Of a stretch of DNA of 64,000 nt, positions 1 through 64,000 are shown in pieces. The stretch comes from Methanoculleus receptaculi. GTDB lineage: Archaea; Halobacteriota; Methanomicrobia; Methanomicrobiales; Methanoculleaceae. The position numbers and the translations under genes are program-made. Numbering within the stretch: the first letter of the stretch is position 1; the number at the start of each line of letters is the position of its first letter. The stretch lies in the NCBI RefSeq assembly GCF_033472595.1, contig NZ_CP137642.1, positions 1,845,384-1,909,383 on the forward strand, read 5' to 3'. A model generated the notes under the pieces. That model was not told the DNA's origin. It saw only the letters and a list, made by a program, of their open reading frames with translations, and made no database searches.

Positions 1-432
1 CTGCGGGAGTGTAAGGTCGGTTACCGGGCGGAGGCGGTCAGGGAGGCCGCCCTGTATGCGGCGGATAACCCGGACTGGGCGGAACGGATCGCCGCCCTCC
101 CGTTCGAGGAGGCACGAGAAGCGCTGATGCGGTTTAGGGGGGTCGGCCCGAAGGCGGCGGACTGCGTGCTGCTATTTGCGTTTGGATTCTTTGAGGCGTT
201 CCCGGTCGACGTCTGGATCCACCGGATCATGACAGAGGCATATCTCCCGGAACTTGCCGGAAAGGGATGCACGCCGGCAGTCTACGAACGGATCCGAAAA
301 TTTGCACAGGAATACTTCGGGGATTATGCCGGGTATGCGCAGGAGTATCTCTACTGCGTTCGCGAGAGTGGGATGCAAAAGATGGTGAAACCCACCTTCC
401 TGAACCCTGCTACCCGACAAAACTCGCGATAA
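1..432 (+). CDS. 8-oxoguanine DNA glycosylase, OGG/HhH-GPD family (5' truncated)
   Basis: The reading frame is open from the window edge to a TAA at 430-432, so the N-terminal part is missing. The visible 143 codons contain the helix-hairpin-helix core GVGPKAADC, followed by PVDVWIHRI. In OGG1-type enzymes the Lys of this hairpin (GPKAAD) forms the Schiff base with the damaged base site, and the Asp of PVDV is the second catalytic residue; both are present. The protein should excise oxidised guanine in base excision repair. The 3' end is convergent with modC; the two coding regions overlap by about 23 nt. Family assignment is firm, exact substrate range is not. Confidence 0.85.
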   Translation: MRECKVGYRAEAVREAALYAADNPDWAERIAALPFEEAREALMRFRGVGPKAADCVLLFAFGFFEAFPVDVWIHRIMTEAYLPELAGKGCTPAVYERIRKFAQEYFGDYAGYAQEYLYCVRESGMQKMVKPTFLNPATRQNSR

Positions 433-1120
433 GCCCGTTCTCTCGCATCCCGAGCACCTCCTCCGGCCTGCCACCAGCAACCAGCCGTCCGTACTCCATG
501 AGGCAGAGACGGTCGCCAAGTTCCATGGCGTCACGCGGGTTGTGGGTGACAACGATACAGGGGATGCCGGTCTTCCGGATCCGCTCGCGAAGTTCCCTGC
601 GCGTTGCAGCCCGGGCACGCATATCAACAGCGGCGAGAGGTTCATCAAGCAGGAGTAGATCCGGGTCGAGCACCAGTGCCCTGGCCAGGGCCACACGCTG
701 TCGCTGCCCTCCCGAGAGGCGGCCGACGTTGACACCTGCGAGTTCGGAGAGGTTCATAGTTTCAAGTTGCTCAGCAACAGCACGTTTGATCTCCGGTTCA
801 GGCAACTTCCTGCACCGGAGACCGAACGCCACGTTCTCAGCGACAGTCATGTGGGGGAAGAGGGCGTAGGACTGGAATAGATGGCCGATGTTCCGGTTCT
901 CGGGCGGGACGTTGATCCGCTCCCCGCTTGAGAAGAGGAGACGATCGCTGAGCGTGATCTCGCCCTCGTCGGGCGTGAGGATGCCCGAGATCAGGTTCAG
1001 AACCGTGGATTTGCCCGCGCCGTTCTCCCCCATCATGACCAGCGTCTCACCGGGCTGAACAGAGAGGGCGAGATCCAGGACGAAGTCGCGCAGTGTTCGG
1101 ACAGCACGAAACTCAAGCAT
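410..1120 (-). CDS. modC: Molybdate/tungstate ABC transporter, ATP-binding subunit
   Basis: ABC ATPase of 236 residues that powers oxyanion import. Walker A is GENGAGKS near residue 32, the ABC signature is LSGGQRQRVALARAL, and Walker B is DLLLLDEP. I chose the ATG at 1120 because GGAGG lies just upstream and the start shares a base with the permease stop (TGATG), implying translational coupling. Longer in-frame extensions run through the permease gene and are not real. The usual C-terminal TOBE/Mop oxyanion-sensing domain of bacterial ModC is absent. Last gene of modABC. Molybdate versus tungstate cannot be decided from sequence. Confidence 0.9.
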   Translation of the reverse strand: MLEFRAVRTLRDFVLDLALSVQPGETLVMMGENGAGKSTVLNLISGILTPDEGEITLSDRLLFSSGERINVPPENRNIGHLFQSYALFPHMTVAENVAFGLRCRKLPEPEIKRAVAEQLETMNLSELAGVNVGRLSGGQRQRVALARALVLDPDLLLLDEPLAAVDMRARAATRRELRERIRKTGIPCIVVTHNPRDAMELGDRLCLMEYGRLVAGGRPEEVLGMRENGLIASFVG

Positions 1121-1962
1121 CAGTAGTTCCTCCGGGTGATGACCTTCACCGCGGCGATCACCACAAACGATATCACAACAAGGATGATCGCAAGGCTGAT
1201 TGCTGCATCCAGATCGCCCTGCATCGTTGTGTAGATGGCAAGCGGCATCGTCCGCGTCCTGCCCTGGTAGTTCCCGGCAAACATGATTGTGGCGCCGAAC
1301 TCCCCGAGCGCACGGGCAAACGAGAGTATTGCACCGGAGACAAGCCCGCCCCATGCAAGCGGGATTGTAACCCGGAGGGCGACGGTTGTCGGGGAGGCGC
1401 CAAGCGTCCTTGCTGCATCCTCGTAGTGGCGGTCAACCGCCTCGAAACTCGCCCTTGCCTGTCTGATGTAGAACGGCGAGGCGACAAAGACCTGCGCCAG
1501 AACAACCGCGACGGTGGTGAAGGCAATGGATACACCAAACTCATTGAGATACTGCCCGACCACCCCCCGGCGTCCAAACGCCATCAAGAGCGCGATGCCC
1601 GCCACCGCCGGCGGCAGGACTATCGGGAGATCTGTGAGGGTATCGACGAGCGCCCTCCCGGGGTATTCGTGCCGGGCGTTCAGAAGGGCAAGCGGCGTCC
1701 CGAGAAGGAGAACGATCGCCGTGCTTGCGGTTGCGGTGGTGAGCGAGAGTGAGAGAGCGTCGATCACCACCGGTTCGGCGAGGGAGCGGAAGAAGGCTTC
1801 CGGCGATATCCGCAGGAAGAGTGATACAACCGGCAGCGTGACAAACAGGAGGAACAGCACAAGAAGGGCGGCGGCGAAGAGGGTTTGAAACCCTCTTGAT
1901 AACCGCGCACGCCAGGCGTGCCGCAGCACCTCACGACCCTGCCGGGAGGGGGTCGAATCCAT
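1120..1962 (-). CDS. modB: Molybdate/tungstate ABC transporter, permease subunit
   Basis: Integral membrane protein of 280 residues with about six hydrophobic segments. It carries the EAA-type loop that contacts the ATPase (EDAARTLGASPTTVALRVTIP) and the family motif RALGEFGATIMFAG, typical of ModB/WtpB. Its N-terminal coding sequence overlaps the 3' end of modA by 32 nt in a different frame and its stop overlaps the modC start, so the three genes form one transcription unit. No strong Shine-Dalgarno sequence precedes the ATG at 1962, consistent with coupling to modA translation. Confidence 0.9.
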   Translation of the reverse strand: MDSTPSRQGREVLRHAWRARLSRGFQTLFAAALLVLFLLFVTLPVVSLFLRISPEAFFRSLAEPVVIDALSLSLTTATASTAIVLLLGTPLALLNARHEYPGRALVDTLTDLPIVLPPAVAGIALLMAFGRRGVVGQYLNEFGVSIAFTTVAVVLAQVFVASPFYIRQARASFEAVDRHYEDAARTLGASPTTVALRVTIPLAWGGLVSGAILSFARALGEFGATIMFAGNYQGRTRTMPLAIYTTMQGDLDAAISLAIILVVISFVVIAAVKVITRRNY

Positions 1963-2776
1963 AATCCTGCAGGATGGCGCTGCCGGCCGGGCCCCGGACG
2001 AACTCTATGAACGATTCCGCCTCAGCCTTATGCGGCGAGTTCGCCAGTATGCCGAGCGGGTAGGTGGCCTGCACGTTGTAATCCTCAGGGATCTCGATGC
2101 GTGCCACTCTGGTTAGGTCCTCCTTCGAAACGTCGGACTTGTAGACGAACGCCGCGTCCGCCTCGCCGAGCGCCAGTTTGGGCACAACGTTGCTCACCGC
2201 CATCTCCTCGGATATGACGTTTTTCATCACGGCCTCCCGGTAAGCCCCACCGTAGGTGGGGTCGGCGGCCAGTTTGTCGAGCACCTGACGGGTGTAGTCA
2301 CCGAAGGGGACGTCTTTTGTCCCGATGACGATCTTCAAGCCGGGTTCTGCCAGGTCAGCAAGTCCGGTGATGTTTGCCGGGTTATCGATCGGGACTATCA
2401 AGGCCATGCTGTTCCCGACGAAGTCTGAAACAGTATCATTATCCATGAACCTGCTGTTCTGGAGGGCTTGCATGTGCTTTGTACTTGCGGATACGAAGAT
2501 ATCGGCGTTCGCTCCCTGCTCAATCTGGGTGCGGAGCGTCTGTGAACCGTCGAAGACCAGATCGACTTTGATTCCCGGGTTCTCCGCTTCGTAGGCTCTG
2601 GCGATATCCGCGAAGGCTCCAGTGAGCGATGCGGCGGTAAAGACCGTCAGGGTTGTCTCTTCCGGGGTCTCCCCGGTGCCCGTGCATCCCGCAGCCATGA
2701 GGCTGGCGATGACCACGAGGCTCAGGACGGCAAGGATTGCCGTTTTTGATTGCTTCATTTCTGTCACCGTGTTCAT
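1931..2776 (-). CDS. modA: Molybdate-binding lipoprotein of ABC transporter
   Basis: Extracytoplasmic solute-binding protein, 281 residues. The N-terminus has a charged start, a hydrophobic stretch and a lipobox-like LMAAGC, so it is probably a lipid-anchored lipoprotein. The mature part follows the ModA pattern: LTVFTAASLTGAF at the start of domain 1, a GSQTLRTQIEQGANADIFVSA-type segment, and the late motif YPLGILANS. Length fits ModA (about 260 mature residues) better than the longer WtpA proteins. First gene of modABC; an A/T-rich TATA-like element lies 15-25 nt upstream on the minus strand. Confidence 0.9.
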   Translation of the reverse strand: MNTVTEMKQSKTAILAVLSLVVIASLMAAGCTGTGETPEETTLTVFTAASLTGAFADIARAYEAENPGIKVDLVFDGSQTLRTQIEQGANADIFVSASTKHMQALQNSRFMDNDTVSDFVGNSMALIVPIDNPANITGLADLAEPGLKIVIGTKDVPFGDYTRQVLDKLAADPTYGGAYREAVMKNVISEEMAVSNVVPKLALGEADAAFVYKSDVSKEDLTRVARIEIPEDYNVQATYPLGILANSPHKAEAESFIEFVRGPAGSAILQDYGFDPLPAGS

Positions 2777-3056
2777 ATGGAATTGCGGTTTTATCTATTT
2801 AATTCAGCTGATTTTAAGCCCATATCAAGGAGATTGGGTTTACAGTCCTGCAAGGTATAAAAATGTGCGCCCGAAGCCGGGCGAGGGGAGGGTCATGGCC
2901 AGCGTCATGCCAGGAATGATGGCTGCACCGGCGGCCAAATAAAATGGGTGGACCTGGAGAACAGACCGCGCGGAGAGGCCAGTTATCCCGGCGGGGAGAT
3001 TCGAGATATCGTTCAAAGAGCACGGTGGAGGGGTTTGTCCGTGACCGGGCCACAGA
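2777..3056. other. Intergenic region between modA and the V4R regulator gene
   Basis: The region holds the modA promoter on the minus strand (an A/T-rich block at about 2787-2803 and an 8-bp palindrome TCAGCTGA at 2804-2811). On the plus strand there is a TATA-like GGTATAAAAATG at about 2859-2870, followed by a 15-codon ORF at 2895-2942 preceded by GGGGAGGG. No longer gene is supported. Confidence 0.5.
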
Positions 3057-3848
3057 TCATGACCCTTCCAGAGTTATCTCAAACCTGCAGTGGTCAAATC
3101 CCATCGAGTAGCACCGGGTCTCGATCGCCGCTGCAGACCGGTTGTAATGGCGGGAGAATAGAGCACCCAGGATACCTGAGTCAAAAGCGCATGCGGGCCT
3201 GCCTGTGACCGGGAGATCGGCGCACTCGAAACAGTCATAGACCAGGAGGGTGAGCGGATCCTGTCTTTCAACCTCGACCCTACCCAGGTGATGCTCCTCC
3301 CAGAACCGGGCAATCTTTGTGCAGAAATGTTCGGTATCCGGGTTGGCCAGCGCAGGATAGAGCTCCTCGCCCACACCTTTTCCCGCCCGGGTTAAGAGGG
3401 GGTCAAGCACGATCCCTTCATGCATGAGTGCGATCCGGATCGTCCGGAACGCCAGACGGTAGAACTCGAAGGGATCGCCCATACCCGGCCGGTATGCCCC
3501 GGCGTAGGCGGCGAGGTCCCCGGCCAGCCGCTCCTCCGGTGAGAGGCTCGCGACCAGATCGCCGGTGAGGTAGAAGACCTTCCGCCGCGAGTCATCAGGG
3601 TCGGCGCGGGATCCAACCATACCAACAGCAGCCAACTCCTGGAGATGCACTGAGACCGTGGACTTTGCCCGGCCCACAAGCAAAACGACCTCCTCAAATG
3701 TGCGCTCACGCTCATGGAGGGCTGCCAGGATCGCTCGCCGCACCGGGTTATCGATCACCTGCGCCCCTTCAGGGGTTGAGTAGAGGTCTATCTCCTGTTT
3801 AGGCTTAGGTCGGCCGGGTCTTCCACGGACGCCCATCCCAGGCTCCAT
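3057..3848 (-). CDS. HTH transcriptional regulator with C-terminal V4R domain
   Basis: Predicted DNA-binding regulator of 263 residues. The N-terminal third is an ArsR/MarR-like winged helix (VIDNPVRRAILAALHE, then AKSTVSVHLQELAAVGMV). The C-terminal 110 residues match V4R (vinyl-4-reductase-like) ligand or metal domains, with clustered cysteines DCFECADLP, a central Cys, and a terminal ETRCYSMGFDHCRF pattern. The start is uncertain: ATG at 3848 has no obvious ribosome site; ATG at 3836 is possible. It is divergent from fprA with a perfect palindrome between them, so it probably controls fprA and itself. Ligand unknown. Confidence 0.85.
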   Translation of the reverse strand: MEPGMGVRGRPGRPKPKQEIDLYSTPEGAQVIDNPVRRAILAALHERERTFEEVVLLVGRAKSTVSVHLQELAAVGMVGSRADPDDSRRKVFYLTGDLVASLSPEERLAGDLAAYAGAYRPGMGDPFEFYRLAFRTIRIALMHEGIVLDPLLTRAGKGVGEELYPALANPDTEHFCTKIARFWEEHHLGRVEVERQDPLTLLVYDCFECADLPVTGRPACAFDSGILGALFSRHYNRSAAAIETRCYSMGFDHCRFEITLEGS

Positions 3849-3882
3849 AGAGTAAGATCGAAACGAAGGTATATCAATTGTT

Positions 3883-3902
3883 CGAATATAATAGAATATT
3901 CG
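3883..3902. promoter_or_regulatory. Palindromic operator between V4R regulator and fprA
   Basis: CGAATATAATAGAATATTCG is a perfect inverted repeat: 7-bp arms CGAATAT/ATATTCG with a 6-bp spacer. It lies in the 84-nt gap between the divergent starts at 3848 and 3933 and overlaps the A/T-rich sequence that must supply the TATA elements for both genes. A bound dimeric regulator there would block both promoters. Operator function is inferred from symmetry and position. Confidence 0.6.
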
Positions 3903-3932
3903 TATAATACCGAACACAGAGGAGATGAAGAT

Positions 3933-5153
3933 ATGGAGATGAAGTCTGTAGAACTTGCACCCGGTGTACACTGGGTTGGAGCAATCGACTGGAACCTGAG
4001 GGAGTACCACGGCTACACCCTGCCGGGAACAACCTACAACGCCTACCTCGTCCGGGGTGAGAAGACAGCGCTCATCGACGGCGCATACCACGGGTTTGAG
4101 AAAGAGGTGCTCGGGCGCATCAGGTCGGTATGCGACCCGGCGGAGATAGACTGCATCGTCGTGAACCACATCGAGATGGACCATTCAGGCACACTCCCCG
4201 AGTTCGTGCGGCGGATGCCCGGCACCCCGATATACTGTACGGAGCGGGCAAAAGCCGGTCTTGCCAGACACTACGATACGACAGGGTGGGAGATTCGTGT
4301 TGTCAGGAGCGGCGACACCCTCGACCTCGGCGGGAAGACGCTGACGTTCCTGGAGGCGCCGATGCTCCACTGGCCTGACTCTATGTTCACCTACCTTGGC
4401 GAGGACGCCATCCTCTTCCCAAACGACGCCTTCGGCCAGCACGTCGCGAGCGCTGCGCGGTTCGACGATGAACTCGGGATCGATGCTGCGATGGCGCACG
4501 CGAAGAAGTTCTTTGCGAACCTGATCATCCCGCTTGCACCAAAGGTCCTGAAGAAACTCGACGAGGTCGGAAAACTCGGGATCGATATACGGATGATTGC
4601 GCCAAGCCACGGCATCATATGGCGGTCGCACGCAGCGGAGATCCTCAAGGCCTACACCGACTGGAGCCATGGCGTCTCGAAGGATAAGGTCACGATCGTC
4701 TACGACACCATGCACGGTTCAACCACGATGCTGGCAAAGGCGATCGCCGAGGGCGTGATGGCGGAGGGCGTCGACCTCCGTGTCTGCCTCCTGCGCGACG
4801 GCCGCTATGAGGGGACGCACCGGAGCGATATCGTCACGGAGATCCTCGACTCAAAGGCTCTCCTTGTGGGGTCGCCAACGCTCCAGGACGAGGTTCTCCC
4901 CACTGTGGCCGGGTTCCTGAGCTACCTCCGCGGCCTCCAGCCCGGTCGCCTGACAGCAAAGAAGATCGGCTGCGGGTTTGGATCGCACGGCGGTATGGGC
5001 GGCGCGGTAGCCCGGATTGAGGAGGCGCTTAAAGAAGCCGGGATCGAGGTGATCGATGGCGGTTTCCATGTGAACTACCGTCCAGACGAGGACGAACTCA
5101 CCAGGGCATACGAACTCGGACGCAGGGTGGCGCAGGAGATCCGGGCACGCTGA
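3933..5153 (+). CDS. fprA: F420H2 oxidase / flavodiiron protein FprA
   Basis: Soluble 406-residue flavodiiron protein that reduces O2 to water, using F420H2 in characterised methanogen homologues. The N-terminal metallo-beta-lactamase domain has the diiron ligand motif H79-x-E81-x-D83-H84 (NHIEMDHSG), later ligands around H146, D165 and H226 (APSHG), and a C-terminal flavodoxin domain starting VTIVYDTMHGST at about 253. GAGGAG at 3919-3924 supports the ATG at 3933. A hairpin with the stop codon in its loop follows. Divergent from a V4R regulator through a palindromic operator. A paralogue lies at 36739-37929. Confidence 0.93.
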   Translation: MEMKSVELAPGVHWVGAIDWNLREYHGYTLPGTTYNAYLVRGEKTALIDGAYHGFEKEVLGRIRSVCDPAEIDCIVVNHIEMDHSGTLPEFVRRMPGTPIYCTERAKAGLARHYDTTGWEIRVVRSGDTLDLGGKTLTFLEAPMLHWPDSMFTYLGEDAILFPNDAFGQHVASAARFDDELGIDAAMAHAKKFFANLIIPLAPKVLKKLDEVGKLGIDIRMIAPSHGIIWRSHAAEILKAYTDWSHGVSKDKVTIVYDTMHGSTTMLAKAIAEGVMAEGVDLRVCLLRDGRYEGTHRSDIVTEILDSKALLVGSPTLQDEVLPTVAGFLSYLRGLQPGRLTAKKIGCGFGSHGGMGGAVARIEEALKEAGIEVIDGGFHVNYRPDEDELTRAYELGRRVAQEIRAR

Positions 5154-5167
5154 TGCGTGCCCGGATC
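5138..5167. terminator. 13-bp hairpin enclosing the fprA stop codon
   Basis: GATCCGGGCACGC and GCGTGCCCGGATC are perfect reverse complements separated only by TGAT, which contains the fprA TGA stop. The stem is therefore half coding and half untranslated. It may act in 3'-end formation or transcript protection. No U-run follows directly, so it is not a classical intrinsic terminator. Confidence 0.55.
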
Positions 5168-5251
5168 CCTCCCCCCCTGCTGCACCACTCTGATAGTGCC
5201 AGAATATCCAGGAAAAACCCGGTTAGAGATCTCTTGCCCCTATATCCCCGG

Positions 5252-5282
5252 TAGGGCTTCCTGGGAGCCCTATAACCCTTTT
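5252..5282. terminator. Hairpin with T-run between convergent fprA and MFS genes
   Basis: TAGGGCT at 5252-5258 pairs with AGCCCTA at 5266-5272 around a 7-nt loop. It is followed by a pyrimidine-rich stretch ending CCCTTTTC, which suits termination of plus-strand transcription from fprA. Confidence 0.45.
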
Positions 5283-5287
5283 CATAC

Positions 5288-6493
5288 TCAGGACGCTGCC
5301 GCTGAGCTGAACCCGCGACTCATCCAGGCAAAAGCCCCCAGCGCCAGGACCTGCATCAGCACAAGGAACCCGATGACATACGGGATGGAGAAGGCGTAGG
5401 CCCAGCCGATGACAGCGCTCCCGGCAAACCAGGCAGCCCCGTAGACCGTATTGAATACCCCATAGGCCGTCCCGCGCTTGCTGATATGGGTGTAGTCCGC
5501 AAGAGCGGCCCGGAGGACCGTCTCCTGCGCACCCATTGCCGCGCCCCAGAGCACCACGGCAGCGAAGGCCAGGGCGTGGTCTGTCCCGAAGGCCAGGAAG
5601 GGGATACAGATGCCTAGCAGCGGCACCGAGAGGAGGACAGAAAGCCCGAACCGATCATACGCCCGGCCGATGGCGAGCGCTGCAACGGCATCGACCCCCA
5701 TGGCAACAGCGTAGAAGAGCGGGATCTCTGCTTCCGTGACCGTGCCGGTGACGGCGAAATGGTAGGCGATGACCGGGAAAGTCGCGAACCCGGCCATTGT
5801 GAGCGCTGTGAAGACACCGTAGGGTAGCAGGGTGCGGGGGGAGGAAAGGGCTTCACCGGGGGCAGGGCCACTCCCCTCAAGCGACGTAGGTTCCGGCACC
5901 CTGCGCCGCGCAAAGAGGAGCGCAAGAATCATCAGCACGAACGGAACGGCAAGGAGTGCGAATCCGCCCCGGTAATCTCCATCCAGCAGGAAGATGGCGG
6001 CGAACAGGAGCGGCCCGACGATAGCCCCAATCTGGTCGAGAGCCTCGTGCACGGCAAACCCCCATCCCCTGCCGACCGCCGCGGTGGCGTTGGAGAGTAT
6101 GGCGTCGCGTGCAGGCACCCGGATGCCTTTCCCCACCCGCTCAAGGATGAGGAGGAGGGCAGCAATCTCCCAGGATCCGGCAAGCGCGAGGAGCGGGACG
6201 GCAACGAGCATCCCGTAACCTATGAAGGTGAACGCCCAGTAATGCCGGGTGGCATCGGCCAGGTAACCCGACGCCAGACGGAGGGCGTAGCCGAGGAACT
6301 CACCCAGTCCGGAGACAACCCCGACGGCAAGGGCGCCGGCGCCAAGGAGGTAGAGGTACGGCCCGGCAACGCTCCGCGCCCCTTCATAGATTATATCGCC
6401 AAAGAGGCTGATAACACCAAAGAGAAGTATCACTGTATAGGCTGCGCGGTGTTTGCCGTCCACAAGAAGACAATTCTCATGTTGATATGCCAT
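5288..6493 (-). CDS. MFS family transporter
   Basis: Hydrophobic protein of about 401 residues with roughly twelve membrane segments, a typical major facilitator. The loop between helices 2 and 3 (SGYLADATRHYW) and the repeat in the second half (GRAYDRFGLS) resemble the MFS loop motif. RVGKGIRVPARDAILSNAT after helix 4 recalls MFS proteins often annotated as multidrug or sugar exporters. The start is placed at MAYQHENC (ATG 6493), just before the first membrane helix; longer frames enter repeat DNA. No ribosome site is clear. Substrate unknown. Confidence 0.82.
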   Translation of the reverse strand: MAYQHENCLLVDGKHRAAYTVILLFGVISLFGDIIYEGARSVAGPYLYLLGAGALAVGVVSGLGEFLGYALRLASGYLADATRHYWAFTFIGYGMLVAVPLLALAGSWEIAALLLILERVGKGIRVPARDAILSNATAAVGRGWGFAVHEALDQIGAIVGPLLFAAIFLLDGDYRGGFALLAVPFVLMILALLFARRRVPEPTSLEGSGPAPGEALSSPRTLLPYGVFTALTMAGFATFPVIAYHFAVTGTVTEAEIPLFYAVAMGVDAVAALAIGRAYDRFGLSVLLSVPLLGICIPFLAFGTDHALAFAAVVLWGAAMGAQETVLRAALADYTHISKRGTAYGVFNTVYGAAWFAGSAVIGWAYAFSIPYVIGFLVLMQVLALGAFAWMSRGFSSAAAS

Positions 6494-6908
6494 AAGCCTT
6501 ATTGATGGGCACCACCTGCCCGCGATCTGGTCAGGAGACCTTTTCCAGAAACCTTCAAATATGACGGCAGTGATGCTACGCCGGACACTGTATCGATGGA
6601 GAAATCGCCACCGCGGGAGGGGGGAAAGGAACTTTCCCCCCTCCAATCTCTCGGCATGTCACCCGGAAACTCTCTTCCATTTAGGGTGGAAACACCCCCA
6701 CCACCCGGCCACCCGCCGGAACCCGTCGCCGGAGAGGTTTATCAAACCAGTACGACTATTGTTTGATGGCCTCTTTCCAGCGACCCTCGCTCACCGAAAA
6801 CCTATAACCCTCGTGAGGAACAATTATATCCACCAGCGCGAATATGACAAAAAATTCCCTGTTTGTGGAGAGATTGGAGGAGGTCTCAAACTCCTGCCGG
6901 GGGGGGTC
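6494..6908. other. Gene-free region with a minus-oriented repeat copy
   Basis: No gene is supported. From about 6580 to 6660 lies a reverse-oriented copy of the dispersed repeat seen at 13.5, 16.1 and 54.2 kb. An inverted repeat ATCAAAC (6741-6747)/GTTTGAT (6761-6767) follows. Two TATA-like elements at about 6803-6809 and 6823-6830 are candidate promoters for the downstream ACT-domain gene. Confidence 0.6.
6580..6660 (-). repeat. Dispersed intergenic repeat, copy E (minus)
   Basis: Read on the minus strand this contains GAGATTGGAGGGG..., then GGCGATTTCTCCATCGATAC and AGTGTCCGG. That matches the terminal core of copies at 16323-16352, 13623-13652, 54377-54405 and 54637-54665. Similarity is by eye; boundaries are approximate. 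Confidence 0.6.
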
Positions 6909-7589
6909 ATGAGCAGCGATACCGACAATATGTACGCCCTGAGCATAATCACAGAGAACAGGGCAGGCGTGCTGCGCGACGTGGCCACCGTTATGGCGGA
7001 TTATATGGCCAACATCCAGATGATCCAGCAGTCGATCATAGCCTCCGGCCCGAACGCCGGGAGGGCTTCCATCTACCTCGAGTTCAACGAGTGCGGGAAC
7101 CACGGCGACATGGTCGCTGACCTTGCGCGTGTGCCTTCTGTCATCGAGGTCACCACCTACCCGCCGTTCTCCCGGATCTTCGGGTCAAGGGTGATCATCA
7201 TCGGCGGCGGAGCGCAGGTGGCACAGGTGGCGATGGGCGCAGTGAACGAGGCGGATCGGCACAACATCCGCGGCGAGAGGATATCGGTGGACACGATCCC
7301 CCTCGTCGGTGAACAGAACCTGGCGCTCGCCGTTGACGCTGTGGCGAGGCTCCCAAGGGCTTCGATCCTGGTGCTCGCCGGATCGCTGATGGGCGGCGAG
7401 GTCTCGCGTGCCGTGGACCGGGTCAGGGCGGCAGGCATCCCGGTGATCGCCCTTAAAATGGCCGGAAGCGTCCCGCAGCATGCCGACCTGGTCGTGACCG
7501 ACCCCATTCAGGCCGGGGTTTTTGCCGTGATGCACATCAGCAAAACAGCGGTATTTGATATCAACCGCGTGCGGGGGCGTGAGTTCTGA
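6909..7589 (+). CDS. ACT domain protein, DUF5612 family
   Basis: 226-residue soluble protein. The first 75 residues (MYALSIITENRAGVLRDVATVMADY) form an ACT-type regulatory domain with the usual glycine-leucine turn for small-molecule binding. The rest contains FGSRVIIIGGGAQVAQVAMGAVNEADRHN-like sequence and a conserved PQHADLVVTDPIQAG segment, matching the archaeal DUF5612 group as I recall it. The ATG at 6909 follows a G-rich ribosome site. Its TGA overlaps the ATG of the next gene, so it is translationally coupled to sua5. A regulatory role is likely but the ligand is unknown. Confidence 0.8.
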   Translation: MSSDTDNMYALSIITENRAGVLRDVATVMADYMANIQMIQQSIIASGPNAGRASIYLEFNECGNHGDMVADLARVPSVIEVTTYPPFSRIFGSRVIIIGGGAQVAQVAMGAVNEADRHNIRGERISVDTIPLVGEQNLALAVDAVARLPRASILVLAGSLMGGEVSRAVDRVRAAGIPVIALKMAGSVPQHADLVVTDPIQAGVFAVMHISKTAVFDINRVRGREF

Positions 7590-8164
7590 TGGATCCGATC
7601 GATATGGCTGTCCTGGTGCTGCGGCGTGACGGGCTCGTAGTCTACCCGACCGAGACGGTATATGGCCTGGGTGCGGACGCCCTCTCGGAAGATGCGTTGA
7701 GGAAGGTGTTTGAGGCCAAGAACAGACCGGTCAGCAAACCGATCTCGGTCGCGGTCTCGGATATGGAGATGCTTGAAACCATCGCGGAAGTGGACGATCT
7801 CGCAAGGGCGTTCGTCAAGCAGTTCCTGCCGGGCCCGGTGACGGTGATCCTCCCGGCGAGATCGTGTCTTCCGGAGATCCTCACAGGAGGGACGGGTCTT
7901 ATCGGGATCCGGTGGCCCAACAACGAGATCGCCATAGAGCTCATCAGCAGACTCGATGCCCCGATTACGTCTACCAGCGCGAACATCTCGGACGACATCT
8001 CGCCGGCCCGCCCCGATGAGGTCTCCGCCCCCCACGATTACCTGATCGACGGGGGGGAACTTCCCGGAACGCCAAGCACCGTGGTCGACCTCTCTGCCCG
8101 GCGCATCCTGAGGAAGGGAGCGGAATGGGAGGCAGTGGAGGCGTTCCTGGAGACACTCCGGTGA
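7589..8164 (+). CDS. sua5: L-threonylcarbamoyladenylate synthase (Sua5/YrdC family)
   Basis: 191-residue single-domain YrdC protein. It makes threonylcarbamoyl-AMP from threonine, bicarbonate and ATP, the first step of t6A synthesis at position 37 of ANN-decoding tRNAs. Recognisable motifs are VYPTETVYGLGADA near the N-terminus, KNRPVSKPISVAV, the core PGPVTVIL, and ITSTSANISD before the C-terminus. The extra Sua5 C-terminal domain is absent. The start overlaps the preceding TGA by one base. A nucleotidyltransferase gene follows 4 nt after the stop. Confidence 0.92.
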   Translation: MDPIDMAVLVLRRDGLVVYPTETVYGLGADALSEDALRKVFEAKNRPVSKPISVAVSDMEMLETIAEVDDLARAFVKQFLPGPVTVILPARSCLPEILTGGTGLIGIRWPNNEIAIELISRLDAPITSTSANISDDISPARPDEVSAPHDYLIDGGELPGTPSTVVDLSARRILRKGAEWEAVEAFLETLR

Positions 8165-8168
8165 AAAC

Positions 8169-9101
8169 ATGCGGCCGATACGACTCCGTGACTTTATCGA
8201 GGACCGCGGTGGATGCCTCTACGCAGTCTCGGCCTACGACAACAACGAGCGGGTCGGGTGCATCCTCCGCTACGTCCCCGACCCAGAAGGGGAGCGAAGA
8301 GACCCTGCGGGGCGGCGCTACCGCAAATACGATTTTTCTGAGGCGTTTGCCTGGATCAGAGAACATAAACCGGATTACCTGGATGCCGTCCACCGGGTGC
8401 CCCGCGAGGATGTGGTCAGGGTCTACAAACCGGAGGAGGAGATCGGCAACGTGGCCGCCCGCGACCCCCGTGTGGCACGGCTCCTCTCCCATTTTGACCT
8501 GCCGGCGGGGTCGTTCGGGTGCACGGGATCACTACTCTGCGGCCTCGAGAACGCTGCATCGGACATAGATCTCGTGGTCTACGGCGATGCCTGGTTCACA
8601 GCCCAGCGCCAGCTCCGTCGCCTGGTGGAGACCGGCGTGATCCCGCCGATGAGCACCGCTATGTGGCGGAAGGTCTACGAGAAGAGGGCGCCGGAGATAC
8701 CGTTTGATGCCTTCGTCCTGCACGAGCAGCGGAAGTGGAACAGGGGCGAGTTCGAGGGGACATACTTTGACCTTCTCTACACACGCTCATACGCGGACCT
8801 GGACGCCCTCCCGACCGGGGCGGGGAAGGTGATTGGCCGGGCGACGATCGAGGCGACGGTCACCGACGCCTCCCTTTCTTTCGACAGCCCGGCGGTCTAC
8901 GCAGTGGACCAAGACGAGATCAGCCGGGTGCTTTCCTTCACCCACACCTACGCCGGGCAGGCGCTGGCGGGAGAGGTCATCGAGGCGAGGGGTGTCGTGG
9001 AGGAGCACGACGATGAACTGTGGCTGATCGTCGGCACGACCCGGGAGGCGAGGGGCGAGTACATCATCTCGAAGACTCTGCTCGAGAACGCTGGATACTG
9101 A
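8169..9101 (+). CDS. Nucleotidyltransferase-fold protein (Pol beta superfamily)
   Basis: 310 residues. A minimal nucleotidyltransferase signature GSLLCGLENAASDIDLVVYG spans residues 120-139, with the paired metal-binding Asp at about 132 and 134. The N-terminal 110 residues and the C-terminal part (ARGVVEEHDDELWLIVGTTREARGEYI, which could be a small OB-like module) flank it. Euryarchaeal homologues are usually annotated only as nucleotidyltransferase or DNA polymerase beta domain proteins. It is third in the ACT-sua5-NTase set with a 4-nt gap, so a tRNA- or RNA-related role is conceivable. Substrate unknown. Confidence 0.8.
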   Translation: MRPIRLRDFIEDRGGCLYAVSAYDNNERVGCILRYVPDPEGERRDPAGRRYRKYDFSEAFAWIREHKPDYLDAVHRVPREDVVRVYKPEEEIGNVAARDPRVARLLSHFDLPAGSFGCTGSLLCGLENAASDIDLVVYGDAWFTAQRQLRRLVETGVIPPMSTAMWRKVYEKRAPEIPFDAFVLHEQRKWNRGEFEGTYFDLLYTRSYADLDALPTGAGKVIGRATIEATVTDASLSFDSPAVYAVDQDEISRVLSFTHTYAGQALAGEVIEARGVVEEHDDELWLIVGTTREARGEYIISKTLLENAGY

Positions 9102-9121
9102 AGGGTAACAAAAGCGTTCTC

Positions 9122-9784
9122 TCAGAAGAGGTCTGAGAGCCGCCGCGGTCCTGCAGTGCAGCGTTCAAAGTGGGGGCAGTCCTCGCATGGCGCCCGGATG
9201 GGGCGGGGCGGAATCTCGCCCGCGACCACCCTTTTTGCCGCCCGGATTGCTCTGAGCATCGCCCGCCGATCCCGGGGCTGGGGTTCGACGTAGCGGCAGA
9301 GACCGTTCGCGATATACTCGACGTATCCCCCGGCAACGGGACGCCCGAGCGTCTCCCGGAGGCAGGCGGTGTAGCAGGCGATCCGGATCCTGTCGGTCTC
9401 ATAGACCCCGGCTTTCGGGGCGGTGCTCGACCGGACGATGGCAAACGTTCCATCCTCAAAGACCTTGTCAACCCTGCCGCGAATGCCGAACTGGTCGGAC
9501 TCGACGACAAGGTCGGTCTGGACGGGACGCTGCCAGGATGTCCCGCTGCAGGCGGAGATGCAACCATCGAAGAGTTCTCTGGCCTCATCAGGAACTTCGG
9601 GGAGGATGCAGAGAACCTCGCTCCATATCTCCTCCGGGTCCAGGAGTTCCCATAGGTGCATGGAGACCTGTTTGCAGACGGTGTAGCGGGGCGACTCGGG
9701 GATTTCATCCGAGCGCTCAAAGTAGTAGCGCCGTGGACAGATGTGGCAGGCGATGACGCCGGATACAGGGATATACTCGTTCAT
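9122..9784 (-). CDS. Solitary Cas4/Dna2-like PD-(D/E)XK protein, possibly catalytically degenerate
   Basis: 220 residues with Cas4-like iron-sulfur cysteines: an N-terminal CHIC at 13-16 and a C-terminal cluster C200-x2-C203-x5-C209 (CEDCPHFERC). The nuclease core shows GRVD at 103-106, the position of a metal-binding Asp. The strand where (D/E)xK is expected reads AIVRSST, with no acidic-x-Lys pair. The later QxxxY-like helix may correspond to RIACYTACL. No CRISPR array or other cas gene lies in the window. It may be a non-CRISPR DNA-repair relative or a nuclease-dead binder. Convergent with the nucleotidyltransferase gene. Confidence 0.78.
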   Translation of the reverse strand: MNEYIPVSGVIACHICPRRYYFERSDEIPESPRYTVCKQVSMHLWELLDPEEIWSEVLCILPEVPDEARELFDGCISACSGTSWQRPVQTDLVVESDQFGIRGRVDKVFEDGTFAIVRSSTAPKAGVYETDRIRIACYTACLRETLGRPVAGGYVEYIANGLCRYVEPQPRDRRAMLRAIRAAKRVVAGEIPPRPIRAPCEDCPHFERCTAGPRRLSDLF

Positions 9785-9977
9785 TCTGTCAAGCGGGAAC
9801 TTTCAGGAAAGGTTGCGCAAGGCAACGCTATAAAACAAGGGGCTTCGTGCCCTCGCTCTCAACGGGAGGGGGCGCCTGTGGACGGGTTTATGGCGGGAAG
9901 ACCACGCCGGCGCCGGTCAAAATGGCGCCGTTATTCTATGGAGAGACCAAACCTTATGCCAGTGCGGGTCATAAAAG

Positions 9978-10280
9978 ATGAGTATGGCTAACCACGAGAT
10001 ATCTGTCAACATCCCGTCAAACCTCGATCCGGTCTACTCGAACCGGATCCAGATCGCCTACAAGGAGGATGAGTTCACCTTCCTCTTCCTGCACGAGATC
10101 CCGGCCGCGAACCAGGCGCGGGCGAAGGCAATCGTCTCGATCAGTCCTCGACACGCGAAGAATCTCGTCGAGGTGCTCTCAAAGAGCATCGGCGATTACG
10201 AGCAGAAGTTCGGCAAGATCACCGCGCCGTCGCCTGCCCAGCAGCAGGAGGGCAACGTCACCATCCGTGGCTATTCCTGA
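9978..10280 (+). CDS. DUF3467 family protein
   Basis: 100-residue protein beginning MSMANHEISVNIPSNLDPVYSNRIQIAYKEDE. It matches the small DUF3467 family, whose members contain an SNxxxI...E/D-F-x-L-F motif and a later PxHAKxL segment; here FTFLFLHEIP and SPRHAKNLVEVL are visible. No transmembrane segment is present. The C-terminal 20 residues are low complexity. The function of the family is not known to me. No clear ribosome site precedes the ATG at 9978; an A/T-rich stretch about 25 nt upstream suggests a leaderless or short-leader mRNA. It stands alone before tRNA-Thr. Confidence 0.82.
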   Translation: MSMANHEISVNIPSNLDPVYSNRIQIAYKEDEFTFLFLHEIPAANQARAKAIVSISPRHAKNLVEVLSKSIGDYEQKFGKITAPSPAQQQEGNVTIRGYS

Positions 10281-10315
10281 TGGTGGCCGGTGCTGTCCTG
10301 GTTTCCGGGAGGTGA

Positions 10316-10331
10316 TACCTTTTTAATTTTA
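10316..10331 (+). promoter_or_regulatory. TATA box (box A) of tRNA-Thr
   Basis: An A/T-only run TTTTTAATTTTA lies about 30-40 nt before the tRNA 5' end, the usual archaeal box A placement for a tRNA with a short precursor leader. Confidence 0.5.
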
Positions 10332-10355
10332 GAGGTGGAATACTTTAGGGCAGTT

Positions 10356-10427
10356 GCCGCTGTGGCTTAGTGGTATAGCGGCTGATTCGTAATCAGCAGG
10401 TCGGGGGTTCAAATCCCTCCAGCGGCT
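10356..10427 (+). tRNA. tRNA-Thr (anticodon CGU)
   Basis: A complete cloverleaf can be folded by eye. The acceptor stem GCCGCTG pairs with CAGCGGC, and the discriminator base is T, as in archaeal threonine tRNAs. The anticodon stem GCTGA/TCAGC encloses the loop TTCGTAA, giving anticodon CGT, which reads ACG threonine codons. The T arm is GGGGG-TTCAAAT-CCCTC and the variable loop is short. CCA is not encoded. There is no intron. Confidence 0.95.
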
Positions 10428-10517
10428 TACTTTATCAATTCAAAGGCCTATAATCCCGCAACTCTCTCCTGCCGCTCCCGGGAGGGATGAGTGAGGCCCT
10501 CCCCGACAAAAACCGCC

Positions 10518-11887
10518 TCAGGCGGAAAGAGCCGATTTTGTAATCTTTAAGAAAGAGAAACCCTCCCGCCTCAGGCCCTGGATGAGGTACGACGGTCTGA
10601 GGTAGAACTCGCGGAACGCTTTCTTCTGGAGTTTCTTGATCTCTTCCAGGGTGAGGGACGAGGTCTCGACGACCGGTGAGAGCAGGTCATACCTGGACCA
10701 ATCCGTCTGCAGATCACCGTCCTCATGAACCTTCCTGAAAAACTCCGTCCCGGGGTACGGTGTTGCAACCGAGAAGAGGGCAAAACTCGGTTTGAGGCTT
10801 TTTACAAACTTTATGGTCCGATTTGCCGTCTCCCTGGTCTCTCCAGGGAACCCGATCGCCGCCGAGGCTATCGTCCTCATACCGAGATCGTGTGCGGTAG
10901 CAAACACATGTTTGATCTGATCGATACGCGTACCCTTCTTGACCCGATCGAGTATACCCTGGTCTCCGGATTCCACACCAAAAAAGAGCGTGTGGCATCC
11001 TGCTTTTTTCATAACCTCCATAAGGCTTCTATCGATCCTGTCGACTCTCGCGGTACAGCCCCACTCGATACCAAGATCCTGTTCTATGACCTCCCTGCAG
11101 AACTCTTCAACCCAGCGGGGGTATAAAGTGAAGGTGTCATCCATGAATCCTATGGCCGAGATCCCGAGATTCTCCTGAATCTGCCGGATCTCATCCACCA
11201 CGTTCCCGGTAGAACGCCTCCTGACGTGTTTCCCGTGGAGGGCAGATGATGCGCAGAACGAACACTGCATCGGACAGCCCCTGCTGCAGATCATTGTTGC
11301 GACCGGTAAGTTTTCATCAAAGACCCGGTAGTTCTCGCCGGGGACAAGATGCCTGGCCGGGTATGGCAACGCGTCCAGATCCTCTACCGGAGGTCTGTCA
11401 GGGTTCTCGACGATCCGATCGCCCCCCAGGCGATAGACTATGCCATCCACCGCTGCAAGGCTTCCACCCGTTCTGAGCGTTCGGTAGAGGTCCAGAACGG
11501 TGTATTCCCCCTCACCCTTCACGATGAAATCGATGGAGGCGTTCTCCCGCAGGATCTCGTTGTGCATGAACGTGGCGTGCGGCCCGCCAAGCACAATGTA
11601 TGCATCGGATACCCGTCTGACCGCTTCAGCCGAACGCAGCGCCTCAGGGATCAGGGGTGTGGTGGAGGTTATGCCGACAAGGAACGGTTCGATCTCTTCC
11701 ACGCGCTTCTCGATCCCGGAATAATCGATCTCTCCTGCGGCGCAGTCGATAACCTCGACGCCCACTCCGTTCTCTTCGAGCACTGCAGCGATGTAGAGAA
11801 TACCCAGGGGGGTATCCTGATATTGAAGTACTTCTTGTACTTGGATTTCGTGTCCGGCGGGTTGATCAGGAGTGCATCCGTGGTCAT
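10518..11887 (-). pseudogene. B12-binding radical SAM protein, frameshifted near the N-terminus
   Basis: The N-terminus MTTDALLINPPDTKSKYKKYF starts at ATG 11887 in one frame; the rest, from PLGILYIAAVLEENG to the stop at 10518, lies in another. Adding one base to the G6 run at 11807-11812 (C6 in the gene) joins them into about 456 residues. The joined protein has an N-terminal cobalamin-binding domain and a radical SAM domain with CPMQCSFC ligating the 4Fe-4S cluster, plus downstream GFMDDTFTL and FFGVESGDQGIL. Homologues modify lipids, cofactors or RNA bases; the substrate is unknown. A sequencing error, a true mutation or slippage are all possible. Every other motif is intact. Confidence 0.85.
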
Positions 11888-12132
11888 TCTTTTTACAATG
11901 GTATGTCTTTCGTTATAGAACTGACTGGGAGGCGGGAAAATCCAGGGATTGCGGTGGTCAGGATACCGCAGGCACCCAAGAACCCTCCGGCATCCTCAGG
12001 AAACGGCACTGCTTCGCATGATGACCCTCCCGTATATCCCGGAAGAATGGCTCAATCCCGATAGAGAAAGAACTATCCCCTCCCCGGCCGAGAACTCTCT
12101 ATCGGAGAAGAGACCGCACCGGAGGACGCCCG

Positions 12133-13338
12133 ATGGAGATCCCGCCGCACATTCATGAGAGGATGGCCAGGAGCATGGACGCTCGTGAGTCGCTCCTCTC
12201 GACCCGGGCAACCCGGAACGCCGATTACATCAGACGCTCCGGCCGCAAGCCGGAAGAGCCTGCCATCAGGGCCCCTTTCTCCAGGGACGCCGACCGGATC
12301 GTTCACTCAAAGGCCTACGCCCGCTACATCGACAAGACCCAGGTCTTCTACCTGGTCGAGAACGACCACATCACCCACCGCGTCCTGCACGTCCAGCTGG
12401 TATCAAAGATCGGGCGGACGATCGGCAGGGCTCTCGGCCTGAACGAAGACCTGATCGAGGCGATCGCTCTCGGTCACGACATCGGTCATACCCCATACGG
12501 CCACCTCGGGGAGGGGTACCTCGACGAACTCTGCCGGGAATACAGGATCGGGGGGTTCCATCACAACGTCCAGGGCGTCCGGTTCCTGGACAACATCGAG
12601 GACTGCGACCTCACGCTGCAGGTGCTGGACGGCGTCCTCTGCCACAACGGGGAGACCCACGACCGGTGCCTTGCGCCCGAGGGTGAGGCCGATTGGGACT
12701 CGCTTGAGGAGAAACTCCGCCGTATCGAGGCCGGAGGCGACGCACTCCCTCTTACCGCCGAAGGGTGCGTCGTCAGGTGCGCCGATAGCATATCGTACCT
12801 GGGCCGCGATCTTGCGGACGCCCTTGAGGTTGAGGTGATGGACGAGAGCGATCTCGCTGCCTTCCCTGAGAGTTGTATGGCAGTTTTCGGGATAAAGAGA
12901 GCGGATAAGAAGGAGTTCTCTGATATCAACCGGATAGTGCTTGACGTTCTAATAAAGGACGTCATCACGAACAGTTATGATGCAGACCTTATCGCATTCT
13001 CGGAGGCAGCATCAGAGTCTATCACGGCCTTCAAGGAGTTCAACAGGCATAAGATCTACGAGAACGAGAGACTTGTCAGGAACCGGGAGAAGATCCGGTT
13101 CATGTTCCGCTACCTCTTCGAGCACATCATCGAGGATCTCGAAGATGAGCGGAAGGACTCAGCGGTGTACAGTGATTTTATCGATGCGCCATGGGCATCC
13201 AGCGCCTACACCGCCACTGCAAAACCAGCGGAGGCTGCACGGGATTTCATTGCAGGGATGACCGACCGCTACTTTGAGTGGGTCTTCCGGCACTACATCC
13301 TCCCGGAGCGTGTCAGATCGAGGTACCGGGGATGGTAA
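12133..13338 (+). CDS. HD-domain phosphohydrolase, dGTPase-like
   Basis: 401 residues with the HD metal-binding signature of deoxyguanosinetriphosphate triphosphohydrolases: H82 in THRVLHV, H115-D116 in ALGHDIGHTPYGHLGE, and a later Asp in RCADSISYLGRD. The N-terminal AFSRDADRIVHS-like segment (APFSRDADRIVHSKAYAR) is also typical of dGTPase-type proteins. It probably hydrolyses (d)NTPs and so affects nucleotide pools, but substrate preference cannot be read. GGAGG at about 12120 precedes the ATG at 12133 at good spacing. It stands alone, followed by a 670-nt gene-free region. Confidence 0.88.
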   Translation: MEIPPHIHERMARSMDARESLLSTRATRNADYIRRSGRKPEEPAIRAPFSRDADRIVHSKAYARYIDKTQVFYLVENDHITHRVLHVQLVSKIGRTIGRALGLNEDLIEAIALGHDIGHTPYGHLGEGYLDELCREYRIGGFHHNVQGVRFLDNIEDCDLTLQVLDGVLCHNGETHDRCLAPEGEADWDSLEEKLRRIEAGGDALPLTAEGCVVRCADSISYLGRDLADALEVEVMDESDLAAFPESCMAVFGIKRADKKEFSDINRIVLDVLIKDVITNSYDADLIAFSEAASESITAFKEFNRHKIYENERLVRNREKIRFMFRYLFEHIIEDLEDERKDSAVYSDFIDAPWASSAYTATAKPAEAARDFIAGMTDRYFEWVFRHYILPERVRSRYRGW

Positions 13339-13512
13339 GAAAAAACGCGGGCAACGAGAGTGCCGGACCGCTGATCGCTGGAGGCTGTGGAGCCATCAAA
13401 CCTGTCCCCGTCAGATTGTGCCGCGACGGGGTGAACTTTCCCCTGGATGGATCTGTCTATTTACAGATCGCCGCAGACCATCCCGTCATACGCAGGGTGG
13501 GAGGCAGCCGCG

Positions 13513-13660
13513 GTCTTTGCGAGACGTCGTTGCGGGGAGATTGGAAAGACGGAGCGGGTCGAGAAAGAATGTCTGCCAGGAGATGCGAGAGACAGGGGAG
13601 GTGGGGAGGTTTGCCCCCCTAAGGGCGAATCTCCCTTGATACAGTGCCAGGCGGTCTTCT
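13513..13660 (+). repeat. Dispersed intergenic repeat, copy C
   Basis: It shares with copies A and B the order: TTGC(A/G)AGACG, GAGATTGGAAA, GGGTCGA(C)GAA, GGAGATGCGAGAGACA, and the terminal core GGCGAATCTCCCTTGATACA then GTGCCAGG. Identity by eye is moderate. No open reading frame or terminal repeats are evident. Confidence 0.65.
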
Positions 13661-13977
13661 CCTCACAGGAAAAAACTACATGATGCCCACAAGGCCACAT
13701 GCATACCAGATGAAAATATCTAGAGGGCCATTTTCATACGAAAAGTGTCCGGTTGAAACGCAGAAGACAGGGGCGGGGGACCGTCAATTTGCGGTGTGCC
13801 ATCCAGCAGCCTTTGTAGATCATGTTTCCATCCCTGGCACGGTTTCCTACAGGCAATTCACCCACTACCCCCGGCCGATGGTGGATGGCAGCCGGTCATA
13901 CCACCGGAAAAGGTGGAGAGATTTGAGGTGGATCGTTGACTTGATCTGATCCGTGGATCCAACCCGCGGGTTCCTGC

Positions 13978-13989
13978 AAATATAAATAG
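13978..13989 (+). promoter_or_regulatory. TATA box, leaderless promoter of lipoprotein gene
   Basis: AAATATAAATAG is centred about 27 nt before the ATG at 14012, so transcription should begin at or next to the start codon. Confidence 0.6.
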
Positions 13990-14011
13990 TTGTGTGCGTG
14001 ATCATAAACAC

Positions 14012-14353
14012 ATGGGCAGGAGGATACTTCTTGTGGTCATGGCTGCTGTCCTTGTGCTGGCAGCCGGTTGCACGGGGCTCGGCGGCCCCGAACCAAGGGT
14101 CGTGGAGGACTCCGCCACCCAGGACCTCAGTCTTGCCAGAGGACTGGTCTACAACGTGAAAGCGGTGATCCAGAACGATTGGGCCGACGGTGACGTCACC
14201 GTGACGGCAAAACTGATCGACAAAGAGAAGGGTTTTGTCCGGGACGAGGTCTCGACAACGATCTTCATCCCCTCAGGGGAGACGAGAGAGGTCAGCCTGA
14301 CGCTTGATGGAGATGCTGGTCGGGAGTACCAGCACAGCATCGAGTTGAGCTGA
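14012..14353 (+). CDS. Small predicted lipoprotein
   Basis: 113 residues. MGRRILLVVMAAVLVLAAGC is a clear lipoprotein signal with lipobox LAAGC, so the protein is probably lipid-anchored outside the membrane. The mature part is mostly beta and resembles a single Ig-like or FxLYD-like domain (YNVKAVIQNDWADGDVTV, PSGETREVSLTL). I chose the ATG at 14012 rather than the upstream in-frame GTG at 13994 because the TATA box places the transcript start at about 14012. A strong hairpin with a T-run follows the stop. Function unknown. Confidence 0.8.
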   Translation: MGRRILLVVMAAVLVLAAGCTGLGGPEPRVVEDSATQDLSLARGLVYNVKAVIQNDWADGDVTVTAKLIDKEKGFVRDEVSTTIFIPSGETREVSLTLDGDAGREYQHSIELS

Positions 14354-14834
14354 CACCAGGTTGCCTGACCGGAGGGGGCCTCCCCCCTCTGGCAGGTTTT
14401 ACCCGCGGTTGCAACAGAAACGGCGGGCCTGACTGATCTTCGGGACGCAACCTCCTATACCTCTATCCAGAGCCAGTCTTATCGACAGGGGGAGAGGCAA
14501 TCATTGCGCCGGGCAGCGTATAACGAACGGCTTACCCGGTATACCCGACTATCCGGTGGAGATTTTCCGATGGCTCTGCTGAGACTCATCCACCAAAAAA
14601 ACCACAGATTCTTCGCGAGTTCGATCCAGACCCCGATCCTGTTAGGGGCAACTCATGGAGGATCGAAAGAGATGCGGCACGCGAAGATGCAAAACGCCGA
14701 TCCTATACCGGCGCGCTTCTTCATGAAGGCAAGCAGATGGTTGTCGTCTGACACCGCTGCCGAAACCTACATTGTGGCGGGGTGTCAAACACCTGAAGAA
14801 TGAACCGTCGCAGGCAGAAGGAGGTTGCAGGGTT
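14354..14834. other. Gene-free region before the hydrolase
   Basis: Apart from the terminator at its left end and GGAGG at about 14819-14823 serving the hydrolase, I see no gene. A 99-codon frame at 14504-14803 has no ribosome site, odd composition and no recognisable family. Confidence 0.5.
14362..14400 (+). terminator. GC-rich hairpin plus T-run after lipoprotein gene
   Basis: CCTG-CC-GAGGGGG pairs with the downstream TCCCCCCTC-GG-CAGG through a long imperfect stem, immediately followed by TTTTA. Position directly after the stop codon supports a terminator. Confidence 0.6.
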
Positions 14835-15668
14835 ATGTTGATGGATCACAGATATCCGGTCGTCCTCGTCCACGGCTGGCGGAGCCATCCCGGAATATGG
14901 AACCACCTCGCCCCAGCACTCCAGGATGCCGGGCTCCCATGCTGGAAGTTTGACCATACCGCAATCCAGGAGAATGGAACGGAGGCGATAGCCCTGGCGT
15001 TGCAGGAGTTCATCCGTGCACGCAGGAAGGAGAACGGCTATGGCGGCCCCGTCGACATCGTCTGCCACTCGATGGGAACATGTATCGCCCGTTACCTCCT
15101 GGAGTTCATCGACGGCAGCGACCGCGAGGAGGATGTCCGGCTTCTTGTGGGGATCGGCCCTCCGAACAACGGTTCAGCGATGGCCGAGGCCTTCAACGAC
15201 CCGGAACGGGGCCCGGAGGTGATCCGGCGGCTTGCAGGGGTCTTCTTGCCGCGCGGCTACGACCCCGCGGAAGACCTGATCGTCCAGGAGTTCCGCCCGG
15301 GGAGCAGGGTCACCTCGGCGCTCTCGGGGGCAGGCACCCGCGACGATATAGTCTACAGGCTCATTCTGGCCGCAAACCTCACCAAGACACCTGCGTTCTT
15401 CCCGGCTTTTGGCGGCAGGACACTTGAGATTGCACCCGGAGAAGGCTGGAGAATGACGTATGCCGGCGACGGCATCGTCCCTCACTCCGACTCGCACCTC
15501 CCGGGCGCAGGTGTGGAGATCCTGCCGGCAGACCCGGGCAACCTGGCCAGGCACCCAGAGCGCTACTGCCACATCATGCTGCCACGAAACCCGGAGGTCA
15601 TCGCACACGTCAGGAACTGCCTCGCCGCCTCTGCAGCGCCTGACGTGCGGACTCCGCCCAGGAGTTGA
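14835..15668 (+). CDS. Alpha/beta-fold hydrolase, lipase-like
   Basis: 277 residues. The N-terminal PVVLVHGWRSHPGIW matches the oxyanion-hole strand of lipases and esterases (HG motif). The nucleophile elbow is VDIVCHSMGTCIARYLLE (CHSMG in place of GxSxG), giving a plausible catalytic Ser. A later ..GDGIVPHSDS segment and a C-terminal His (YCHIMLPRNPEVI) complete a likely triad. No signal peptide is seen, so it is probably cytoplasmic. AAGGAGG lies about 11 nt before the ATG at 14835. The last 59 nt overlap a convergent small gene. Substrate unknown; lipid or ester hydrolysis is inferred. Confidence 0.85.
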   Translation: MLMDHRYPVVLVHGWRSHPGIWNHLAPALQDAGLPCWKFDHTAIQENGTEAIALALQEFIRARRKENGYGGPVDIVCHSMGTCIARYLLEFIDGSDREEDVRLLVGIGPPNNGSAMAEAFNDPERGPEVIRRLAGVFLPRGYDPAEDLIVQEFRPGSRVTSALSGAGTRDDIVYRLILAANLTKTPAFFPAFGGRTLEIAPGEGWRMTYAGDGIVPHSDSHLPGAGVEILPADPGNLARHPERYCHIMLPRNPEVIAHVRNCLAASAAPDVRTPPRS

Positions 15669-15918
15669 TCGCCCGTTCGAGATCCTCTCCGGCCTTCTTT
15701 GCCGCCTGCTGGATATGTTCGTGACCTTCCGGCGTCCCGAGCAGATGCTGGCCTGCGCTTACCAGATCGTCGACCGCCTTTTTGACCGACTGAGATGCCT
15801 CATGCAGGTGCTCCTCGACTGTAGGGGCAACCGGTGCCGATTCCGGTTCTGATTCAGGTACCGGGGCCTGGTCAGTAACCCAGCGCCCCTTTACAAAGCG
15901 ACCTTCACCCTCGCTCAT
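15610..15918 (-). CDS. Small hydrophilic helical protein of unknown function
   Basis: 102 residues. The N-terminal third is Pro/Glu/Ser rich (VPESEPESAPVAPTVEE). The remainder is a long amphipathic helix (ASQSVKKAVDDLVSAGQHLL, then AAKKAGEDLERAINSWAESARQ) likely to form a coiled coil. No known domain is recognised. The start is supported by an A/T-rich TATA-like element at about 15941-15949, 27 nt upstream, implying a leaderless transcript. The 3' 59 nt overlap the convergent hydrolase gene, which casts slight doubt, but composition and promoter favour a real gene. Confidence 0.62.
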   Translation of the reverse strand: MSEGEGRFVKGRWVTDQAPVPESEPESAPVAPTVEEHLHEASQSVKKAVDDLVSAGQHLLGTPEGHEHIQQAAKKAGEDLERAINSWAESARQALQRRRGSS

Positions 15919-15973
15919 ATGCGAGGGTGTGGATCTGCCGGGATAAAAACCTGGCTCTTTGAATCACCTTCTC

Positions 15974-15995
15974 AACCGGTGAGGGTGCACCGGTT
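15974..15995. repeat. Inverted repeat AACCGGTG-N6-CACCGGTT
   Basis: Perfect 8-bp arms at 15974-15981 and 15988-15995. It lies about 56 nt upstream of the minus-strand helical protein gene start and downstream of the hydrolase; either operator or hairpin is possible. Confidence 0.45.
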
Positions 15996-16120
15996 CATCC
16001 AGCCGGCGAACTGAGGGACATCAAACCGATACCTGTCCACCCTGATTTGATAGACCTCTCCATTGACGGATTGGGGGAGGGTGGCATCGCCGCGCACCTC
16101 CTCCCATCCTGATCCGGGGT

Positions 16121-16355
16121 TTTGCAAGACGCCATTCCGGAGAGATTGGAAAGGCTGGGGTCGACGAAGGACGTCCCGCCCCCTCTGGAGGGGGCGGGCG
16201 GGGACCGCGGAGTGGCCGGGTGGCGGGGGGTTCGACGAAATCCACCGTTCTGCTGAGACGCAGGAGACAGAGGAGGGGGGAACGTCTCCGTTCCCCCCTC
16301 CCCGTCAGCCCCACCCCCGATTGGCGATTCCCCATAGATACAGTGCCTGGGAAGG
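16121..16355 (+). repeat. Dispersed intergenic repeat, copy A
   Basis: Begins TTTGCAAGACGCCATTCCGG, continues GAGAGATTGGAAAGG and GGTCGACGAAGGA, and ends GGCGATTCCCCATAGATACA then GTGCCTGG. Copies B and C share all blocks in the same order. It differs by carrying an inserted GC-rich hairpin (16175-16198, arms CCCGCCCCCTC/GAGGGGGCGGG). Confidence 0.65.
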
Positions 16356-16438
16356 TATCACCACCGTGCCGGAGAGACTCCCTGAAGAATCCTGCTTCCG
16401 TCCGCTGGCAAGGCCATCAGGCAATCGCCACGCACTGT

Positions 16439-16459
16439 CCGCCCCCGACAAGGGGGCGG
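16439..16459. repeat. GC-rich hairpin CCGCCCC/GGGGCGG
   Basis: Same type of hairpin as at 16175-16198 and 54502-54523. It lies shortly after CAATCGCCACGCACTG, which resembles CTATCGCCACTTACTG at 54487-54502, so flanks are shared too. Confidence 0.5.
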
Positions 16460-16609
16460 GGGGTCAGCCGCAAAAGACGCTTCAGCACGCTGGTGATTTG
16501 AGGTTCATCAAACCAGGGCACAGCCTGAGGGAACTGGTCAGATGGCCTCGAGCGTTTGAGCCCTCATTGGACCGGATCGTATCCATCAAAAAGCCGTAAG
16601 AACTCATCC

Positions 16610-16640
16610 ACCGGTATTTCAAACAGATACCGGTTTGAAA
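16610..16640. repeat. Two overlapping, mutually exclusive inverted repeats
   Basis: ACCGGTAT (16610-16617) pairs with ATACCGGT (16627-16634), and TTTCAAAC (16617-16624) pairs with GTTTGAAA (16633-16640). The two stems share bases and cannot form together. Confidence 0.45.
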
Positions 16641-16887
16641 CGCTCGGACTATCAGATGTAGAAATGAACAGGGTTGAAGTTCCCGGTGCATGCGCGCGGG
16701 CCAATCTCCAGCGGCACCTCTTGTTTCAGGGTGTTCTGCGAACCGCCGCGTTCGTCATGTTCTTCCTTCTTTGCGGTCCCGCTCCCCGGCTCCATCCCGA
16801 ATGGTGGGATTGAGGTGCGGCAGTATTCTGGAATGGTGGTAAGGTGAGAAGAGAGGAGGTTGCGGCAGAAGAAACTGATGAAAGGAC

Positions 16888-17436
16888 TCACTGCCTCACA
16901 TCGCCTCTTTGCCGCCAAAGACACTCGATCGCGGTATCCACGATGGCCCCAAGAGCCTCAACACCAAAAGTCTCGGACGACAGAACGATATCGTATGGAG
17001 AGAGGTCATCGATCTCGATGCCGTAGTAATTTCGGTATCGTGTGGCTTCTGAGCGCTGCCGATTCTCAGTATAGACCCGGGCCGCCTCCTCATCCATCCC
17101 GTCGCGTTCCGCGATCCGCTTTGCCCGGCATTCGGGCGACGCCTTGAGCCAGATCCGGAGATCAGCGTTCACGATCATCCAGCCCGAGAGCCTACCCTCG
17201 ATGATGATATCATCGGCAGCCCCCCCGATCTCCTTCTGCCGGGCATCGATCATGCGGTCGACCGAAGGATCGCTCTCTGCGAACTTCCCGAATGCCGCGA
17301 TGTCCATACCGTGCTCCCGCGCAAGTTGCCGGAAGACCTCCCCGGCAGAGATCAGGTCAAACCCGTGTTTTCCGGCAAGGTAGCGTGCAAGCGATGTCGT
17401 CCCGCTCCCGGGCGGGCCGCTGATGGTGATCCGCAT
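16888..17436 (-). CDS. cmk: Cytidylate kinase
   Basis: 182-residue P-loop kinase converting CMP/dCMP to the diphosphate. The N-terminal MRITISGPPGSGTTSLARYL is the nucleotide-binding loop, with Thr where most P-loops have Lys; I believe archaeal Cmk proteins commonly show this variant. Later motifs ISAGEVFRQLAREHGM and IIIEGRLSGWM fit the NMP-binding and core regions, and RIAERDG is lid-like. Its start is immediately adjacent to the DUF106 stop. As in other euryarchaea it follows secY-adk-DUF106 in the ribosomal cluster, where it is last. Confidence 0.9.
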   Translation of the reverse strand: MRITISGPPGSGTTSLARYLAGKHGFDLISAGEVFRQLAREHGMDIAAFGKFAESDPSVDRMIDARQKEIGGAADDIIIEGRLSGWMIVNADLRIWLKASPECRAKRIAERDGMDEEAARVYTENRQRSEATRYRNYYGIEIDDLSPYDIVLSSETFGVEALGAIVDTAIECLWRQRGDVRQ

Positions 17437-18062
17437 CAGATCCCACCTATGTTAAGAGACTTGCGGATCACCTGGCTCATCGCAAGCGAACATAGCATAT
17501 ACCAGATTATCCAGGCAGGTATAAACCAAAGTACAGTGGCGGAGAGGCTGACAATCCCTGCAAATGGCATCACGATCCCGGTTGCAATATCAGCCGCTGC
17601 CCCGACCGCCGGAAGCCGCAGGAGGATCCAGAAGAAGATCGGAACCGTCAGCAGAAGGATGATCGCCATCGGGACGAACTGCTGCCGGGAGATCTCGAGT
17701 TGATCCTGCATCATCTGCTCCTGCTTCTTCTGGAGTTTCTTGATCCGCTTCTCATCCCCGGAGAGCTGCGCCTCCCGGAACTCTTTCTGGAAGACTCGCA
17801 TCTTCGCCTGCGTCTCCTGCATCTTCTCGTAATCTATGGTGTACTTCTGGACAAGCGATGAATAGAGGCCTGTCAGGCTCGAGAGGATGATGATCATAAC
17901 GAAGAACGGCACAGCAAACCCCTCGGGATCGATGAGGGGGCCAAGCACCACATCCATTGCTGTACCGATCGTCGTGCGCACCCAGCTGACGCTGTAGGAG
18001 AGGAAGACCAGCAGGGTAAAGAGAAGTGCGATCGTGGGGGCTTGCTTCTTCAGGTCAACCAT
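17436..18062 (-). CDS. EMC3/TMCO1 (DUF106) membrane insertase-family protein
   Basis: 208 residues with an N-terminal membrane segment, a second hydrophobic segment (FFVMIIILSSLTGLYSSLV), a cytoplasmic coiled coil of charged heptads (KMQETQAKMRVFQKEFREA, KRIKKLQKKQEQMMQDQLE), and a C-terminal hydrophobic pair. This is the layout of archaeal DUF106 proteins, members of the Oxa1/YidC/EMC3 superfamily that help insert membrane proteins. Its position downstream of secY supports a translocation-linked role. Start ATG 18062 follows the adk stop by 6 nt. Confidence 0.88.
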   Translation of the reverse strand: MVDLKKQAPTIALLFTLLVFLSYSVSWVRTTIGTAMDVVLGPLIDPEGFAVPFFVMIIILSSLTGLYSSLVQKYTIDYEKMQETQAKMRVFQKEFREAQLSGDEKRIKKLQKKQEQMMQDQLEISRQQFVPMAIILLLTVPIFFWILLRLPAVGAAADIATGIVMPFAGIVSLSATVLWFIPAWIIWYMLCSLAMSQVIRKSLNIGGI

Positions 18063-18068
18063 ATCGGG

Positions 18069-18644
18069 TTACCTCAAAACACTCACCAGGTCATCGATGC
18101 CCTGCTCAAGCAGGAAATCCTCGTTCCTGACAATTTTGATGGTACAGCCTGTGTACATAGCATATGCCGCAGCAACAGCGCGGTTGAACTCCTGGTGTTG
18201 GGCGATCGCACGCGAACCCTCCATGTCACGGGTTCTTGAGGGGTCACCCAGCCGACGCATCAGGATCTGATCGGGGTCGGTCTCCACCAGGACGACGATA
18301 TCGGGCATAAGTTCACGAAGAACCCATTCGGGCAGTCCGGCAAGAAACCCTGCCGGCGTCTTGACGCTGCTATGGGTATCGATGATAACGTTTGCATCTC
18401 CGCTCATGGCGGCGATGCCCGCGGCAGCCTCTTTCTGCAGGCGTTTCTGGACATCCTTACCAAGTTTCCGCATCTCATCGCGATCCGTGACCAGGTTCTC
18501 CCTCCTGGCCGCCTCAAACATAAACGTGCCGAAGTTGACTGTCTCATACGCGATGCCCTCGGCCGCCAGCCTCTCCATCGCCCCGTTGATGACGGTGGTC
18601 TTCCCGACACCGGGGACGCCGGTTACAACAACTTTCTTTCCCAA
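18069..18644 (-). CDS. adk: Adenylate kinase, archaeal type (TTG start)
   Basis: 191 residues, the usual archaeal AdkA length. The P-loop GVPGVGKTT sits at residues 9-17. Further motifs include VNFGTFMFEAARRENLV and a lid-side GDPSRTRDMEGS. It equilibrates ATP, AMP and ADP. I place the start at a TTG (complement of 18642-18644) because GGAGTGA lies 5-7 nt upstream and length fits the family; the frame extends upstream without any suitable ATG. A TATA-like element at 18757-18770 and hairpins after secY suggest that adk has its own promoter with a leader of about 90 nt. Confidence 0.88.
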   Translation of the reverse strand: MGKKVVVTGVPGVGKTTVINGAMERLAAEGIAYETVNFGTFMFEAARRENLVTDRDEMRKLGKDVQKRLQKEAAAGIAAMSGDANVIIDTHSSVKTPAGFLAGLPEWVLRELMPDIVVLVETDPDQILMRRLGDPSRTRDMEGSRAIAQHQEFNRAVAAAYAMYTGCTIKIVRNEDFLLEQGIDDLVSVLR

Positions 18645-18756
18645 CGTTATCACTCCAATCCGGGTATTTTTTTCTCTGCAAGATAAATCCGTGCCTCGAA
18701 GAGTAATGCCTTTCGGAACCCACCCGGCCCGGCACCATCGAACCGAACTGAAAAAT

Positions 18757-18770
18757 GTTGTTATACGGTC
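18757..18770 (-). promoter_or_regulatory. Possible internal promoter for adk-DUF106-cmk
   Basis: The minus strand reads GACCGTATAACAAC, a TATA-like element in the 226-nt gap between secY and adk. It follows a cluster of hairpins, so adk is probably transcribed separately at least in part. Confidence 0.4.
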
Positions 18771-18789
18771 TTGAATGAGGCGGTCAGGA

Positions 18790-18862
18790 CGAGTTCCCGT
18801 GGAACTCGACCCAGGTTCTTCCGGAGAGAAATAGTTCTCCGACCCCGCCCGCCGGGCAGGGT
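18790..18862 (-). terminator. Cluster of hairpins downstream of secY
   Basis: Perfect stem CGAGTTCC (18790-18797)/GGAACTCG (18801-18808), then GGAGA/TCTCC around 18822-18840, then GACCC-CCCG/CGGGC-GGGTC at 18840-18862. Three stems in 75 nt directly after the secY stop fit a processing or termination site. Confidence 0.45.
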
Positions 18863-18870
18863 CATCATAA

Positions 18871-20304
18871 CTACTCCTTCCCGAAGAACCCGCGCATGAA
18901 CGGATACATCTCCATGATCTGCTGGCTTGCAATCTCCTCATACAGGCGGTAGGTTATACTCACCGCAAGCAGCAATCCTGTTCCACCGACCGCCCCGATC
19001 ACACCAAAGAGGTTTGCCACCACCGAGAGGACACCGATAAAGACACCACCGATGACGGTAATCCTGGGGATGTAACGGTCGAGGTACTTCTCCAGCACCT
19101 GAATATTCCTCCGGTATCCAGGGATCTGCATCCCGCTCATCTGGATCTGCCGGGCCACCGCCTTCGAGTCGAGACCTGCGGTCTTGACCCAGAAGAGCGC
19201 GAATATAGCACCACCGATAACCATCACACCGACATCTATTCCCATCCGAAGCAGGATCTCCCAGGGAGCGTGACCCAGGTCAACGATCCACCACATCCAA
19301 TCCTGCGGCTGGTTTATTGGAGCGATGTACCACATCAGACCGTTTACCGGCACCTGCCCCTGGAACTCGCCCAGTATCGTGATCCCGGCGTTCGAGAGCA
19401 GCATCCCGATCATCTGGATGTTGGCCTGCAGCACGCGGACAAGGATCATGGGAAGAACGCTCGCGTAGATGAGTTTCACCGGGAACCGCGCACGGGCGCC
19501 GCGGACAGCGGTATGCGCAAGCGGGATCTCAATACGGGTTGACTCGACATAGACGATGATCATGAAGATGGCGATCGTCGTGACGAGAGCGAGCAGGTCC
19601 GTGCCGAAGTACTCAAGGAAGTTCACCCCGGACGTCGCCACCGCAAACAGCCGCGGGAAGAACCCGATCGGGAAGGGATCGGTTCCTGTCTGCCAGTTCA
19701 GGAACCCGTTCACGAGACCCTGAGAGACTCCGGCAACGATGAAGAGCCCCACACCCGAACCGATGCCCCACTTGGTGACGACCTCGTCCATGAAGACCAC
19801 CAGCAATCCGCCAAGGCAGATCTGGAGAAAGATCAGGACCGAGACGATGAACGTGTTCCCGCCAAAGAACTCCGCCGCCACCGCCGGATCGGGCAGCATC
19901 ATCCCGCCAACGATCATCGGGAGCGCCTCGATCACGATCATCACGAAGATGAGCAGCTTCTGCAGGCCCATGTACATGACCTGCCCGCGGGCTTCACTGG
20001 TATCGATCTGCAGGAGTCCGGCACCCTTAAGCAGCTGCAGCACGATCGACGCGGTGACGATCGGCCCGATACCGAGATGCAGAAGCGACCCGCTCGCGCC
20101 GGCAAGCAGGGCACGGTACATTCCGAACAGATCCTGTGACTGCGGCGAGAGCCCAAAGATATCGATGTTCGTCAACGTGAAGTAGAGGAGCAGAATCGCA
20201 ACCGTCCACATAAGTTTGTTCTTAAAATGGACATGCCCCTCCGGGTTTCGGACTGCAGGCATTGCTGCAAGGATGGGTTCAAATCGATCCAGCAGATCTC
20301 CCAT
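18871..20304 (-). CDS. secY: Preprotein translocase subunit SecY
   Basis: 477-residue channel subunit of the Sec translocon with ten predicted membrane segments. Recognisable parts are the N-terminal amphipathic helix MGDLLDRFEPILAAMPAVRNP, the first helix with LTNIDIFGLSPQSQD (plug region follows), and the later IPLAHTAVRGARARFPVKLIYASVLPMI of the cytoplasmic loop. It forms the protein-conducting pore with SecE and Sec-beta encoded elsewhere. GGTGA precedes the ATG at 20304. Gap from rpl15 is 20 nt. Confidence 0.96.
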   Translation of the reverse strand: MGDLLDRFEPILAAMPAVRNPEGHVHFKNKLMWTVAILLLYFTLTNIDIFGLSPQSQDLFGMYRALLAGASGSLLHLGIGPIVTASIVLQLLKGAGLLQIDTSEARGQVMYMGLQKLLIFVMIVIEALPMIVGGMMLPDPAVAAEFFGGNTFIVSVLIFLQICLGGLLVVFMDEVVTKWGIGSGVGLFIVAGVSQGLVNGFLNWQTGTDPFPIGFFPRLFAVATSGVNFLEYFGTDLLALVTTIAIFMIIVYVESTRIEIPLAHTAVRGARARFPVKLIYASVLPMILVRVLQANIQMIGMLLSNAGITILGEFQGQVPVNGLMWYIAPINQPQDWMWWIVDLGHAPWEILLRMGIDVGVMVIGGAIFALFWVKTAGLDSKAVARQIQMSGMQIPGYRRNIQVLEKYLDRYIPRITVIGGVFIGVLSVVANLFGVIGAVGGTGLLLAVSITYRLYEEIASQQIMEMYPFMRGFFGKE

Positions 20305-20324
20305 GGTTTCACCTTAAAAGAGGA

Positions 20325-20750
20325 TCAGACGGTCATTGCCTGACCGCCCATCTCCTCGATCTTTGCCCGGGCCCGTTCCGAGAACGCCCTGGCGGAGATA
20401 CTCATCCTGTGGGTCACCTGTCCACCGCCGAGCACCTTCTCGATGCCGATCTCGGTGGCATCGAGGGTGATAAGATCACCCTCCCGGGTGGCAAACCCTT
20501 CGCTGACCAGTGCCTCGATCATCTGGTCGATATCCCCAACGTCAATGGCGGATACCGGCACGGAAGTCTTGTTGACGAAACCGTGCTTGCCGTTGGATAT
20601 CTCCCCCCTCAGGTAGAAATGAGAGAAGCGATGATCACGCTGCCCGGCTCTGCCACGTCCACCCCTGTTTCCGGCGCCACGCCGGTTTTTGTGCGTACCA
20701 CCGCCACATGTCCGTGAACCCCTGTATTTAGATCTCTTGTTTACGGGCAT
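20325..20750 (-). CDS. rpl15: 50S ribosomal protein uL15
   Basis: 141 residues. The Gly/Arg-rich N-terminal tail RGSRTCGGGTHKNRRGAGNRGGRG winds into 23S rRNA, and the C-terminal globular part ends RARAKIEEMGGQ, as in archaeal L15. The start at ATG 20750 follows GAGGTGA at ideal spacing; an in-frame GTG at 20759 is less likely. The reading frame is translationally close to rpl30 (stop at 20756). Late member of the spc part of the operon. Confidence 0.96.
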   Translation of the reverse strand: MPVNKRSKYRGSRTCGGGTHKNRRGAGNRGGRGRAGQRDHRFSHFYLRGEISNGKHGFVNKTSVPVSAIDVGDIDQMIEALVSEGFATREGDLITLDATEIGIEKVLGGGQVTHRMSISARAFSERARAKIEEMGGQAMTV

Positions 20751-20755
20751 CAGAT

Positions 20756-21217
20756 TCACCTCATCCTGTAGAGGAGATCGTTGATCCGGGGGCCGTAGTA
20801 GCCGAGAGCCCCACCCTGCTGAAAGGTTCTCTTGATGGTTTTATAGCCCTTTCGCGGAGGGTGCAGTCTCAGCACCGGTTTGATCTCCACCAGATCAGCA
20901 AAACTCGTCTCACCGCTGCAGAGCGCTGCCGCGAACTCGTCGATATCGGCATACGGGGTATGCGCACGGACGTACTCGTCGCTCAGCTTCTCGTCACCGG
21001 TAAGCCTGCCGCGGGTGCGCAGCAGCGTGGCAAGGGTCTCCTCATCCACCTCACCGTAGGCCACGAAATCCTTCACCTTACGGATCATGCCCTCGTATGC
21101 AGGTGTTTCAGGCACGAGAACACAGTGGTTGACGTGGTGGAGACGGAGCATCTTCAGGGTGTCCCTGATCTCGCGGTTGGTCTTGACCACACCGCGCACC
21201 TGTACTACCGCGTACAT
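20756..21217 (-). CDS. rpl30: 50S ribosomal protein uL30
   Basis: 153 residues, the long archaeal form. [35 protein letters not shown] is the conserved L30 core, and the C-terminal extension ends LHPPRKGYKTIKRTFQQGGALGYYG as in archaeal and eukaryotic L7-type proteins. The ATG at 21217 overlaps the rps5 stop (TGATG), so the genes are coupled. Confidence 0.96.
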   Translation of the reverse strand: MYAVVQVRGVVKTNREIRDTLKMLRLHHVNHCVLVPETPAYEGMIRKVKDFVAYGEVDEETLATLLRTRGRLTGDEKLSDEYVRAHTPYADIDEFAAALCSGETSFADLVEIKPVLRLHPPRKGYKTIKRTFQQGGALGYYGPRINDLLYRMR

Positions 21218-21834
21218 CACTCCGTACCCCCGATCCTGACCATGTTCGTCTTCCGGAGCGCCTCAAACGTTGCCTTCGCATAGTTGATGGTCGTCCTGGT
21301 CTGTCCGCGATTGAACGCCCAGACATCCTTGATCCCCGCAAGCGCCAGCACCTTCTTCGGGATGTCCCCTGTAACCAGCCCGATGCCCTGGGGGGCGGGC
21401 TTCAACGTAACACGGACACTGCCTGCCTTCCCTGTCACCTCGAAGGGGATCGAGTGGGCGGCATCACAACCGCATTCCCAGCTCCCGCAGCCGCGGGAGA
21501 CCTTGATGAGATTCAGTTTTGCATCTGCTATTGCCTTCTGGATCGCGTTACCGACCTGGACGTCCTTGCCCTGACCGAACCCCACGTAACCGTTCCGGTT
21601 GCCGACCACCACGGTGGTACGGAACTTCACGCGTCGGCCCGAGTCAGTCATACGCTGGACCATGTTAATGTCCAGCACCTCGTCCTCAAGGTCGGGCAGG
21701 AGGATATCCACAATCTGGGGCTCCTTGATCGGCCTGCCGCTTGCGAGCACCTCATCGATACCGGTGACCTCGCCAGCGGCGACCCTGCGCCCGAGGCCGG
21801 TGAGCGGGATCCATTCTTCCTCTACGTATGCCAT
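21217..21834 (-). CDS. rps5: 30S ribosomal protein uS5
   Basis: 205 residues. The double-stranded RNA-binding-like S5 N-domain is [21 protein letters not shown], and the C-domain has [17 protein letters not shown] and [19 protein letters not shown]. Residues of the N-domain are implicated in decoding fidelity. The start is set at ATG 21834 ([10 protein letters not shown]), typical for archaeal S5; an upstream GTG at 21840 is possible. It overlaps the rpl18 stop region. Confidence 0.96.
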
Positions 21835-21836
21835 TT

Positions 21837-22364
21837 TCACACCAGCTCCTTCTTGATGGCCAGAGCCACAGCCTCTACGTTCTCCACCAGGCTGCCAGCC
21901 CGATCGGGATCATGCTCGGCAATGTGCGCGCCCCTGAGCCGATCCTCGGCGGGAAGGATCGATTCTCCATAGGGAACGTTAAGACCCGCATCAACTGCCC
22001 CTTTGAGGGCGGCAAAGACGCGCGCGCCAGGTTTTGCCCGGGCAAGCCCTATATCCAGGAACGCCTCGCTATAACCCGCGTTCAGCGCCCTGACGCCAAA
22101 CAGCATCCCCGTAAGGTAGGCTGCCGGTGTGTTCGCACCAGATCCCTCATAACCGTAGCCAGCAAGGTCTGCCGAGTAGGCGGAGACAAGGGTGCGGTCA
22201 CCCTCAACCCCGGGAACGACCAACTGCACGATGATCTGCCGGTTTGTCTTCCGAACGACCATTCTGGGCATCCCGGATGAGAGAAGCGCCATCCGCTTGT
22301 AGTAATCGGTCTTTCCCTCGTGCCGCCTTCGGAAAGGCACAAAGTAACGTGGACCGGTTGCCAT
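21837..22364 (-). CDS. rpl18: 50S ribosomal protein uL18
   Basis: 175 residues, 5S rRNA-binding. The N-terminus [31 protein letters not shown] is characteristic of archaeal L18/eukaryotic L5, and [19 protein letters not shown] is in the C-terminal half. Start at 22364 overlaps the rpl19e stop by one base. Confidence 0.96.
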
Positions 22365-22816
22365 TATTCCATCCCTCCTGCCATCATATCAACATGGGAT
22401 TTCAGGTGCGCAACACTCCGGAACTGTCCTCCGGATGCCCGCCGGTACGTAAGGCGGTAGACGCTGCGGTCGATCGTGCCTTCGTCACGCATCTCGCGCA
22501 GGAGGCGGCGCTGAGCCCTGATCTTGCGAATCCATGCACGTTTACCTGGGTTCCTTGATCCGGCCGCACCCTTCCGCCGGCCTGACCCTTTCCGATGACC
22601 GTAGGAACGCTTCGCCATACGGGCCCTTGTCCTGCCACGGCTGTTCCCCTTCACGGGGTTTGCCCGGATCGCACCTTCACCAATGAGATCCCGCAGATCC
22701 TTCCTGGATATCGCCGCCTCAATATCGGCCTGCCGTTCGGGATCGAACCAGACACGGTTGACCCCGCACTTGAGGATGGCGGCCGCCATTCGTCTCTGGT
22801 TGCCGAGATCACTCAT
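22364..22816 (-). CDS. rpl19e: 50S ribosomal protein eL19
   Basis: 150 residues, archaeal/eukaryotic-specific. MSDLGNQRRMAAAILKCGVNRVWFDP is the conserved N-terminus, followed by the basic linker KGNSRGRTRARMAKRSYGHRKG and a long C-terminal helix. It overlaps the 3' end of rpl32e by 8 nt. Confidence 0.96.
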   Translation of the reverse strand: MSDLGNQRRMAAAILKCGVNRVWFDPERQADIEAAISRKDLRDLIGEGAIRANPVKGNSRGRTRARMAKRSYGHRKGSGRRKGAAGSRNPGKRAWIRKIRAQRRLLREMRDEGTIDRSVYRLTYRRASGGQFRSVAHLKSHVDMMAGGME

Positions 22817-23240
22817 CCTCGCTCACCTCTTCCTCGGATGCGACGGCTTCCCCGGCCACGCGGGTGAGATCCTTGGCGTTCAGCACCTTTAACCCCATCT
22901 CCATGGCCCTCTCCTGGATCACGCCTCGCTTCCTGTTACCCACAGATCCAGCGATCCGGACGGCCTGAGTCTCAGGGTTCAACCCGTCAAGATCGGCAGG
23001 TGAAAAGACCCGCACCTCCTCATACCCACTCGGGTGCATGCCGCGGACTGCGGTCGGCCCCCCATAACCAGGGCCGGGAAGGGCGCCTTTTGCCCTAAAC
23101 TGCCGTCTCTGTTTGTTATGCAGACCACGCGGGCGCCTCCAGACATCTGCCAGTTTCACCTTCCGATGAAGCCCCCGCCTCTTGAAGGCTGGCTTATTGT
23201 GACTGGTGCGGACGCGGATCAATCTTCTCTTTTCATCCAT
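22809..23240 (-). CDS. rpl32e: 50S ribosomal protein eL32
   Basis: 143 residues. KPAFKRRGLHRKVKLADVWRRPRGLHNKQR is the eL32 signature, and TAVRGMHPSGYEEVRV follows. The C-terminus is acidic (VASEEEVSEDE). I use ATG 23240 (MDEKRRLIRVR) in preference to the upstream GTG at 23249, which overlaps the rpl6 stop. Confidence 0.95.
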   Translation of the reverse strand: MDEKRRLIRVRTSHNKPAFKRRGLHRKVKLADVWRRPRGLHNKQRRQFRAKGALPGPGYGGPTAVRGMHPSGYEEVRVFSPADLDGLNPETQAVRIAGSVGNRKRGVIQERAMEMGLKVLNAKDLTRVAGEAVASEEEVSEDE

Positions 23241-23245
23241 GATTC

Positions 23246-23770
23246 TCACGCCCTCTCGGTGATGTAGATACCATCCTGGAACACCCTTGGATCGCGCTTC
23301 CTGATCCTGGTTGCATGCTCGATGTTTGCGGCTGTGTTGCCAACCTTCTCCTTGTCGATACCGGTGAGAACCACCTCGTCGTTTCCGAGGTTTACAGTGA
23401 CACCGTCCAGGATCTTTGCCGACCTTGGTTGTTTCTCGCCAAGGAAGTTGTTGATCTCAAGACGGTCGCCCTTCAACTTGAGCTGAATCGGAAAGTGACT
23501 GTATACAACCTTCATCCGGTACTCGTAGCCCTCAACAACACCCCGGATCATGTTCTCTGCGTGAGCTTCAAGCGTGCCGCTCATGGCAAGGAACCGCTTC
23601 TTGTCAGACGCGGTCGAGATGACAATAAAGCCATCCTCGATCCCGAGGTCAATCTGCGGGAAGCGCATATCGCGGACCAATCTGCCCTTCGGCCCGGAGA
23701 CGGTGAGCACCCCGCCTTCGAGCGTGATGTTCACGCCGGAAGGGATCCTGACCTTTCGTGTTATTCCCAT
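23246..23770 (-). CDS. rpl6: 50S ribosomal protein uL6
   Basis: 174 residues with the two similar L6 domains: RKVRIPSGVNITLEGGVLTVSGPKG in the first and VTNLGNDEVVLTGIDKEKVGNTAANIE in the second. GGAGG at about 23779-23783 places the start at ATG 23770 rather than at 23785. It lies near the sarcin-ricin loop in the 50S subunit. Confidence 0.96.
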   Translation of the reverse strand: MGITRKVRIPSGVNITLEGGVLTVSGPKGRLVRDMRFPQIDLGIEDGFIVISTASDKKRFLAMSGTLEAHAENMIRGVVEGYEYRMKVVYSHFPIQLKLKGDRLEINNFLGEKQPRSAKILDGVTVNLGNDEVVLTGIDKEKVGNTAANIEHATRIRKRDPRVFQDGIYITERA

Positions 23771-23784
23771 ACTCTCGCCCTCCA

Positions 23785-24177
23785 TCAGTAGACGTATCCC
23801 AGCAGTTCTCCGCCGATACCCTCATTCCGCGCCTGCGTGTGGGAAATGACACCTTTTGAGGTTGAGATGATCAGGATGCCGAAGTTCTTCGCCGGAAGGT
23901 ACTGCGACTCCCAGTACTCCATCTCGGCCATCGCCACCGGAAACCTCGGGGTGATCGCGCCGCATTTATTGATCGTGCCGGAGATCTGGACCCGAAACTG
24001 GCCGCCACGACCGTCATCGATAAACTCAAACCCGTTGATAAAGCCGTTTTCCTGCATAACGCGGAGCATAGCACCGAGTAACTTGCTGGCGGGCTCAACA
24101 ATGACCTCGCTCTTTCCAGCATCACTGGCATTCTTAATCGCACACATCGCGTCGGCGATTGGATTCAGTCGTGCCAT
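23785..24177 (-). CDS. rps8: 30S ribosomal protein uS8
   Basis: 130 residues. [27 protein letters not shown] is the conserved N-terminus, and the C-terminus carries [18 protein letters not shown] with the 16S rRNA helix-21 contact. The ATG at 24177 follows GGGGTGGAG; an in-frame GTG at 24186 is less likely. Confidence 0.96.
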
Positions 24178-24188
24178 ATTCTCCACCC

Positions 24189-24368
24189 CTAGTTCATCTT
24201 CTTAAAGCCCATCTTCCTTGCATTCTCACGGAAGCACTGACGGCAGAAGTAGATGCCATACTTGCGTACAAGCCCCTGCTTCCGGCCACAGATACGGCAC
24301 TCGTTCGCCCCGCGGCCAAATTTCTTGACGCCCTTGCCAGATGCGGGCGCTCCTGATTCTTCAGCCAT
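24189..24368 (-). CDS. rps14: 30S ribosomal protein uS14, zinc-binding type
   Basis: 59 residues read on the minus strand between rpl5 and rps8. It starts [20 protein letters not shown], contains the zinc knuckle [11 protein letters not shown]...[10 protein letters not shown] (two CxxC pairs), and ends MGFKKMN. Zn-type S14 is usual in archaea. The N-terminal extension of about ten small residues is longer than in many homologues. It is easy to miss because of its size. Gap to rpl5 is 3 nt. Confidence 0.93.
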
Positions 24369-24371
24369 GCC

Positions 24372-24878
24372 TTAAACCTCCACCAGGTAGCGCTCGCGCA
24401 TGAACGCGAGGGCATCATCTCTGCTCACTTTCTGCGTCTCTGGCAGTTTCCTTCGCTCGATTCGCCGGCGTGCAACCCGCACACCCTTGTGCTCTAGCAC
24501 CACATTGATGTCCATCCCATAGATACCGACCATCGGATCGTAGGACATGCCCGGAAAATCGGTATGCTCCTCGATCCCAAATGAGACATTCCCGGTCAGG
24601 TCAAACTGTGATGGCGCCAGTCGCCTATCGATTATATCAAGGGCGGTCGTGATGAACTTCTCGGCGTTCTCGCGGCGCAGCGTAACCTTGCAGCCTATGG
24701 GTGCCCCTTTACGGATACCAAACGCCGGCTGGGTCCGCTTTGCTATGGTGCGGACAGGTTTCTGGCCGGTGATCTGCTGCAGGATCTTCTCCGCCTTGAC
24801 CAGCCTCTCACCGCTCTCTCCAACACCCATATGAACGACGACCTTATCGATGTAGATCTCCTGCATAGGATTGCTCAT
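24372..24878 (-). CDS. rpl5: 50S ribosomal protein uL5
   Basis: 168 residues, 5S rRNA-binding. IYIDKVVVHMGVGESGERLVKAEKILQQITGQKPV and GNVSFGIEEHTDFPGMSYDP are diagnostic for archaeal L5. Start at 24878 overlaps the rps4e stop by 4 nt. Confidence 0.96.
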   Translation of the reverse strand: MSNPMQEIYIDKVVVHMGVGESGERLVKAEKILQQITGQKPVRTIAKRTQPAFGIRKGAPIGCKVTLRRENAEKFITTALDIIDRRLAPSQFDLTGNVSFGIEEHTDFPGMSYDPMVGIYGMDINVVLEHKGVRVARRRIERRKLPETQKVSRDDALAFMRERYLVEV

Positions 24879-25606
24879 GCTGAGACCACCTCCAGTTCAG
24901 GCGCAATCGCGGAGCGACCGACCATAAAGATATAGTCCTCAATAGTCTCGAAGCGTTCATCGGTCGCATCATCCACCAGGACAACACGATTCGGGAGGGG
25001 GCTTGCCGTCCGGATTATCTCGACGATCCTGCCTACCTTGCCAGAGTGTTTCCCACCTATGATCATGGCCACGTTCCCTTCTGCAAAGGGGAAGTGATCG
25101 ACGATCCGGAAACGCTCCTCGCCATCTGTTCCGAGTGTCACCACAATGGAATCTGTTGTCCTGTAGGTATTGTCGGCCAGGATATTTGCGCCAAAGGCAA
25201 GATTCAACTGCACCCTGCCTCCGCTGAGAGTCGTCTTGTCCCGGATCCTGCAGAGACGGGTCTTTGCAGACTCCGCAGAGATCTCGACAGCGGTGTAGTT
25301 GCCCCGCTTGTCCAGCTGGATACGGTAATGCTTCCCGATCTTCGGAATGGAGACTATGTCAAAGACGCCAAGGCCCATCTGCGGGTTCTTGCAGGCCCGA
25401 CCGTTGACGATGACGTCCTGCTGGTGCAGGATCTTCCGCACCTCGCTCGTGTTCTGGGCGATGCCAATGTGCTCACGGAGCCAGACACCGACCGGAAGGG
25501 CACCGGCGTTGTGCGGACCGGGCGCGGTCTTCATGACAAATTTGTTTGTTTTTGCCGGAACACGCCATGACCGCGGCGCTGCCAGCCGCTTGAGATGCCC
25601 GGACAT
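24875..25606 (-). CDS. rps4e: 30S ribosomal protein eS4
   Basis: 243 residues, archaeal/eukaryotic-type S4 with three parts: an N-terminal segment MSGHLKRLAAPRSW, an S4-like RNA-binding segment (VRKILHQQDVIVNGRACKNPQMGLGVFDIV) and a C-terminal KOW-like motif (GNVAMIIGGKHSGKVGRIVEI). It overlaps the rpl24 stop by one base. Confidence 0.96.
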   Translation of the reverse strand: MSGHLKRLAAPRSWRVPAKTNKFVMKTAPGPHNAGALPVGVWLREHIGIAQNTSEVRKILHQQDVIVNGRACKNPQMGLGVFDIVSIPKIGKHYRIQLDKRGNYTAVEISAESAKTRLCRIRDKTTLSGGRVQLNLAFGANILADNTYRTTDSIVVTLGTDGEERFRIVDHFPFAEGNVAMIIGGKHSGKVGRIVEIIRTASPLPNRVVLVDDATDERFETIEDYIFMVGRSAIAPELEVVSA

Positions 25607-25971
25607 TATGCACCACCACCAAGTCTCTCTTCACGCAGTCTGTCTTTCAGGTTGAGCTTCGTGATCTGGACATTTGATGGATCAACCGGTCTTGGAACCT
25701 CAGTCCCATCGGCCTTCGTCACCATCACACCGTGGACCACCAGGCGGCACGCCTTCACATCCACCGCATCGACGATACCTTCATCACCAGCGAAGTCTCC
25801 ACGCAAAACCTTCACGGTGTCGCCGCTGACCACACGAACCCGGCGGGTGCTGTACTTCTCCCGGAGTTCAGGAGAGAGAGGGGCGGTGAGGAACCTCCCC
25901 CTGGTGTGGTTTGGGGCGTTATACCGTGCTTTACGCTGTTTCCTTGGCTGTTTGCTTGTTATTCGGACCAT
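25606..25971 (-). CDS. rpl24: 50S ribosomal protein uL24
   Basis: 121 residues. The KOW motif is RRVRVVSGDTVKVLRGDFAGDEGIVDAVD, and the N-terminus KQPRKQRKARYNAPNHTRGRFLTAPLS is typical of archaeal L24/eukaryotic L26. ATG 25971 is chosen over the upstream GTG at 25980. Confidence 0.95.
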   Translation of the reverse strand: MVRITSKQPRKQRKARYNAPNHTRGRFLTAPLSPELREKYSTRRVRVVSGDTVKVLRGDFAGDEGIVDAVDVKACRLVVHGVMVTKADGTEVPRPVDPSNVQITKLNLKDRLREERLGGGA

Positions 25972-25983
25972 CCTTACCACACC

Positions 25984-26382
25984 TTACACTATCATCGTCG
26001 CCATGGAGACGATCTTCGGGAAACGCTCCGCGATCTCGCGCGGAACCGGGCCCTTGATCTCGGTTCCCTTCGGCTCTCCGCGCTCGTTGATGAGCACCAT
26101 GGCATTGTCCTCGAACGAGAGCCGGATGCCGTTTGGACGACGGATCTCCTTCTTCTGCCTGATGACCACCGCCTTCTCAAGTTTGCGCCGCATATCGGGA
26201 GTACCTTTCTTGACGCTCACGGTCGCGATATCGCCAATGCCCAGGCAGGGCTGCCGCCGCCGAACACCATGGTAACCGTCGACCGAGATCACCTCCACAA
26301 CCCGTGCACCGGTGTTGTCCGAGCAGACCATCCTGGAACCGGTGGCAAGGGCACGCGGGATCTTCGCCTGCATCGCCTTCAT
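25984..26382 (-). CDS. rpl14: 50S ribosomal protein uL14
   Basis: 132 residues. [25 protein letters not shown] and the later [25 protein letters not shown] are near-invariant L14 motifs. It bridges to the 30S subunit. Start overlaps the rps17 stop by 4 nt. Confidence 0.96.
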
Positions 26383-26705
26383 TCTTTCATCACCTCAACC
26401 ACAACAAAGTTCTTGGTCTTTGACAGCGGACGGCATTCCGCGATCCTGACCTGATCGCCCACCCTGGCATTGAGACAGGGCGTGTTGTGGGCGTGGTATC
26501 TCGACCGGCGCTTCTCGTAGCGATTGTACTTCTTGACGTAGTGGAGATACTCACGCTCCACAACAACAGTAGCGTTCATACGATCGCTCACGACTTTGCC
26601 GGTAATCACCTGGCCGCGTACCGGCAAAGTGCCGTGAAACGGACAATTTGCGTCCTCGCACTCCTTTTCCGGAATGGGGACGCCCAACCCAATGTTTCGT
26701 GCCAT
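26379..26705 (-). CDS. rps17: 30S ribosomal protein uS17
   Basis: 108 residues, archaeal form with an N-terminal cysteine pair ([11 protein letters not shown]) before the OB-fold. [25 protein letters not shown] is the S17 core motif. Gap to rnp1 is 13 nt. Confidence 0.95.
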
Positions 26706-26718
26706 TATTCATCCTCGA

Positions 26719-26991
26719 TTATTTAATGCGCATGCTGATCCGCCGTTCCGGCTGCATCTCGATACTCGACCCATCAATATCGACTGTCGTGCCATCGGGA
26801 AGCCAAAGGCGGAAGACGCTTAACCGCTTCGGTATACGTTTTTCCCCTCGCCCGGTCTGGATGAGCAGGGTGTTTCTGGTCTCACCAACGATGCGACCGG
26901 ACAGCCCCACATGAGCTGGGTTGCTCGCACGAGCTACCAGAACATCCAGGCCGATCAGTTCGTGCCGCAGGATGTTCCGGGAAGAGATCAT
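26719..26991 (-). CDS. rnp1: RNase P protein component 1 (Rpp29/POP4 family)
   Basis: 90-residue protein that assists the catalytic RNA of RNase P in 5' maturation of tRNA. The Sm-like barrel motifs are HELIGLDVLVARASNPAHVGLSGRIVGETRNTLLI and a basic ERRISMRIK tail. Its place between rpl29 and rps17 is the standard euryarchaeal one. It overlaps rpl29 by 4 nt. Many euryarchaea have a SUI1/aIF1 gene between rpl29 and rnp1; none is present here. Confidence 0.93.
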   Translation of the reverse strand: MISSRNILRHELIGLDVLVARASNPAHVGLSGRIVGETRNTLLIQTGRGEKRIPKRLSVFRLWLPDGTTVDIDGSSIEMQPERRISMRIK

Positions 26992-27194
26992 GCACTCCTC
27001 CGTCGTGCGTTCTGTTCGGTCTTGATCCGTGCGATCGTCCTCCGGATCTCGCGGATTCTCCCCGGATCCTCGGTGGCGCCGCCTGCACCGACCTTGCCCC
27101 GCTCCTGCATAAGTTCAAGAGAGAGTTTCTGCTCCTGTTCGAGGAGTTCGATATCGGAGAACTGCCTCACTTCGTGTGTACGAAAGATTGCCAT
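26988..27194 (-). CDS. rpl29: 50S ribosomal protein uL29
   Basis: 68 residues, two-helix protein near the exit tunnel. LLEQEQKLSLELMQERGKVGAGGATEDPGRIREIRRTIARI matches archaeal L29 with its glycine-rich turn. Adjacent to rps3 with no gap. Confidence 0.95.
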   Translation of the reverse strand: MAIFRTHEVRQFSDIELLEQEQKLSLELMQERGKVGAGGATEDPGRIREIRRTIARIKTEQNARRRSA

Positions 27195-27887
27195 TTATAT
27201 CTCCTCCTCGTAATCGTCCTCAGGCATCTCCTCAAACTCATCTTCATCAGCATTCTCAACCACCGGGGGCTGCGCCGGAATTCCCCTGGGCTCAGGCTCG
27301 ATAATTTCGAAAGTATCGGGAAGTTTTGCATCAGGCGGAACGATCTTTACCTGAACACCGATGATGCCAAGTTTCTTTATCGCAATTGCATAGCCCTTCT
27401 CGACGATCGTCTCACTGGGTTCGCCGCAGTGCTTGACGTAGCCCTCAATAAACTTCTGGGTTCTTGAGCGAGCGCCGGTCAGTTTCCCGGCGACGACAAC
27501 CTCGCAACCGAGAGCGCCGGAATCCATCACACGCCGGATTGTGCTCTGCCCCGCCTTCCTGAAGTACCACCCGCGCTCAAGAGCGTTTGCCAGCCTTTCC
27601 GCCATGATCTGAGCATTAAAAGTGGGATTCTGAACCTGTTGAACCTCTACCTGTGGTGACTCGATCCCATAGACGCTTGCAAGGTCCTGAGTGAGCTGGC
27701 GTACCTGTTTGCCGCCCTTCCCGATCACTATACCGGGCTTCTCCGCAAAGATGGTAACCTGGGTGCCGAGCGGTGTCCGGGTTATATCCATGCCACCGTA
27801 TCCAGCTCGCTTGAGTTCCTTCATGAGAAACTTCTCAACCCGGACGTTGCGCACGCCATCCGCAATAAATCTCTTCTCGATTGCCAT
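27195..27887 (-). CDS. rps3: 30S ribosomal protein uS3
   Basis: 230 residues. The KH type-2 domain is TIFAEKPGIVIGKGGKQVRQL, with the GxxG loop GKGG, followed by the S3 C-terminal domain (RGWYFRKAGQSTIRRVMDSGALGCEVVVAGKL). The C-terminus is very acidic (ENADEDEFEEMPEDDYEEEI), a feature seen in some archaeal S3 proteins. Overlaps rpl22 by one base. Confidence 0.96.
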   Translation of the reverse strand: MAIEKRFIADGVRNVRVEKFLMKELKRAGYGGMDITRTPLGTQVTIFAEKPGIVIGKGGKQVRQLTQDLASVYGIESPQVEVQQVQNPTFNAQIMAERLANALERGWYFRKAGQSTIRRVMDSGALGCEVVVAGKLTGARSRTQKFIEGYVKHCGEPSETIVEKGYAIAIKKLGIIGVQVKIVPPDAKLPDTFEIIEPEPRGIPAQPPVVENADEDEFEEMPEDDYEEEI

Positions 27888-28348
27888 TACGCCACCTCGG
27901 TCACGATGATCTCGATGTTCACGGTCTCACGGCGCTTCGGGGTGGCGCGGCCCATCGCACGCGGAAAGAATGCCCTGAAACCACGGCCCCGGTTGGCCGC
28001 TACGTGCTCGATCCGGAGGTTTGTGGAATCAAGGCCGATGTACTCAGCATTCTTCTCGACTGACTCGATCAGCCGGATGTAGGCCTCGGCGGCCTTCACC
28101 GGATACCTACCGGCAGGCCATTTTGAAAGACCGCGTTTGTGAGCGACGTTCCTCTTGAATCGCTTGAACGGGATGGGCTTCTTCAGCGCCACAACGTCTG
28201 CGAGGTAAGCCTTCGCCTCAGAGGTGGTCATGTTCCGGATGAACCTGGCAATCTCAATCGAGTGTTTGGGAGAGACGGGAATTTCGTTCGCCTTTGCTCT
28301 AGCAACGTTCTCGCCTTCAATCTCTGTTGAATAACCTGTTCTTGCCAT
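27887..28348 (-). CDS. rpl22: 50S ribosomal protein uL22
   Basis: 153 residues. [25 protein letters not shown] and [32 protein letters not shown] are the L22/eukaryotic L17 signatures; the latter hairpin lines the exit tunnel. ATG 28348 (MARTGYST) is chosen; an ATG at 28354 and a GTG at 28357 are also in frame. Confidence 0.95.
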
Positions 28349-28353
28349 TTCCA

Positions 28354-28767
28354 TCACTTCAGCGGGACATACTTGCTCGAACGGGTCGCACCGATACCGG
28401 CGCTGCCGTGGGAGACCTTCTTACGGGTCAATGCAAACTCTCCAAGATAGTGGAAGACCGCCTCTGGCTGGATCTCAACCTTCTGAAACTCTTTCCCGTT
28501 GTGGATCTCGATGGTCTTTCCGACCATCTCGGGCATGATGACCATATCGCGCAGATGAGTGCGGAGTGGTGCCGCTCCAGACCGAATATCGGTAAGGAGT
28601 TTCTCTTGCTCCCGGGAGAGACCCCTGTTAAACTTCCTGCGCACCCTGGCCGGCATTAGCGGCAGCAGTTCTGATAGCGCCATCTGCTGCAGGTCCGCAA
28701 TGGAGTGGCCGCGATAGGTGAACTCTTCGCGCCGCCGCGGCATCCGCTTCTGTGTTTTCTTTGCCAT
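28354..28767 (-). CDS. rps19: 30S ribosomal protein uS19
   Basis: 137 residues. The archaeal N-terminal extension ([20 protein letters not shown]) precedes the conserved [20 protein letters not shown] and [29 protein letters not shown]. Located 10 nt after rpl2. Confidence 0.96.
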
Positions 28768-28777
28768 GCTTCACACC

Positions 28778-29497
28778 TCACTTCTTCCACTTACCGGTTC
28801 TCCTGGCGGCAATATGCCCGACCTTCCTGCCCGGAGGTGTGCCGCTGGAGACGGTCTTTGGCCGTCCGCAGTGCTGGTGCCCACCGCCACCGAAGGGGTG
28901 GTCGATGACGTTCATGCAGACACCCTTGACACGGGGCCACTTCTCGGCGGATGATCTGACGTGGAAGTACTTCTTTCCTGCCTTGACGAATGGTTTTTCG
29001 CCGCGTCCGCCACCGGCAACGATACCGACGGTTGCCATACAGCCGCCGTTGAACCACTTGTTCTTGCCACTCGGCATCCGGACACCGACTCTGCCGTCAT
29101 CGGCCTTGCCGATGACAAGCGCCTGGACACCACTTGAACGGACAAACTTGCCGCCGTCGTCTGGACGGGCCTCGATGTTGCAGACGTATACACCGACCGG
29201 AATCTCTCGAAGCGGGAGGGTGTTGCCGTTCTTCACAGCGCCACCGCTGCCCCAGGAGACTGTATCCCCGACACCCAGTCCTTCTGTAGCGAGCATGTAG
29301 ACCTTCTCGCCGTCCTCAAGCCGTGCAAGTGCAATCGGGGCATGACGGGCGGGATCGTGTTCTATATCGACGATAAGTCCCTTGATGAGGGAATCATTCT
29401 TTCCTGCATGCCGCAGCGGCGCCTTGTACCGGTGCGAGGGTGCACGATATGTTGGACCGCCCTTTCCGCGGTTCTGCGCTATAATCCTGTGTGCCAT
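28778..29497 (-). CDS. rpl2: 50S ribosomal protein uL2
   Basis: 239 residues. It has MAHRIIAQNRGKGGPTYRAPSHR at the N-terminus and the catalytic-centre segment WPRVKGVCMNVIDHPFGGGGHQHCGRPKT, including the conserved His near the peptidyl transferase centre. Gap to rpl23 is 11 nt. Confidence 0.97.
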   Translation of the reverse strand: MAHRIIAQNRGKGGPTYRAPSHRYKAPLRHAGKNDSLIKGLIVDIEHDPARHAPIALARLEDGEKVYMLATEGLGVGDTVSWGSGGAVKNGNTLPLREIPVGVYVCNIEARPDDGGKFVRSSGVQALVIGKADDGRVGVRMPSGKNKWFNGGCMATVGIVAGGGRGEKPFVKAGKKYFHVRSSAEKWPRVKGVCMNVIDHPFGGGGHQHCGRPKTVSSGTPPGRKVGHIAARRTGKWKK

Positions 29498-29508
29498 CGT
29501 CCACCACC

Positions 29509-29757
29509 TTACATTATTCCAAGCCGGCTGAGGATCTCTTCAGCCGCTTTCGCGTCCGCAAACGATACAGTGGCCTTTTTCTGGCCCTTTGTGGTCATCA
29601 TTGTGCGGACACTCCTCACTTCCTGCTCGAAGGCTGACTCCAGCGCGCGTCTGATATCCTGCTTGGTGGCATTCCTCTCCACGATGAACTGGAGTTCGTT
29701 CCCACCTTCGACCATCAGCATCGCTTTTTCTGTGACAAACGGGCGTTTCAATACCAT
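29509..29757 (-). CDS. rpl23: 50S ribosomal protein uL23
   Basis: 82 residues. [39 protein letters not shown] is the L23 core at the tunnel exit, where SRP and Sec components dock. It overlaps the 3' end of rpl4 by 10 nt. Confidence 0.96.
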
Positions 29758-30503
29758 GAGAACTCCTCCAGTCTCCTGATTGCAGATTCAGTCCAGACCG
29801 TAAGACGTCCGGCCTGCGTGCCTGGCGCCAGCAGCTCGGTGTTGAGCTGGTTTACGGCCACGGCGTCGACACCCGCAAGGTTTCTGGCCGCACGGAGCGG
29901 TTCGGTGCCGGTGACGATGAGAATGCTCTTGCGCTGCTTGTAGCGGCGGCCACGCATCGTTCCCCGGCCAGCACGGACTTTCCGGCTGCCCTTCGCCCTC
30001 TCCACGTCGGCGTAGATGCCTAACGCCGAGAGCGCGGCGATTACGTCGCTTGTCCGGGTGAGATCCTCAAACCGGTCTTCCATGACCAGCGGGAGGCTGC
30101 CATCAAAGAGGTGCCCGCGCGCCCGCACGAGATCAGGGTGGGTGCTGGCGGCGATGGCGGACCTGAGAGCCTTGCGCTTCTCTTTCCGGTTGATCTGCCT
30201 GACAAGAACCTTCTCGACCTTCGGCGGATGCGCCGCGCGGCCACCGGTTGCCTGCGGGACCCTGGCAGCCCTGCTGCCGTTCTTTATGCGCGGTATCTGA
30301 GCAACGCCGCGGCCGCTTCCCCAGGACTCTGCAGAGGTGCGTATGCCGGCATACGGGTTCGTCCCGTGCGGCTGGAACCTGGTGCTCTGGAGTGCAATAA
30401 CCGCCCGCTTTATCAGATCGGGCCTGTAATCCTCGCCAAATACCGCCGGGAGATCTATCTCATGAGCGATCTCGCCTGTCAATGTTCGAACCTGTGCTTT
30501 CAT
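29748..30503 (-). CDS. rpl4: 50S ribosomal protein uL4 (L1e/L4 family)
   Basis: 251 residues, archaeal/eukaryotic-type L4. [43 protein letters not shown] is the tunnel-lining loop, and [24 protein letters not shown] follows. Gap to rpl3 is 6 nt. Confidence 0.96.
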
Positions 30504-30509
30504 CGCTGA

Positions 30510-31523
30510 TCACCCCTGCTGGCTCTGCACGCTGATGTGACCGATCGCCGGCGTGCGGACAACGTGTTCACCCTGTCGTATCGCGGAGCGTATCCTGACC
30601 AGCCGCTTGCTTGGCCCGGGCACAGAACCCTTGATCAGCACATATGGGCCGCGCACGACGCCATACTGCAGGAACCCGCCTGCAGGTGTGATATCGTTGC
30701 TGTCTGCGCCGATCTTCAAAATCCGCTTGTTGAACTCGGTACGCTGCTGGTAGCCCATCTGACCCATCTGGGGCACCTGCCACCTGACGTGATGCGGGTT
30801 CCACGGGCCAAGGTTACCTATGTGACGTTTCTTGCCACCACGGGAGTGTTTCCGCTTCCTGACCTGAACACCCCAGCGCCGGACGGGACCTTCGGTACCC
30901 TTGCCGGTGGTGACGGCGGTGACATCGACATACTCGCCGGCCTCGAAATGGTCAGAGATCGCGATCTCCCCGCCAAGGATATCTGCAGCGTATGCGATCT
31001 GATCTTCAAGGCTCCCCCCCGCGATACGCATCTCCATAATATCCGGGACCTTCTTCGGGACACCGGTGATCTCCGCTGGCCTGGTGTAGGTCAGAGCGTA
31101 GAGTTCAACTACACGGCCTTCGCTGATGGCGGTTTTGATGGCGCCAAGGGCGGCGGCGGTATCATGGTTCTTCGGGAGATTGATCCTGCGGGATACCTCC
31201 CTGTCAAGATCAGTCGCCCACGCCTCGGTCAGTGCACGCTTACCATAGGAATCCTCGGTGTATGCGCGCACGCCTGCCACCCGCATGGGCGGGACCTCAA
31301 CAACGGTCACCGGCACCATCACATCCCTGCCTTCGGTAGGGCTGCTCTTGTGGTCATCGACCATGATGACGTGGGTCATCCCCACTTTGTAACCTGCAAA
31401 TCCCTGCACTGCCGGGGTTCCCGTGTAATCGGGCCATGAGCCGTATCGGGGAACCGGGCTTTTCGCCCGCTTTCTCGGGCTATACGCGAGGGATCCTCTG
31501 CGTGGTCTGTTAATCTTGGGCAT
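30510..31523 (-). CDS. rpl3: 50S ribosomal protein uL3
   Basis: 337 residues, full-length archaeal L3. [32 protein letters not shown] is the typical N-terminus, and the W-finger region [51 protein letters not shown] is complete. First gene of the operon. A TATA-like element centred about 25 nt upstream implies a leaderless or very short-leader operon transcript. Confidence 0.97.
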
Positions 31524-31542
31524 GTTTCAATCAACCCTTCGT

Positions 31543-31552
31543 GGTTATAGCG
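31543..31552 (-). promoter_or_regulatory. TATA box of the ribosomal protein operon
   Basis: The minus strand reads CGCTATAACC, centred 25 nt before the rpl3 ATG. If used, transcription starts essentially at the start codon. Confidence 0.5.
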
Positions 31553-31911
31553 TGACGCACCACTCTGTTGCAGAGCGATGCCTGCGCCAGGCTTCCGTGC
31601 CGGACGTGCCGGCATGGCAACCCTTCCGGCCAACCCGGAAACTGTGGGGTGGAAGGGAAACAGTTGACGGAAGGTAGCAGAGCATGGAGAATACAAAGAG
31701 AACAATCTCCGAATATCCTGCCGCTCTCTGCTACAGCCCCGGTGTGCACCGGGTCCACTCCAGTCGTCGCTAATAGATCCTGACTCTCTGACGCTCCCGG
31801 GAGGATTTATCCCGGAAACCGGGCGCGCTGCACTGGCGTTGGCCCAGCGTCTCGATCAGATCCAGCTCCTGTCGTCCCGTTGTGCCAAGCACAACTCCAT
31901 ATCGACACCTG

Positions 31912-31927
31912 CCCTCCGTAAGGAGGG
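31912..31927. repeat. Perfect hairpin with GUAA tetraloop
   Basis: CCCTCC and GGAGGG enclose GTAA, a GNRA-type tetraloop in RNA. It lies in a gene-free region with other structured elements. Confidence 0.45.
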
Positions 31928-32000
31928 TTCAATCTCCACTGTGCCTGATACCTCCCGCACCACACCGCGCGCCCAAAACATGTACAATACATTGTTTTGA

Positions 32001-32141
32001 GGTGTTCCAGGAATCGAAGGCACATACTGCACCTGCTGCGCCCGGATCCATGTGGTGTTGTGCAGAGCGGTTTCTTAATCTTTCTTTAAAATTAGATATA
32101 AACCTTGTTATGGGGCATATCACAACCCCTCCTGGAACACC
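32001..32141. repeat. 12-bp inverted repeat, arms 129 nt apart
   Basis: GGTGTTCCAGGA at 32001-32012 and TCCTGGAACACC at 32130-32141 are perfect reverse complements. The right arm falls inside the candidate RNA at 32122-32184. Confidence 0.5.
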
Positions 32142-32184
32142 GCCTTTACACAGGGCCTGCACCTGATTGTCAGATTGGGGTTGT
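32122..32184 (+). ncRNA. Candidate structured small RNA
   Basis: ACAACCCC at 32122-32129 and GGGGTTGT at 32177-32184 can pair to close a 63-nt element. A good archaeal promoter precedes it: TTTAAAATTAGATATAAACC ends near 32104, and its TATA centre at about 32099 predicts a start at about 32123, exactly the 5' arm. Internal short stems are possible. No protein reading is convincing. This is inference from promoter spacing and pairing only. Confidence 0.35.
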
Positions 32185-32310
32185 CTTAAGAGAGGGAAAG
32201 GGGCCACCGTGAGCCAGCGCGGCAGATGAACCTGCAAGGCACCACAGAATGCTCCCGCTCGGCCCGGGTAGCACAGCCCTCCGCACGTGCGGGTGCGGTG
32301 ATCAACCGCA

Positions 32311-32715
32311 TCAACCGAAGTAAAGATCGCCGTCCTGATTGATATACACCTCAACGTCCTCCCTGACCTGTCGTGCCTTGAACCGCTCCGGGTTAGCATC
32401 CCTTAGCCTGTTTATGAGCGTGATCGTGTCATATTTAACCTTCACACCCTGCTTCTCGGCCTCTGCATAGATGATCTCGGGCGCCTTGAGCAGGTCAAGC
32501 CCTTTGTGGAGTGTGCAGAGATGTATGGCATCAAGGGTGTAGAGGAACTCAAGCGTCTCACGCGCACGTGAGATGTTCTCGAGAGCAGCCTTCTCGATAG
32601 TACAAACGTTTGCCTTTGAGGTGTGGATGATCTCGGCTATCTGCTGCTGCGTCAACCCCTGTTTGCGGTAGCGCAGCACTTCTTTCTGACGATCGGTGAG
32701 CAGACCTTGCTTCAT
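32311..32715 (-). CDS. tfx: Tfx-family DNA-binding protein
   Basis: 134 residues. The N-terminal helix-turn-helix LTDRQKEVLRYRKQGLTQQQIAEIIHTSKANVCTIEK is that of Tfx, described in Methanothermobacter as binding near the molybdenum formylmethanofuran dehydrogenase operon. The C-terminal part (ALENISRARETLEFLYTLDA, PEIIYAEAEKQGVKVKYDT) is the Tfx-specific domain. I start at ATG 32715 because a TATA box at 32735-32747 lies 26 nt upstream, implying a leaderless mRNA; an upstream in-frame extension would lie across the promoter. It is divergent from mtd. Confidence 0.88.
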   Translation of the reverse strand: MKQGLLTDRQKEVLRYRKQGLTQQQIAEIIHTSKANVCTIEKAALENISRARETLEFLYTLDAIHLCTLHKGLDLLKAPEIIYAEAEKQGVKVKYDTITLINRLRDANPERFKARQVREDVEVYINQDGDLYFG

Positions 32716-32734
32716 CAAATATATATGAGGGATC

Positions 32735-32747
32735 AAAATTTAAACAC
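32735..32747 (-). promoter_or_regulatory. TATA box of tfx
   Basis: The minus strand reads GTGTTTAAATTTT, centred 26 nt before the ATG at 32715; leaderless arrangement. Confidence 0.6.
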
Positions 32748-32794
32748 TTTTCCTTAACCCACCATCACAGCGAGGTGATCGGCGCATTTCAAAA

Positions 32795-32806
32795 CGTTTA
32801 TATGAG
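32795..32806 (+). promoter_or_regulatory. TATA box of mtd
   Basis: CGTTTATATGAG is centred about 51 nt before the mtd ATG, predicting a leader of about 26 nt that contains GAGGTG at 32841-32846, the ribosome site. Confidence 0.6.
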
Positions 32807-32851
32807 AACTTGGCAATATTATCGTGTTCGCAAATACTGAGAGGTGTTAAA

Positions 32852-33694
32852 ATGGTTGTAAAAGTTGGAATTGCAAAACTGGGAAATATCGCCAGTGGTG
32901 TGATGGCTGAACTTCTGCTCGATGAGCGTGCCGACCGTGAGGATATCATTACCTTCATGGCAACCTCAGGCACCAAACTGCAGCCCGAGGATATCGACCG
33001 CGTCGTCACCAATATGAAAGCATGGGGCCCGGACTTCTGTATTGTAGTCTCCCCGAACGGTGTCCTCCCCGGACCCACAAAGGCCCGTGAGGACCTGGCT
33101 GCCGCCGGAATCCCCTGTATCGTCATCACCGACGATGTAACCACCAAGAAGGAGCAGTTTGAAGCGCTCAAGGCAAGCAACTTCGGTTACATCATAATGA
33201 AAGCCGATGCCATGATCGGCGCCCGCCGCGAGTTCCTGGACCCCATAGAGATGGCAGACTACAACGGGAACCTGATCAAGGTGCTCGCCACCACCGGTGC
33301 GTTCCGCAAGATGCAGATGGAACTCGACAAGGTCATTGACCAGGTTAAGGCTGGCAAGAAGGGCGCAGATCTGGTGCTTCCGAAGGTTGTCATGACCTCC
33401 GACAAGGCAGTCGAGGGCGAGTTCTCCAACCCCTATGCGCTCGCGAAGGCTCGTGCCGCCTACGAGATCGCTCAGGAAGTTGCTGGCGTAAACGTCAAGG
33501 GCTGCTTCATGACGAAGGAGTGGGAGAAGTACATCCCGATCGTTGCAAGCGCCCACGAGATGATGCGCCAGGCCATGATCCTCTGTGAAGAGGCACGCAA
33601 CCTGGAGAAGGCTGTGGACGGCGTCATCCGCAAACCGCACAAGAAGACCGGTGAGATCGTCTCAAAGACCGCTCTCATCAGCAAGCCCGAGTAA
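32852..33694 (+). CDS. mtd: F420-dependent methylenetetrahydromethanopterin dehydrogenase
   Basis: 280 residues, full length. It reduces methenyl-H4MPT to methylene-H4MPT with F420H2 in the CO2-reducing pathway. The sequence [32 protein letters not shown] and [21 protein letters not shown] are signatures of Mtd, as is the C-terminal [16 protein letters not shown]. The start at ATG 32852 has GAGGTG 5 nt upstream. Codon use is strongly biased to C-ending codons, as expected of a highly expressed gene. Divergent from tfx, which may regulate it; a T-rich stretch follows the stop. Confidence 0.97.
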
Positions 33695-34089
33695 CCCCAA
33701 CACCACTTCTTTTTCCGGCCGACCCTGACACCGCTAAATCGTCCGGGAGATATTACCGTATTTTATCCTTCACATCGGAGACAGACGCCATACGTAGGTG
33801 AACCACGAAAATTTCTCTCTCTAACCGCTCCCGGGAGAAGAGCCCATCGAATTTTCCCCGGCAGTATGCGCAAGGGACGATCAAACCGTTTCAGCGATGC
33901 AATCCGGTCACTCACGTTGGGCGTCTCTCGTCGACCAGCCCCACCCCCCTCAAAGGAGCGGGCAAGTGTCTGGCGATTGGCCCACGGAACCCCTGCCGGG
34001 GGGCGGTGACGGGATCGCAAAGGGGGATCTGCATCCGGGGTGAGCGGAGGGATACAACCCTGATCATTCAATCGAGAGCCAGCCCGCTC
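33695..34089. other. Gene-free region between mtd and trkH
   Basis: CTTCTTTTTCC about 15-25 nt after mtd may terminate its transcript. The middle contains CCACCCCCCTCAAAGGAGCG and TGGCGATTGG, loosely resembling parts of the dispersed repeat family, but I could not align a full copy. A stem GAGAGC/GCTCTC (about 34073-34092) overlaps the trkH stop codon. Confidence 0.5.
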
Positions 34090-35547
34090 TCAATCGAACC
34101 GCTTGAAGAGACCCGTAAAGAGCATTATCACCGGGATGATCTCAAGACGCCCTATCCACATGACAAAGATGAAGAGGGCCTTTGCTGCAGAGTCCATATC
34201 CGGCGAGACAAAACCAGTAGAGATACCGTTGTTGCACATTGCAGAGGTAACATCGAAGATCACGTTACTCGAATCAAAAGACGTTGGCTGGAGGTGCATC
34301 ACGAGTATGGTTGATACAAAGATGATCAGGAGGTAGAGCATTATGACCAGCATGTTCCGGGAGATCTCAAGATCGGCAACGTTCTTCGGGATCACGCGCC
34401 CCTCATACCTGAACGGCACAAGCACCTTCCCCGAAACGAACATCCGCCGGAACCACCAGACCAGGCTCTGGAACCCCAGAACCACCCTGGAGAGTTTGAT
34501 ACCTCCCGCGGTGCTCCCCGAAGACCCGCCGATCAGCACCAGCATCGCAAGGAAAAGAACAGTCACGCTTGCCCACGCGTTCGGGGAGACTACTTGAAAC
34601 CCGGTACTGGATACAGCTGCGGCGGTCATGAAGAGCGCCTGATGGAGGGCCGTGGGGAGATCGAGTTCACTGAGCATGACAAGGTCGCAGGTGATCACAA
34701 CGATCCCGATGGCGATTAAGACGAAGAGGAGGCGCGCCTGCTGATCATCGATGAACCGTGCACCTCTCCTCCGGTAGATGAGGTAGTAGATCTTGAAAGG
34801 CAGTGCACCGGCGATCATCACCGGGACTATGAGGAGCTCAAGAAGGGGGTTGTTGTAGAACGGAATCCCCTCCGCGTGAACGGAGAAACCTCCCGTGGCG
34901 ATCGCAACAAGAGCGATGTTAACCGCGTCCCAGACTGGCACCCCGGAGAGGAGGATGAGCCCGATCGACGCGGCTGTCAGGACGACGTAGATCTTCCACA
35001 TCTCTATCCCGGTCGCGACGACGCTTGGCATCAGCGCCTCCGAACGTCCTTCCGAGCGGTAGAGGCGGAACTGTGTCAGCCCGCTTTTTGAAGCCATCGC
35101 GACTGTGAAGGCGACAATTCCAAGCCCGCCGAGCCACTGCATCAGTGAGCGCCAGAAAAGGAGCGTGTGGGGCATCTCATCGATCGACCGCATAACCGTC
35201 AGACCGGTGTCCGTCCATCCGGACATCGCCTCGAAGACGCCGTCGAGGTAAGGAACGCCGATCCCGAGGTGGAACGGCAGCCCGCTCACCAGCGCCATGA
35301 TGAGCCAGATCAGGGCAACCGCCATCAGGGCAGCGGATAGTGGCGCCTCCCGCTCCTCGCGTGGAATCCTGACCAGGAGTGTCCCCAGGAGAAAGAGGAC
35401 TATCGGCACGGTGACCATGGGCAGGATCATATCCCACTCCCGGTAGATCACCGCCACAATCAGCGGTACCGCTGTCGCAACGCTAACGAACCTTAAGATG
35501 CTGCCGATGTCACGTGCGATGATCGAGAACCACTCGATCCTATCCAT
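34090..35547 (-). CDS. trkH: TrkH/KtrB-family potassium transporter membrane subunit
   Basis: 485-residue membrane protein with the fourfold MPM repeat of the K+ channel superfamily. Pore-loop segments carry the selectivity glycines: AMSGWTDTGLTVM, AIATGGFSVHAEG, AVSSTGFQVVSPN and AMCNNGISTGFVS. GGSSGSTAGGIKLSR after the third pore is the gating-loop signature. It would import K+ together with a cytoplasmic TrkA/KtrA RCK subunit, which is not in the window. Upstream gene prk is 82 nt away. ATG 35547 has GGAG about 12 nt upstream. Confidence 0.93.
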   Translation of the reverse strand: MDRIEWFSIIARDIGSILRFVSVATAVPLIVAVIYREWDMILPMVTVPIVLFLLGTLLVRIPREEREAPLSAALMAVALIWLIMALVSGLPFHLGIGVPYLDGVFEAMSGWTDTGLTVMRSIDEMPHTLLFWRSLMQWLGGLGIVAFTVAMASKSGLTQFRLYRSEGRSEALMPSVVATGIEMWKIYVVLTAASIGLILLSGVPVWDAVNIALVAIATGGFSVHAEGIPFYNNPLLELLIVPVMIAGALPFKIYYLIYRRRGARFIDDQQARLLFVLIAIGIVVITCDLVMLSELDLPTALHQALFMTAAAVSSTGFQVVSPNAWASVTVLFLAMLVLIGGSSGSTAGGIKLSRVVLGFQSLVWWFRRMFVSGKVLVPFRYEGRVIPKNVADLEISRNMLVIMLYLLIIFVSTILVMHLQPTSFDSSNVIFDVTSAMCNNGISTGFVSPDMDSAAKALFIFVMWIGRLEIIPVIMLFTGLFKRFD

Positions 35548-35629
35548 CGATACAGATTCTCCGGGCGCTCATATCTATCTTCTCCAGGACGGCCATTTTG
35601 CCATCATGCGCCGGAAAAAATTCCCGGAT

Positions 35630-36655
35630 TCAGTCCCGGCCGGACCTGCAGGCACCGTTTCCGCTTGCGGCCCCATCCTCAGTTTCGACCGCTTTAAGGC
35701 CACTTTCGATGAAGATGCGCCGATTGATGATCCGCCAGGCAAGGATGAGCTGGGCCACCTCCCCGGCCGTCAGGTAACCCCCCGCCTCGACCAGGTCTAT
35801 GGGCTCCACCTGTGTCTGGATCTCAATGTTCCTCTCCAGTTTCCGCACCACAGCGTCGTTTAATTCTCCATCGAACGTGAGCGCCCCCATCTTTCTCCCC
35901 AAAATCTCCTCGAGCGTGAACTCAACCATGAAGTTCCTTTCTGAGAGTGAGAGGAGAGGGAAGAGGTCTATGGAGAGGTCGACATCGCCGATACTTCTCT
36001 CTAACTTGCTCTGGGTGATGGTGACACAGTAGATGTTATGCTTCTCGCTTGCCTCACGGCCGTACTTCGAGAAGGCGACCCTTATAACGGCGTCCGCATA
36101 CTGGCACTGCGGCGCAACGTAGCGCTCAAAGTCTGGTTTACGCTCCTCCATCTCTCTCTCGACCTCTTCAAGGGCGTAGCCCCGCTGCTCAACGTCGCGC
36201 CTGATCTTCCAGGTGCGCTTGACGCCGGGGTCAGGGTCGACGTAGAGTTTGAAGTCGATAAGCGCCCGGAGTCGCGGGGTGAGGAAGGGGTGCAGCCCCT
36301 CCACTATCAGGATCTTTGTCGGGCTGAAAGGCACAGGAGGATCGAACCTGCCGGTGTTATGGTTGTAGACCGGTTTCAGGATCGCGCGTCCAGCCTTCAG
36401 TTCGGCAAGGTGCTCCTCCAGCAGGTCAAGCTGGTTTGCTTCCGGCGCAAGCGGCGTGATCCCGAGTTCCCTGCGCTGCTGGCGGTCGTATTTGTGGTAA
36501 TCGTCAGTTGTTATGGTGGAGACCAGGTCTTCGCCAAAGATCTCCCGGATGGCGTGGGTGAACGTTGTCTTTCCGCTTCCACTGTCTCCAGCAACACCGA
36601 TGATGAAGACGTATGGCGACTCCGCGATGACTCTCTTGAAATCGGATGGGGGCAT
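35630..36655 (-). CDS. prk: Phosphoribulokinase
   Basis: 341 residues. The P-loop is GDSGSGKTT at 23-31, and further PRK features are TITTDDYHKYDRQQRRELGITPLAPEANQ, LIVEGLHPFLTPRLRALIDFKLYVDPD and KPDFERYVAPQCQYADAVI. It phosphorylates ribulose 5-phosphate to ribulose 1,5-bisphosphate. In Methanospirillum, archaeal PRK has been shown to act with Rubisco in a reductive hexulose phosphate pathway, and this sequence fits that type. The last 20 residues are low complexity and probably disordered. Neighbours are unrelated. Confidence 0.93.
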   Translation of the reverse strand: MPPSDFKRVIAESPYVFIIGVAGDSGSGKTTFTHAIREIFGEDLVSTITTDDYHKYDRQQRRELGITPLAPEANQLDLLEEHLAELKAGRAILKPVYNHNTGRFDPPVPFSPTKILIVEGLHPFLTPRLRALIDFKLYVDPDPGVKRTWKIRRDVEQRGYALEEVEREMEERKPDFERYVAPQCQYADAVIRVAFSKYGREASEKHNIYCVTITQSKLERSIGDVDLSIDLFPLLSLSERNFMVEFTLEEILGRKMGALTFDGELNDAVVRKLERNIEIQTQVEPIDLVEAGGYLTAGEVAQLILAWRIINRRIFIESGLKAVETEDGAASGNGACRSGRD

Positions 36656-36738
36656 AACACAACTCAGATAAACTGATCGGCATCTGGGACTGTTAATATT
36701 TCGGTGAGAGAGGACGTCCAGCAGAAAAATGGTGGGGT

Positions 36739-37929
36739 TCAGGTGGAGATTAGCCCTGCTTCCCTGTGTTTCCTCTCGATCTCATCGGCAAGCCGGTCGA
36801 GCGCGGCAAAATCCTCCGCGGTCGGGTAACCCCTGATATAGACCGGTTCCAGAACCTCAACCTTGAGTCGGTCAAGCATCCCTTTTATGGTATCAACCGT
36901 CTTCCCACCCCAGCCATAGGAGCCGATCACCGTGGCGTAGCGCGTCTTCGGGCGGAGCAGGTTTGCAAGGTATGCCGCATACACCACCTGCGGGTGTGGG
37001 CCGAAGATGACCGTCGGCGCCCCTATCACGATCGTTGCGGCGTCCACGAGTGCTTTTGCGAGATCGCCTGTATCGGTCTTTGTGAGGTTGAACGGCTGAA
37101 CCGGGATACCCCGGTTTATCAGGGCGTCAAGAAGATGGTCGACCATGGCCTGCGTGCTCCCGTGCATGGAGACGTAGGGGAGCACCACCATGTTCTTCAC
37201 GGCATCGCCCGTCCAGTCCCTGTAAGCATCGATTATGAACGCCGGTCTCCTGTGAACGGGGCCGTGGCTCGGTGCAATGATCTCTATCTCGCGCGTCGCG
37301 AGTTTCTCAAGGTGCCCCCTGATGCTCGCCCGGAACGGCATCATGATCTCGGCGTAATACCGTTTTGCAGCCTCGTAGACCGCGCACTCGTCAGGGACGT
37401 AGAGCGAACTTGTCGCGTAGTGCGAACCGAAGAGGTCACAGGGGAATAGGACGCGATCCTCCACGAGATAGGTCAGCATCGTCTCCGGCCAGTGGACCCA
37501 GGGAGCAATGATGAACTCCAGTGTCTTACCGCCCAGGTCAAGGGTGCCGCCGTCGTCGATGACTATGAACCTCTCTTCCGGGAGATGCAGGAGAGCGGCC
37601 AGGAGGTCGCGGCACTTCTGGTTTGTCACAACCTTCGCGTCAGCGAACTTCTCAAGCACTGCCGGTATAGATCCTGAGTGGTCCTGCTCGGCGTGGCTGG
37701 CGATGAGATAGTCTATCTTATCGACACCAAGACTCTCCAGGTTCGCGATGAGTTCACTGGTCTTTGTCGGGTCGACGGTATCGATCAGCGCCGTCTTCTC
37801 GCTGCCCCGCACCAGGTAACTGTTGTAGGTGGTACCGTTGGGGAGCGGGATAAGTTCATCAAAGAGTCGGCGGTCCCAGTCGATTGCGCCGACGGCAAAG
37901 ACGCCCGACACAATCTCACGCGCGGCCAT
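36739..37929 (-). CDS. Flavodiiron protein (FprA paralogue 2)
   Basis: 396 residues. The beta-lactamase-like domain has H79-x-E81-x-D83-H84 (SHAEQDHSG) and later APWVHWPETM, DLFGSHY and APSHGPVH. The C-terminal flavodoxin domain starts near NMVVLPYVSMHGST. It should reduce O2, or possibly NO, with F420H2 or rubredoxin as donor. Its N-terminus (ELIPLPNGTTYNSYLVRGSEKTALIDT) differs from the paralogue at 3.9 kb and is closer to the general A-type flavoproteins of anaerobes. GGAGGTGAT lies 7 nt before the ATG at 37929, an almost full anti-SD match. A rubredoxin gene lies 1 kb away. Confidence 0.92.
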   Translation of the reverse strand: MAAREIVSGVFAVGAIDWDRRLFDELIPLPNGTTYNSYLVRGSEKTALIDTVDPTKTSELIANLESLGVDKIDYLIASHAEQDHSGSIPAVLEKFADAKVVTNQKCRDLLAALLHLPEERFIVIDDGGTLDLGGKTLEFIIAPWVHWPETMLTYLVEDRVLFPCDLFGSHYATSSLYVPDECAVYEAAKRYYAEIMMPFRASIRGHLEKLATREIEIIAPSHGPVHRRPAFIIDAYRDWTGDAVKNMVVLPYVSMHGSTQAMVDHLLDALINRGIPVQPFNLTKTDTGDLAKALVDAATIVIGAPTVIFGPHPQVVYAAYLANLLRPKTRYATVIGSYGWGGKTVDTIKGMLDRLKVEVLEPVYIRGYPTAEDFAALDRLADEIERKHREAGLIST

Positions 37930-38129
37930 TATCCCATCACCTCCATATCCTCCAACCCACCGGGTATCCGGTGTATCAGCGTATTCAACATGCCTTTTTC
38001 AGCTCCATTGGTTCTTGATTGACCGTGCCGGCGAGTGCACTTCGTGGCGCACCGGTCGGCAAACCATTCTCCGGCACGGATACTGATAACGGTTTCGCTC
38101 TACCCCAAGGATGGTGAACGGCAGGCTCA

Positions 38130-38804
38130 TCACGACTCCTTCCGGACGGCGTTCGAGAGGAGATGAGCCTGCCGGGTCGGTTCCGGGAGCCTGTAGCCGC
38201 GGGCGGTCGCGAGAACCAGGTCAACCGCCGCCTCAAGCGAGATCCGGTGACCCACCGATACATAGACGGGTTTTGCCCATTCTTTCGTTCGCACCGCCAT
38301 CCCGATCGTCTCACCGTCACGGAGTATGGGGGTCATCGAACCTCTCATAAATCCAGGTTTTGCCGCAGAACCTGTAAGCAGGCTCTTTGCCACCCCTATC
38401 GAGGGCCGATCGAGCAGCAGCCCCATATGGCTTGCGATGCCGATGCCGCGGGGGTGGGCGATCCCATGACCGTCGAAGAAGATGACATCCGGCTCGGAAC
38501 GAACCCGTCTGAACGCCTCGATGAGAGCCGGCCCCTCCCGAAAGGCCAGGAGACCGGGGATGTAGGGAAACCCTGTCACGACGCTCACAGAGACCCGCTC
38601 GACGACGGTGAGATCTGGGTAACGGAGAACGACGACGACCGCGTGGATGACGTCTGAACCCTTCGTGTAGGAGGCGTCGGCGCCGGCCACGAAGGATACG
38701 TCATGGATATCTCCCGAGAGGTGGATCTGCGCCCTGAGTCTCTCCTGGAGGCGAATTGCTTCCGCCGACGTCAGGTCGAAGGGATGCGTCTCTCTGATCT
38801 CCAT
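38130..38804 (-). CDS. nfi: Endonuclease V (deoxyinosine 3'-endonuclease)
   Basis: 224 residues. It nicks DNA on the 3' side of deoxyinosine. Catalytic residues are in place: D43 in VAGADASY, E90 in GLLAFREGP, and D111 in [19 protein letters not shown]. The product-binding wedge PYIPG is at about 80-84. ATG 38804 is used because GAGGGA lies upstream and the sequence begins [12 protein letters not shown], normal for the family; the frame extends upstream into the promoter. Confidence 0.93.
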
Positions 38805-38889
38805 CGGGATCCCTCGTGGGCTTGAACGATACCGTTGGTACCTGCCAGGTATTATATAGTTGGGGCACGGCACTCACCGCCCCGGACGA

Positions 38890-38903
38890 GGCATTTTTAT
38901 ACG
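38890..38903 (+). promoter_or_regulatory. TATA box of rubredoxin gene
   Basis: GGCATTTTTATACG is centred about 48 nt before the rubredoxin start, giving a predicted short leader with GGAG at about 38936-38939. Confidence 0.45.
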
Positions 38904-38944
38904 TGGAGGAGGTTACGGCCCGGAGAGTCACTCTCGGAGCGTGG

Positions 38945-39145
38945 ATGATAATGGCACGATGGGCATGCAGTGTCTGTGATTACGAGTATGTCGAGGAGGC
39001 GGGGGACCCGGCCACCGGGATACCGCCGGGAACGCTTTTCGAGGATCTTCCCGACGACTGGCGGTGTCCCCGTTGCAGCGCGGGAAAGGAGGCGTTTGTG
39101 CGGGCGAGCGAAGAGGAGGAGATGAATGAAGAAGACTACCCCTGA
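38945..39145 (+). CDS. Rubredoxin
   Basis: 66-residue small iron protein. The four iron-ligating cysteines are in CSVC (residues about 8-11) and CPRC, with the typical [31 protein letters not shown] between them. The C-terminal acidic tail ([14 protein letters not shown]) is longer than usual. The start is ATG 38945 ([11 protein letters not shown]) by spacing from GGAG; ATG 38951 is also possible. It overlaps the first codons of the decayed TPP gene by 20 nt. It could donate electrons to the flavodiiron protein at 36.7 kb. Confidence 0.93.
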
Positions 39146-39964
39146 AGGGGGCGCCGTGACCGTGGCTGATGTGCTGGTCTCGGAACTCGCGGCCTGGGGG
39201 ATCACCCTCTACTTCGGTATCCCCGGCTCATCGTCGCTCCCGCTCGTGGACGCGGTCAGGAAGTACCCGGACGCACGCTACATCGTCGTCCGGCACGAGC
39301 AGACTGCGGCGCTGGCCGCCTCGGCCTACAACAAGTTCACGGGGAAGATCGCCGTCTGCCTGACCATCGCCGGCCGCGGGGCGACGAACCTCGCCACCGG
39401 TTTGTATGACGCGAAAGAGGATCGGGCGAGTGTGCTTGCGCTCTCCGGGCAGGCGCAGGCGCAGTACACCGGCCCCGGCGGCATCCAGGAGATCGACCAG
39501 GATGCGTTCTTCCGTCCCATCGCGGTCTTCAACAACACCGTCGCGATCCGTCGACGGCGGTCAAACTCCTGACCCGGGCGCTCCGGTACGCGATCTTCGG
39601 CCGCGGCGTCGCCCAGCTCTCCGTCCCGAACGACATACAGGCCGAACCGCTTGAACCTGCCTACTGCGAACGCGAGACCTGCCTCTCGCCGGTCATGGCG
39701 GTCAGGTACGATCTCCCCATCGTCGTCGTGATCATGAGCAACCACAAACTTGCCATGATCCGGGAGGAGCAGCGGGAGGCGAACTACCCTCCCTACGGCA
39801 TCGACCTTACGAATCCGGATTTCGCTGCGTATGCGGAGTCCTGCGGCGGTGCCGGGATACGGGTGGCCCGCCCGCAGGATCTCGCGGATGCCGTTCTCCG
39901 GGCGGTGCGGATGAATAAGCCGGTCGTCATTGATATCGAGACCGACCCGAAACGGTTCGAGTGA
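39126..39964 (+). pseudogene. Decayed TPP-dependent enzyme (acetolactate synthase/pyruvate oxidase family)
   Basis: The N-terminal part is a thiamine-pyrophosphate PYR domain (VADVLVSELAAWGITLYFGIPGSS, VVRHEQTAALAASAYNKFTGK, GPGGIQEIDQDAFFRP). Near 39545 the frame shifts: DPSTAVKLLTRALRYAIFGRG and AQLSVPNDIQAEPLEP continue in another frame. At about 39692 CLSP runs straight into MAVRYDLPIVVVIMSNHKLAMIREEQ, which normally lies some 250-300 residues later in the catalytic PP domain. The central domain and the TPP-binding GDG motif are therefore gone. Full-length relatives have about 540 residues; about 280 codons remain here. It cannot make an active enzyme. Confidence 0.85.
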
Positions 39965-40532
39965 GGCACCGCGTACCCGAAACCTATATATGGTTCCGGC
40001 AGGAATGAGGGGCGAGGGTAAATGTGAACTGCCCGGTCGCGGATGCCCGTTTGACGGCGACCGTGCCGGGCAAGCGCGGATTTCCGGATATCGATTCGGG
40101 TGGGAGCAGCGAGCATTCGTTGTTCGCTCCACGCTGAGGGATCCCGGGCATACTTGCGGCGAACCGGATCCGTTCCGGTTCACCGCTCTTCCTTCGGGCC
40201 GATTTGCTCTTGTGTGAAGCAGTTTTCAGAAGAATTCTTGCAGAGTCCACGCGGACGGCCGTATGGCTGGCGGCCGCACCCTTCGGCCCGTCGCAACTCG
40301 AAGACCTTCGGTCTTCTCGTGCTCCTGCCGGACGTAGGCGCACCTCCGGTGCTCCTGCTCCGCTCCTAACGGAGCATCGCACTACGCTCCCTACGCTCCC
40401 GCCAGTCGCAGCCCGCGCCTGACGGTGCTTAAACTCGGTTCCTACGGAACGTCGCTACTCGAAAACGCTTCGCGTTTTCTCAAACTCCGTTCCGTTGGAA
40501 CCTCGCAATTTTAAAAGAGGGGTAGGGTTAGA
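39965..40532. repeat. 568-nt gene-free region made of consecutive short hairpins
   Basis: A TATA-like CCTATATATGG at 39982-39992 is followed by a GC-rich hairpin (TGCCCGG/CCGGGCA, about 40028-40070). Then come GAACCGGA/TCCGGTTC at 40161-40181, GAAGACC-TTC-GGTCTTC at 40300-40316, a run of CTACGCTCC-type units at 40380-40400, GTTCC-TAC-GGAAC near 40439-40449, and GAAAACGC-TTC-GCGTTTTC at 40461-40479. Several hairpins are preceded by a TCGCxACTCG-type spacer. No protein gene is supported; a 38-codon GTG frame at 40024 overlaps the first hairpin. Confidence 0.6.
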
Positions 40533-41276
40533 TCATCCGCCGCAGAGGTAATCGTAGAGGAACGCGGCGAGCACCGCACCGACGATGGGGCCGATGATGT
40601 AGATCGGGAAGAACTCCCAGAGGTTCTGACCGGCAAGCAGCCAGTCCCCGAGGTAGGGGCCGAACGTACGGGCGGGGTTTATCGATGCGCCGGTCAGGTT
40701 CCCGATCGTCGTGATGATGCCCGCGACCGCGAGACCCACCACAAGCCCGGCAAAGCCCGGCGAGGCCCGCTCGTCGACGGCGGCGCCCATGATGACAAGC
40801 ATCAAAAGGAACGTCCCGACTGCTTCGATGACGATTGCCTGCAGGTAGCCGATGCCGGGGAACGGTGTCGTCGCCCCGAGGCCCCCGATGGTTACGGCAT
40901 CCGGGCCGACGGTCCAGGCAAAGAGCAGGCTTGCTGCCGCGGCGCCGACGAGTTGCGCGGCGATGTACGGGACGACGTCGCGGCCGGGGAGCCGGCGTGT
41001 CGCAAAGAGGGCTATTGTCACTGCCGGGTTGATGTGGCAGCCCGATATTCGCCCGAAGGCGTAGATCGACCCGCCGACGGCGATGCCGAAGGCGAGCCCT
41101 ATGGCGAGCCAGTCGCCGAGCCCCCCGAGCGCCCCGATCCCTATGTTGAAGGAGGTCGCCGGGGTCGTCCCCGCGGCGAGCATCAGTGTGACGATCGCGG
41201 CGCCGGTTCCAAAGAAGACCAGGATGAACGTCCCGACGGCCTCGGCGACGCATCGTTTTCCAAGAGATGTAGTCAT
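40533..41276 (-). CDS. aqpM: Aquaporin AqpM-type channel
   Basis: 247-residue MIP-family channel with six membrane helices. The two half-helix NPA boxes are both intact: GCHINPAVTIALF and GASINPARTFGPY. GRISGCHINPAV and the loop pattern resemble methanogen AqpM, which passes water, glycerol and perhaps CO2 or H2S. A TATA-like TCATTAAAAAGG at about 41303-41314 on the minus strand and GGTGA before the ATG suggest its own promoter, although DUF2180-DUF2193 lie directly upstream on the same strand (69-nt gap containing a GCCC-T6-GGGC hairpin). Confidence 0.94.
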   Translation of the reverse strand: MTTSLGKRCVAEAVGTFILVFFGTGAAIVTLMLAAGTTPATSFNIGIGALGGLGDWLAIGLAFGIAVGGSIYAFGRISGCHINPAVTIALFATRRLPGRDVVPYIAAQLVGAAAASLLFAWTVGPDAVTIGGLGATTPFPGIGYLQAIVIEAVGTFLLMLVIMGAAVDERASPGFAGLVVGLAVAGIITTIGNLTGASINPARTFGPYLGDWLLAGQNLWEFFPIYIIGPIVGAVLAAFLYDYLCGG

Positions 41277-41319
41277 GGTTTCACCAGATAGGCAAGATAC
41301 TCCTTTTTAATGAACCTTA

Positions 41320-41338
41320 GCCCAAAAAAGGGCCTGGA
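41320..41338 (-). terminator. Hairpin GCCC-T6-GGGC between DUF2180 and aqpM
   Basis: The minus strand reads GGCCCTTTTTTGGGCT. The T-run sits in the loop rather than after the stem, so it may be a weak terminator or simply part of the aqpM upstream region. Confidence 0.3.
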
Positions 41339-41345
41339 TGTGTTG

Positions 41346-41555
41346 TTATTTCCCATACAGGGAGTTGTAACACGCGGGACAGAGGATCCGCGGCAGCGGA
41401 GCCTTCACGCGCTTGCTGGGGAGCGGGTAACCGCCCTCCCAGACGTCGACGTCCTTTCTGATCGCGTGCTCCATGCAGAGCCCCATCCCACAGACGATGC
41501 AGATCGCCACCGCCTCGCTATCCTTCCCCTCAAGGGCGCAGTAGTAGCACTTCAT
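41346..41555 (-). CDS. DUF2180 small zinc-ribbon-like protein
   Basis: 69 residues with six cysteines in three pairs: MKCYYC at the N-terminus, CIVCGMGLCMEH in the middle and LCPACYNSL near the end. This is the layout of DUF2180, a small methanogen family. The cysteine spacing suggests one or two structural zinc sites (B-box or double zinc-ribbon-like). GGGGAG lies 6 nt before the ATG at 41555, and the gap to the DUF2193 stop is 12 nt, so both are co-transcribed. Function unknown; the partner relationship with DUF2193 is inferred from position. Confidence 0.85.
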   Translation of the reverse strand: MKCYYCALEGKDSEAVAICIVCGMGLCMEHAIRKDVDVWEGGYPLPSKRVKAPLPRILCPACYNSLYGK

Positions 41556-41567
41556 GACTACTCCCCC

Positions 41568-43067
41568 TCAGATCGCCTCTTTCCACTGGCAGTAATGCTG
41601 CCTCTGGTCGACAAGGCTCGTCGTGGCGCAGCTCTTGCATGCCCGCACCGGAGCGGCGGCCGTCGCCTTCTCCAGAGCTATGATGTTCGTCATCATCGTC
41701 GCGGTCACGGGTTCGCTCGTCAGGAGGCACGGGTAGTCGGCGAGGCGCATCAGGGCGGAGAACCGGACGGTTATGGCGCAGGCCGGGTAGGCGTACCATT
41801 GCGGGTTCATCAGCACCTCGTTTGCGTGGATGGGCGAGAGGTCGACGGGATACTTGCCGACCGTCGGGGTCAGGGGCTCGTCGGCGCCGTTCCGGTTCTT
41901 CCGCGCTTTGTCGATGAGTTTCCACCCGCGGTAGATCATGTCCATGAAGTCGCAGTTGTGGAGTTCCGCCGCCGCTCCCCGGGCCGGGTAGGCGAGGACG
42001 TAGTTGTGGAACCTCTTTGTGAGGAGGTCGACGACCATGGGAGCGTTGAGCGCGTCGAGTTCGAGGATGTACTCGGTAGCGGCGGCGGACGCGCCGGTTG
42101 CGACCGAGAGGACGTCCCAGTAACTCTTGTAGGCGTCAAGCGAGTTTCGTAGCGACGACTCCATCACCCCGGTGACCGCCTCGATGATCGCCATGACGAC
42201 GTCGTCCTTGCACATGTTGAAGGTCGACTGCGCGATGTGGTGCGCGACGTCGCCGACGCTGTAGGCGGGCACCGTCAGGATGTTCGCGTAGTGGACGCCG
42301 TCGTCGACGGCGGCGCGAACCGTCGGCTCCATCCGCCGCCGGTACTCGCTCATGTACTTCCGCGCATCAAAGGACGTCATTCCCGCCGCATCCATCAGTT
42401 CCACCTGGGCCTCGATCGGCTCGCGGTAGATCTTTTGCATGATCTCGACCTCTTTCGCCGTCGCCTCGCCGGGGGTGGCGCCCTCCTCGAGGGCATGGGC
42501 GAAGGTGTCCCCGAACCCGTAGGAAGTGTTCATTCCCCACGATTTGGCGGCGAGGATCGCCCGCTTGTGTTCGACCGGTATATCGGCCTTCTGGAGCACC
42601 CGGTTCACCACGTTGCTCGTGCTGCCCGGGATCAGCGCGAAGTCGACGACGCAGGTGGGCCCATAGAACCCGCCGTAGCGCCGCACCGCTTCAAGGCCGA
42701 TCCTGGCCTCCGCGTCCGCGACCGCCTCCGTGAAGGCGTCGACGCTCTTTTCGAACGCCTCGTCCTGGCTTTTGAGGATCTCGAGCACCACGGGTGTCTG
42801 GTAATGCTCGACGAAGGGATCGTCTTCGGGGCGGACGGTCGTCGTGAGGCTTTGCAGGACCTCGGCATGCGAGACGACCGAGTTTTTGTGCAGGTCGATG
42901 ACCGCCCGGCTCTGGTCGCCTATCGCCGTCATCTTCCGGACGGCATCGACGTAGGGTTTCGTGTCCGCGAGGACGAACTTCTGGCCGCGTTTTGCCTTTA
43001 TCGTCTCCACGTCCGCCCACTGGGCGGTCATGGCCTCGTTGATCATCTTCTCGTAGAGTTCTCTCAT
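41568..43067 (-). CDS. DUF2193 family protein of unknown function
   Basis: 499 residues, soluble, mostly helical, matching the methanogen family DUF2193 as I recall it. Landmarks are GGFYGPTCVVDFALIPGSTSNVVNRVLQ at about 137-164, AAKSWGMNTSYGFGDTFAHALEEG, VPAYSVGDVAHHIAQSTFNMCKDDVV, and a C-terminal cysteine cluster CKSCATTSLVDQRQHYCQW that could bind a metal. No membrane segment or known catalytic motif is seen. AGGTGAT 6 nt before ATG 43067 fixes the start; a GTG at 43076 is the alternative. Co-directional with DUF2180 and aqpM. A leader of about 200-250 nt is predicted upstream. Confidence 0.85.
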   Translation of the reverse strand: MRELYEKMINEAMTAQWADVETIKAKRGQKFVLADTKPYVDAVRKMTAIGDQSRAVIDLHKNSVVSHAEVLQSLTTTVRPEDDPFVEHYQTPVVLEILKSQDEAFEKSVDAFTEAVADAEARIGLEAVRRYGGFYGPTCVVDFALIPGSTSNVVNRVLQKADIPVEHKRAILAAKSWGMNTSYGFGDTFAHALEEGATPGEATAKEVEIMQKIYREPIEAQVELMDAAGMTSFDARKYMSEYRRRMEPTVRAAVDDGVHYANILTVPAYSVGDVAHHIAQSTFNMCKDDVVMAIIEAVTGVMESSLRNSLDAYKSYWDVLSVATGASAAATEYILELDALNAPMVVDLLTKRFHNYVLAYPARGAAAELHNCDFMDMIYRGWKLIDKARKNRNGADEPLTPTVGKYPVDLSPIHANEVLMNPQWYAYPACAITVRFSALMRLADYPCLLTSEPVTATMMTNIIALEKATAAAPVRACKSCATTSLVDQRQHYCQWKEAI

Positions 43068-43459
43068 ATCAATCACCTGTATGGTTCCTGCTGCCCGGTT
43101 CTTCGGACAGCATGTTCGAGAAAGCGATTCTTACGGCGGTCCCTGCTGGGCCTCCTGATCTGGCGGAGCTACTCTGAGTGATGGAGGATGCGGACGGTAT
43201 GGCAGTGTGGCCCCAAGAAGGGGGTCCGGAGAGCTGGAAGGACGGTGATCGGGGATACGGTACCTGTTTTCCGGCTCGTGCACCCTCTATACTGCCTTTA
43301 GATCCCGATATAGGGTTTTCAATCTGCCTGATGGGCCGTCCTTGCATATATCTCTTACGCCGTCCGCCGGCCCCTGTATCCGGGAAAAAAGAAGGTTTTT
43401 TTAGCCCGCCGGTAGACTTAAACCGGCTCTTTGCCTTCGGACGCTCACCGTTTCAGCGG
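43068..43459. other. Gene-free region with likely long leader of DUF2193 mRNA
   Basis: On the minus strand, TATA-like GAGATATATGCAAG (43341-43354) and GCAGTATAGAG (43285-43295) are the only promoter-like elements. They predict transcription starts near 43322 or 43265, hence a leader of roughly 200-250 nt. No ORF is supported. The left end also lies just downstream of fen. Confidence 0.45.
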
Positions 43460-44461
43460 TCAGAACCAGGCGTCCAGCGTCTTCTGCGTTGCCTTCACCG
43501 AGACCCTGGTGAGAGCGCTCCTGACCCGTTCCTCGGAGAAGTCATAGCGACCGCAGAGCATCTCAACAACACCCTCGATATCAGGGGCGCTCCACTCAAG
43601 GGTGTAGTCATCGGTGACCGGCGGGTTGAGGAAAAAGTCCGTGATTTGAGCAGGGTTGAAATCGGGCTGCTTCTCGGCTATAACCGACTCAAACTCCCCT
43701 TTTTGAACAATTTTCAGGGCTTTTTTGGCACCTATGCCACGGACCCCGGGGTTGAAGTCCGTTCCTGCCAGGATGCCGATCTCGATGAGCTGCTCCCTGG
43801 TGAGACCCAGGCGGTTGAGGAGGGATGAGAGGACTATCCTCTCGGGGTTAACCGTGACCATCCGTCCCCTGACCCTCCGCCTACCGCTTACCGTGAGGTT
43901 GCGCACCAGCACAGGAGCGCCAAAGAGGAGCGAGTCGTAGTCCTGGGACACCACGTAGGCGGCGCTTCCCTTCCGTACCATCCAGGCCGCCTGCGCCTCA
44001 CCCTCGCTCGGCGCCTCAAGCCAGGGGATGCCGAGCAGGTCGAGAAGTTCACGTGAAGACTCAAGTATATGTGCATCGATACGGGCGGAGGCGCTTGCCT
44101 GACGGTAGGCCTCCTCCAGATCACCCTCCTGGAGCGCCATCTTCCAGGCTTCATCAGCCATCGCCCGGTGTTTCCGCCGTTCGTTGATCGTCTCCTGTTT
44201 TAACTCCGGCGGCTTCCCATCGAAGACAAAGACCGGCCGGATACCCTTCTCCAGGAAGTTGGCCGTCCGGAACAGGATCCCGGAGAGGTGCGATGTTACC
44301 CTACCCTTACCGTTCATAAGCGGCGTCCCGTCTGGCTGGCGGATTATGGAGAGGAACTGGTAGAGCGCGTTATGAGCGTCCACTGCGGCTATGCCGGATA
44401 GGTCATCCCACGACACCGGTTCCCTGCAATCCACCAGGATATCACGGATAGCAACGCCCAT
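43460..44461 (-). CDS. fen: Flap endonuclease 1
   Basis: 333 residues, the usual archaeal length. The XPG-N domain contains [25 protein letters not shown] and [14 protein letters not shown]; the XPG-I domain has [33 protein letters not shown], with the clustered acidic metal ligands, and a helix-hairpin-helix follows ([23 protein letters not shown]). The last eight residues QKTLDAWF are a PIP box that docks to PCNA. It removes 5' flaps in Okazaki fragment maturation and repair. Confidence 0.96.
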
Positions 44462-44509
44462 ACTTACCAGATCATGGGAGGGGGAGATGCCATTAAAGTG
44501 ACGATCCGG

Positions 44510-44824
44510 TCAGCGGTACATCCTCCGGGAGAGGTCGCTCACGATCTCCTCGATGTGGCTTATGGTATTGTCGTATCTGGCAGTCATCGTCCTGCCAAGC
44601 TCTTCCATATTCACACGCATTGTGCGTTCGCGCTGCACAATGCTCTGCTCGAGGTTCAGAATCTTGATACCAAGGGAGATGAAAAGCCCCCCGAGAGAGA
44701 GCATCATTAACGTCGCAGCAACCGCTATTATCAGGTCCTGCCAGAACCGCATCACCAGCACAAGGGTGGAGACAACCATCACGAGGGTGAGTACGATATC
44801 GACGATGAGTTCGCGAATCTCCAT
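44510..44824 (-). CDS. Small membrane protein with C-terminal coiled coil
   Basis: 104 residues. Two hydrophobic segments (IVLTLVMVVSTLVLVM and LIIAVAATLMMLSLGGLFISLG) are followed by a charged helix of about 50 residues likely to form a coiled coil (NLEQSIVQRERTMRVNMEELG, ISHIEEIVSDLSRRM). No family is recognised. Divergent from the presenilin-type protease gene (57-nt gap), with fen 48 nt downstream. Function unknown; both ends of the frame look natural. Confidence 0.68.
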   Translation of the reverse strand: MEIRELIVDIVLTLVMVVSTLVLVMRFWQDLIIAVAATLMMLSLGGLFISLGIKILNLEQSIVQRERTMRVNMEELGRTMTARYDNTISHIEEIVSDLSRRMYR

Positions 44825-44881
44825 GATTTATGGTGATGGGGATGCATTAATTAATCTACCTATAATGAATGGAGTTTTGTG

Positions 44882-45787
44882 ATGCAGATACGCAACTGGC
44901 TACCCTTTCTTGGAATGCCCCTGATGCTCCTTTTTGTCCAGATCGTCGCCATCATCCTTGTCATGCCCATGCAGGCGGTGGGACTTGTGGCGTTTGAAGA
45001 TCCGGAATCGGTGGCAAACCCCCTGATCTTTATCGGGTTGCTGCTCGTCTTCACGGTGATCCTGCTCATCCTGATCCGTCTGGGTGGAAGGAGGATAATC
45101 GCCGTTTTCATCGGCTTTGCACTGTTTATGACATTTGTATACATCTTCGGTGCGCTATTTTCCCTTACCCACGGGGCAACCGCGGCAACCGCGGCCGCGG
45201 CGCTCATCGGTGCCGGAGCGGCAACCGCGCTCCTCTACCTGTATCCTGAGTGGTATGTTATCGATACCCTGGGCGTTCTGATCTCAGCCGGAATCGCATC
45301 CATCTTCGGGATATCCCTGGCGATACTGCCGGTGCTCGTGTTGCTCGTTCTGCTCGCAGTCTACGACGCCATCTCCGTCTACCGGACAAAACACATGATC
45401 ACGCTTGCAGAGGGCGTCCTGGAGACCAGGGCCCCGATCATGGTTGTGGTGCCAAAGAGAAAGGATTACTCTTTCAGAAAAGAGGGACTGCAGATCGCGG
45501 AGGGAGAGGAGCGCGGTGCGTTCGTAATGGGGATGGGCGACCTCATCATGCCCTCTATCCTGGTGGTCTCTTCACACGTCTTCGTCGACGCGCCCCCGGC
45601 CATCTGGGTTTTATCCGCACCGACGCTCGGCGCGATGATTGGATCGCTTGCCGGGTTCGCTGTACTCCTGTACTTTGTCAACCGGGGCAACCCCCAGGCC
45701 GGACTTCCGCCCTTAAACGGGGGGACTATTGCCGGGTTTCTGATTGGAGCGGCCCTCGCAGGCTCGTTTGGGTGGCTTTCGCTCTGA
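44882..45787 (+). CDS. Presenilin/signal-peptide-peptidase-family intramembrane aspartyl protease
   Basis: 301 residues with about nine membrane segments. The two catalytic aspartates are D162 in LAVYDAISVY and D220 in GMGD (GxGD motif, FVMGMGDLIMPS). A PxL-type motif LPPLNGG at about 275-281 stands where PAL occurs in presenilins. It therefore belongs to peptidase family A22 and should cleave membrane helices, perhaps remnant signal peptides. GGAG 8 nt before the ATG at 44882 supports the start. The 3' end overlaps the convergent GTPase gene by 62 nt. Confidence 0.9.
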   Translation: MQIRNWLPFLGMPLMLLFVQIVAIILVMPMQAVGLVAFEDPESVANPLIFIGLLLVFTVILLILIRLGGRRIIAVFIGFALFMTFVYIFGALFSLTHGATAATAAAALIGAGAATALLYLYPEWYVIDTLGVLISAGIASIFGISLAILPVLVLLVLLAVYDAISVYRTKHMITLAEGVLETRAPIMVVVPKRKDYSFRKEGLQIAEGEERGAFVMGMGDLIMPSILVVSSHVFVDAPPAIWVLSAPTLGAMIGSLAGFAVLLYFVNRGNPQAGLPPLNGGTIAGFLIGAALAGSFGWLSL

Positions 45788-46706
45788 GGGTGAGAACGAG
45801 GTCGAGCACCTCATTCACCCCCTCCCCGGTGAGGGTGGACATCGCCGGGTAGCCATCGATCCCCTTTATATCCGCCTTGTTTACGACCGGCACGAGAGGT
45901 ACATCGACAGCCCCGCGGACCTCTTCAAGGAGGCGAATCTGGTCATCGAGCGAGTAGCCGCAGTCTTCACTTGCGTCAAGCATGAACAGGACGACGTCGG
46001 CCGTGTTTATGATGGCACTCACTGCCTGCCGCTCGATCGGGTTCCTCTCCTCGGCGGGGCGCTCCAGGAGACCCGGAGTATCGATGAACTGAATCCGTTT
46101 GCGGCCTCCAATATCACGGTGACCGACGATGACCCTTTTTGTGGTGAAAGGATAGGCGGCGATCTCCGGTTCCGCGGTTGATACCAGCCTTATGAAAGAG
46201 GATTTCCCCACATTCGGGAACCCGGCAACCACCACGGTAAACTCATCCTCGCTCACGTGCGGCAGTTTGCGCAGGGTGTTCCTTGCCTCGTTGAGGAAGA
46301 GGAGATCGTCTCCAACCTGGTGAACAACCGAAGCCATCCGGGCAACTGCCTGCCGCCGTTTCCGGTCGGTCTCTCCGCTCTTTCGCATACTCCGGGCGTA
46401 ACCGGAGCTGATAACCCGGACCTGATCGGCCGCCCAGGCAACAGCACCCAGCGAGTGTTTCAACCGATCGACCGAGACGAGGATATCGGTCATCTCCTGG
46501 TAGAATGGCGGGAGACGCTCAAAACTCGGGAACGAGGTGACCACGCTCTTTAATTTATCGTGTATAGCGCTCCCGACCGCCCGCACAAACTCCTCGTTTG
46601 CTGTATCGACGTTGGTCTTCAGTTTCTTTCTGGCTGCCGCCCTCCGAAGACTGCGGTCGATAACTTCGTCAGCCGTCGGAACGGTCGGGATGGTTTCAAA
46701 TTCCAC
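45726..46706 (-). CDS. NOG1-family GTP-binding protein
   Basis: 326 residues. The N-terminal helical region (FETIPTVPTADEVIDRSLRRAAARKK) is typical of NOG1. The GTPase domain has G1 GFPNVGKSS, G3 DTPGLLERP, and G4 NKAD, with NPIERQAVSAIINTADVVLFMLDAS between. NOG1 proteins act in large ribosomal subunit assembly. I choose the GTG at 46706 because the shared TATA box at 46724-46733 is 22-23 nt upstream and homologues start (M)xFExIPTVPT; a GTG at 46715 gives three more residues. Divergent from the HTH-CBS gene. Confidence 0.9.
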   Translation of the reverse strand: MEFETIPTVPTADEVIDRSLRRAAARKKLKTNVDTANEEFVRAVGSAIHDKLKSVVTSFPSFERLPPFYQEMTDILVSVDRLKHSLGAVAWAADQVRVISSGYARSMRKSGETDRKRRQAVARMASVVHQVGDDLLFLNEARNTLRKLPHVSEDEFTVVVAGFPNVGKSSFIRLVSTAEPEIAAYPFTTKRVIVGHRDIGGRKRIQFIDTPGLLERPAEERNPIERQAVSAIINTADVVLFMLDASEDCGYSLDDQIRLLEEVRGAVDVPLVPVVNKADIKGIDGYPAMSTLTGEGVNEVLDLVLTLRAKATQTSLRGPLQSETRQ

Positions 46707-46723
46707 GCTACACACACCCTAAT

Positions 46724-46733
46724 GTATTTAAAC
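46724..46733. promoter_or_regulatory. Shared palindromic TATA element for two divergent genes
   Basis: GTATTTAAAC contains the self-complementary TTTAAA. Its centre is about 22 nt from the GTG of the GTPase gene (46706) and about 26 nt from the ATG of the HTH-CBS gene (46755), so one element could direct two leaderless transcripts. Confidence 0.5.
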
Positions 46734-46754
46734 AACATATAATGACTGATAACT

Positions 46755-47636
46755 ATGGAGCTCTCCCCTATTCAGAAGGATATTCTGATAACCTTAATCA
46801 CCCTTTACCATCAGTCTTCCCACTCTATAAAAGGTGAGGAGATCGCAGAGGTACTGAGGCGTAATCCCGGCACCGTCCGCAACCAGATGCAGGCGTTGAG
46901 GGCACTCGGACTGGTCGACGGGGTGCCGGGACCAAAAGGAGGTTACAGCCCAACCGCCAGAGCATATACGGAGTTGAATCTAGGGGATCTCGAGCACCAG
47001 TTCGAGGTGCCGATCGTGCGCGACGGTGAGAAGGTAAAGGGCGTCCGCGTCACCGAACTCGGGTTTACCACCCTCTGCCACCCTGACCTCTGCCAGGCAG
47101 TGGTCAAGATCATCGGAAGCGTGAAACTCTTTAACATGGGAGATATGGTCACTATAGGCCCAACCCCCGTGAATAAACTCCTCGTTCGAGGCGAAGTGTT
47201 CGGGATGGACGAGAACCGGGAGGCGCTCCTGATCAGCGTCTCAGAGATGATCTCCCTCCCGAAACGTCCGATCTCGCATTACATGAGCACACCGGTTCGG
47301 ACGCTGCCGATCACCGCAACCTTCCGCGATGCAATTCACCTCTTCAATAAACACCACATCCATGGTGCACCGGTCCTTGATGATGCGGGAAACCTTGCAG
47401 GCATTGTGACATTGAGCGATATCGCCCGGGGACTTGACGCCGGGTCAACGCTTGATGCGCCCATCGCGCAGGTCATGACAACCGATGTGGTGATTGCACC
47501 ACCATCCATCCGGCTCTATGAACTTGTGGGCCGGTTCAAGGAACGGGAGATCGGGAGGCTGGTTGTGGTAGAAAACGGCAAACCTGTCGGGATCGTCACT
47601 CAGAGCGACATAATCAGCATCTTCCCATCGTTCTGA
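46755..47636 (+). CDS. Winged-helix regulator with paired CBS domains
   Basis: 293 residues. Residues 1-75 form a winged helix (MELSPIQKDILITLITLYHQ, GEEIAEVLRRNPGTVRNQMQALRALGLVDGVPG). A middle segment of about 90 residues precedes two CBS motifs (ISHYMSTPVRTLPITATFRDAIHLFNKHHIHGAPVLD, and IAQVMTTDVVIAPPSIRLYELVGRFKEREIGRLVVVE), which usually sense adenosyl ligands. It is probably a transcription factor responding to energy charge or SAM. The target is unknown; its divergent neighbour is the NOG1-type GTPase, with which it may share a promoter. Confidence 0.88.
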   Translation: MELSPIQKDILITLITLYHQSSHSIKGEEIAEVLRRNPGTVRNQMQALRALGLVDGVPGPKGGYSPTARAYTELNLGDLEHQFEVPIVRDGEKVKGVRVTELGFTTLCHPDLCQAVVKIIGSVKLFNMGDMVTIGPTPVNKLLVRGEVFGMDENREALLISVSEMISLPKRPISHYMSTPVRTLPITATFRDAIHLFNKHHIHGAPVLDDAGNLAGIVTLSDIARGLDAGSTLDAPIAQVMTTDVVIAPPSIRLYELVGRFKEREIGRLVVVENGKPVGIVTQSDIISIFPSF

Positions 47637-47687
47637 TGCCTCTTTTGCGAAACCAACTGCACCAACCCCTCCAGTGAGGGACAAGTA

Positions 47688-47698
47688 TTTATAGGCGG
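47688..47698 (+). promoter_or_regulatory. TATA box of histone gene
   Basis: AGTATTTATAG lies about 85 nt before the histone ATG, predicting a leader of roughly 60 nt with GGGGGAAT before the start. Confidence 0.45.
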
Positions 47699-47777
47699 GT
47701 ATCAATGGTCTTTCTGTTAAGAGATCTCTGAGCAGGGGTGCATACCCCAGAAATTACTGAAGACGGGGGAATGAATC

Positions 47778-47987
47778 ATGACTGAAATACCTCTTGCACC
47801 TGTTGGAAGGCTCATAAAGAAAGCCGGTGCAGAACGGGTGAGTTCTGATGCCAGCGAGGAACTCGCAAGACTGATGGAAGATTATGCTGCGCGGGTCGCA
47901 AAAGAGGCGATCAAACTGGCGGGTCATGCAGGCAGGAAGACGGTCAAGGCAATCGATATCCGGATGGCGACCGAGACTCTGAAGTGA
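47778..47987 (+). CDS. Archaeal histone
   Basis: 69 residues, a single histone fold. MTEIPLAPVGRLIKKAGAERVSSDASEELARLMEDYAARVAKEAIKLAGHAGRKTVKAIDIRMA contains all three helices; the PLAPVGRLIKKAGA start and the GRKTVKAxDI stretch match HMf-type histones. It dimerises and wraps DNA. GGGGGAA precedes the ATG. T-rich stretches shortly after the stop probably terminate this single-gene transcript. Confidence 0.96.
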   Translation: MTEIPLAPVGRLIKKAGAERVSSDASEELARLMEDYAARVAKEAIKLAGHAGRKTVKAIDIRMATETLK

Positions 47988-48176
47988 ACCATCCAATTTT
48001 TGACTGACTCTCTTTTCCCGGCCAGAGAAGAACGGCAACGATCTTTAACCCTGGCAGGGGCACGGTTAGCATGGCATCTGCCAGAATAGCCGGCGGGTGT
48101 CAGCCTCTGAGGTGAGCGATCAGCCTGAGGGTTTTCTTCGTAAAGTTGGTTTTATGTGATTTTACCCACTTAGAAG

Positions 48177-48188
48177 ATTTATATATTA
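48177..48188 (+). promoter_or_regulatory. TATA box of PRC-barrel gene
   Basis: ATTTATATATTA is centred 26 nt before the ATG at 48208, a leaderless arrangement. Confidence 0.6.
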
Positions 48189-48207
48189 CAAACACCCCAC
48201 GATTTGT

Positions 48208-48465
48208 ATGAGCAAAACGTTCTGCCGCTCCCTTGCCAGGAAGAAAGTGATGAGCAACGATGGCATGCTCATCGGCACCATCAAGAATATCATGGTTGAC
48301 CTGAGCACCGGGCAGGTTGTCGACCTTCTTGTCAAGCCGGACGAGACGTTCAGGACCGATGGTTACAGGACGGATGGAGACAAGATGCTCGTGCCGTTCG
48401 AGGCTGTAAAAGATATAAAGGATTATGTTGTTGTAGACCGTTACCTGCTGAAGAGATCTGAGTAG
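48208..48465 (+). CDS. PRC-barrel domain protein
   Basis: 85 residues making one PRC-barrel: FCRSLARKKVMSNDGMLIGTIKNIMVDLSTGQVVDLLVKP, then MLVPFEAVKDIKDYVVVD. Such single-domain archaeal proteins are widespread and have been linked to cell division (the CdpB group) in haloarchaea; whether this one belongs there is not clear. Leaderless promoter as noted. The 3' end overlaps the convergent phosphatase gene by 25 nt. Confidence 0.9.
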   Translation: MSKTFCRSLARKKVMSNDGMLIGTIKNIMVDLSTGQVVDLLVKPDETFRTDGYRTDGDKMLVPFEAVKDIKDYVVVDRYLLKRSE

Positions 48466-49145
48466 TACATTTTTACCGCTTCCACGAAGCCGTCACCGTA
48501 TGGCCTTGAGGTGACAACGTCCGCAGCCATGCGCGTAGCGGGGGTGGCGTTTGCAACCGCTACCCCTACACCGGCGGCCTCGATCATCTCGATATCGTTC
48601 TCGGAGTCACCGATAGCAAGAATCTCCGTGGTGGGGATACCCAACTCAATGGCGAGTTCACGCATCGCCGCCCCCTTGCTCACGCCCGGCGGCTGGAGGT
48701 GGATCGCGAATCCTGTATCAAGGACGCGTACATCTAGGCCCTTCACCTGGATGATCGCCTGAGCCTCGGCGGGATCGACGTTCCGCGCGAAGGCGACGTC
48801 AGCAAACCGGTATTGCGCGCTGTAAAGTTCGAGTTCAACGCCCTTTCCGGCAAAATAGTCCCGGAGAACCTCGAACGCTTCCAGACAGACCTCCCGGTCG
48901 CCGGCGATCTGGAGAGGGCCGGAGAAACTCCTACGATAGACGCCACCGTTCTCGCCGATGATCGTCCCATCCGTCCCGACCATCTTTGATAGAGTGTCCA
49001 TGAAGCAGACGGTGTTGCCGCTTGCAAGCACAACCGTGATCCCGGCGTCAACGAGGGTGCGGATGGCCTCGATGGCGGCGGTGTTGATCCGCCGCCGCCG
49101 ATCGGTAAGGGTGCCATCGACGTCCGTTGCAACAGCCCTTAACAA
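48441..49145 (-). CDS. Phosphoglycolate phosphatase, archaeal HAD type
   Basis: 234 residues, HAD superfamily with a C2B-type cap. Motif I is [15 protein letters not shown], motif [10 protein letters not shown], the motif III Lys is in [11 protein letters not shown], and motif IV is [12 protein letters not shown]. It matches the archaeal phosphoglycolate phosphatase group (Thermoplasma TA0175-like), which removes phosphate from 2-phosphoglycolate or related compounds. The start is TTG at 49145, overlapping the radA stop by 7 nt; no ATG is available near the N-terminal strand. Likely co-transcribed with radA. Confidence 0.87.
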
Positions 49146-50113
49146 GGTCTTAGCCCCACCTGCTCGACCATGAACGCTGCCTCGCCTTCAGGCAGGTTGG
49201 GACTATCCACCAGGCGGGCGACCCTCTTGCCACCCTTGCCTTTCCGCAGGTATATCCGGAATGTTGCGGTGTGTCCGACGATGTTGCCGCCGATAGGTTT
49301 TGTTGGATCGCCGAAGAGAATGCCGGGGTTCGACATCACCTGGTTGGTCACAAGGCCAACAGCGTTGTGGTCATCGATCAGTTTGAACAGATCGTGCATG
49401 TGGCGGTTCAGTTTCTGCTGCCGTGGCGCCAGCGTGCCGCGCCCCGCATACTCCGACCGGAAGAGCGACGTCAGGGAGTCGATGACAAAGAGCCTGATAG
49501 GGTAATCGGACTTCCGAAGATCGTTTGCAAGTTCACGCGCACTATCAAGGAGGAGCATCTGGTGGTCGGAATTGTGCGCCCGCGCTACGTGGATCCGCTC
49601 CAGGACTTCCTCGATAGACCCGATCTCCGCCCCCTCAGGCAGGCCTTTAACCATCTGCTCAATACGCTCCGGGCGGAAGGTGTTCTCCGTGTCGATGTAG
49701 ATCACACCACCGTGCAGCCCCCCGAGTTCTTCAGGGATCTGGACGTTGACCGCCAGCTGGTGGACAAGCTGGCTCTTGCCAGACCCGAACTCACCATAAA
49801 CCTCAGTTATCGCCTGCGTCTCGAGTCCGCCACCGATCAACTCGTCGAGTTCAGGCACCAGGATCTTGAGTTTCTTTACCTCTCTTCTCCTGTCCATGAT
49901 ATCCCGGCCTGTCTTGAACCCCCCGATATCCGCCATCTTCCTGGCGGCGATGATTATCTTCTTGGCGGTCGCCTCACCGATCTCCGCCGCTTCGGCGAGA
50001 TCCCCCGGCGTTGCCGTTGCAACGCTCTCTACTCTACCATATCCAGCTTCACGGAGTTTATCGGCGGTGGTTGTCCCAACTCCGGGTAAATCTTCAAGAT
50101 CAATCTCTGACAT
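49139..50113 (-). CDS. radA: DNA repair and recombination protein RadA
   Basis: 324 residues, archaeal RecA/Rad51 recombinase. An N-terminal helix-hairpin-helix domain ([27 protein letters not shown]) is followed by the ATPase core with Walker A GEFGSGKS at 107-114, Walker [13 protein letters not shown], and the DNA-binding L2 region around [28 protein letters not shown]. It forms filaments on single-stranded DNA for strand exchange. ATG 50113 follows GAGG at good spacing; the in-frame upstream start at 50149 is not needed. The rpa gene is nearby. Confidence 0.96.
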
Positions 50114-50222
50114 CTCGATCCTCACTTGATCTCTCTTATGTGTGTCCAATGACGCTACACTAAGACTCTTTAACTGGAAGCATAAAATTCGATTGCCGCG
50201 CGGTGTGAAAGTGAAGCCTGGA

Positions 50223-51506
50223 TCAGATCTTCTGGTTGAAACGATCCAGGCGGCGTTTCAGCGATCCGAGATCGGGTTGCATATACTCAAGAAAGTCCGG
50301 CCTGAACACGCCACGCTGAACCGTGCCCCTGGCGCGCACGAGATGGCCGATGGGGATCACCCTCTCCAGGAGGTAGCAGGAATTGCCCGCGTCGATGGAG
50401 ATCCCCTCGCCGACAGGGATGACCGTGCCCTCGATCTCAACGATCTCTTCCTCATGCTCAAGGATGAGGAGAGCGCTTCCCCACGAGAGATGCAACTCGA
50501 TGCCGCCAGAGCGCGCCCGCCGCCCGACCGCGTTGTAGACCTCGATCCGATCGCCTGGCATCAGGCGTTCATCAGCCTTCTCGCCCCAGATTACAACCGG
50601 GATCTCACCCGTCTCATCCGCAAAGACAAGGTTTCGAACCTTTGATGACCGCCCGCTCCGTGTGGTAAACGTCCGGGCATGCTGCACACTGACCACAGTT
50701 CCAGAGAGCGAGTACGACCCGCCTTCCTCCACCTCCGCAACTCTGTTCATAGTGATGTTGATCTGACGGCCGGAGGGTGCAACTGATGCGGTTTCACCGA
50801 CGCTGTACTCGACTCCCCAGTCGTTGTCGCGTGCGAGAGCGCCCTTGATAACGATGCTCTCCCCGGGCTCAACCCCACGGAGGAGCGCCGGCGCCCAGGC
50901 GACAAGTCGGAACACGCCCTTCTCGTTCCCGACCACCGCCTCGAGCATCTCCCCCGGGGATCCATTGCGCCGGGTGAACGTCCGCGGCTCCCCTACCGAG
51001 ATCAGCCTGACCTCAAGAACATCCGCGACTGTTGTTCCGGGGTCATCAGGGGTATCCTCACAGGTTATCTCGCATGCCGCCTCCTGGATGGCAACGACGG
51101 TGACGTCAGGAGTCGTTCCACCGCTCTTCGGGCGCCCAAGTATCTCTACGACGACACCTGCCTCCAGCTCAGAGACTGCGGCGGCTTTCTCGTCCCAGAG
51201 TGTCAACCGGGCCCTCCCGGTCTCATCGCCCACCCTCACGCTCGCTACAAGCCCTTTCGTGCCGTCTGGCCGCTCAAACTCCCGGGGTTCCCCGATAGAG
51301 AGCACCTTTGCAAAGAAGCACGCGAGGCTTGTGACCGCCGTTAGGTCGCGTATACGGACGTGCGCCCGGCCAAGGTCACGGACGACCAGCATAGCCGCTG
51401 TTTGTTCATCGAGAAGATCGCCTGACTCTATCACCTTCTCCTCAACCCGGCGTTCAAACTCATCTTCCGTGAGAAGGTCATCGACCAGACGGTAGTGGAA
51501 CTTCAC
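50223..51506 (-). CDS. rpa: Replication protein A (multi-OB single-stranded DNA-binding protein)
   Basis: 427 residues. Three OB-folds can be traced by repeated motifs: [35 protein letters not shown] (about 73-107), [33 protein letters not shown] (about 172-204) and [33 protein letters not shown] (about 275-307); a degenerate fourth may lie at the C-terminus. No zinc finger is seen. It coats single-stranded DNA in replication and repair. GTG start at 51506 is preceded by GGAG. It follows lysA by 22 nt. Confidence 0.92.
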
Positions 51507-51528
51507 GCCCGCATCTCCGCTCCTACTC

Positions 51529-52815
51529 CTACCATGGCGGGGTCAACATCGTGGCGATCAGGTCGTCGATCGTCTCGGCCCGACGCATCAATGCAGCCCT
51601 TCCACCTGCGACCAGCACCTCAGCGCAGCGTGGCCGACTGTTATACTGCGATGACATCGCAAACCCGTATGCCCCGGCATCCAGGACGGCGATGAGATCA
51701 CCGGCCTCAAGGTCAGGGAGCATACGGTCACTGGCAAGGATGTCACCCATCTCACAGATTGGTCCCGCGACCGAGTATTCCCGCTGGGGGGGAGTGTCTG
51801 CTTTGTTTGCTGCTACTACCTCGTGGTGGGCATCGTACATCGCTGGACGGATGAACAGGTTGAACCCGGCATCGACGTTTGCAAAGGTCCTGTGGGCGGT
51901 CTTGACTGAGTTGACCCTGGTGAGGAGAATCGTCGAGTCGCCGATGAGCCAGCGGCCCGGTTCAATCCAGAGTTCTGGCTCGATCCCGAGGTCACGTATC
52001 CCCTTCAGGAAGATGGGCATGATCGCTCCCGCATAGTCCTCGGGCGTCGGGGCACGGTCAGTCTCCCGGCGGTAGGGGATGCCGAGCCCTCCCCCGATGT
52101 CAATGAAGGAGGGGTCTACCCCGATATCGATAAGGTCGCTCGCGAGCCTGATCAACACCTCGACCTCGCGCGCGAATGGCTCCACGGCCAGGATCTGCGA
52201 GCCGATATGGCAGTGGATACCGACAGGGTTGACATGCCCTGCATCAAGGGCCTCCCGGTAGGCATCCAGGATCTGTCCTGCAGGAATGCCGAACTTGCTT
52301 GTCGCAAGCCCGGTTGCGATCTTCGGGTGGGTAGGAACATCGATCTCAGGGTTGACCCTGAAAGCAATCTCGACCGTCTTTCCCGCCTCTGCGGCCGCCG
52401 CATTGAGTTGCCGGAGTTCGTCAAGCGAGTCCACCGAGACCTTTATCCCCTTCTCAACCGCGAGGGCAAGGTCAGCAGGGGATTTCGAGCTCCCGTTGAA
52501 GAGGAGCGACTCCGGCCGCATCCCGGCGGCAAGGGCGAGAGAGACCTCCCCTGCGGAGAACACATCGGCACCCGCGCCCATCGAGGCAAGTATCCTGAAG
52601 ACCGCGAGATTGCCGTTTGCCTTGGCGGCGTAGAGGATCCGGACGTTCGGATAATGCGCGGTGAGGGCGCCTGCAAGGCGCCTGAAGTTCTCCCGGATCC
52701 GGTCCTCGTCGGTGACGTAGAGTGGAGTGCCAAACCGTTGCGCGAGATCCACTGTGTCCTGGCCGCCGATCCAGAGATGACCGGCCTTAACCATGAGGTG
52801 CGGCGGGAGGATCAC
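51529..52815 (-). CDS. lysA: Diaminopimelate decarboxylase
   Basis: 428 residues, PLP-dependent fold-III enzyme catalysing the last step of lysine synthesis from meso-diaminopimelate. The PLP-lysine is in [18 protein letters not shown]-like [20 protein letters not shown] (here [15 protein letters not shown]) and [10 protein letters not shown] are diagnostic, and the second active site contributes [10 protein letters not shown] and CEMGDIL. The GTG at 52815 overlaps the dapL stop by 4 nt; an ATG at 52794 is the alternative start. Confidence 0.95.
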
Positions 52816-53963
52816 AGGTCAAGCCCCCGCATCCGCTCGACCGCCTCGTTGATCCGCTCGACCGACCGGGTGATCGCGAAACGGACGAACCCCTCACCGT
52901 TTCGACCGAAACCGACCCCCGGCGTCGCGACAATCCCGGCCTCGTCGAGGAGTTTCGCGGCAAATGCCATGCAGTCGTCGACCGGCACCCATACGTAGAA
53001 GGTGGCCTTCGGCGCCTGAACGTCAAACCCGATCTCTCGAAGACCCGAGACGAGCGCGTCCCGGCGCTCCTGGTATACCGAACAGGCCTCTCTAACAGAG
53101 TCCTGAGGGCCTGTTAACGCGGCAATCGCGGCGTGCTGGATGGCATCGAACGCCCCGGAGTCAACGTTGGTCTTGACACGACCGAGCCCTGCTACAATAT
53201 CGGCGTTTCCACAGGCCATCCCGATCCGCCACCCGGTCATGTTGTAGGTCTTTGAGAGGGAGTGCATCTCGATACCGACCTCCATCGCGCCGTCGGCCTC
53301 GAGGAAGGAGGGTGAACGGTAGCCATCGAAGGTGATCTCGGAGTAGGCGTTGTCATGGACCACGACGATATCGTGCTCCCTTGCAAACTCGACAACCTCC
53401 TCAAAGAACGAGAGGGGTGCTACGGCTGCCGTGGGGTTATTCGGGTAGTTGATGAAGATCATCCTGGCCTGCTTAACAACAGCGGCGGGGATATCCTCAA
53501 GCGCCGGAAGAAAATTGTTCTCGGGGCAGAGCGGCATCTCATAGACCTTACCCTCAGCAAAGAGGGCGGAGGTCTTGTAGACGGGGTAACCGGGATCTGC
53601 AACCAGGACAAACTCACCGGGGTTGACAAAGGCCTCGGCGATGTGCGCGATCCCCTCTTTTGAACCGATTAGCGCGAGGGTCTCCTTCATCGGCTCGAGG
53701 TCAACCCCGAACCGACGCCGATACCATTCTGCCACCGCCCTGCGGTACGCGGGCATACCGGCATAGGAGGGGTAGTGATGATTCTTAGGGTCACGGGTTG
53801 CGGCACAGAGGGCCTCCACTATATGCTTCGGCGTGGGGAGATCGGGATCGCCAACCCCGAGGTCGATTATATCAACGCCCTGGCGCTGTTTCTCCTCTTT
53901 CATCTCGTCAATGCGCGCAAAAAGGTAGGGAGGGAGGTGATCCATGCGTCTCGAATACATCAT
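52812..53963 (-). CDS. dapL: LL-diaminopimelate aminotransferase
   Basis: 383 residues, class I/II PLP aminotransferase that makes LL-diaminopimelate directly from tetrahydrodipicolinate. [53 protein letters not shown] and [15 protein letters not shown] (PLP-lysine) are present. Co-transcription with lysA confirms the lysine pathway role. A TATA box at 53986-53993 lies 26 nt before the ATG at 53963, so the mRNA is probably leaderless; ATG 53960 is directly adjacent. Confidence 0.93.
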
Positions 53964-53985
53964 TTAGGTATTGCACACGAAACCC

Positions 53986-53993
53986 TATTTATC
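53986..53993 (-). promoter_or_regulatory. TATA box of dapL-lysA-rpa
   Basis: The minus strand reads GATAAATA, centred 26 nt before the dapL start. Confidence 0.55.
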
Positions 53994-54252
53994 TTCTCAC
54001 CTTACGGGAAACTCATGCCCGGACAACATGATCGGAAAAAGGGATACCGTTTACGCTCTGGCGCGCAGTGGACGAAAAAGGAGTATCGCCGCCAGGGAGG
54101 CGACGGTGCGGCGACAGTCTGAGGCTATCCGTACCAATCCCTTCAGGCTGTGCCCCCATCTGATTGTCTTCCCCAGGGACGATGGGTAGCCAGGGGATGA
54201 TCCGCATCGCCGCGGGTCATCCCGCCATCTGAATGTTGGGTGGGTGGCCAGG

Positions 54253-54410
54253 GTTTTGCAAGACGCAATTCCCGAGAGATTGGAAAAGATAGCGGGTCGA
54301 CGAAGGATGTTTACCTGGAGATGCGAGAGACAACAGAGGCAGCGTCTCCGTCCCTCCCCGTCAGCTCCCAACGGGGGGGCGATGCTCCATCGATACACTC
54401 TCCGGGGAGG
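54253..54410 (+). repeat. Dispersed intergenic repeat, copy B
   Basis: TTTTGCAAGACGCAATTCC, GAGAGATTGGAAAAG, GGGTCGACGAAGGATGT, GGAGATGCGAGAGACA and CGATGCTCCATCGATACA then CTCTCCGG follow the same order as copies A and C. Confidence 0.65.
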
Positions 54411-54501
54411 AGACCGCTACCTCGCGGCCTCACCTGAGAAACTCCTCGAAGATCCTGTTTCCTCAGTAGCACGGCTTCCCCCTGGCTATCGCCACTTACT
54501 G

Positions 54502-54523
54502 CCCGCCCCCTTGAGGGGGTGGG
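54502..54523. repeat. GC-rich hairpin CCCGCCCCC-TTGA-GGGGGTGGG
   Basis: Nine-bp stem with one G-T pair and a TTGA loop, of the same kind as the hairpins at 16175-16198 and 16439-16459. Confidence 0.55.
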
Positions 54524-54557
54524 AGGAAGCCGCGGAACGCGCCGGGAGGTGGGGGTG

Positions 54558-54680
54558 GTCGACGAAAGAGGTGTATCAGAGGATGCAGCGACAGGGCGGA
54601 AGATGTTCCATCCCCTCCCCGCCGGTCCCACCACGGGGTGATTCTCCATAGATACACTGCCACGGAGGAGATCTCCTCAC
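54558..54680 (+). repeat. Dispersed intergenic repeat, copy D (partial)
   Basis: Contains GGTCGACGAAAGAGGTGT, AGGATGCAGCGACAG and the terminal core GGTGATTCTCCATAGATACA then CTGCCACGG. The 5' block seen in copies A-C is replaced by the GC-rich hairpin. Confidence 0.6.
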
Positions 54681-54919
54681 CAATCAAGTCCCTGGCACGG
54701 CATCCCACCAGACCTTGTTGAGCAGCCTGGTGATGGTGTGGCCGGTGAAAGGCGGTGCTCCTGAAGAGATGCGGTGACGGGGAAAAGTTCCTTTCCCCAT
54801 CCAACACGCCCCACAAGGAAGAATGGCGGCTCCGTCTTCATCCCCCGCCAGAAGACCGGGGACTTCCCGCCCCCCTTCATCCCCACAAGGTTAAATAAAG
54901 CGGATACGAAGGTTAAACC

Positions 54920-55237
54920 ATGGATCCTCCCGATTGCATCATGGTCTTCTGCACGGCCCAGGCCGGTGATGCTGAGAATCTCGCCGTGTCGCTCGTCAAT
55001 GCCCGTCTTGCAGCCTGCGTGAACGTTGTGGATGTCAGGTCGTGTTTCTGGTGGGAGGGGGCGGTATCCACAGAGGACGAGCGCCTCCTGATCATGAAGA
55101 CACAGCACCGCCTCCTCGATCCCCTGATAGAGAGGATTCGCGGCCAGCACACATACGACCTGCCCGAGATTATCGCCATCCCGATTATCGGGGGGGATGG
55201 CCCATACCTTAACTGGATACGGGAGGAGACAGGCTGA
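54920..55237 (+). CDS. cutA: CutA1-family protein
   Basis: 105 residues, small trimeric ferredoxin-like protein. VFCTAQAGDAENLAVSLVNARLAACVNVVDVRSCFWWEGAV and DLPEIIAIPIIGGDGPYLNWIREETG are the family signatures. It has been linked to divalent cation tolerance in bacteria; the archaeal role is unclear. TATA-like TTAAATAAAG 25 nt upstream implies a leaderless mRNA. The stop overlaps the fdhD start (TGATGG), so translation is coupled to fdhD, which is an unusual pairing. Confidence 0.93.
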   Translation: MDPPDCIMVFCTAQAGDAENLAVSLVNARLAACVNVVDVRSCFWWEGAVSTEDERLLIMKTQHRLLDPLIERIRGQHTYDLPEIIAIPIIGGDGPYLNWIREETG

Positions 55238-55983
55238 TGGAGACCGTCCGCCGCACGGGGATCCAGGTGAACGGGGATGAGGTGTGTGAGGTCCAGGACA
55301 GTATCATCGTCGAAGGCCGTGTCCGGCTCTTCCTGAACGGAGAGTATCTTACAACCATTGTGGCAAGCCCTGAACGCCTCGAAGATCTCGGGGCGGGGTT
55401 TGTCGTCTGCGAGGGGCTGGCGGAGACGGTCGAGTCCGTCGAGGTCTCTGGCGGGGATGTCCATATAGCCGCACCGGTAAAGAGAGAGTCCCTGCTCGAG
55501 ATGGAGTCGTCCGGCGGTTACCGGGTGCTTGGCGAGGCAAATAAGGTGGATTCAACTATCACGATCACCGCTGACGGCGTCCGCGCGGTCACGGCAGCGA
55601 TCGAGTCTGATGTCTGGCGACGGACCGGCGGCGTCCACTGTTCCGTCCTCTTCTGCGGCGGCGACCTCGTCACCAGGGCCTGCGACCTCGGCAGGCACAA
55701 CACCGTCGATAAGGTGGTGGGTTATGCGACCCTCCGGGGGCTGGACAGGTCGGGGTGCGTCCTCGGTTGCACGGGAAGGCAGCCTGCAGGAATGGTAGCA
55801 AAGGCGGCCAATGCAGGTATCCCGATCGTCGTCTCCCGGGCTGCATCCACCGACCGGGGGATCATGACGGCAGAGCGTGCAGGGATCACCCTGATAGGCT
55901 TCTCGCGGGGCGAGCGGTTCACCATCTACACGCACCCTGAACGGGTGCCTGAAGTTCTGAAAAAACTGGGGAGACCATGGTAG
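55237..55983 (+). CDS. fdhD: Formate dehydrogenase accessory sulfurtransferase FdhD
   Basis: 248 residues. FdhD passes sulfur to the Mo/W-bis-MGD cofactor of formate dehydrogenase. Family features are EEPLxI-like VRLFLNGEYLTTIVASPERLEDLGAGFVVCEGL, the central TGGVHCSVLFCGGDLVTRACDLGRHNTVDKVVGYA (DxGRHNxxDK motif) and SRGERFTIYTHPERV. A Cys pair lies in VHCSVLFCGG where bacterial FdhD carries its loop cysteines. It follows cutA and precedes DUF1890/DUF1894 with overlaps. No formate dehydrogenase subunit genes are in the window. Confidence 0.94.
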   Translation: METVRRTGIQVNGDEVCEVQDSIIVEGRVRLFLNGEYLTTIVASPERLEDLGAGFVVCEGLAETVESVEVSGGDVHIAAPVKRESLLEMESSGGYRVLGEANKVDSTITITADGVRAVTAAIESDVWRRTGGVHCSVLFCGGDLVTRACDLGRHNTVDKVVGYATLRGLDRSGCVLGCTGRQPAGMVAKAANAGIPIVVSRAASTDRGIMTAERAGITLIGFSRGERFTIYTHPERVPEVLKKLGRPW

Positions 55984-56459
55984 AAACAGATAACCTGAAG
56001 AATGAGGCGCTGCTCCTGCTCGGGTGCCCGCAGGTGCCCGTCCAGACGAGTCTGGCGCTATACACGGCGCACAACCTGAGGAGACAGGGTTGCCGTCCGG
56101 TGATCGCGGGGACACCTGCAGCACGGAAACTGATGGAGGTGGCCGATCCCGGCCGTTGCTACATCGACGAGATGAACGACCTTGACAATATGATCGATGA
56201 GATAGCAGAGAAGCAACGGGATTTTAAACTCTGTTTCGTCTTCATCCACAATGATTCAGGGGTTGCATACGCCGGAACGATGGCGTATATCTCCAGTGCA
56301 CGGGTCTGCGCGCTTATATTCGGGGAGCACGCAGAGGAACTCGCCGGCGAGATCGAGTTTCCCTGCGAGATTATCGCGGCGAAGGCGGTGCATAACCCAA
56401 TGCCGCTGAAAAGAAGACTTGACGAGGTGATGCAATGGCCGGTTGTCTCGAAGCTATGA
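55977..56459 (+). CDS. DUF1890 family protein
   Basis: 160 residues. ALLLLGCPQVPVQTSLALYTAHNLRRQGCRPVIAGTPAARKLMEVADP resembles a Rossmann-like start and is characteristic of DUF1890, a methanogen-specific family. FVFIHNDSGVAYAGTMAYIS and FGEHAEELAGEIEFPCEIIAAKAVHNPMPLKRRLDEV follow. Cys-17 and Cys-33 may be conserved. It overlaps fdhD by 7 nt and DUF1894 by 25 nt. The function is unknown; coupling to fdhD suggests a part in formate or molybdopterin metabolism. Confidence 0.85.
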   Translation: MVETDNLKNEALLLLGCPQVPVQTSLALYTAHNLRRQGCRPVIAGTPAARKLMEVADPGRCYIDEMNDLDNMIDEIAEKQRDFKLCFVFIHNDSGVAYAGTMAYISSARVCALIFGEHAEELAGEIEFPCEIIAAKAVHNPMPLKRRLDEVMQWPVVSKL

Positions 56460-56716
56460 AACCCGAGGTCTTACTCTCCGGATCGTCTTTTAAGGAGGCG
56501 CGAGAGTTCATCCGGAAGAACGTTAAAGAGTATTACGAGGTTGAACCGGGTTACCGGATACTGGACGTCCACATCATCGGCGTGCCGCCGCTCTATGTCG
56601 GGATCGAGGGTGAAAACATTGTCTTCCCCTACACCAAACCCTGTCACGGAACTTTTGTGGTGAAGATACCCGGGAGCGACGAGATCGCACGGTTGCGGGA
56701 GAGGAAGAGAAAGTAA
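56435..56716 (+). CDS. DUF1894 family protein
   Basis: 93 residues, belonging to DUF1894, which is usually next to DUF1890 in methanogens. LLSGSSFKEAREFIRKNVKEYYEVEPGYRILDVHIIGVPPLYVGIEGENIVFPYTKPCHGTFVVKI is the conserved body. GAGGTGA 5 nt upstream supports the ATG at 56435; ATG 56456 is possible. The C-terminal tail is very basic (RLRERKRK). Function unknown. Confidence 0.85.
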   Translation: MAGCLEAMKPEVLLSGSSFKEAREFIRKNVKEYYEVEPGYRILDVHIIGVPPLYVGIEGENIVFPYTKPCHGTFVVKIPGSDEIARLRERKRK

Positions 56717-56892
56717 CCCTCTTCCTCTGGATATTCTCCGCTTCCTCCGACCATCTGTGGCAGCGGCTTCCAGAGGGTTGCCGCCGCTCACCGCTCCAGA
56801 CGCACCGGGGCTCCGGTCACACCGTCAGCTCGAGGGCTGACATTTGCGCGAAGACCAAAATGGTTAAGTAAAACAATTTATCATTTCACCTC

Positions 56893-57384
56893 GTGAAACC
56901 CGCACCAGTATACATCCGGGCCGTCCAGGCCATTGTGGCGATCGGGATCTGCCTTGCAGCTGCAAAGATAGGATCGGCGTTTACCATGCCGGCGATTCCA
57001 ACCTGGTATGCCTCCCTGGTAAAACCGGGGCTGACCCCGCCGGCATGGGTCTTTGCTCCAGTCTGGACGGTGCTCTACGTCCTTATGGGCATTGCACTCT
57101 ACCTGGTCTGGAGCAAGGGCTGGAAGCAGCGGGGTGTGCCGGTTGCGGTAGGGATCTTTGGTGTCCAGTTATTCCTGAACGTTCTCTGGTCTTATGCCTT
57201 CTTCGGGCTGCAGGCACCGTTCCTCGCGCTCACCGTGATCCTGCTCCTCTGGATTGCAATCCTGCTGGCAATAGTCGCCTTCTACCGGGTCTCGATCCCC
57301 GCAGCAGCGCTCCTTGTCCCCTATCTCATCTGGGTTGCCTTCGCGGCCTACCTCAACCACGGCATCTACATCCTCAACCCATGA
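56893..57384 (+). CDS. tspO: TspO/MBR-family membrane protein
   Basis: 163 residues with five membrane helices. IPTWYASLVKPGLTPPAWVFAPVWTVLYVLMGIALYLVW is the TspO signature (tryptophan- and proline-rich loops), followed by LFLNVLWSYAFFGLQAP. These proteins bind porphyrins and sterol-like ligands; the role in a methanogen, which makes the tetrapyrroles F430 and corrinoids, is unknown. GTG start at 56893 with an A/T-rich element 26 nt upstream suggests a leaderless mRNA. The stop is 9 nt from the convergent phosphatidyltransferase stop. Confidence 0.9.
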   Translation: MKPAPVYIRAVQAIVAIGICLAAAKIGSAFTMPAIPTWYASLVKPGLTPPAWVFAPVWTVLYVLMGIALYLVWSKGWKQRGVPVAVGIFGVQLFLNVLWSYAFFGLQAPFLALTVILLLWIAILLAIVAFYRVSIPAAALLVPYLIWVAFAAYLNHGIYILNP

Positions 57385-57393
57385 TGGTGGAGA

Positions 57394-57996
57394 TCATTGT
57401 TTCCCAATCTCGCGCCAGACGTGAATGAAACGCTGGATGGCGGTGTAGTGCCCCAGAGTACCGAATATGACCAGGAGCCACCCCAGGTAGTTCAAACCGC
57501 AGATCTCAACCGGAACCATGACGGTGAGCGCTCCTGCAATGATGATCAGCAGCAGGCGGTCCGCCCGGCCAAGTATGCCGCCGTAAAACCTGCCGACCCC
57601 TACAGCCTGCGCCTGGGTGCCGAGATACGAGGACATCAGGACACCCGTCAGCGCGAATACCCCTATCTGCCACGGGGCAGCACCGCCGGCAAATATCCCG
57701 GTGATTATGAAGATATCAGCGTATCTGTCGATGACATGATCCAGGAAATCCCCGTGGGCTCCGGCGATCCCCATCTCACGTGCAAGCGCCCCGTCGAGCG
57801 CATCAAAAGCGGCATTTAGCGCGACCAGGATGGTGCCAGAGACCACTCCCCCAAGATAGAACGCAATGCCGGCAAGCGCCGATACGATGAACGATCCCAC
57901 CGTCAGGGCGTCCGGGGTTATGCCAGCCCTCCGCACCAGGTTTATCGCCGGCTGCATGATACGCTGGGCCTGCGGCCTGTACTGGTCGAGCGTCAT
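57394..57996 (-). CDS. CDP-alcohol phosphatidyltransferase (archaetidylinositol phosphate synthase-like)
   Basis: 200 residues with about six membrane helices. The catalytic CDP-AP motif is complete: DALDGALAR then GDFLDHVIDRYAD (D-x2-D-G-x2-A-R-x8/9-G-x3-D-x3-D). In euryarchaea this subgroup is usually archaetidylinositol phosphate synthase, which joins CDP-archaeol to inositol 1-phosphate. Start at 57996 overlaps the kinase stop by 4 nt; last gene of the pyrG operon. Substrate assignment is by subgroup resemblance. Confidence 0.85.
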   Translation of the reverse strand: MTLDQYRPQAQRIMQPAINLVRRAGITPDALTVGSFIVSALAGIAFYLGGVVSGTILVALNAAFDALDGALAREMGIAGAHGDFLDHVIDRYADIFIITGIFAGGAAPWQIGVFALTGVLMSSYLGTQAQAVGVGRFYGGILGRADRLLLIIIAGALTVMVPVEICGLNYLGWLLVIFGTLGHYTAIQRFIHVWREIGKQ

Positions 57997-58505
57997 AATC
58001 CGGTCTCCAGGTAGTCCGTCCAGTCGATCGATCCACAGGATGGCGGGAGTTCTCCGCTGATAAACCGCTCAACAAGCCCGGCACAATCCTCGATGGAGAG
58101 ATCGGTTGTATCCACCTCCAGGACGTGTTCAGCGGGGTGTTCATCGAGCGTCTCGATCAGGATCAGATCGAGCGCCTCCGCCTCGACGTTCTCCGCGATC
58201 TTTGCCCCGGGATAACCCCGCACCTCAAGGCGTCTCCGCAGGACGTCAGGGCGGCACCGGAGCACCACCACAAGGTCGCAGGGGATGAGATGGGCAAGAT
58301 GCCCCTCGATTATCCCGTCAACAGGCTCGAACCCTGCCACCCAGCGATCGGTGTCAACCACCATCGTCTGGCGGGCGCGGTCCTCCTCCAAGATATAAGG
58401 TTGAACCGTATCAACAAGGTGAACAACCCTGTGCCCGCGCCGTTCGAGTTCGGCAGCAACGGAACTCTTCCCGGTTCCCGGCGTGCCGGTGAGCCCCACC
58501 ATCAT
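57993..58505 (-). CDS. Adenylate kinase-like NMP kinase (Fap7/AK6 family)
   Basis: 170 residues. P-loop GLTGTPGTGKSSVAAEL at the N-terminus, IIEGHLAHLIPCDLVVVLRCRPDVLRRRLEVRGYPGAKIAENVEAEALDLIL in the core, and an ETLDEHPAEHVLEVDTTD segment typical of the Fap7/AK6 group. These have adenylate kinase and ATPase activity; archaeal Fap7 takes part in small-subunit maturation with S11. It overlaps hisC by 4 nt and the phosphatidyltransferase by 4 nt. Confidence 0.88.
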   Translation of the reverse strand: MMVGLTGTPGTGKSSVAAELERRGHRVVHLVDTVQPYILEEDRARQTMVVDTDRWVAGFEPVDGIIEGHLAHLIPCDLVVVLRCRPDVLRRRLEVRGYPGAKIAENVEAEALDLILIETLDEHPAEHVLEVDTTDLSIEDCAGLVERFISGELPPSCGSIDWTDYLETGL

Positions 58506-59560
58506 AGGTCGCGTATCGCCTCCATGAATAGAGCGTTTTCCCGGTCGTCACCGATGCTGACCCTTATGTAGTGGTCGCCGAGACCGGGGAAGGTGGTGCA
58601 GGACCGCACCAGAACACCCCGTGCCGCGAGACGCTCCACCGCCTCGTCGCCTGTGTATGGGGCAACATCGATCATGACAAAGTTTGCATCCGACGGATAC
58701 GCACCCGGGATCTCCTCGATGAACCGCCGCCTCCAGCGCAGGACATGCTCGCGGGTCTCGCGGACGCTCTCTTCCTCCGCGAGGGCGGCGGCGGCGGCGG
58801 CGGCCGATACAGAGTTCAGTGCAAACGGTGTTGCCGCCCGATTGTAAAACGGTTCAAGCCATCCGGGCACAAAAGCGTAGCCCACCCGCAACCCCGCCAG
58901 GGCAAAGATCTTTGACATCGTCCGGCCGAGGACAAGGTTCTCGTACCGATGCATGAGCGGCAGGTAATCCATATCCGAGAACTCGATATAGGCGTTGTCC
59001 AGGAATAGCAACCCCTCCAGCCCCTCCAGTATCTCCTCAACCGTTTCGAGCGGGACGGTGTTCCCTGTGGGGTTGTTCGGGGTGCAGAGGAACGCAAGTT
59101 TTGCGCCACCGCACACCCTGATGAAGTCTGCCGGATCGACCGAGAAGTCTTCTTTCCTCCGCGGGGCGTTCACCACGCGGGCACCGTGCGCGATGGCCGC
59201 AATCCCGTAGAAGGAGAAGGTCGGGGTCGAGATCACCACAGTCTCACCGGGCTCGACGACCGTTCGGATCAGCGTCTCGATGACGCCGTCCATCCCGGCG
59301 CCGGTGACAAACCGGTAATCACCGTGGTATCGGCGGAGAGCCTCAACGAAGACAGACGCCCGTTCATCCGGGTAGCGGTTCGCCTCCAGGAGTGCAGCGC
59401 ACCCCGCCTCGATCACACTCTGAGATGGAGGCCGCGGATTCTCGTTGCTCGCAAGACGGGCAACCCTCTCGATTCCGTGCTCCCGCGCCACGTCCGCGGC
59501 CTTCTTCGCAAAGGAGTAGCCGCTCGCCTCTGAGAAACACACTCTAACCAAGCGCTGCAT
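58502..59560 (-). CDS. hisC: Histidinol-phosphate aminotransferase
   Basis: 352 residues, class I/II PLP aminotransferase. VARLASNENPRPPSQSV near the N-terminus, RYPDERASVFVEALRRY, LCTPNNPTGNTVPLE, and GRTMSKIFALAGLRVGYA with the PLP-lysine are HisC-type. It converts imidazole acetol phosphate to histidinol phosphate. Start at ATG 59560 (MQRLVRVCFSEASGYSFAKK) overlaps the argD 3' end; a GTG at 59542 is the alternative. A run of Ala (VSAAAAAAALAEEE) is notable. Confidence 0.88.
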   Translation of the reverse strand: MQRLVRVCFSEASGYSFAKKAADVAREHGIERVARLASNENPRPPSQSVIEAGCAALLEANRYPDERASVFVEALRRYHGDYRFVTGAGMDGVIETLIRTVVEPGETVVISTPTFSFYGIAAIAHGARVVNAPRRKEDFSVDPADFIRVCGGAKLAFLCTPNNPTGNTVPLETVEEILEGLEGLLFLDNAYIEFSDMDYLPLMHRYENLVLGRTMSKIFALAGLRVGYAFVPGWLEPFYNRAATPFALNSVSAAAAAAALAEEESVRETREHVLRWRRRFIEEIPGAYPSDANFVMIDVAPYTGDEAVERLAARGVLVRSCTTFPGLGDHYIRVSIGDDRENALFMEAIRDL

Positions 59561-60668
59561 CGATGACCCCGACAGCCGTCTCGATCTCCTCATCCGTGAT
59601 CACAAGCGGCGGGATCAGACGGAGGTTTCCATCGGCGGCGCAGTTGACAAGAACACCGTTCTCAGCGCAGGTCTGCTGCACCTCAGGACAGCGGTCACCG
59701 ACCGGGATCCCTATCATCAGCCCGCGGCCGCGCGGGTTGTGAGCGGCAAGCCCTTTCATGAAGATCTCGCCTTTCCGGGGAACCTCGGGGAGAACACCTT
59801 CTATGACGCCGATAGTCGCGAGTGCCGCCGCACAGGCAACAGGTCCGCCCGCAAAGGTGCTCCCGTGCTCACCCTTCCTGAACTCCAGCCCCTCGCGCGC
59901 AACGAGCGCCCCGATGGGAAACCCGCTTGCAAGCCCTTTTGCAATCGTGACGATATCGGGGGTGACACCGGTGTGCTGGAAGGCAAACCATCTCCCTGTC
60001 CGGCCCATACCGGTCTGCACCTCATCGACGATCATCAGCGCGCCGGAATCATCGCAGATCTCCCGGATTCCCTGGAGGAAACCATCGGGAGGGATCAGGA
60101 CACCCGCCTCCCCCTGGATCGGCTCGACAAAGACCCCGGCGGTATCTTCATCGACCGCTTCCGCCAGGGCGTCAAGATCACCGTAGTCGACGAAGGTGCA
60201 GGGGGGCGATAGGGGTTCGAACGGCTCCCTGATCGCGGGTTTGTGAGTGATGGCAAGCGATCCGCATGTCCTGCCATGGAACCCGTGGGTGAACGCAACA
60301 AACTTATTGCGGCCGGTCCGGATGCGTGCGAGCTTGATCGCACCCTCGTTCGCCTCTGCCCCGGAGTTTGAGAAGAACGCCTTTGCAAGCCCCGTGATCT
60401 CTACAAGCCTCTCTGCAAGTTCCGCCTGGTTTGGAACATAGTAGAGATTTGAACAGTGGATCAGCTGCCTCGCCTGATCACAGATCGCCCTGACCACCTT
60501 CGGGTGGCAGTGACCTGTGCTGCAGACCGCAATTCCGGCCACACAATCGATATACTCCCGCCCCCGGTCGTCCCAGACGCGTGAGCCCTCACCCCGGACG
60601 ATCTTGATAGTCCGGGAGAACGCGGGCATGTAGTAGCGTGCATCAAGTTCCCGTGAATCCTGCTCCAT
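59544..60668 (-). CDS. argD: Acetylornithine aminotransferase
   Basis: 374 residues, class III PLP aminotransferase of arginine synthesis. YIDCVAGIAVCSTGHCHPKVV, FFSNSGAEANEGAIKLAR, THGFHGRTCGSLAIT, MIVDEVQTGMGRTGRWFAFQHTGVTPDIVTIAKGLASGFPIGA (PLP-lysine in AKGL) and GSTFAGGPVACAAA are all present. ATG 60668 is placed 6 nt after GAGGTG; an ATG at 60686 overlapping guaAB is possible. A related 4-aminobutyrate or lysine-pathway substrate cannot be ruled out. Confidence 0.9.
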   Translation of the reverse strand: MEQDSRELDARYYMPAFSRTIKIVRGEGSRVWDDRGREYIDCVAGIAVCSTGHCHPKVVRAICDQARQLIHCSNLYYVPNQAELAERLVEITGLAKAFFSNSGAEANEGAIKLARIRTGRNKFVAFTHGFHGRTCGSLAITHKPAIREPFEPLSPPCTFVDYGDLDALAEAVDEDTAGVFVEPIQGEAGVLIPPDGFLQGIREICDDSGALMIVDEVQTGMGRTGRWFAFQHTGVTPDIVTIAKGLASGFPIGALVAREGLEFRKGEHGSTFAGGPVACAAALATIGVIEGVLPEVPRKGEIFMKGLAAHNPRGRGLMIGIPVGDRCPEVQQTCAENGVLVNCAADGNLRLIPPLVITDEEIETAVGVIDAALG

Positions 60669-60678
60669 TCTCTCCACC

Positions 60679-61596
60679 TCACTCATACTCGATCGTTGCG
60701 GGTGGTTTCGGGGTGACGTCATAGACGACCCGTGAGACACCGGGGATCTCGGCTGTGATCCGCGTCATTATCCGAAAAAGGGTCTCGTAGGGGAGACGGA
60801 GTGGATCGGCGGTCATCCCATCCCTGGACTGGACCGCCCGGACAGCGACTATCCAGCCATGAAGCCGGACATCCCCCTTGACACCTGTGCCAAGACCGAT
60901 TAAAGCCGCAAAACACTGCCAGGGTCTGAACTCCTCCACCAGACACTCCTCGACTATGGCGTTTGCCTCCCGGACGATCTCGATCTTCTCTCTCGTCACC
61001 TCGCCAAGCACCCGGACCGCAAGCCCCGGCCCCGGGAAGGGCATCCGGTGCTGAATCTCCGCCGGGAGCCCGAGCGCGGCGGCGACCTCGCGCACTTCAT
61101 CCTTGTAGAGGTCTGCGAGCGGTTCGATGACACCCTTAAAATCGATGTTGAGAGGCATGCCACCCACGTTGTGGTGGCTCTTGATACCCCCCTCGCTCTC
61201 GATACGGTCAGGGTAGATCGTCCCCTGAAGGAGCATCGTCGCTCCCGTCCTCTTTGCCTCGCGCTCGAAAACCCTTATAAACTTCTCGCCGATGGCCTTA
61301 CGCTTCCCCTCAGGGTCGGTCACACCCGCGAGCGCCTCGAAGAACTCGTCTGCGGCGTCCACCACACGGAGGTTTTTATCGGCAAAGAGCGAGCGTATCC
61401 GCTCGGTCTCACCTTTTCGCATTAGCCCGGTATCCACATATATCGGGATCAAGCGATCGCCTATCGCGCGTGCCCCGAGCGCCGCGCAGACCGACGAGTC
61501 CACACCGCCGGAGAGCGCCATCACAACCTTCTCACCGCCGGCAGCATCGCGTATCCCCCTGATTGCCTGATCGATAAATTTCTCAACGTTCATCAT
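60679..61596 (-). CDS. guaAB: GMP synthase, ATP-pyrophosphatase subunit B
   Basis: 305 residues. Archaea split GMP synthase into a glutaminase and this synthetase subunit. The PP-loop [59 protein letters not shown] and the C-terminal dimer domain ending KPPATIEYE are diagnostic. It aminates XMP with ammonia from the partner, which is not in the window. It overlaps pyrG by 14 nt. Confidence 0.95.
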
Positions 61597-63193
61597 TCTG
61601 CTCAGCCACCTGATTCTGGGTAGATTTATTCTTCTTGCATGCTTCTACAAACCCTACATAGGGCGGGGAAGGGTGGGTCGGGCTCGACCTGAACTCGGGG
61701 TGGAACTGTGTCGCAAGGTAGAAGGGATGATCCGGGATCTCGCAGACCTCCATCCGTTGCCCGCAGAAACCTGAGAACACCAGCCCGGCGGCTTCAAGGT
61801 CAGCGATGAACGCCGGGTTCACCTCGTAGCGGTGGCGGTGCCGCTCAACGATCGACGTCCCGCCGTAGAGCCCGGCAACCAGCGTCCCTTCCTTGAGTGT
61901 GATGCTGCAGTTCCCAAGGCGCATCGTGCCCCCGAGTTCGCTGACCTCCTCCTGCTCTGGAAGGAGGGCGATGACATGTGTCCCTTCGTCTATCTCCTCG
62001 CTTGTAGCGTCCTCTATTCCAGCTACGTGCCGGGCGTACTCGATCACGGCAAGCTGAAAACCGAGGCAGAGACCGAGGTAGGGTTTTCTCTCCTCGCGGG
62101 CGCAGCGGATCGCCTGGATCTTGCCCTCGATGCCACGTTTCCCAAACCCCCCTGGAACCAGGACACCGTCGACATCGGCGAGATCCCTGGGTTCGAACGC
62201 CTCCGCATCCAGCCACTGGATGTTCACCTCGGTGGAGAGAGCCCTGCCAGCGTGCTTGAGCGCCTCCTTGATGGACATGTAGACGTCCTCGATCCCGTAC
62301 TTGCTTACTATGGCAACCGTCACCCGGTTGGTGTACTCCCTAGAGACAACCCTGTACCAGGCCGGATCTGGCTGCCTGTTCTCCAGTCCAAGGTAACTGC
62401 AGACGACATCCGCAAGCCCTTCTTTCTCAAGTTCCATTGGGATCTGGTAGATGTCAGGGACGTCCTTTGCGGAGATGACGGCCTTTGCCGGGACATCGGT
62501 GAAGGCCGATATCTTCTTCTTTGTCTGTTGGCTGAGCACCTCTCTGCTCCTGCCAACGATGATGTCGGGCTGCAGCCCCAGTTCCCGAAGCGCCTTGACT
62601 GAGTGCTGTGTGGGTTTGGTCTTGTGATCACCCATGGTGTCTACCGGGACAAGGGTGACGTGGACCAGGATCATCTCCTCCCGTGGAAGTTCACCGTGCA
62701 TCTGCCGTATGGCCTCTAAAAACGGCATGCTCTCGATGTCGCCCACCGTGCCGCCAACCTCCACAAGGCAGATCTCGGCTTTCCTGCCACCGTCGATAGG
62801 CTCCTCGGCCGCACGCCTGATGCTCTGCTTGATCTCGTCTGTGATGTGAGGGATTATCTGGACGGTCGCGCCGAGGAAGTCTCCCCGCCGCTCCTTCTCG
62901 ATGACGTTCCGGTAGACCTTGCCCGTCGTTATGTTGTGGATCGATTTCAGGTTGATATCCAGGAACCGCTCGTAGTTGCCGAGATCGAGATCGACCTCCC
63001 CGCCGTCGGAGAGGACAAAGACCTCCCCGTGTTGGGCAGGGTTCATCGTGCCGGCATCGATGTTCAGGTATGGATCAATCTTTACCGCCGTCACCTCGTA
63101 GCCGCGATTCTTCAAGATGCGGCCGATGGACGCCGTGGTTATACCTTTCCCGAGCCCGCTCATGACGCCGCCGGTTACAACGATATACTTCAA
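61583..63193 (-). CDS. pyrG: CTP synthase
   Basis: 536 residues. The N-terminal amidoligase domain has [31 protein letters not shown] and [42 protein letters not shown]. The C-terminal glutaminase domain has LCLGFQ with the catalytic Cys and a late QFHPEF with the catalytic His. It aminates UTP to CTP. First gene of the nucleotide/amino-acid/lipid operon; the downstream genes all overlap or abut. Confidence 0.97.
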
Positions 63194-63311
63194 ACTCTCG
63201 CTCCTCCCCCGATCGTTTCCAGATCTTCTCTCCTAGATATGTGATCCCGCGTATTGAGAATCTATTGTTCGGGAGATCCCGTGCGCCCCTCTCTCTGAAG
63301 GGAGGGCAGTG

Positions 63312-63722
63312 CTACCTCCTGATAACCGCATAAGATGTCGATGTCCGGGACAGGAGCGTCCCGTCCTCACCGCTCGTTACCTCGCCATCTGCAAACGCCA
63401 CCCGGCGGCCTTTGCGGATGACATCCCCGGTGGCGAAGATCGTCCCGGAATTGACACCCTTTATGAAACAGGTATGCTCGTCGATCGTGGCTATACGCTC
63501 ACCCTCCTCAAGGAGGGTGTAGAGGGCAAGCGCGACCGCCTCGTCCGCAAGCGCCACGTAGACACCACCCTGGAGCCACCCGGCACCGTTCAGCATATCC
63601 GGTCTGACCTCCATCGAGAGGGAGGCATGCCCATCTCCAAAACCCTCAATCTCTATACCCATCAGGCTGAAGAAGGGATTCGCATCCCTTCCAACCTCTT
63701 TTAACCTCTCAATGTAGCCCAT
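63312..63722 (-). CDS. Hotdog-fold thioesterase (PaaI family)
   Basis: 136 residues. NPFFSLMGIEIEGFGDGHASLSMEVRPDMLNGAGWLQGGVYVALADEAVALAL is the PaaI-type hotdog core. The usual N-G-x-x-H-G is replaced by NGAGWLQGG, so the His is absent and the Asp in ADEAV may be the catalytic acid. It probably hydrolyses aromatic or acyl-CoA thioesters, which is odd in a methanogen without beta-oxidation. ATG 63722 is used; GGAGG lies about 12 nt upstream. Confidence 0.86.
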   Translation of the reverse strand: MGYIERLKEVGRDANPFFSLMGIEIEGFGDGHASLSMEVRPDMLNGAGWLQGGVYVALADEAVALALYTLLEEGERIATIDEHTCFIKGVNSGTIFATGDVIRKGRRVAFADGEVTSGEDGTLLSRTSTSYAVIRR

Positions 63723-63945
63723 GCTATCATACCCGCCTCCTTGAGGGTTTGGGATTACCAATGATAAGCATTATGAATACAGGTGCCCCTTGAGAAGGGG
63801 TCACGCAGATCGGCGTTATTCTGTCCTGCAGAGTGTCTACAGGCATTTATGCGATGAAAGGCAGATCAAGCCTCAAAATTCCTGCCGTTTTAGCCCGGTG
63901 AGCATATGACAACAAATATCTCTTCCACCTTCCACCAGTAGATCC

Positions 63946-64000
63946 ATGGAAAGAGCGTGGCAGCCAGAGGCCCTCCAGAACAGGAGACTCGAACAACTCA
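63946..64000 (+). CDS. Possible CDS start, truncated by window end
   Basis: An ATG at 63946 opens a frame reading MERAWQPEALQNRRLEQL to the edge. A TATA-like ACAAATATCTC lies about 29 nt upstream, as for the leaderless genes in this window. Only 18 residues are visible, too few to name a family. Confidence 0.35.
   Translation, partial: MERAWQPEALQNRRLEQL

Follow-up and report, generated by a model that had tools for sequence, protein, structure and literature searches.

The glpF-glpK operon is a channel-plus-enzyme operon. The three-gene locus of Methanoculleus receptaculi described here, which encodes a DUF2193 protein, a DUF2180 protein and the aquaporin AqpM, may work like it, in that a MIP channel has as its neighbour a cytosolic protein whose substrate may be the solute. 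Unlike the enzyme of glpF-glpK, DUF2193 is no kinase and its fold has no match, and a protein with zinc ligands is usually encoded between DUF2193 and AqpM.

AqpM has been studied as a channel in its own right. Structures of the Methanothermobacter marburgensis (2EVU/2F2B) and Archaeoglobus fulgidus (3NE2) proteins have been solved, and water conduction has been shown in proteoliposomes (PMC3287591, PMC6912568). CO2 and H2S have been suggested as further solutes, H2S has been argued against, and the natural cargo is left open in this literature. Both structurally defined channels are orthologues of the one studied here (66–72% identity, same F-I-R filter), but the AqpM papers mention neither DUF2193-DUF2180 partners nor a gene unit. 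A study on AqpM and a high-pressure methanogen held no relevant expression result.

The Methanococcus voltae protein Mvol_0354, a member of the same family as our DUF2193, is more abundant on FeS2, where a desulfoferrodoxin group is also raised (PMC9431491); this increase, the one expression result retrieved for DUF2193, fits redox or iron stress. The authors of that work propose that the C-terminal motif CX2C...[H/C]X2C ligates a labile Fe-S cluster, and mention neither DUF2180 nor AqpM (PMC9431491). Judged by gene order, DUF2180 genes stand at the start of MA4664/MA3734-3743, a putative oxidative-stress operon of M. acetivorans that is reported not to be bound by MsvR (PMC3729527). There, in contrast to the locus studied here, DUF2180 is present in tandem, and DUF2193 and aquaporin genes are lacking. 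Genes of a second DUF2193 clade, DUF2193b, come immediately after MtrH or end an mtr-mer-AOR cluster, in the company of the tetrahydromethanopterin C1 enzymes MtrH and Mtr-Mer. DUF2193 itself differs from these enzymes: no Pfam or NCBIfam match to a methyltransferase or corrinoid family was found, and its all-alpha model has no fold match in the PDB, so that we rejected its identity as an MtrH-type or corrinoid methyltransferase.

Could DUF2193, DUF2180 and AqpM constitute one system, and if so, what might it do? In the freely available papers searched, we found no description of the triad and no function assigned to either DUF family; DUF2193 is named in one of them and DUF2180 in none. That the two families have no assigned function had been stated in the original prediction, which was made from the DNA alone.

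Gene order in the window and in other archaea

The window is the whole 64,000-nt stretch of DNA that was analysed (Methanoculleus receptaculi GCF_033472595.1, NZ_CP137642.1, positions 1,845,384-1,909,383 of the forward strand); its features are collected in Table 1. A 499-residue protein, followed after 12 nt by a 69-residue protein and then by a same-strand aquaporin, had been proposed for this locus, and coordinates and profiles confirm the arrangement. The length of the small protein was read correctly; its cysteines, taken to be six, number seven and are joined by an invariant His.

Table 1. Features of the triad and its surroundings, in window coordinates
Feature	Position	Strand	Remarks
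DUF2193 (PF09959)	41568..43067	(-)	499 aa; predicted soluble all-alpha, C-terminal CX2C...C tail
DUF2193-DUF2180 gap	41556..41567		12 nt
DUF2180 (PF09947)	41346..41555	(-)	69 aa, seven Cys + His30; two zinc sites predicted
DUF2180-aqpM gap	41277..41345	(-)	69 nt with T6 run on coding strand (read from sequence)
aqpM aquaporin (MIP channel, PF00230)	40533..41276	(-)	247 aa; filter F-I-A-R
Hairpin 5' of DUF2193 start	43089..43112	(-)	9-bp stem, 6-nt loop; subset of Methanoculleus
fen-1	43460..44461		flanks the triad
Decayed TPP-enzyme gene	39126..39964	(+)	flanks the triad on the other side
Rubredoxin gene	38933..39145	(+)	<5 kb from triad
FprA-type flavodiiron gene	36739..37929	(-)	<5 kb from triad

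The DUF2193 reading frame begins with an ATG that has AGGTGA 5' of it, and an in-frame GTG at 43076 gives an alternative of 502 aa. PF09959 covers the whole length of the protein (875.5 bits, cut-off 25; residues 6-502 on profile positions 2-498), PF09947 matches DUF2180 in full length (126.1 bits, cut-off 22.2), and the aquaporin scores 167 bits with PF00230 and 189.7 with TIGR00861 (cut-off 171.25). The genome has one copy of DUF2193, whose closest named relatives are from Methanoculleus (94-97% identity). With a DUF2180-aqpM gap of this length, and with its T6 run, aqpM is probably part of the same transcript here; transcription could be interrupted or restarted in the gap. A search of the locus against Rfam gave no match, nor did a scan with a sigma-70 promoter model, which is uninformative for archaea. 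The decayed flanking gene lacks its central domain, and its N-terminal (148 aa) and C-terminal (89 aa) TPP domains lie in two different ORFs. Flavodiiron genes, one of which lies near the triad in the window, also occur near solo DUF2180 genes in relatives (L146-L149).

A survey of 199 genomes of the window's class retrieved a DUF2193 match in 128. DUF2180 lies directly 3' of DUF2193, on the same strand and at a distance of 2-74 nt (median 18), for 118 of the 125 DUF2193 genes of the class. Likewise, the aquaporin starts 5-88 nt after DUF2180 (median 23) in 128 of the 150 aquaporin-family genes listed for the class. The remaining 22 are located elsewhere, and many of them look like a different MIP type, given their shorter profile match. 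In a scan of GTDB, nearly all of 80 named loci keep DUF2193, DUF2180 and AqpM in that order. Carriers include Methanoculleus, Methanocalculus, Methanocorpusculum, Methanospirillum, Methanofollis, Methanolinea, Methanogenium, Methanothrix, Methanobacteriaceae and Archaeoglobus/Geoglobus. The arrangement is far beyond chance. Linkage of the two DUF families, and of both to the aquaporin, is therefore borne out at the level of genes, and the contrary outcome, a lack of conserved linkage, is excluded by the class counts and the GTDB loci. By spacing and strand the genes form a putative single operon, and we consider a joint function of the three genes highly probable. The description as a methanogen system, on the other hand, did not survive: the triad is intact in Archaeoglobus and Geoglobus, and McrA is absent from five of the six Archaeoglobaceae carriers tested, which rules out an MCR-restricted system.

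The members also separate. DUF2193 is followed by AqpM without an intervening DUF2180 in loci of Methanosarcinaceae, family f14 and Methanobrevibacter, and it has neither partner at two Methanoregula loci (L251, L254) and in one Methanosarcina-like genome (L156). About ten genomes have DUF2180-AqpM without DUF2193, some of them with persisting DUF2193 remnants (G043, G070, G071), and in six relatives that belong to the window's family only DUF2180 is present at the syntenic site. These partial loci rule out that the triad members are obligate partners; DUF2180 and DUF2193 are each found without the other, and so are no metallochaperone-target pair that always occurs together. Since DUF2180 is retained without DUF2193, both in the DUF2180-AqpM genomes and at solo loci, it is not simply a chaperone for DUF2193. 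Of the earlier suggestion that DUF2180 is a metal-binding partner or chaperone of DUF2193, the gene linkage stands, while a role as metal chaperone or obligate partner is weakened. For the further suggestion that the channel may deliver a small solute, the support likewise lies in gene linkage. In a Methanothrix MAG, the DUF2193 gene (L220:5748-7244) contains an in-frame stop codon, for which decay or an assembly error is possible.

Conserved residues and predicted structures

The window's DUF2193 ends in CKSCATTSLVDQRQHYC. Its C-terminal cysteine cluster had been noticed before, and the three residues concerned, Cys480, Cys483 and Cys496, proved to be invariant. Most DUF2193 proteins have a fourth His or Cys three residues before the last Cys, which is absent from some Methanoculleus (RQRYC). 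The His/Cys form of this motif does not track the presence of DUF2180, as L162 has the His form without DUF2180. Among the residues invariant across both DUF2193 subfamilies are H70, E90, E129, D145, H279, H280, E371, H373, D376, D379, C450 and C480/C483/C496; such His, Asp, Glu and Cys residues suggest a metal site, as in a metalloenzyme. AlphaFold yields an all-alpha model whose confidence is good overall (pLDDT 83, pTM 0.88). Neither sequence and profile searches against the PDB nor a Foldseek comparison of the model with the PDB returned anything significant, and DUF2193 looks like an unmatched all-alpha fold. This predicted fold would be conserved in methanogens, other MCR-bearing archaea and sulfate-reducing Archaeoglobi.

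DUF2180 carries C3, C6, C19, C22, C27, C59 and C62 together with His30, all eight invariant in 55 homologues, in the pattern CX2C-X12-CX2C-X4-CX2H-X28-CX2C. From these four pairs of ligands we predict two zinc sites with a structural role; eight invariant ligands would match two saturated sites of this kind better than a metal donor. The model has a pLDDT of 93. Sequence and profile searches against the PDB gave no match and Foldseek no significant fold match.

The window's aquaporin is an AqpM orthologue, with matches to 3NE2 (E=1e-106, 72% identity) and 2EVU/2F2B (E=4e-102, 66%). It has the MIP profile, both NPA motifs and the F-I-x-R signature of the AqpM type, here as F-I-A-R. Filter residues F62, I187 and R202 are invariant in all 79 sequences compared. 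At two Archaeoglobus loci (L202:3759-4430, L206:7773-8444), the aqpM slot is occupied by a MIP that has diverged to 51-53% identity with the solved AqpMs and has the same filter, as would be expected were a channel of this kind necessary to the unit.

Paralogues, their neighbours and regulation

DUF2193b (35-40% identity) forms a clade of its own with full tree support (100/100). It lies immediately 3' of a gene of the MtrH family; the two overlap by 4 bp in L166 (L166:7174-9461), and L167-L172 have a similar arrangement. In two MCR-bearing genomes from different families, DUF2193b closes an mtrEDCBA..H-mer-AOR cluster (L173:493-9485, L174:7944-17339), whose Mer and MtrH were identified by NCBIfam and whose AOR was identified by Pfam. 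The MtrH-DUF2193b pairs of L166-L172 belong to Archaeoglobi and have no full mtr cluster at those loci.

In each of the eight Methanosarcinaceae genera sampled, tandem DUF2180 genes adjoin a gene of the AhpD/CMD family; in nearly all, a multihaem cytochrome is beside them too, and mer is divergent from them in seven of the eight (four of these mer genes were checked with NCBIfam, at 554-590 bits). In Methanosarcina, the cluster continues with genes for desulfoferrodoxin, FMN reductase, rubrerythrin and FprA; that of M. acetivorans corresponds to the MA4664/MA3734-3743 operon introduced above. A row of CMD, ferritin/rubrerythrin-like, McrC-like, two DUF2180 and 2-oxoacid:ferredoxin oxidoreductase-like genes is seen in the MCR-bearing family f36 (L143:6432-10526, L145:6405-10524), the oxidoreductase-like and ferritin-like names being given from reading the sequence.

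In 18 Archaeoglobi-type loci, a gene for an HTH_10 (Bat-type) regulator lies directly upstream of DUF2193 (e.g. L124:7242-7877), divergent in 13 and on the same strand in five. Upstream of DUF2193, many of these loci contain palindromic sites that resemble GGTGGACATGTCCACC, most of them around -76 and -110. Genome scans with the Archaeoglobi palindrome retrieved other sites barely in excess of a reversed-pattern control, and no shared gene set that would indicate a function; regulator and palindromes therefore look like a local switch. No homologue of the regulator was found in the window's genome. The hairpin upstream of DUF2193 in a subset of Methanoculleus shows weak covariation (RNAalifold on nine sequences, two pairs with compensatory change), and may be a leader or operator element.

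Candidate functions of the triad

How might these three proteins act together? Our preferred, if tentative, explanation is that of a channel combined with an enzyme: AqpM would allow a small uncharged compound to cross the membrane, and DUF2193, a soluble and probably metal-dependent all-alpha enzyme, would act on that compound in the cytosol. This activity would be tied to the chemistry of C1 units carried on tetrahydromethanopterin, or to shielding such units from oxidants. For DUF2180 we envisage a rigid adaptor with two zinc ions, either coupling the partners or sensing the redox state of thiols; the three genes would form one functional unit, an ancestral operon. The observations on which we build are gene order and its conservation, family membership, invariant residues, the conserved channel filter and the neighbours of the paralogues. 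Order and tight spacing are kept across many families, the filter persists even where a divergent MIP has taken the aqpM slot, and a dedicated regulator adjoins the unit in Archaeoglobi-type loci. The link to C1 or redox chemistry is suggested by DUF2193b behind MtrH or at the end of the mtr-mer-AOR cluster and by tandem DUF2180 opposite mer and near oxidant-defence genes (PMC3729527), and the putative enzymatic activity by the candidate metal site that both DUF2193 clades share. Co-transcription and zinc binding are further predicted parts of this explanation. Against it stand the lack of an enzyme fold or family match and of a PDB relative for the DUF2193 model, the separability of the parts, the demonstrated function of AqpM as a water channel (PMC3287591, PMC6912568), and the failure to find a regulon common to the triad and C1 or stress genes; moreover, the neighbourhoods of paralogues need not reveal the function of the triad copy. 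In a narrower and rather unlikely version, DUF2193 would be a C1 enzyme of a class and fold not described before, metal-dependent and linked to tetrahydromethanopterin. AqpM would be dedicated to it and admit a small neutral C1 compound (methanol or formaldehyde, for example), and DUF2193b would do related work with MtrH or Mtr-Mer.

The same neighbours can be read as a sign of oxidant defence, in which AqpM would conduct H2O2 as a peroxiporin, DUF2180 would act as the redox switch through its Zn-Cys sites, and DUF2193 would protect or repair an oxidant-sensitive C1 enzyme, for instance the Mtr corrinoid protein. The putative oxidative-stress operon of M. acetivorans, the AhpD-like neighbour in every Methanosarcinaceae genus sampled, the flavodiiron and rubredoxin genes close to the window's triad, the joint rise of DUF2193 and the desulfoferrodoxin group in FeS2-grown M. 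voltae (PMC9431491) and the existence of bacterial peroxiporins (PMC6912568) speak for it. We nevertheless regard it as possible but doubtful: outside the window's family the triad is seldom near oxidant genes, other anaerobes have the same defence genes without the triad, and no report of peroxide transport was found in the AqpM papers. The FeS2 response and the three invariant tail cysteines could also indicate that DUF2193 uses its tail to bind or store a labile Fe-S cluster, with a role in iron or sulfur assimilation, along the lines proposed for Mvol_0354 (PMC9431491). This is quite unlikely, as the fourth ligand is missing in some Methanoculleus, most of the invariant positions are in the helical body, well away from the tail, and iron or sulfur assimilation genes do not recur beside the triad. 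The loading of DUF2193 by DUF2180 as metal-binding partner or metallochaperone, along the lines suggested in the original prediction, would account for their tight adjacency and for the eight invariant Cys/His. It appears highly improbable, given that DUF2180 is kept with AqpM after loss or decay of DUF2193, alone, and as tandem copies elsewhere, that DUF2193 seems to work without it in Methanosarcinaceae and Methanobrevibacter, and that its ligands suggest sites already saturated with structural zinc. Finally, AqpM may be a plain water or osmotic channel that has only an old promoter in common with DUF2193-DUF2180, whose function would be separate. Water conduction in proteoliposomes (PMC3287591, PMC6912568), the separable parts and a gap that could hold a promoter in the window agree with this, but the retention of gene order across several archaeal orders, the divergent MIP that fills the aqpM slot and the unlinked position of other MIP types in the class make it unlikely.

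For AqpM, whose structure and water permeability are established, the triad provides the question of its cargo with two concrete partner proteins and with direct tests. The unit is near-universal, includes two orphan families, is attended by a dedicated regulator in Archaeoglobi and is related through a paralogue to Mtr and Mer.
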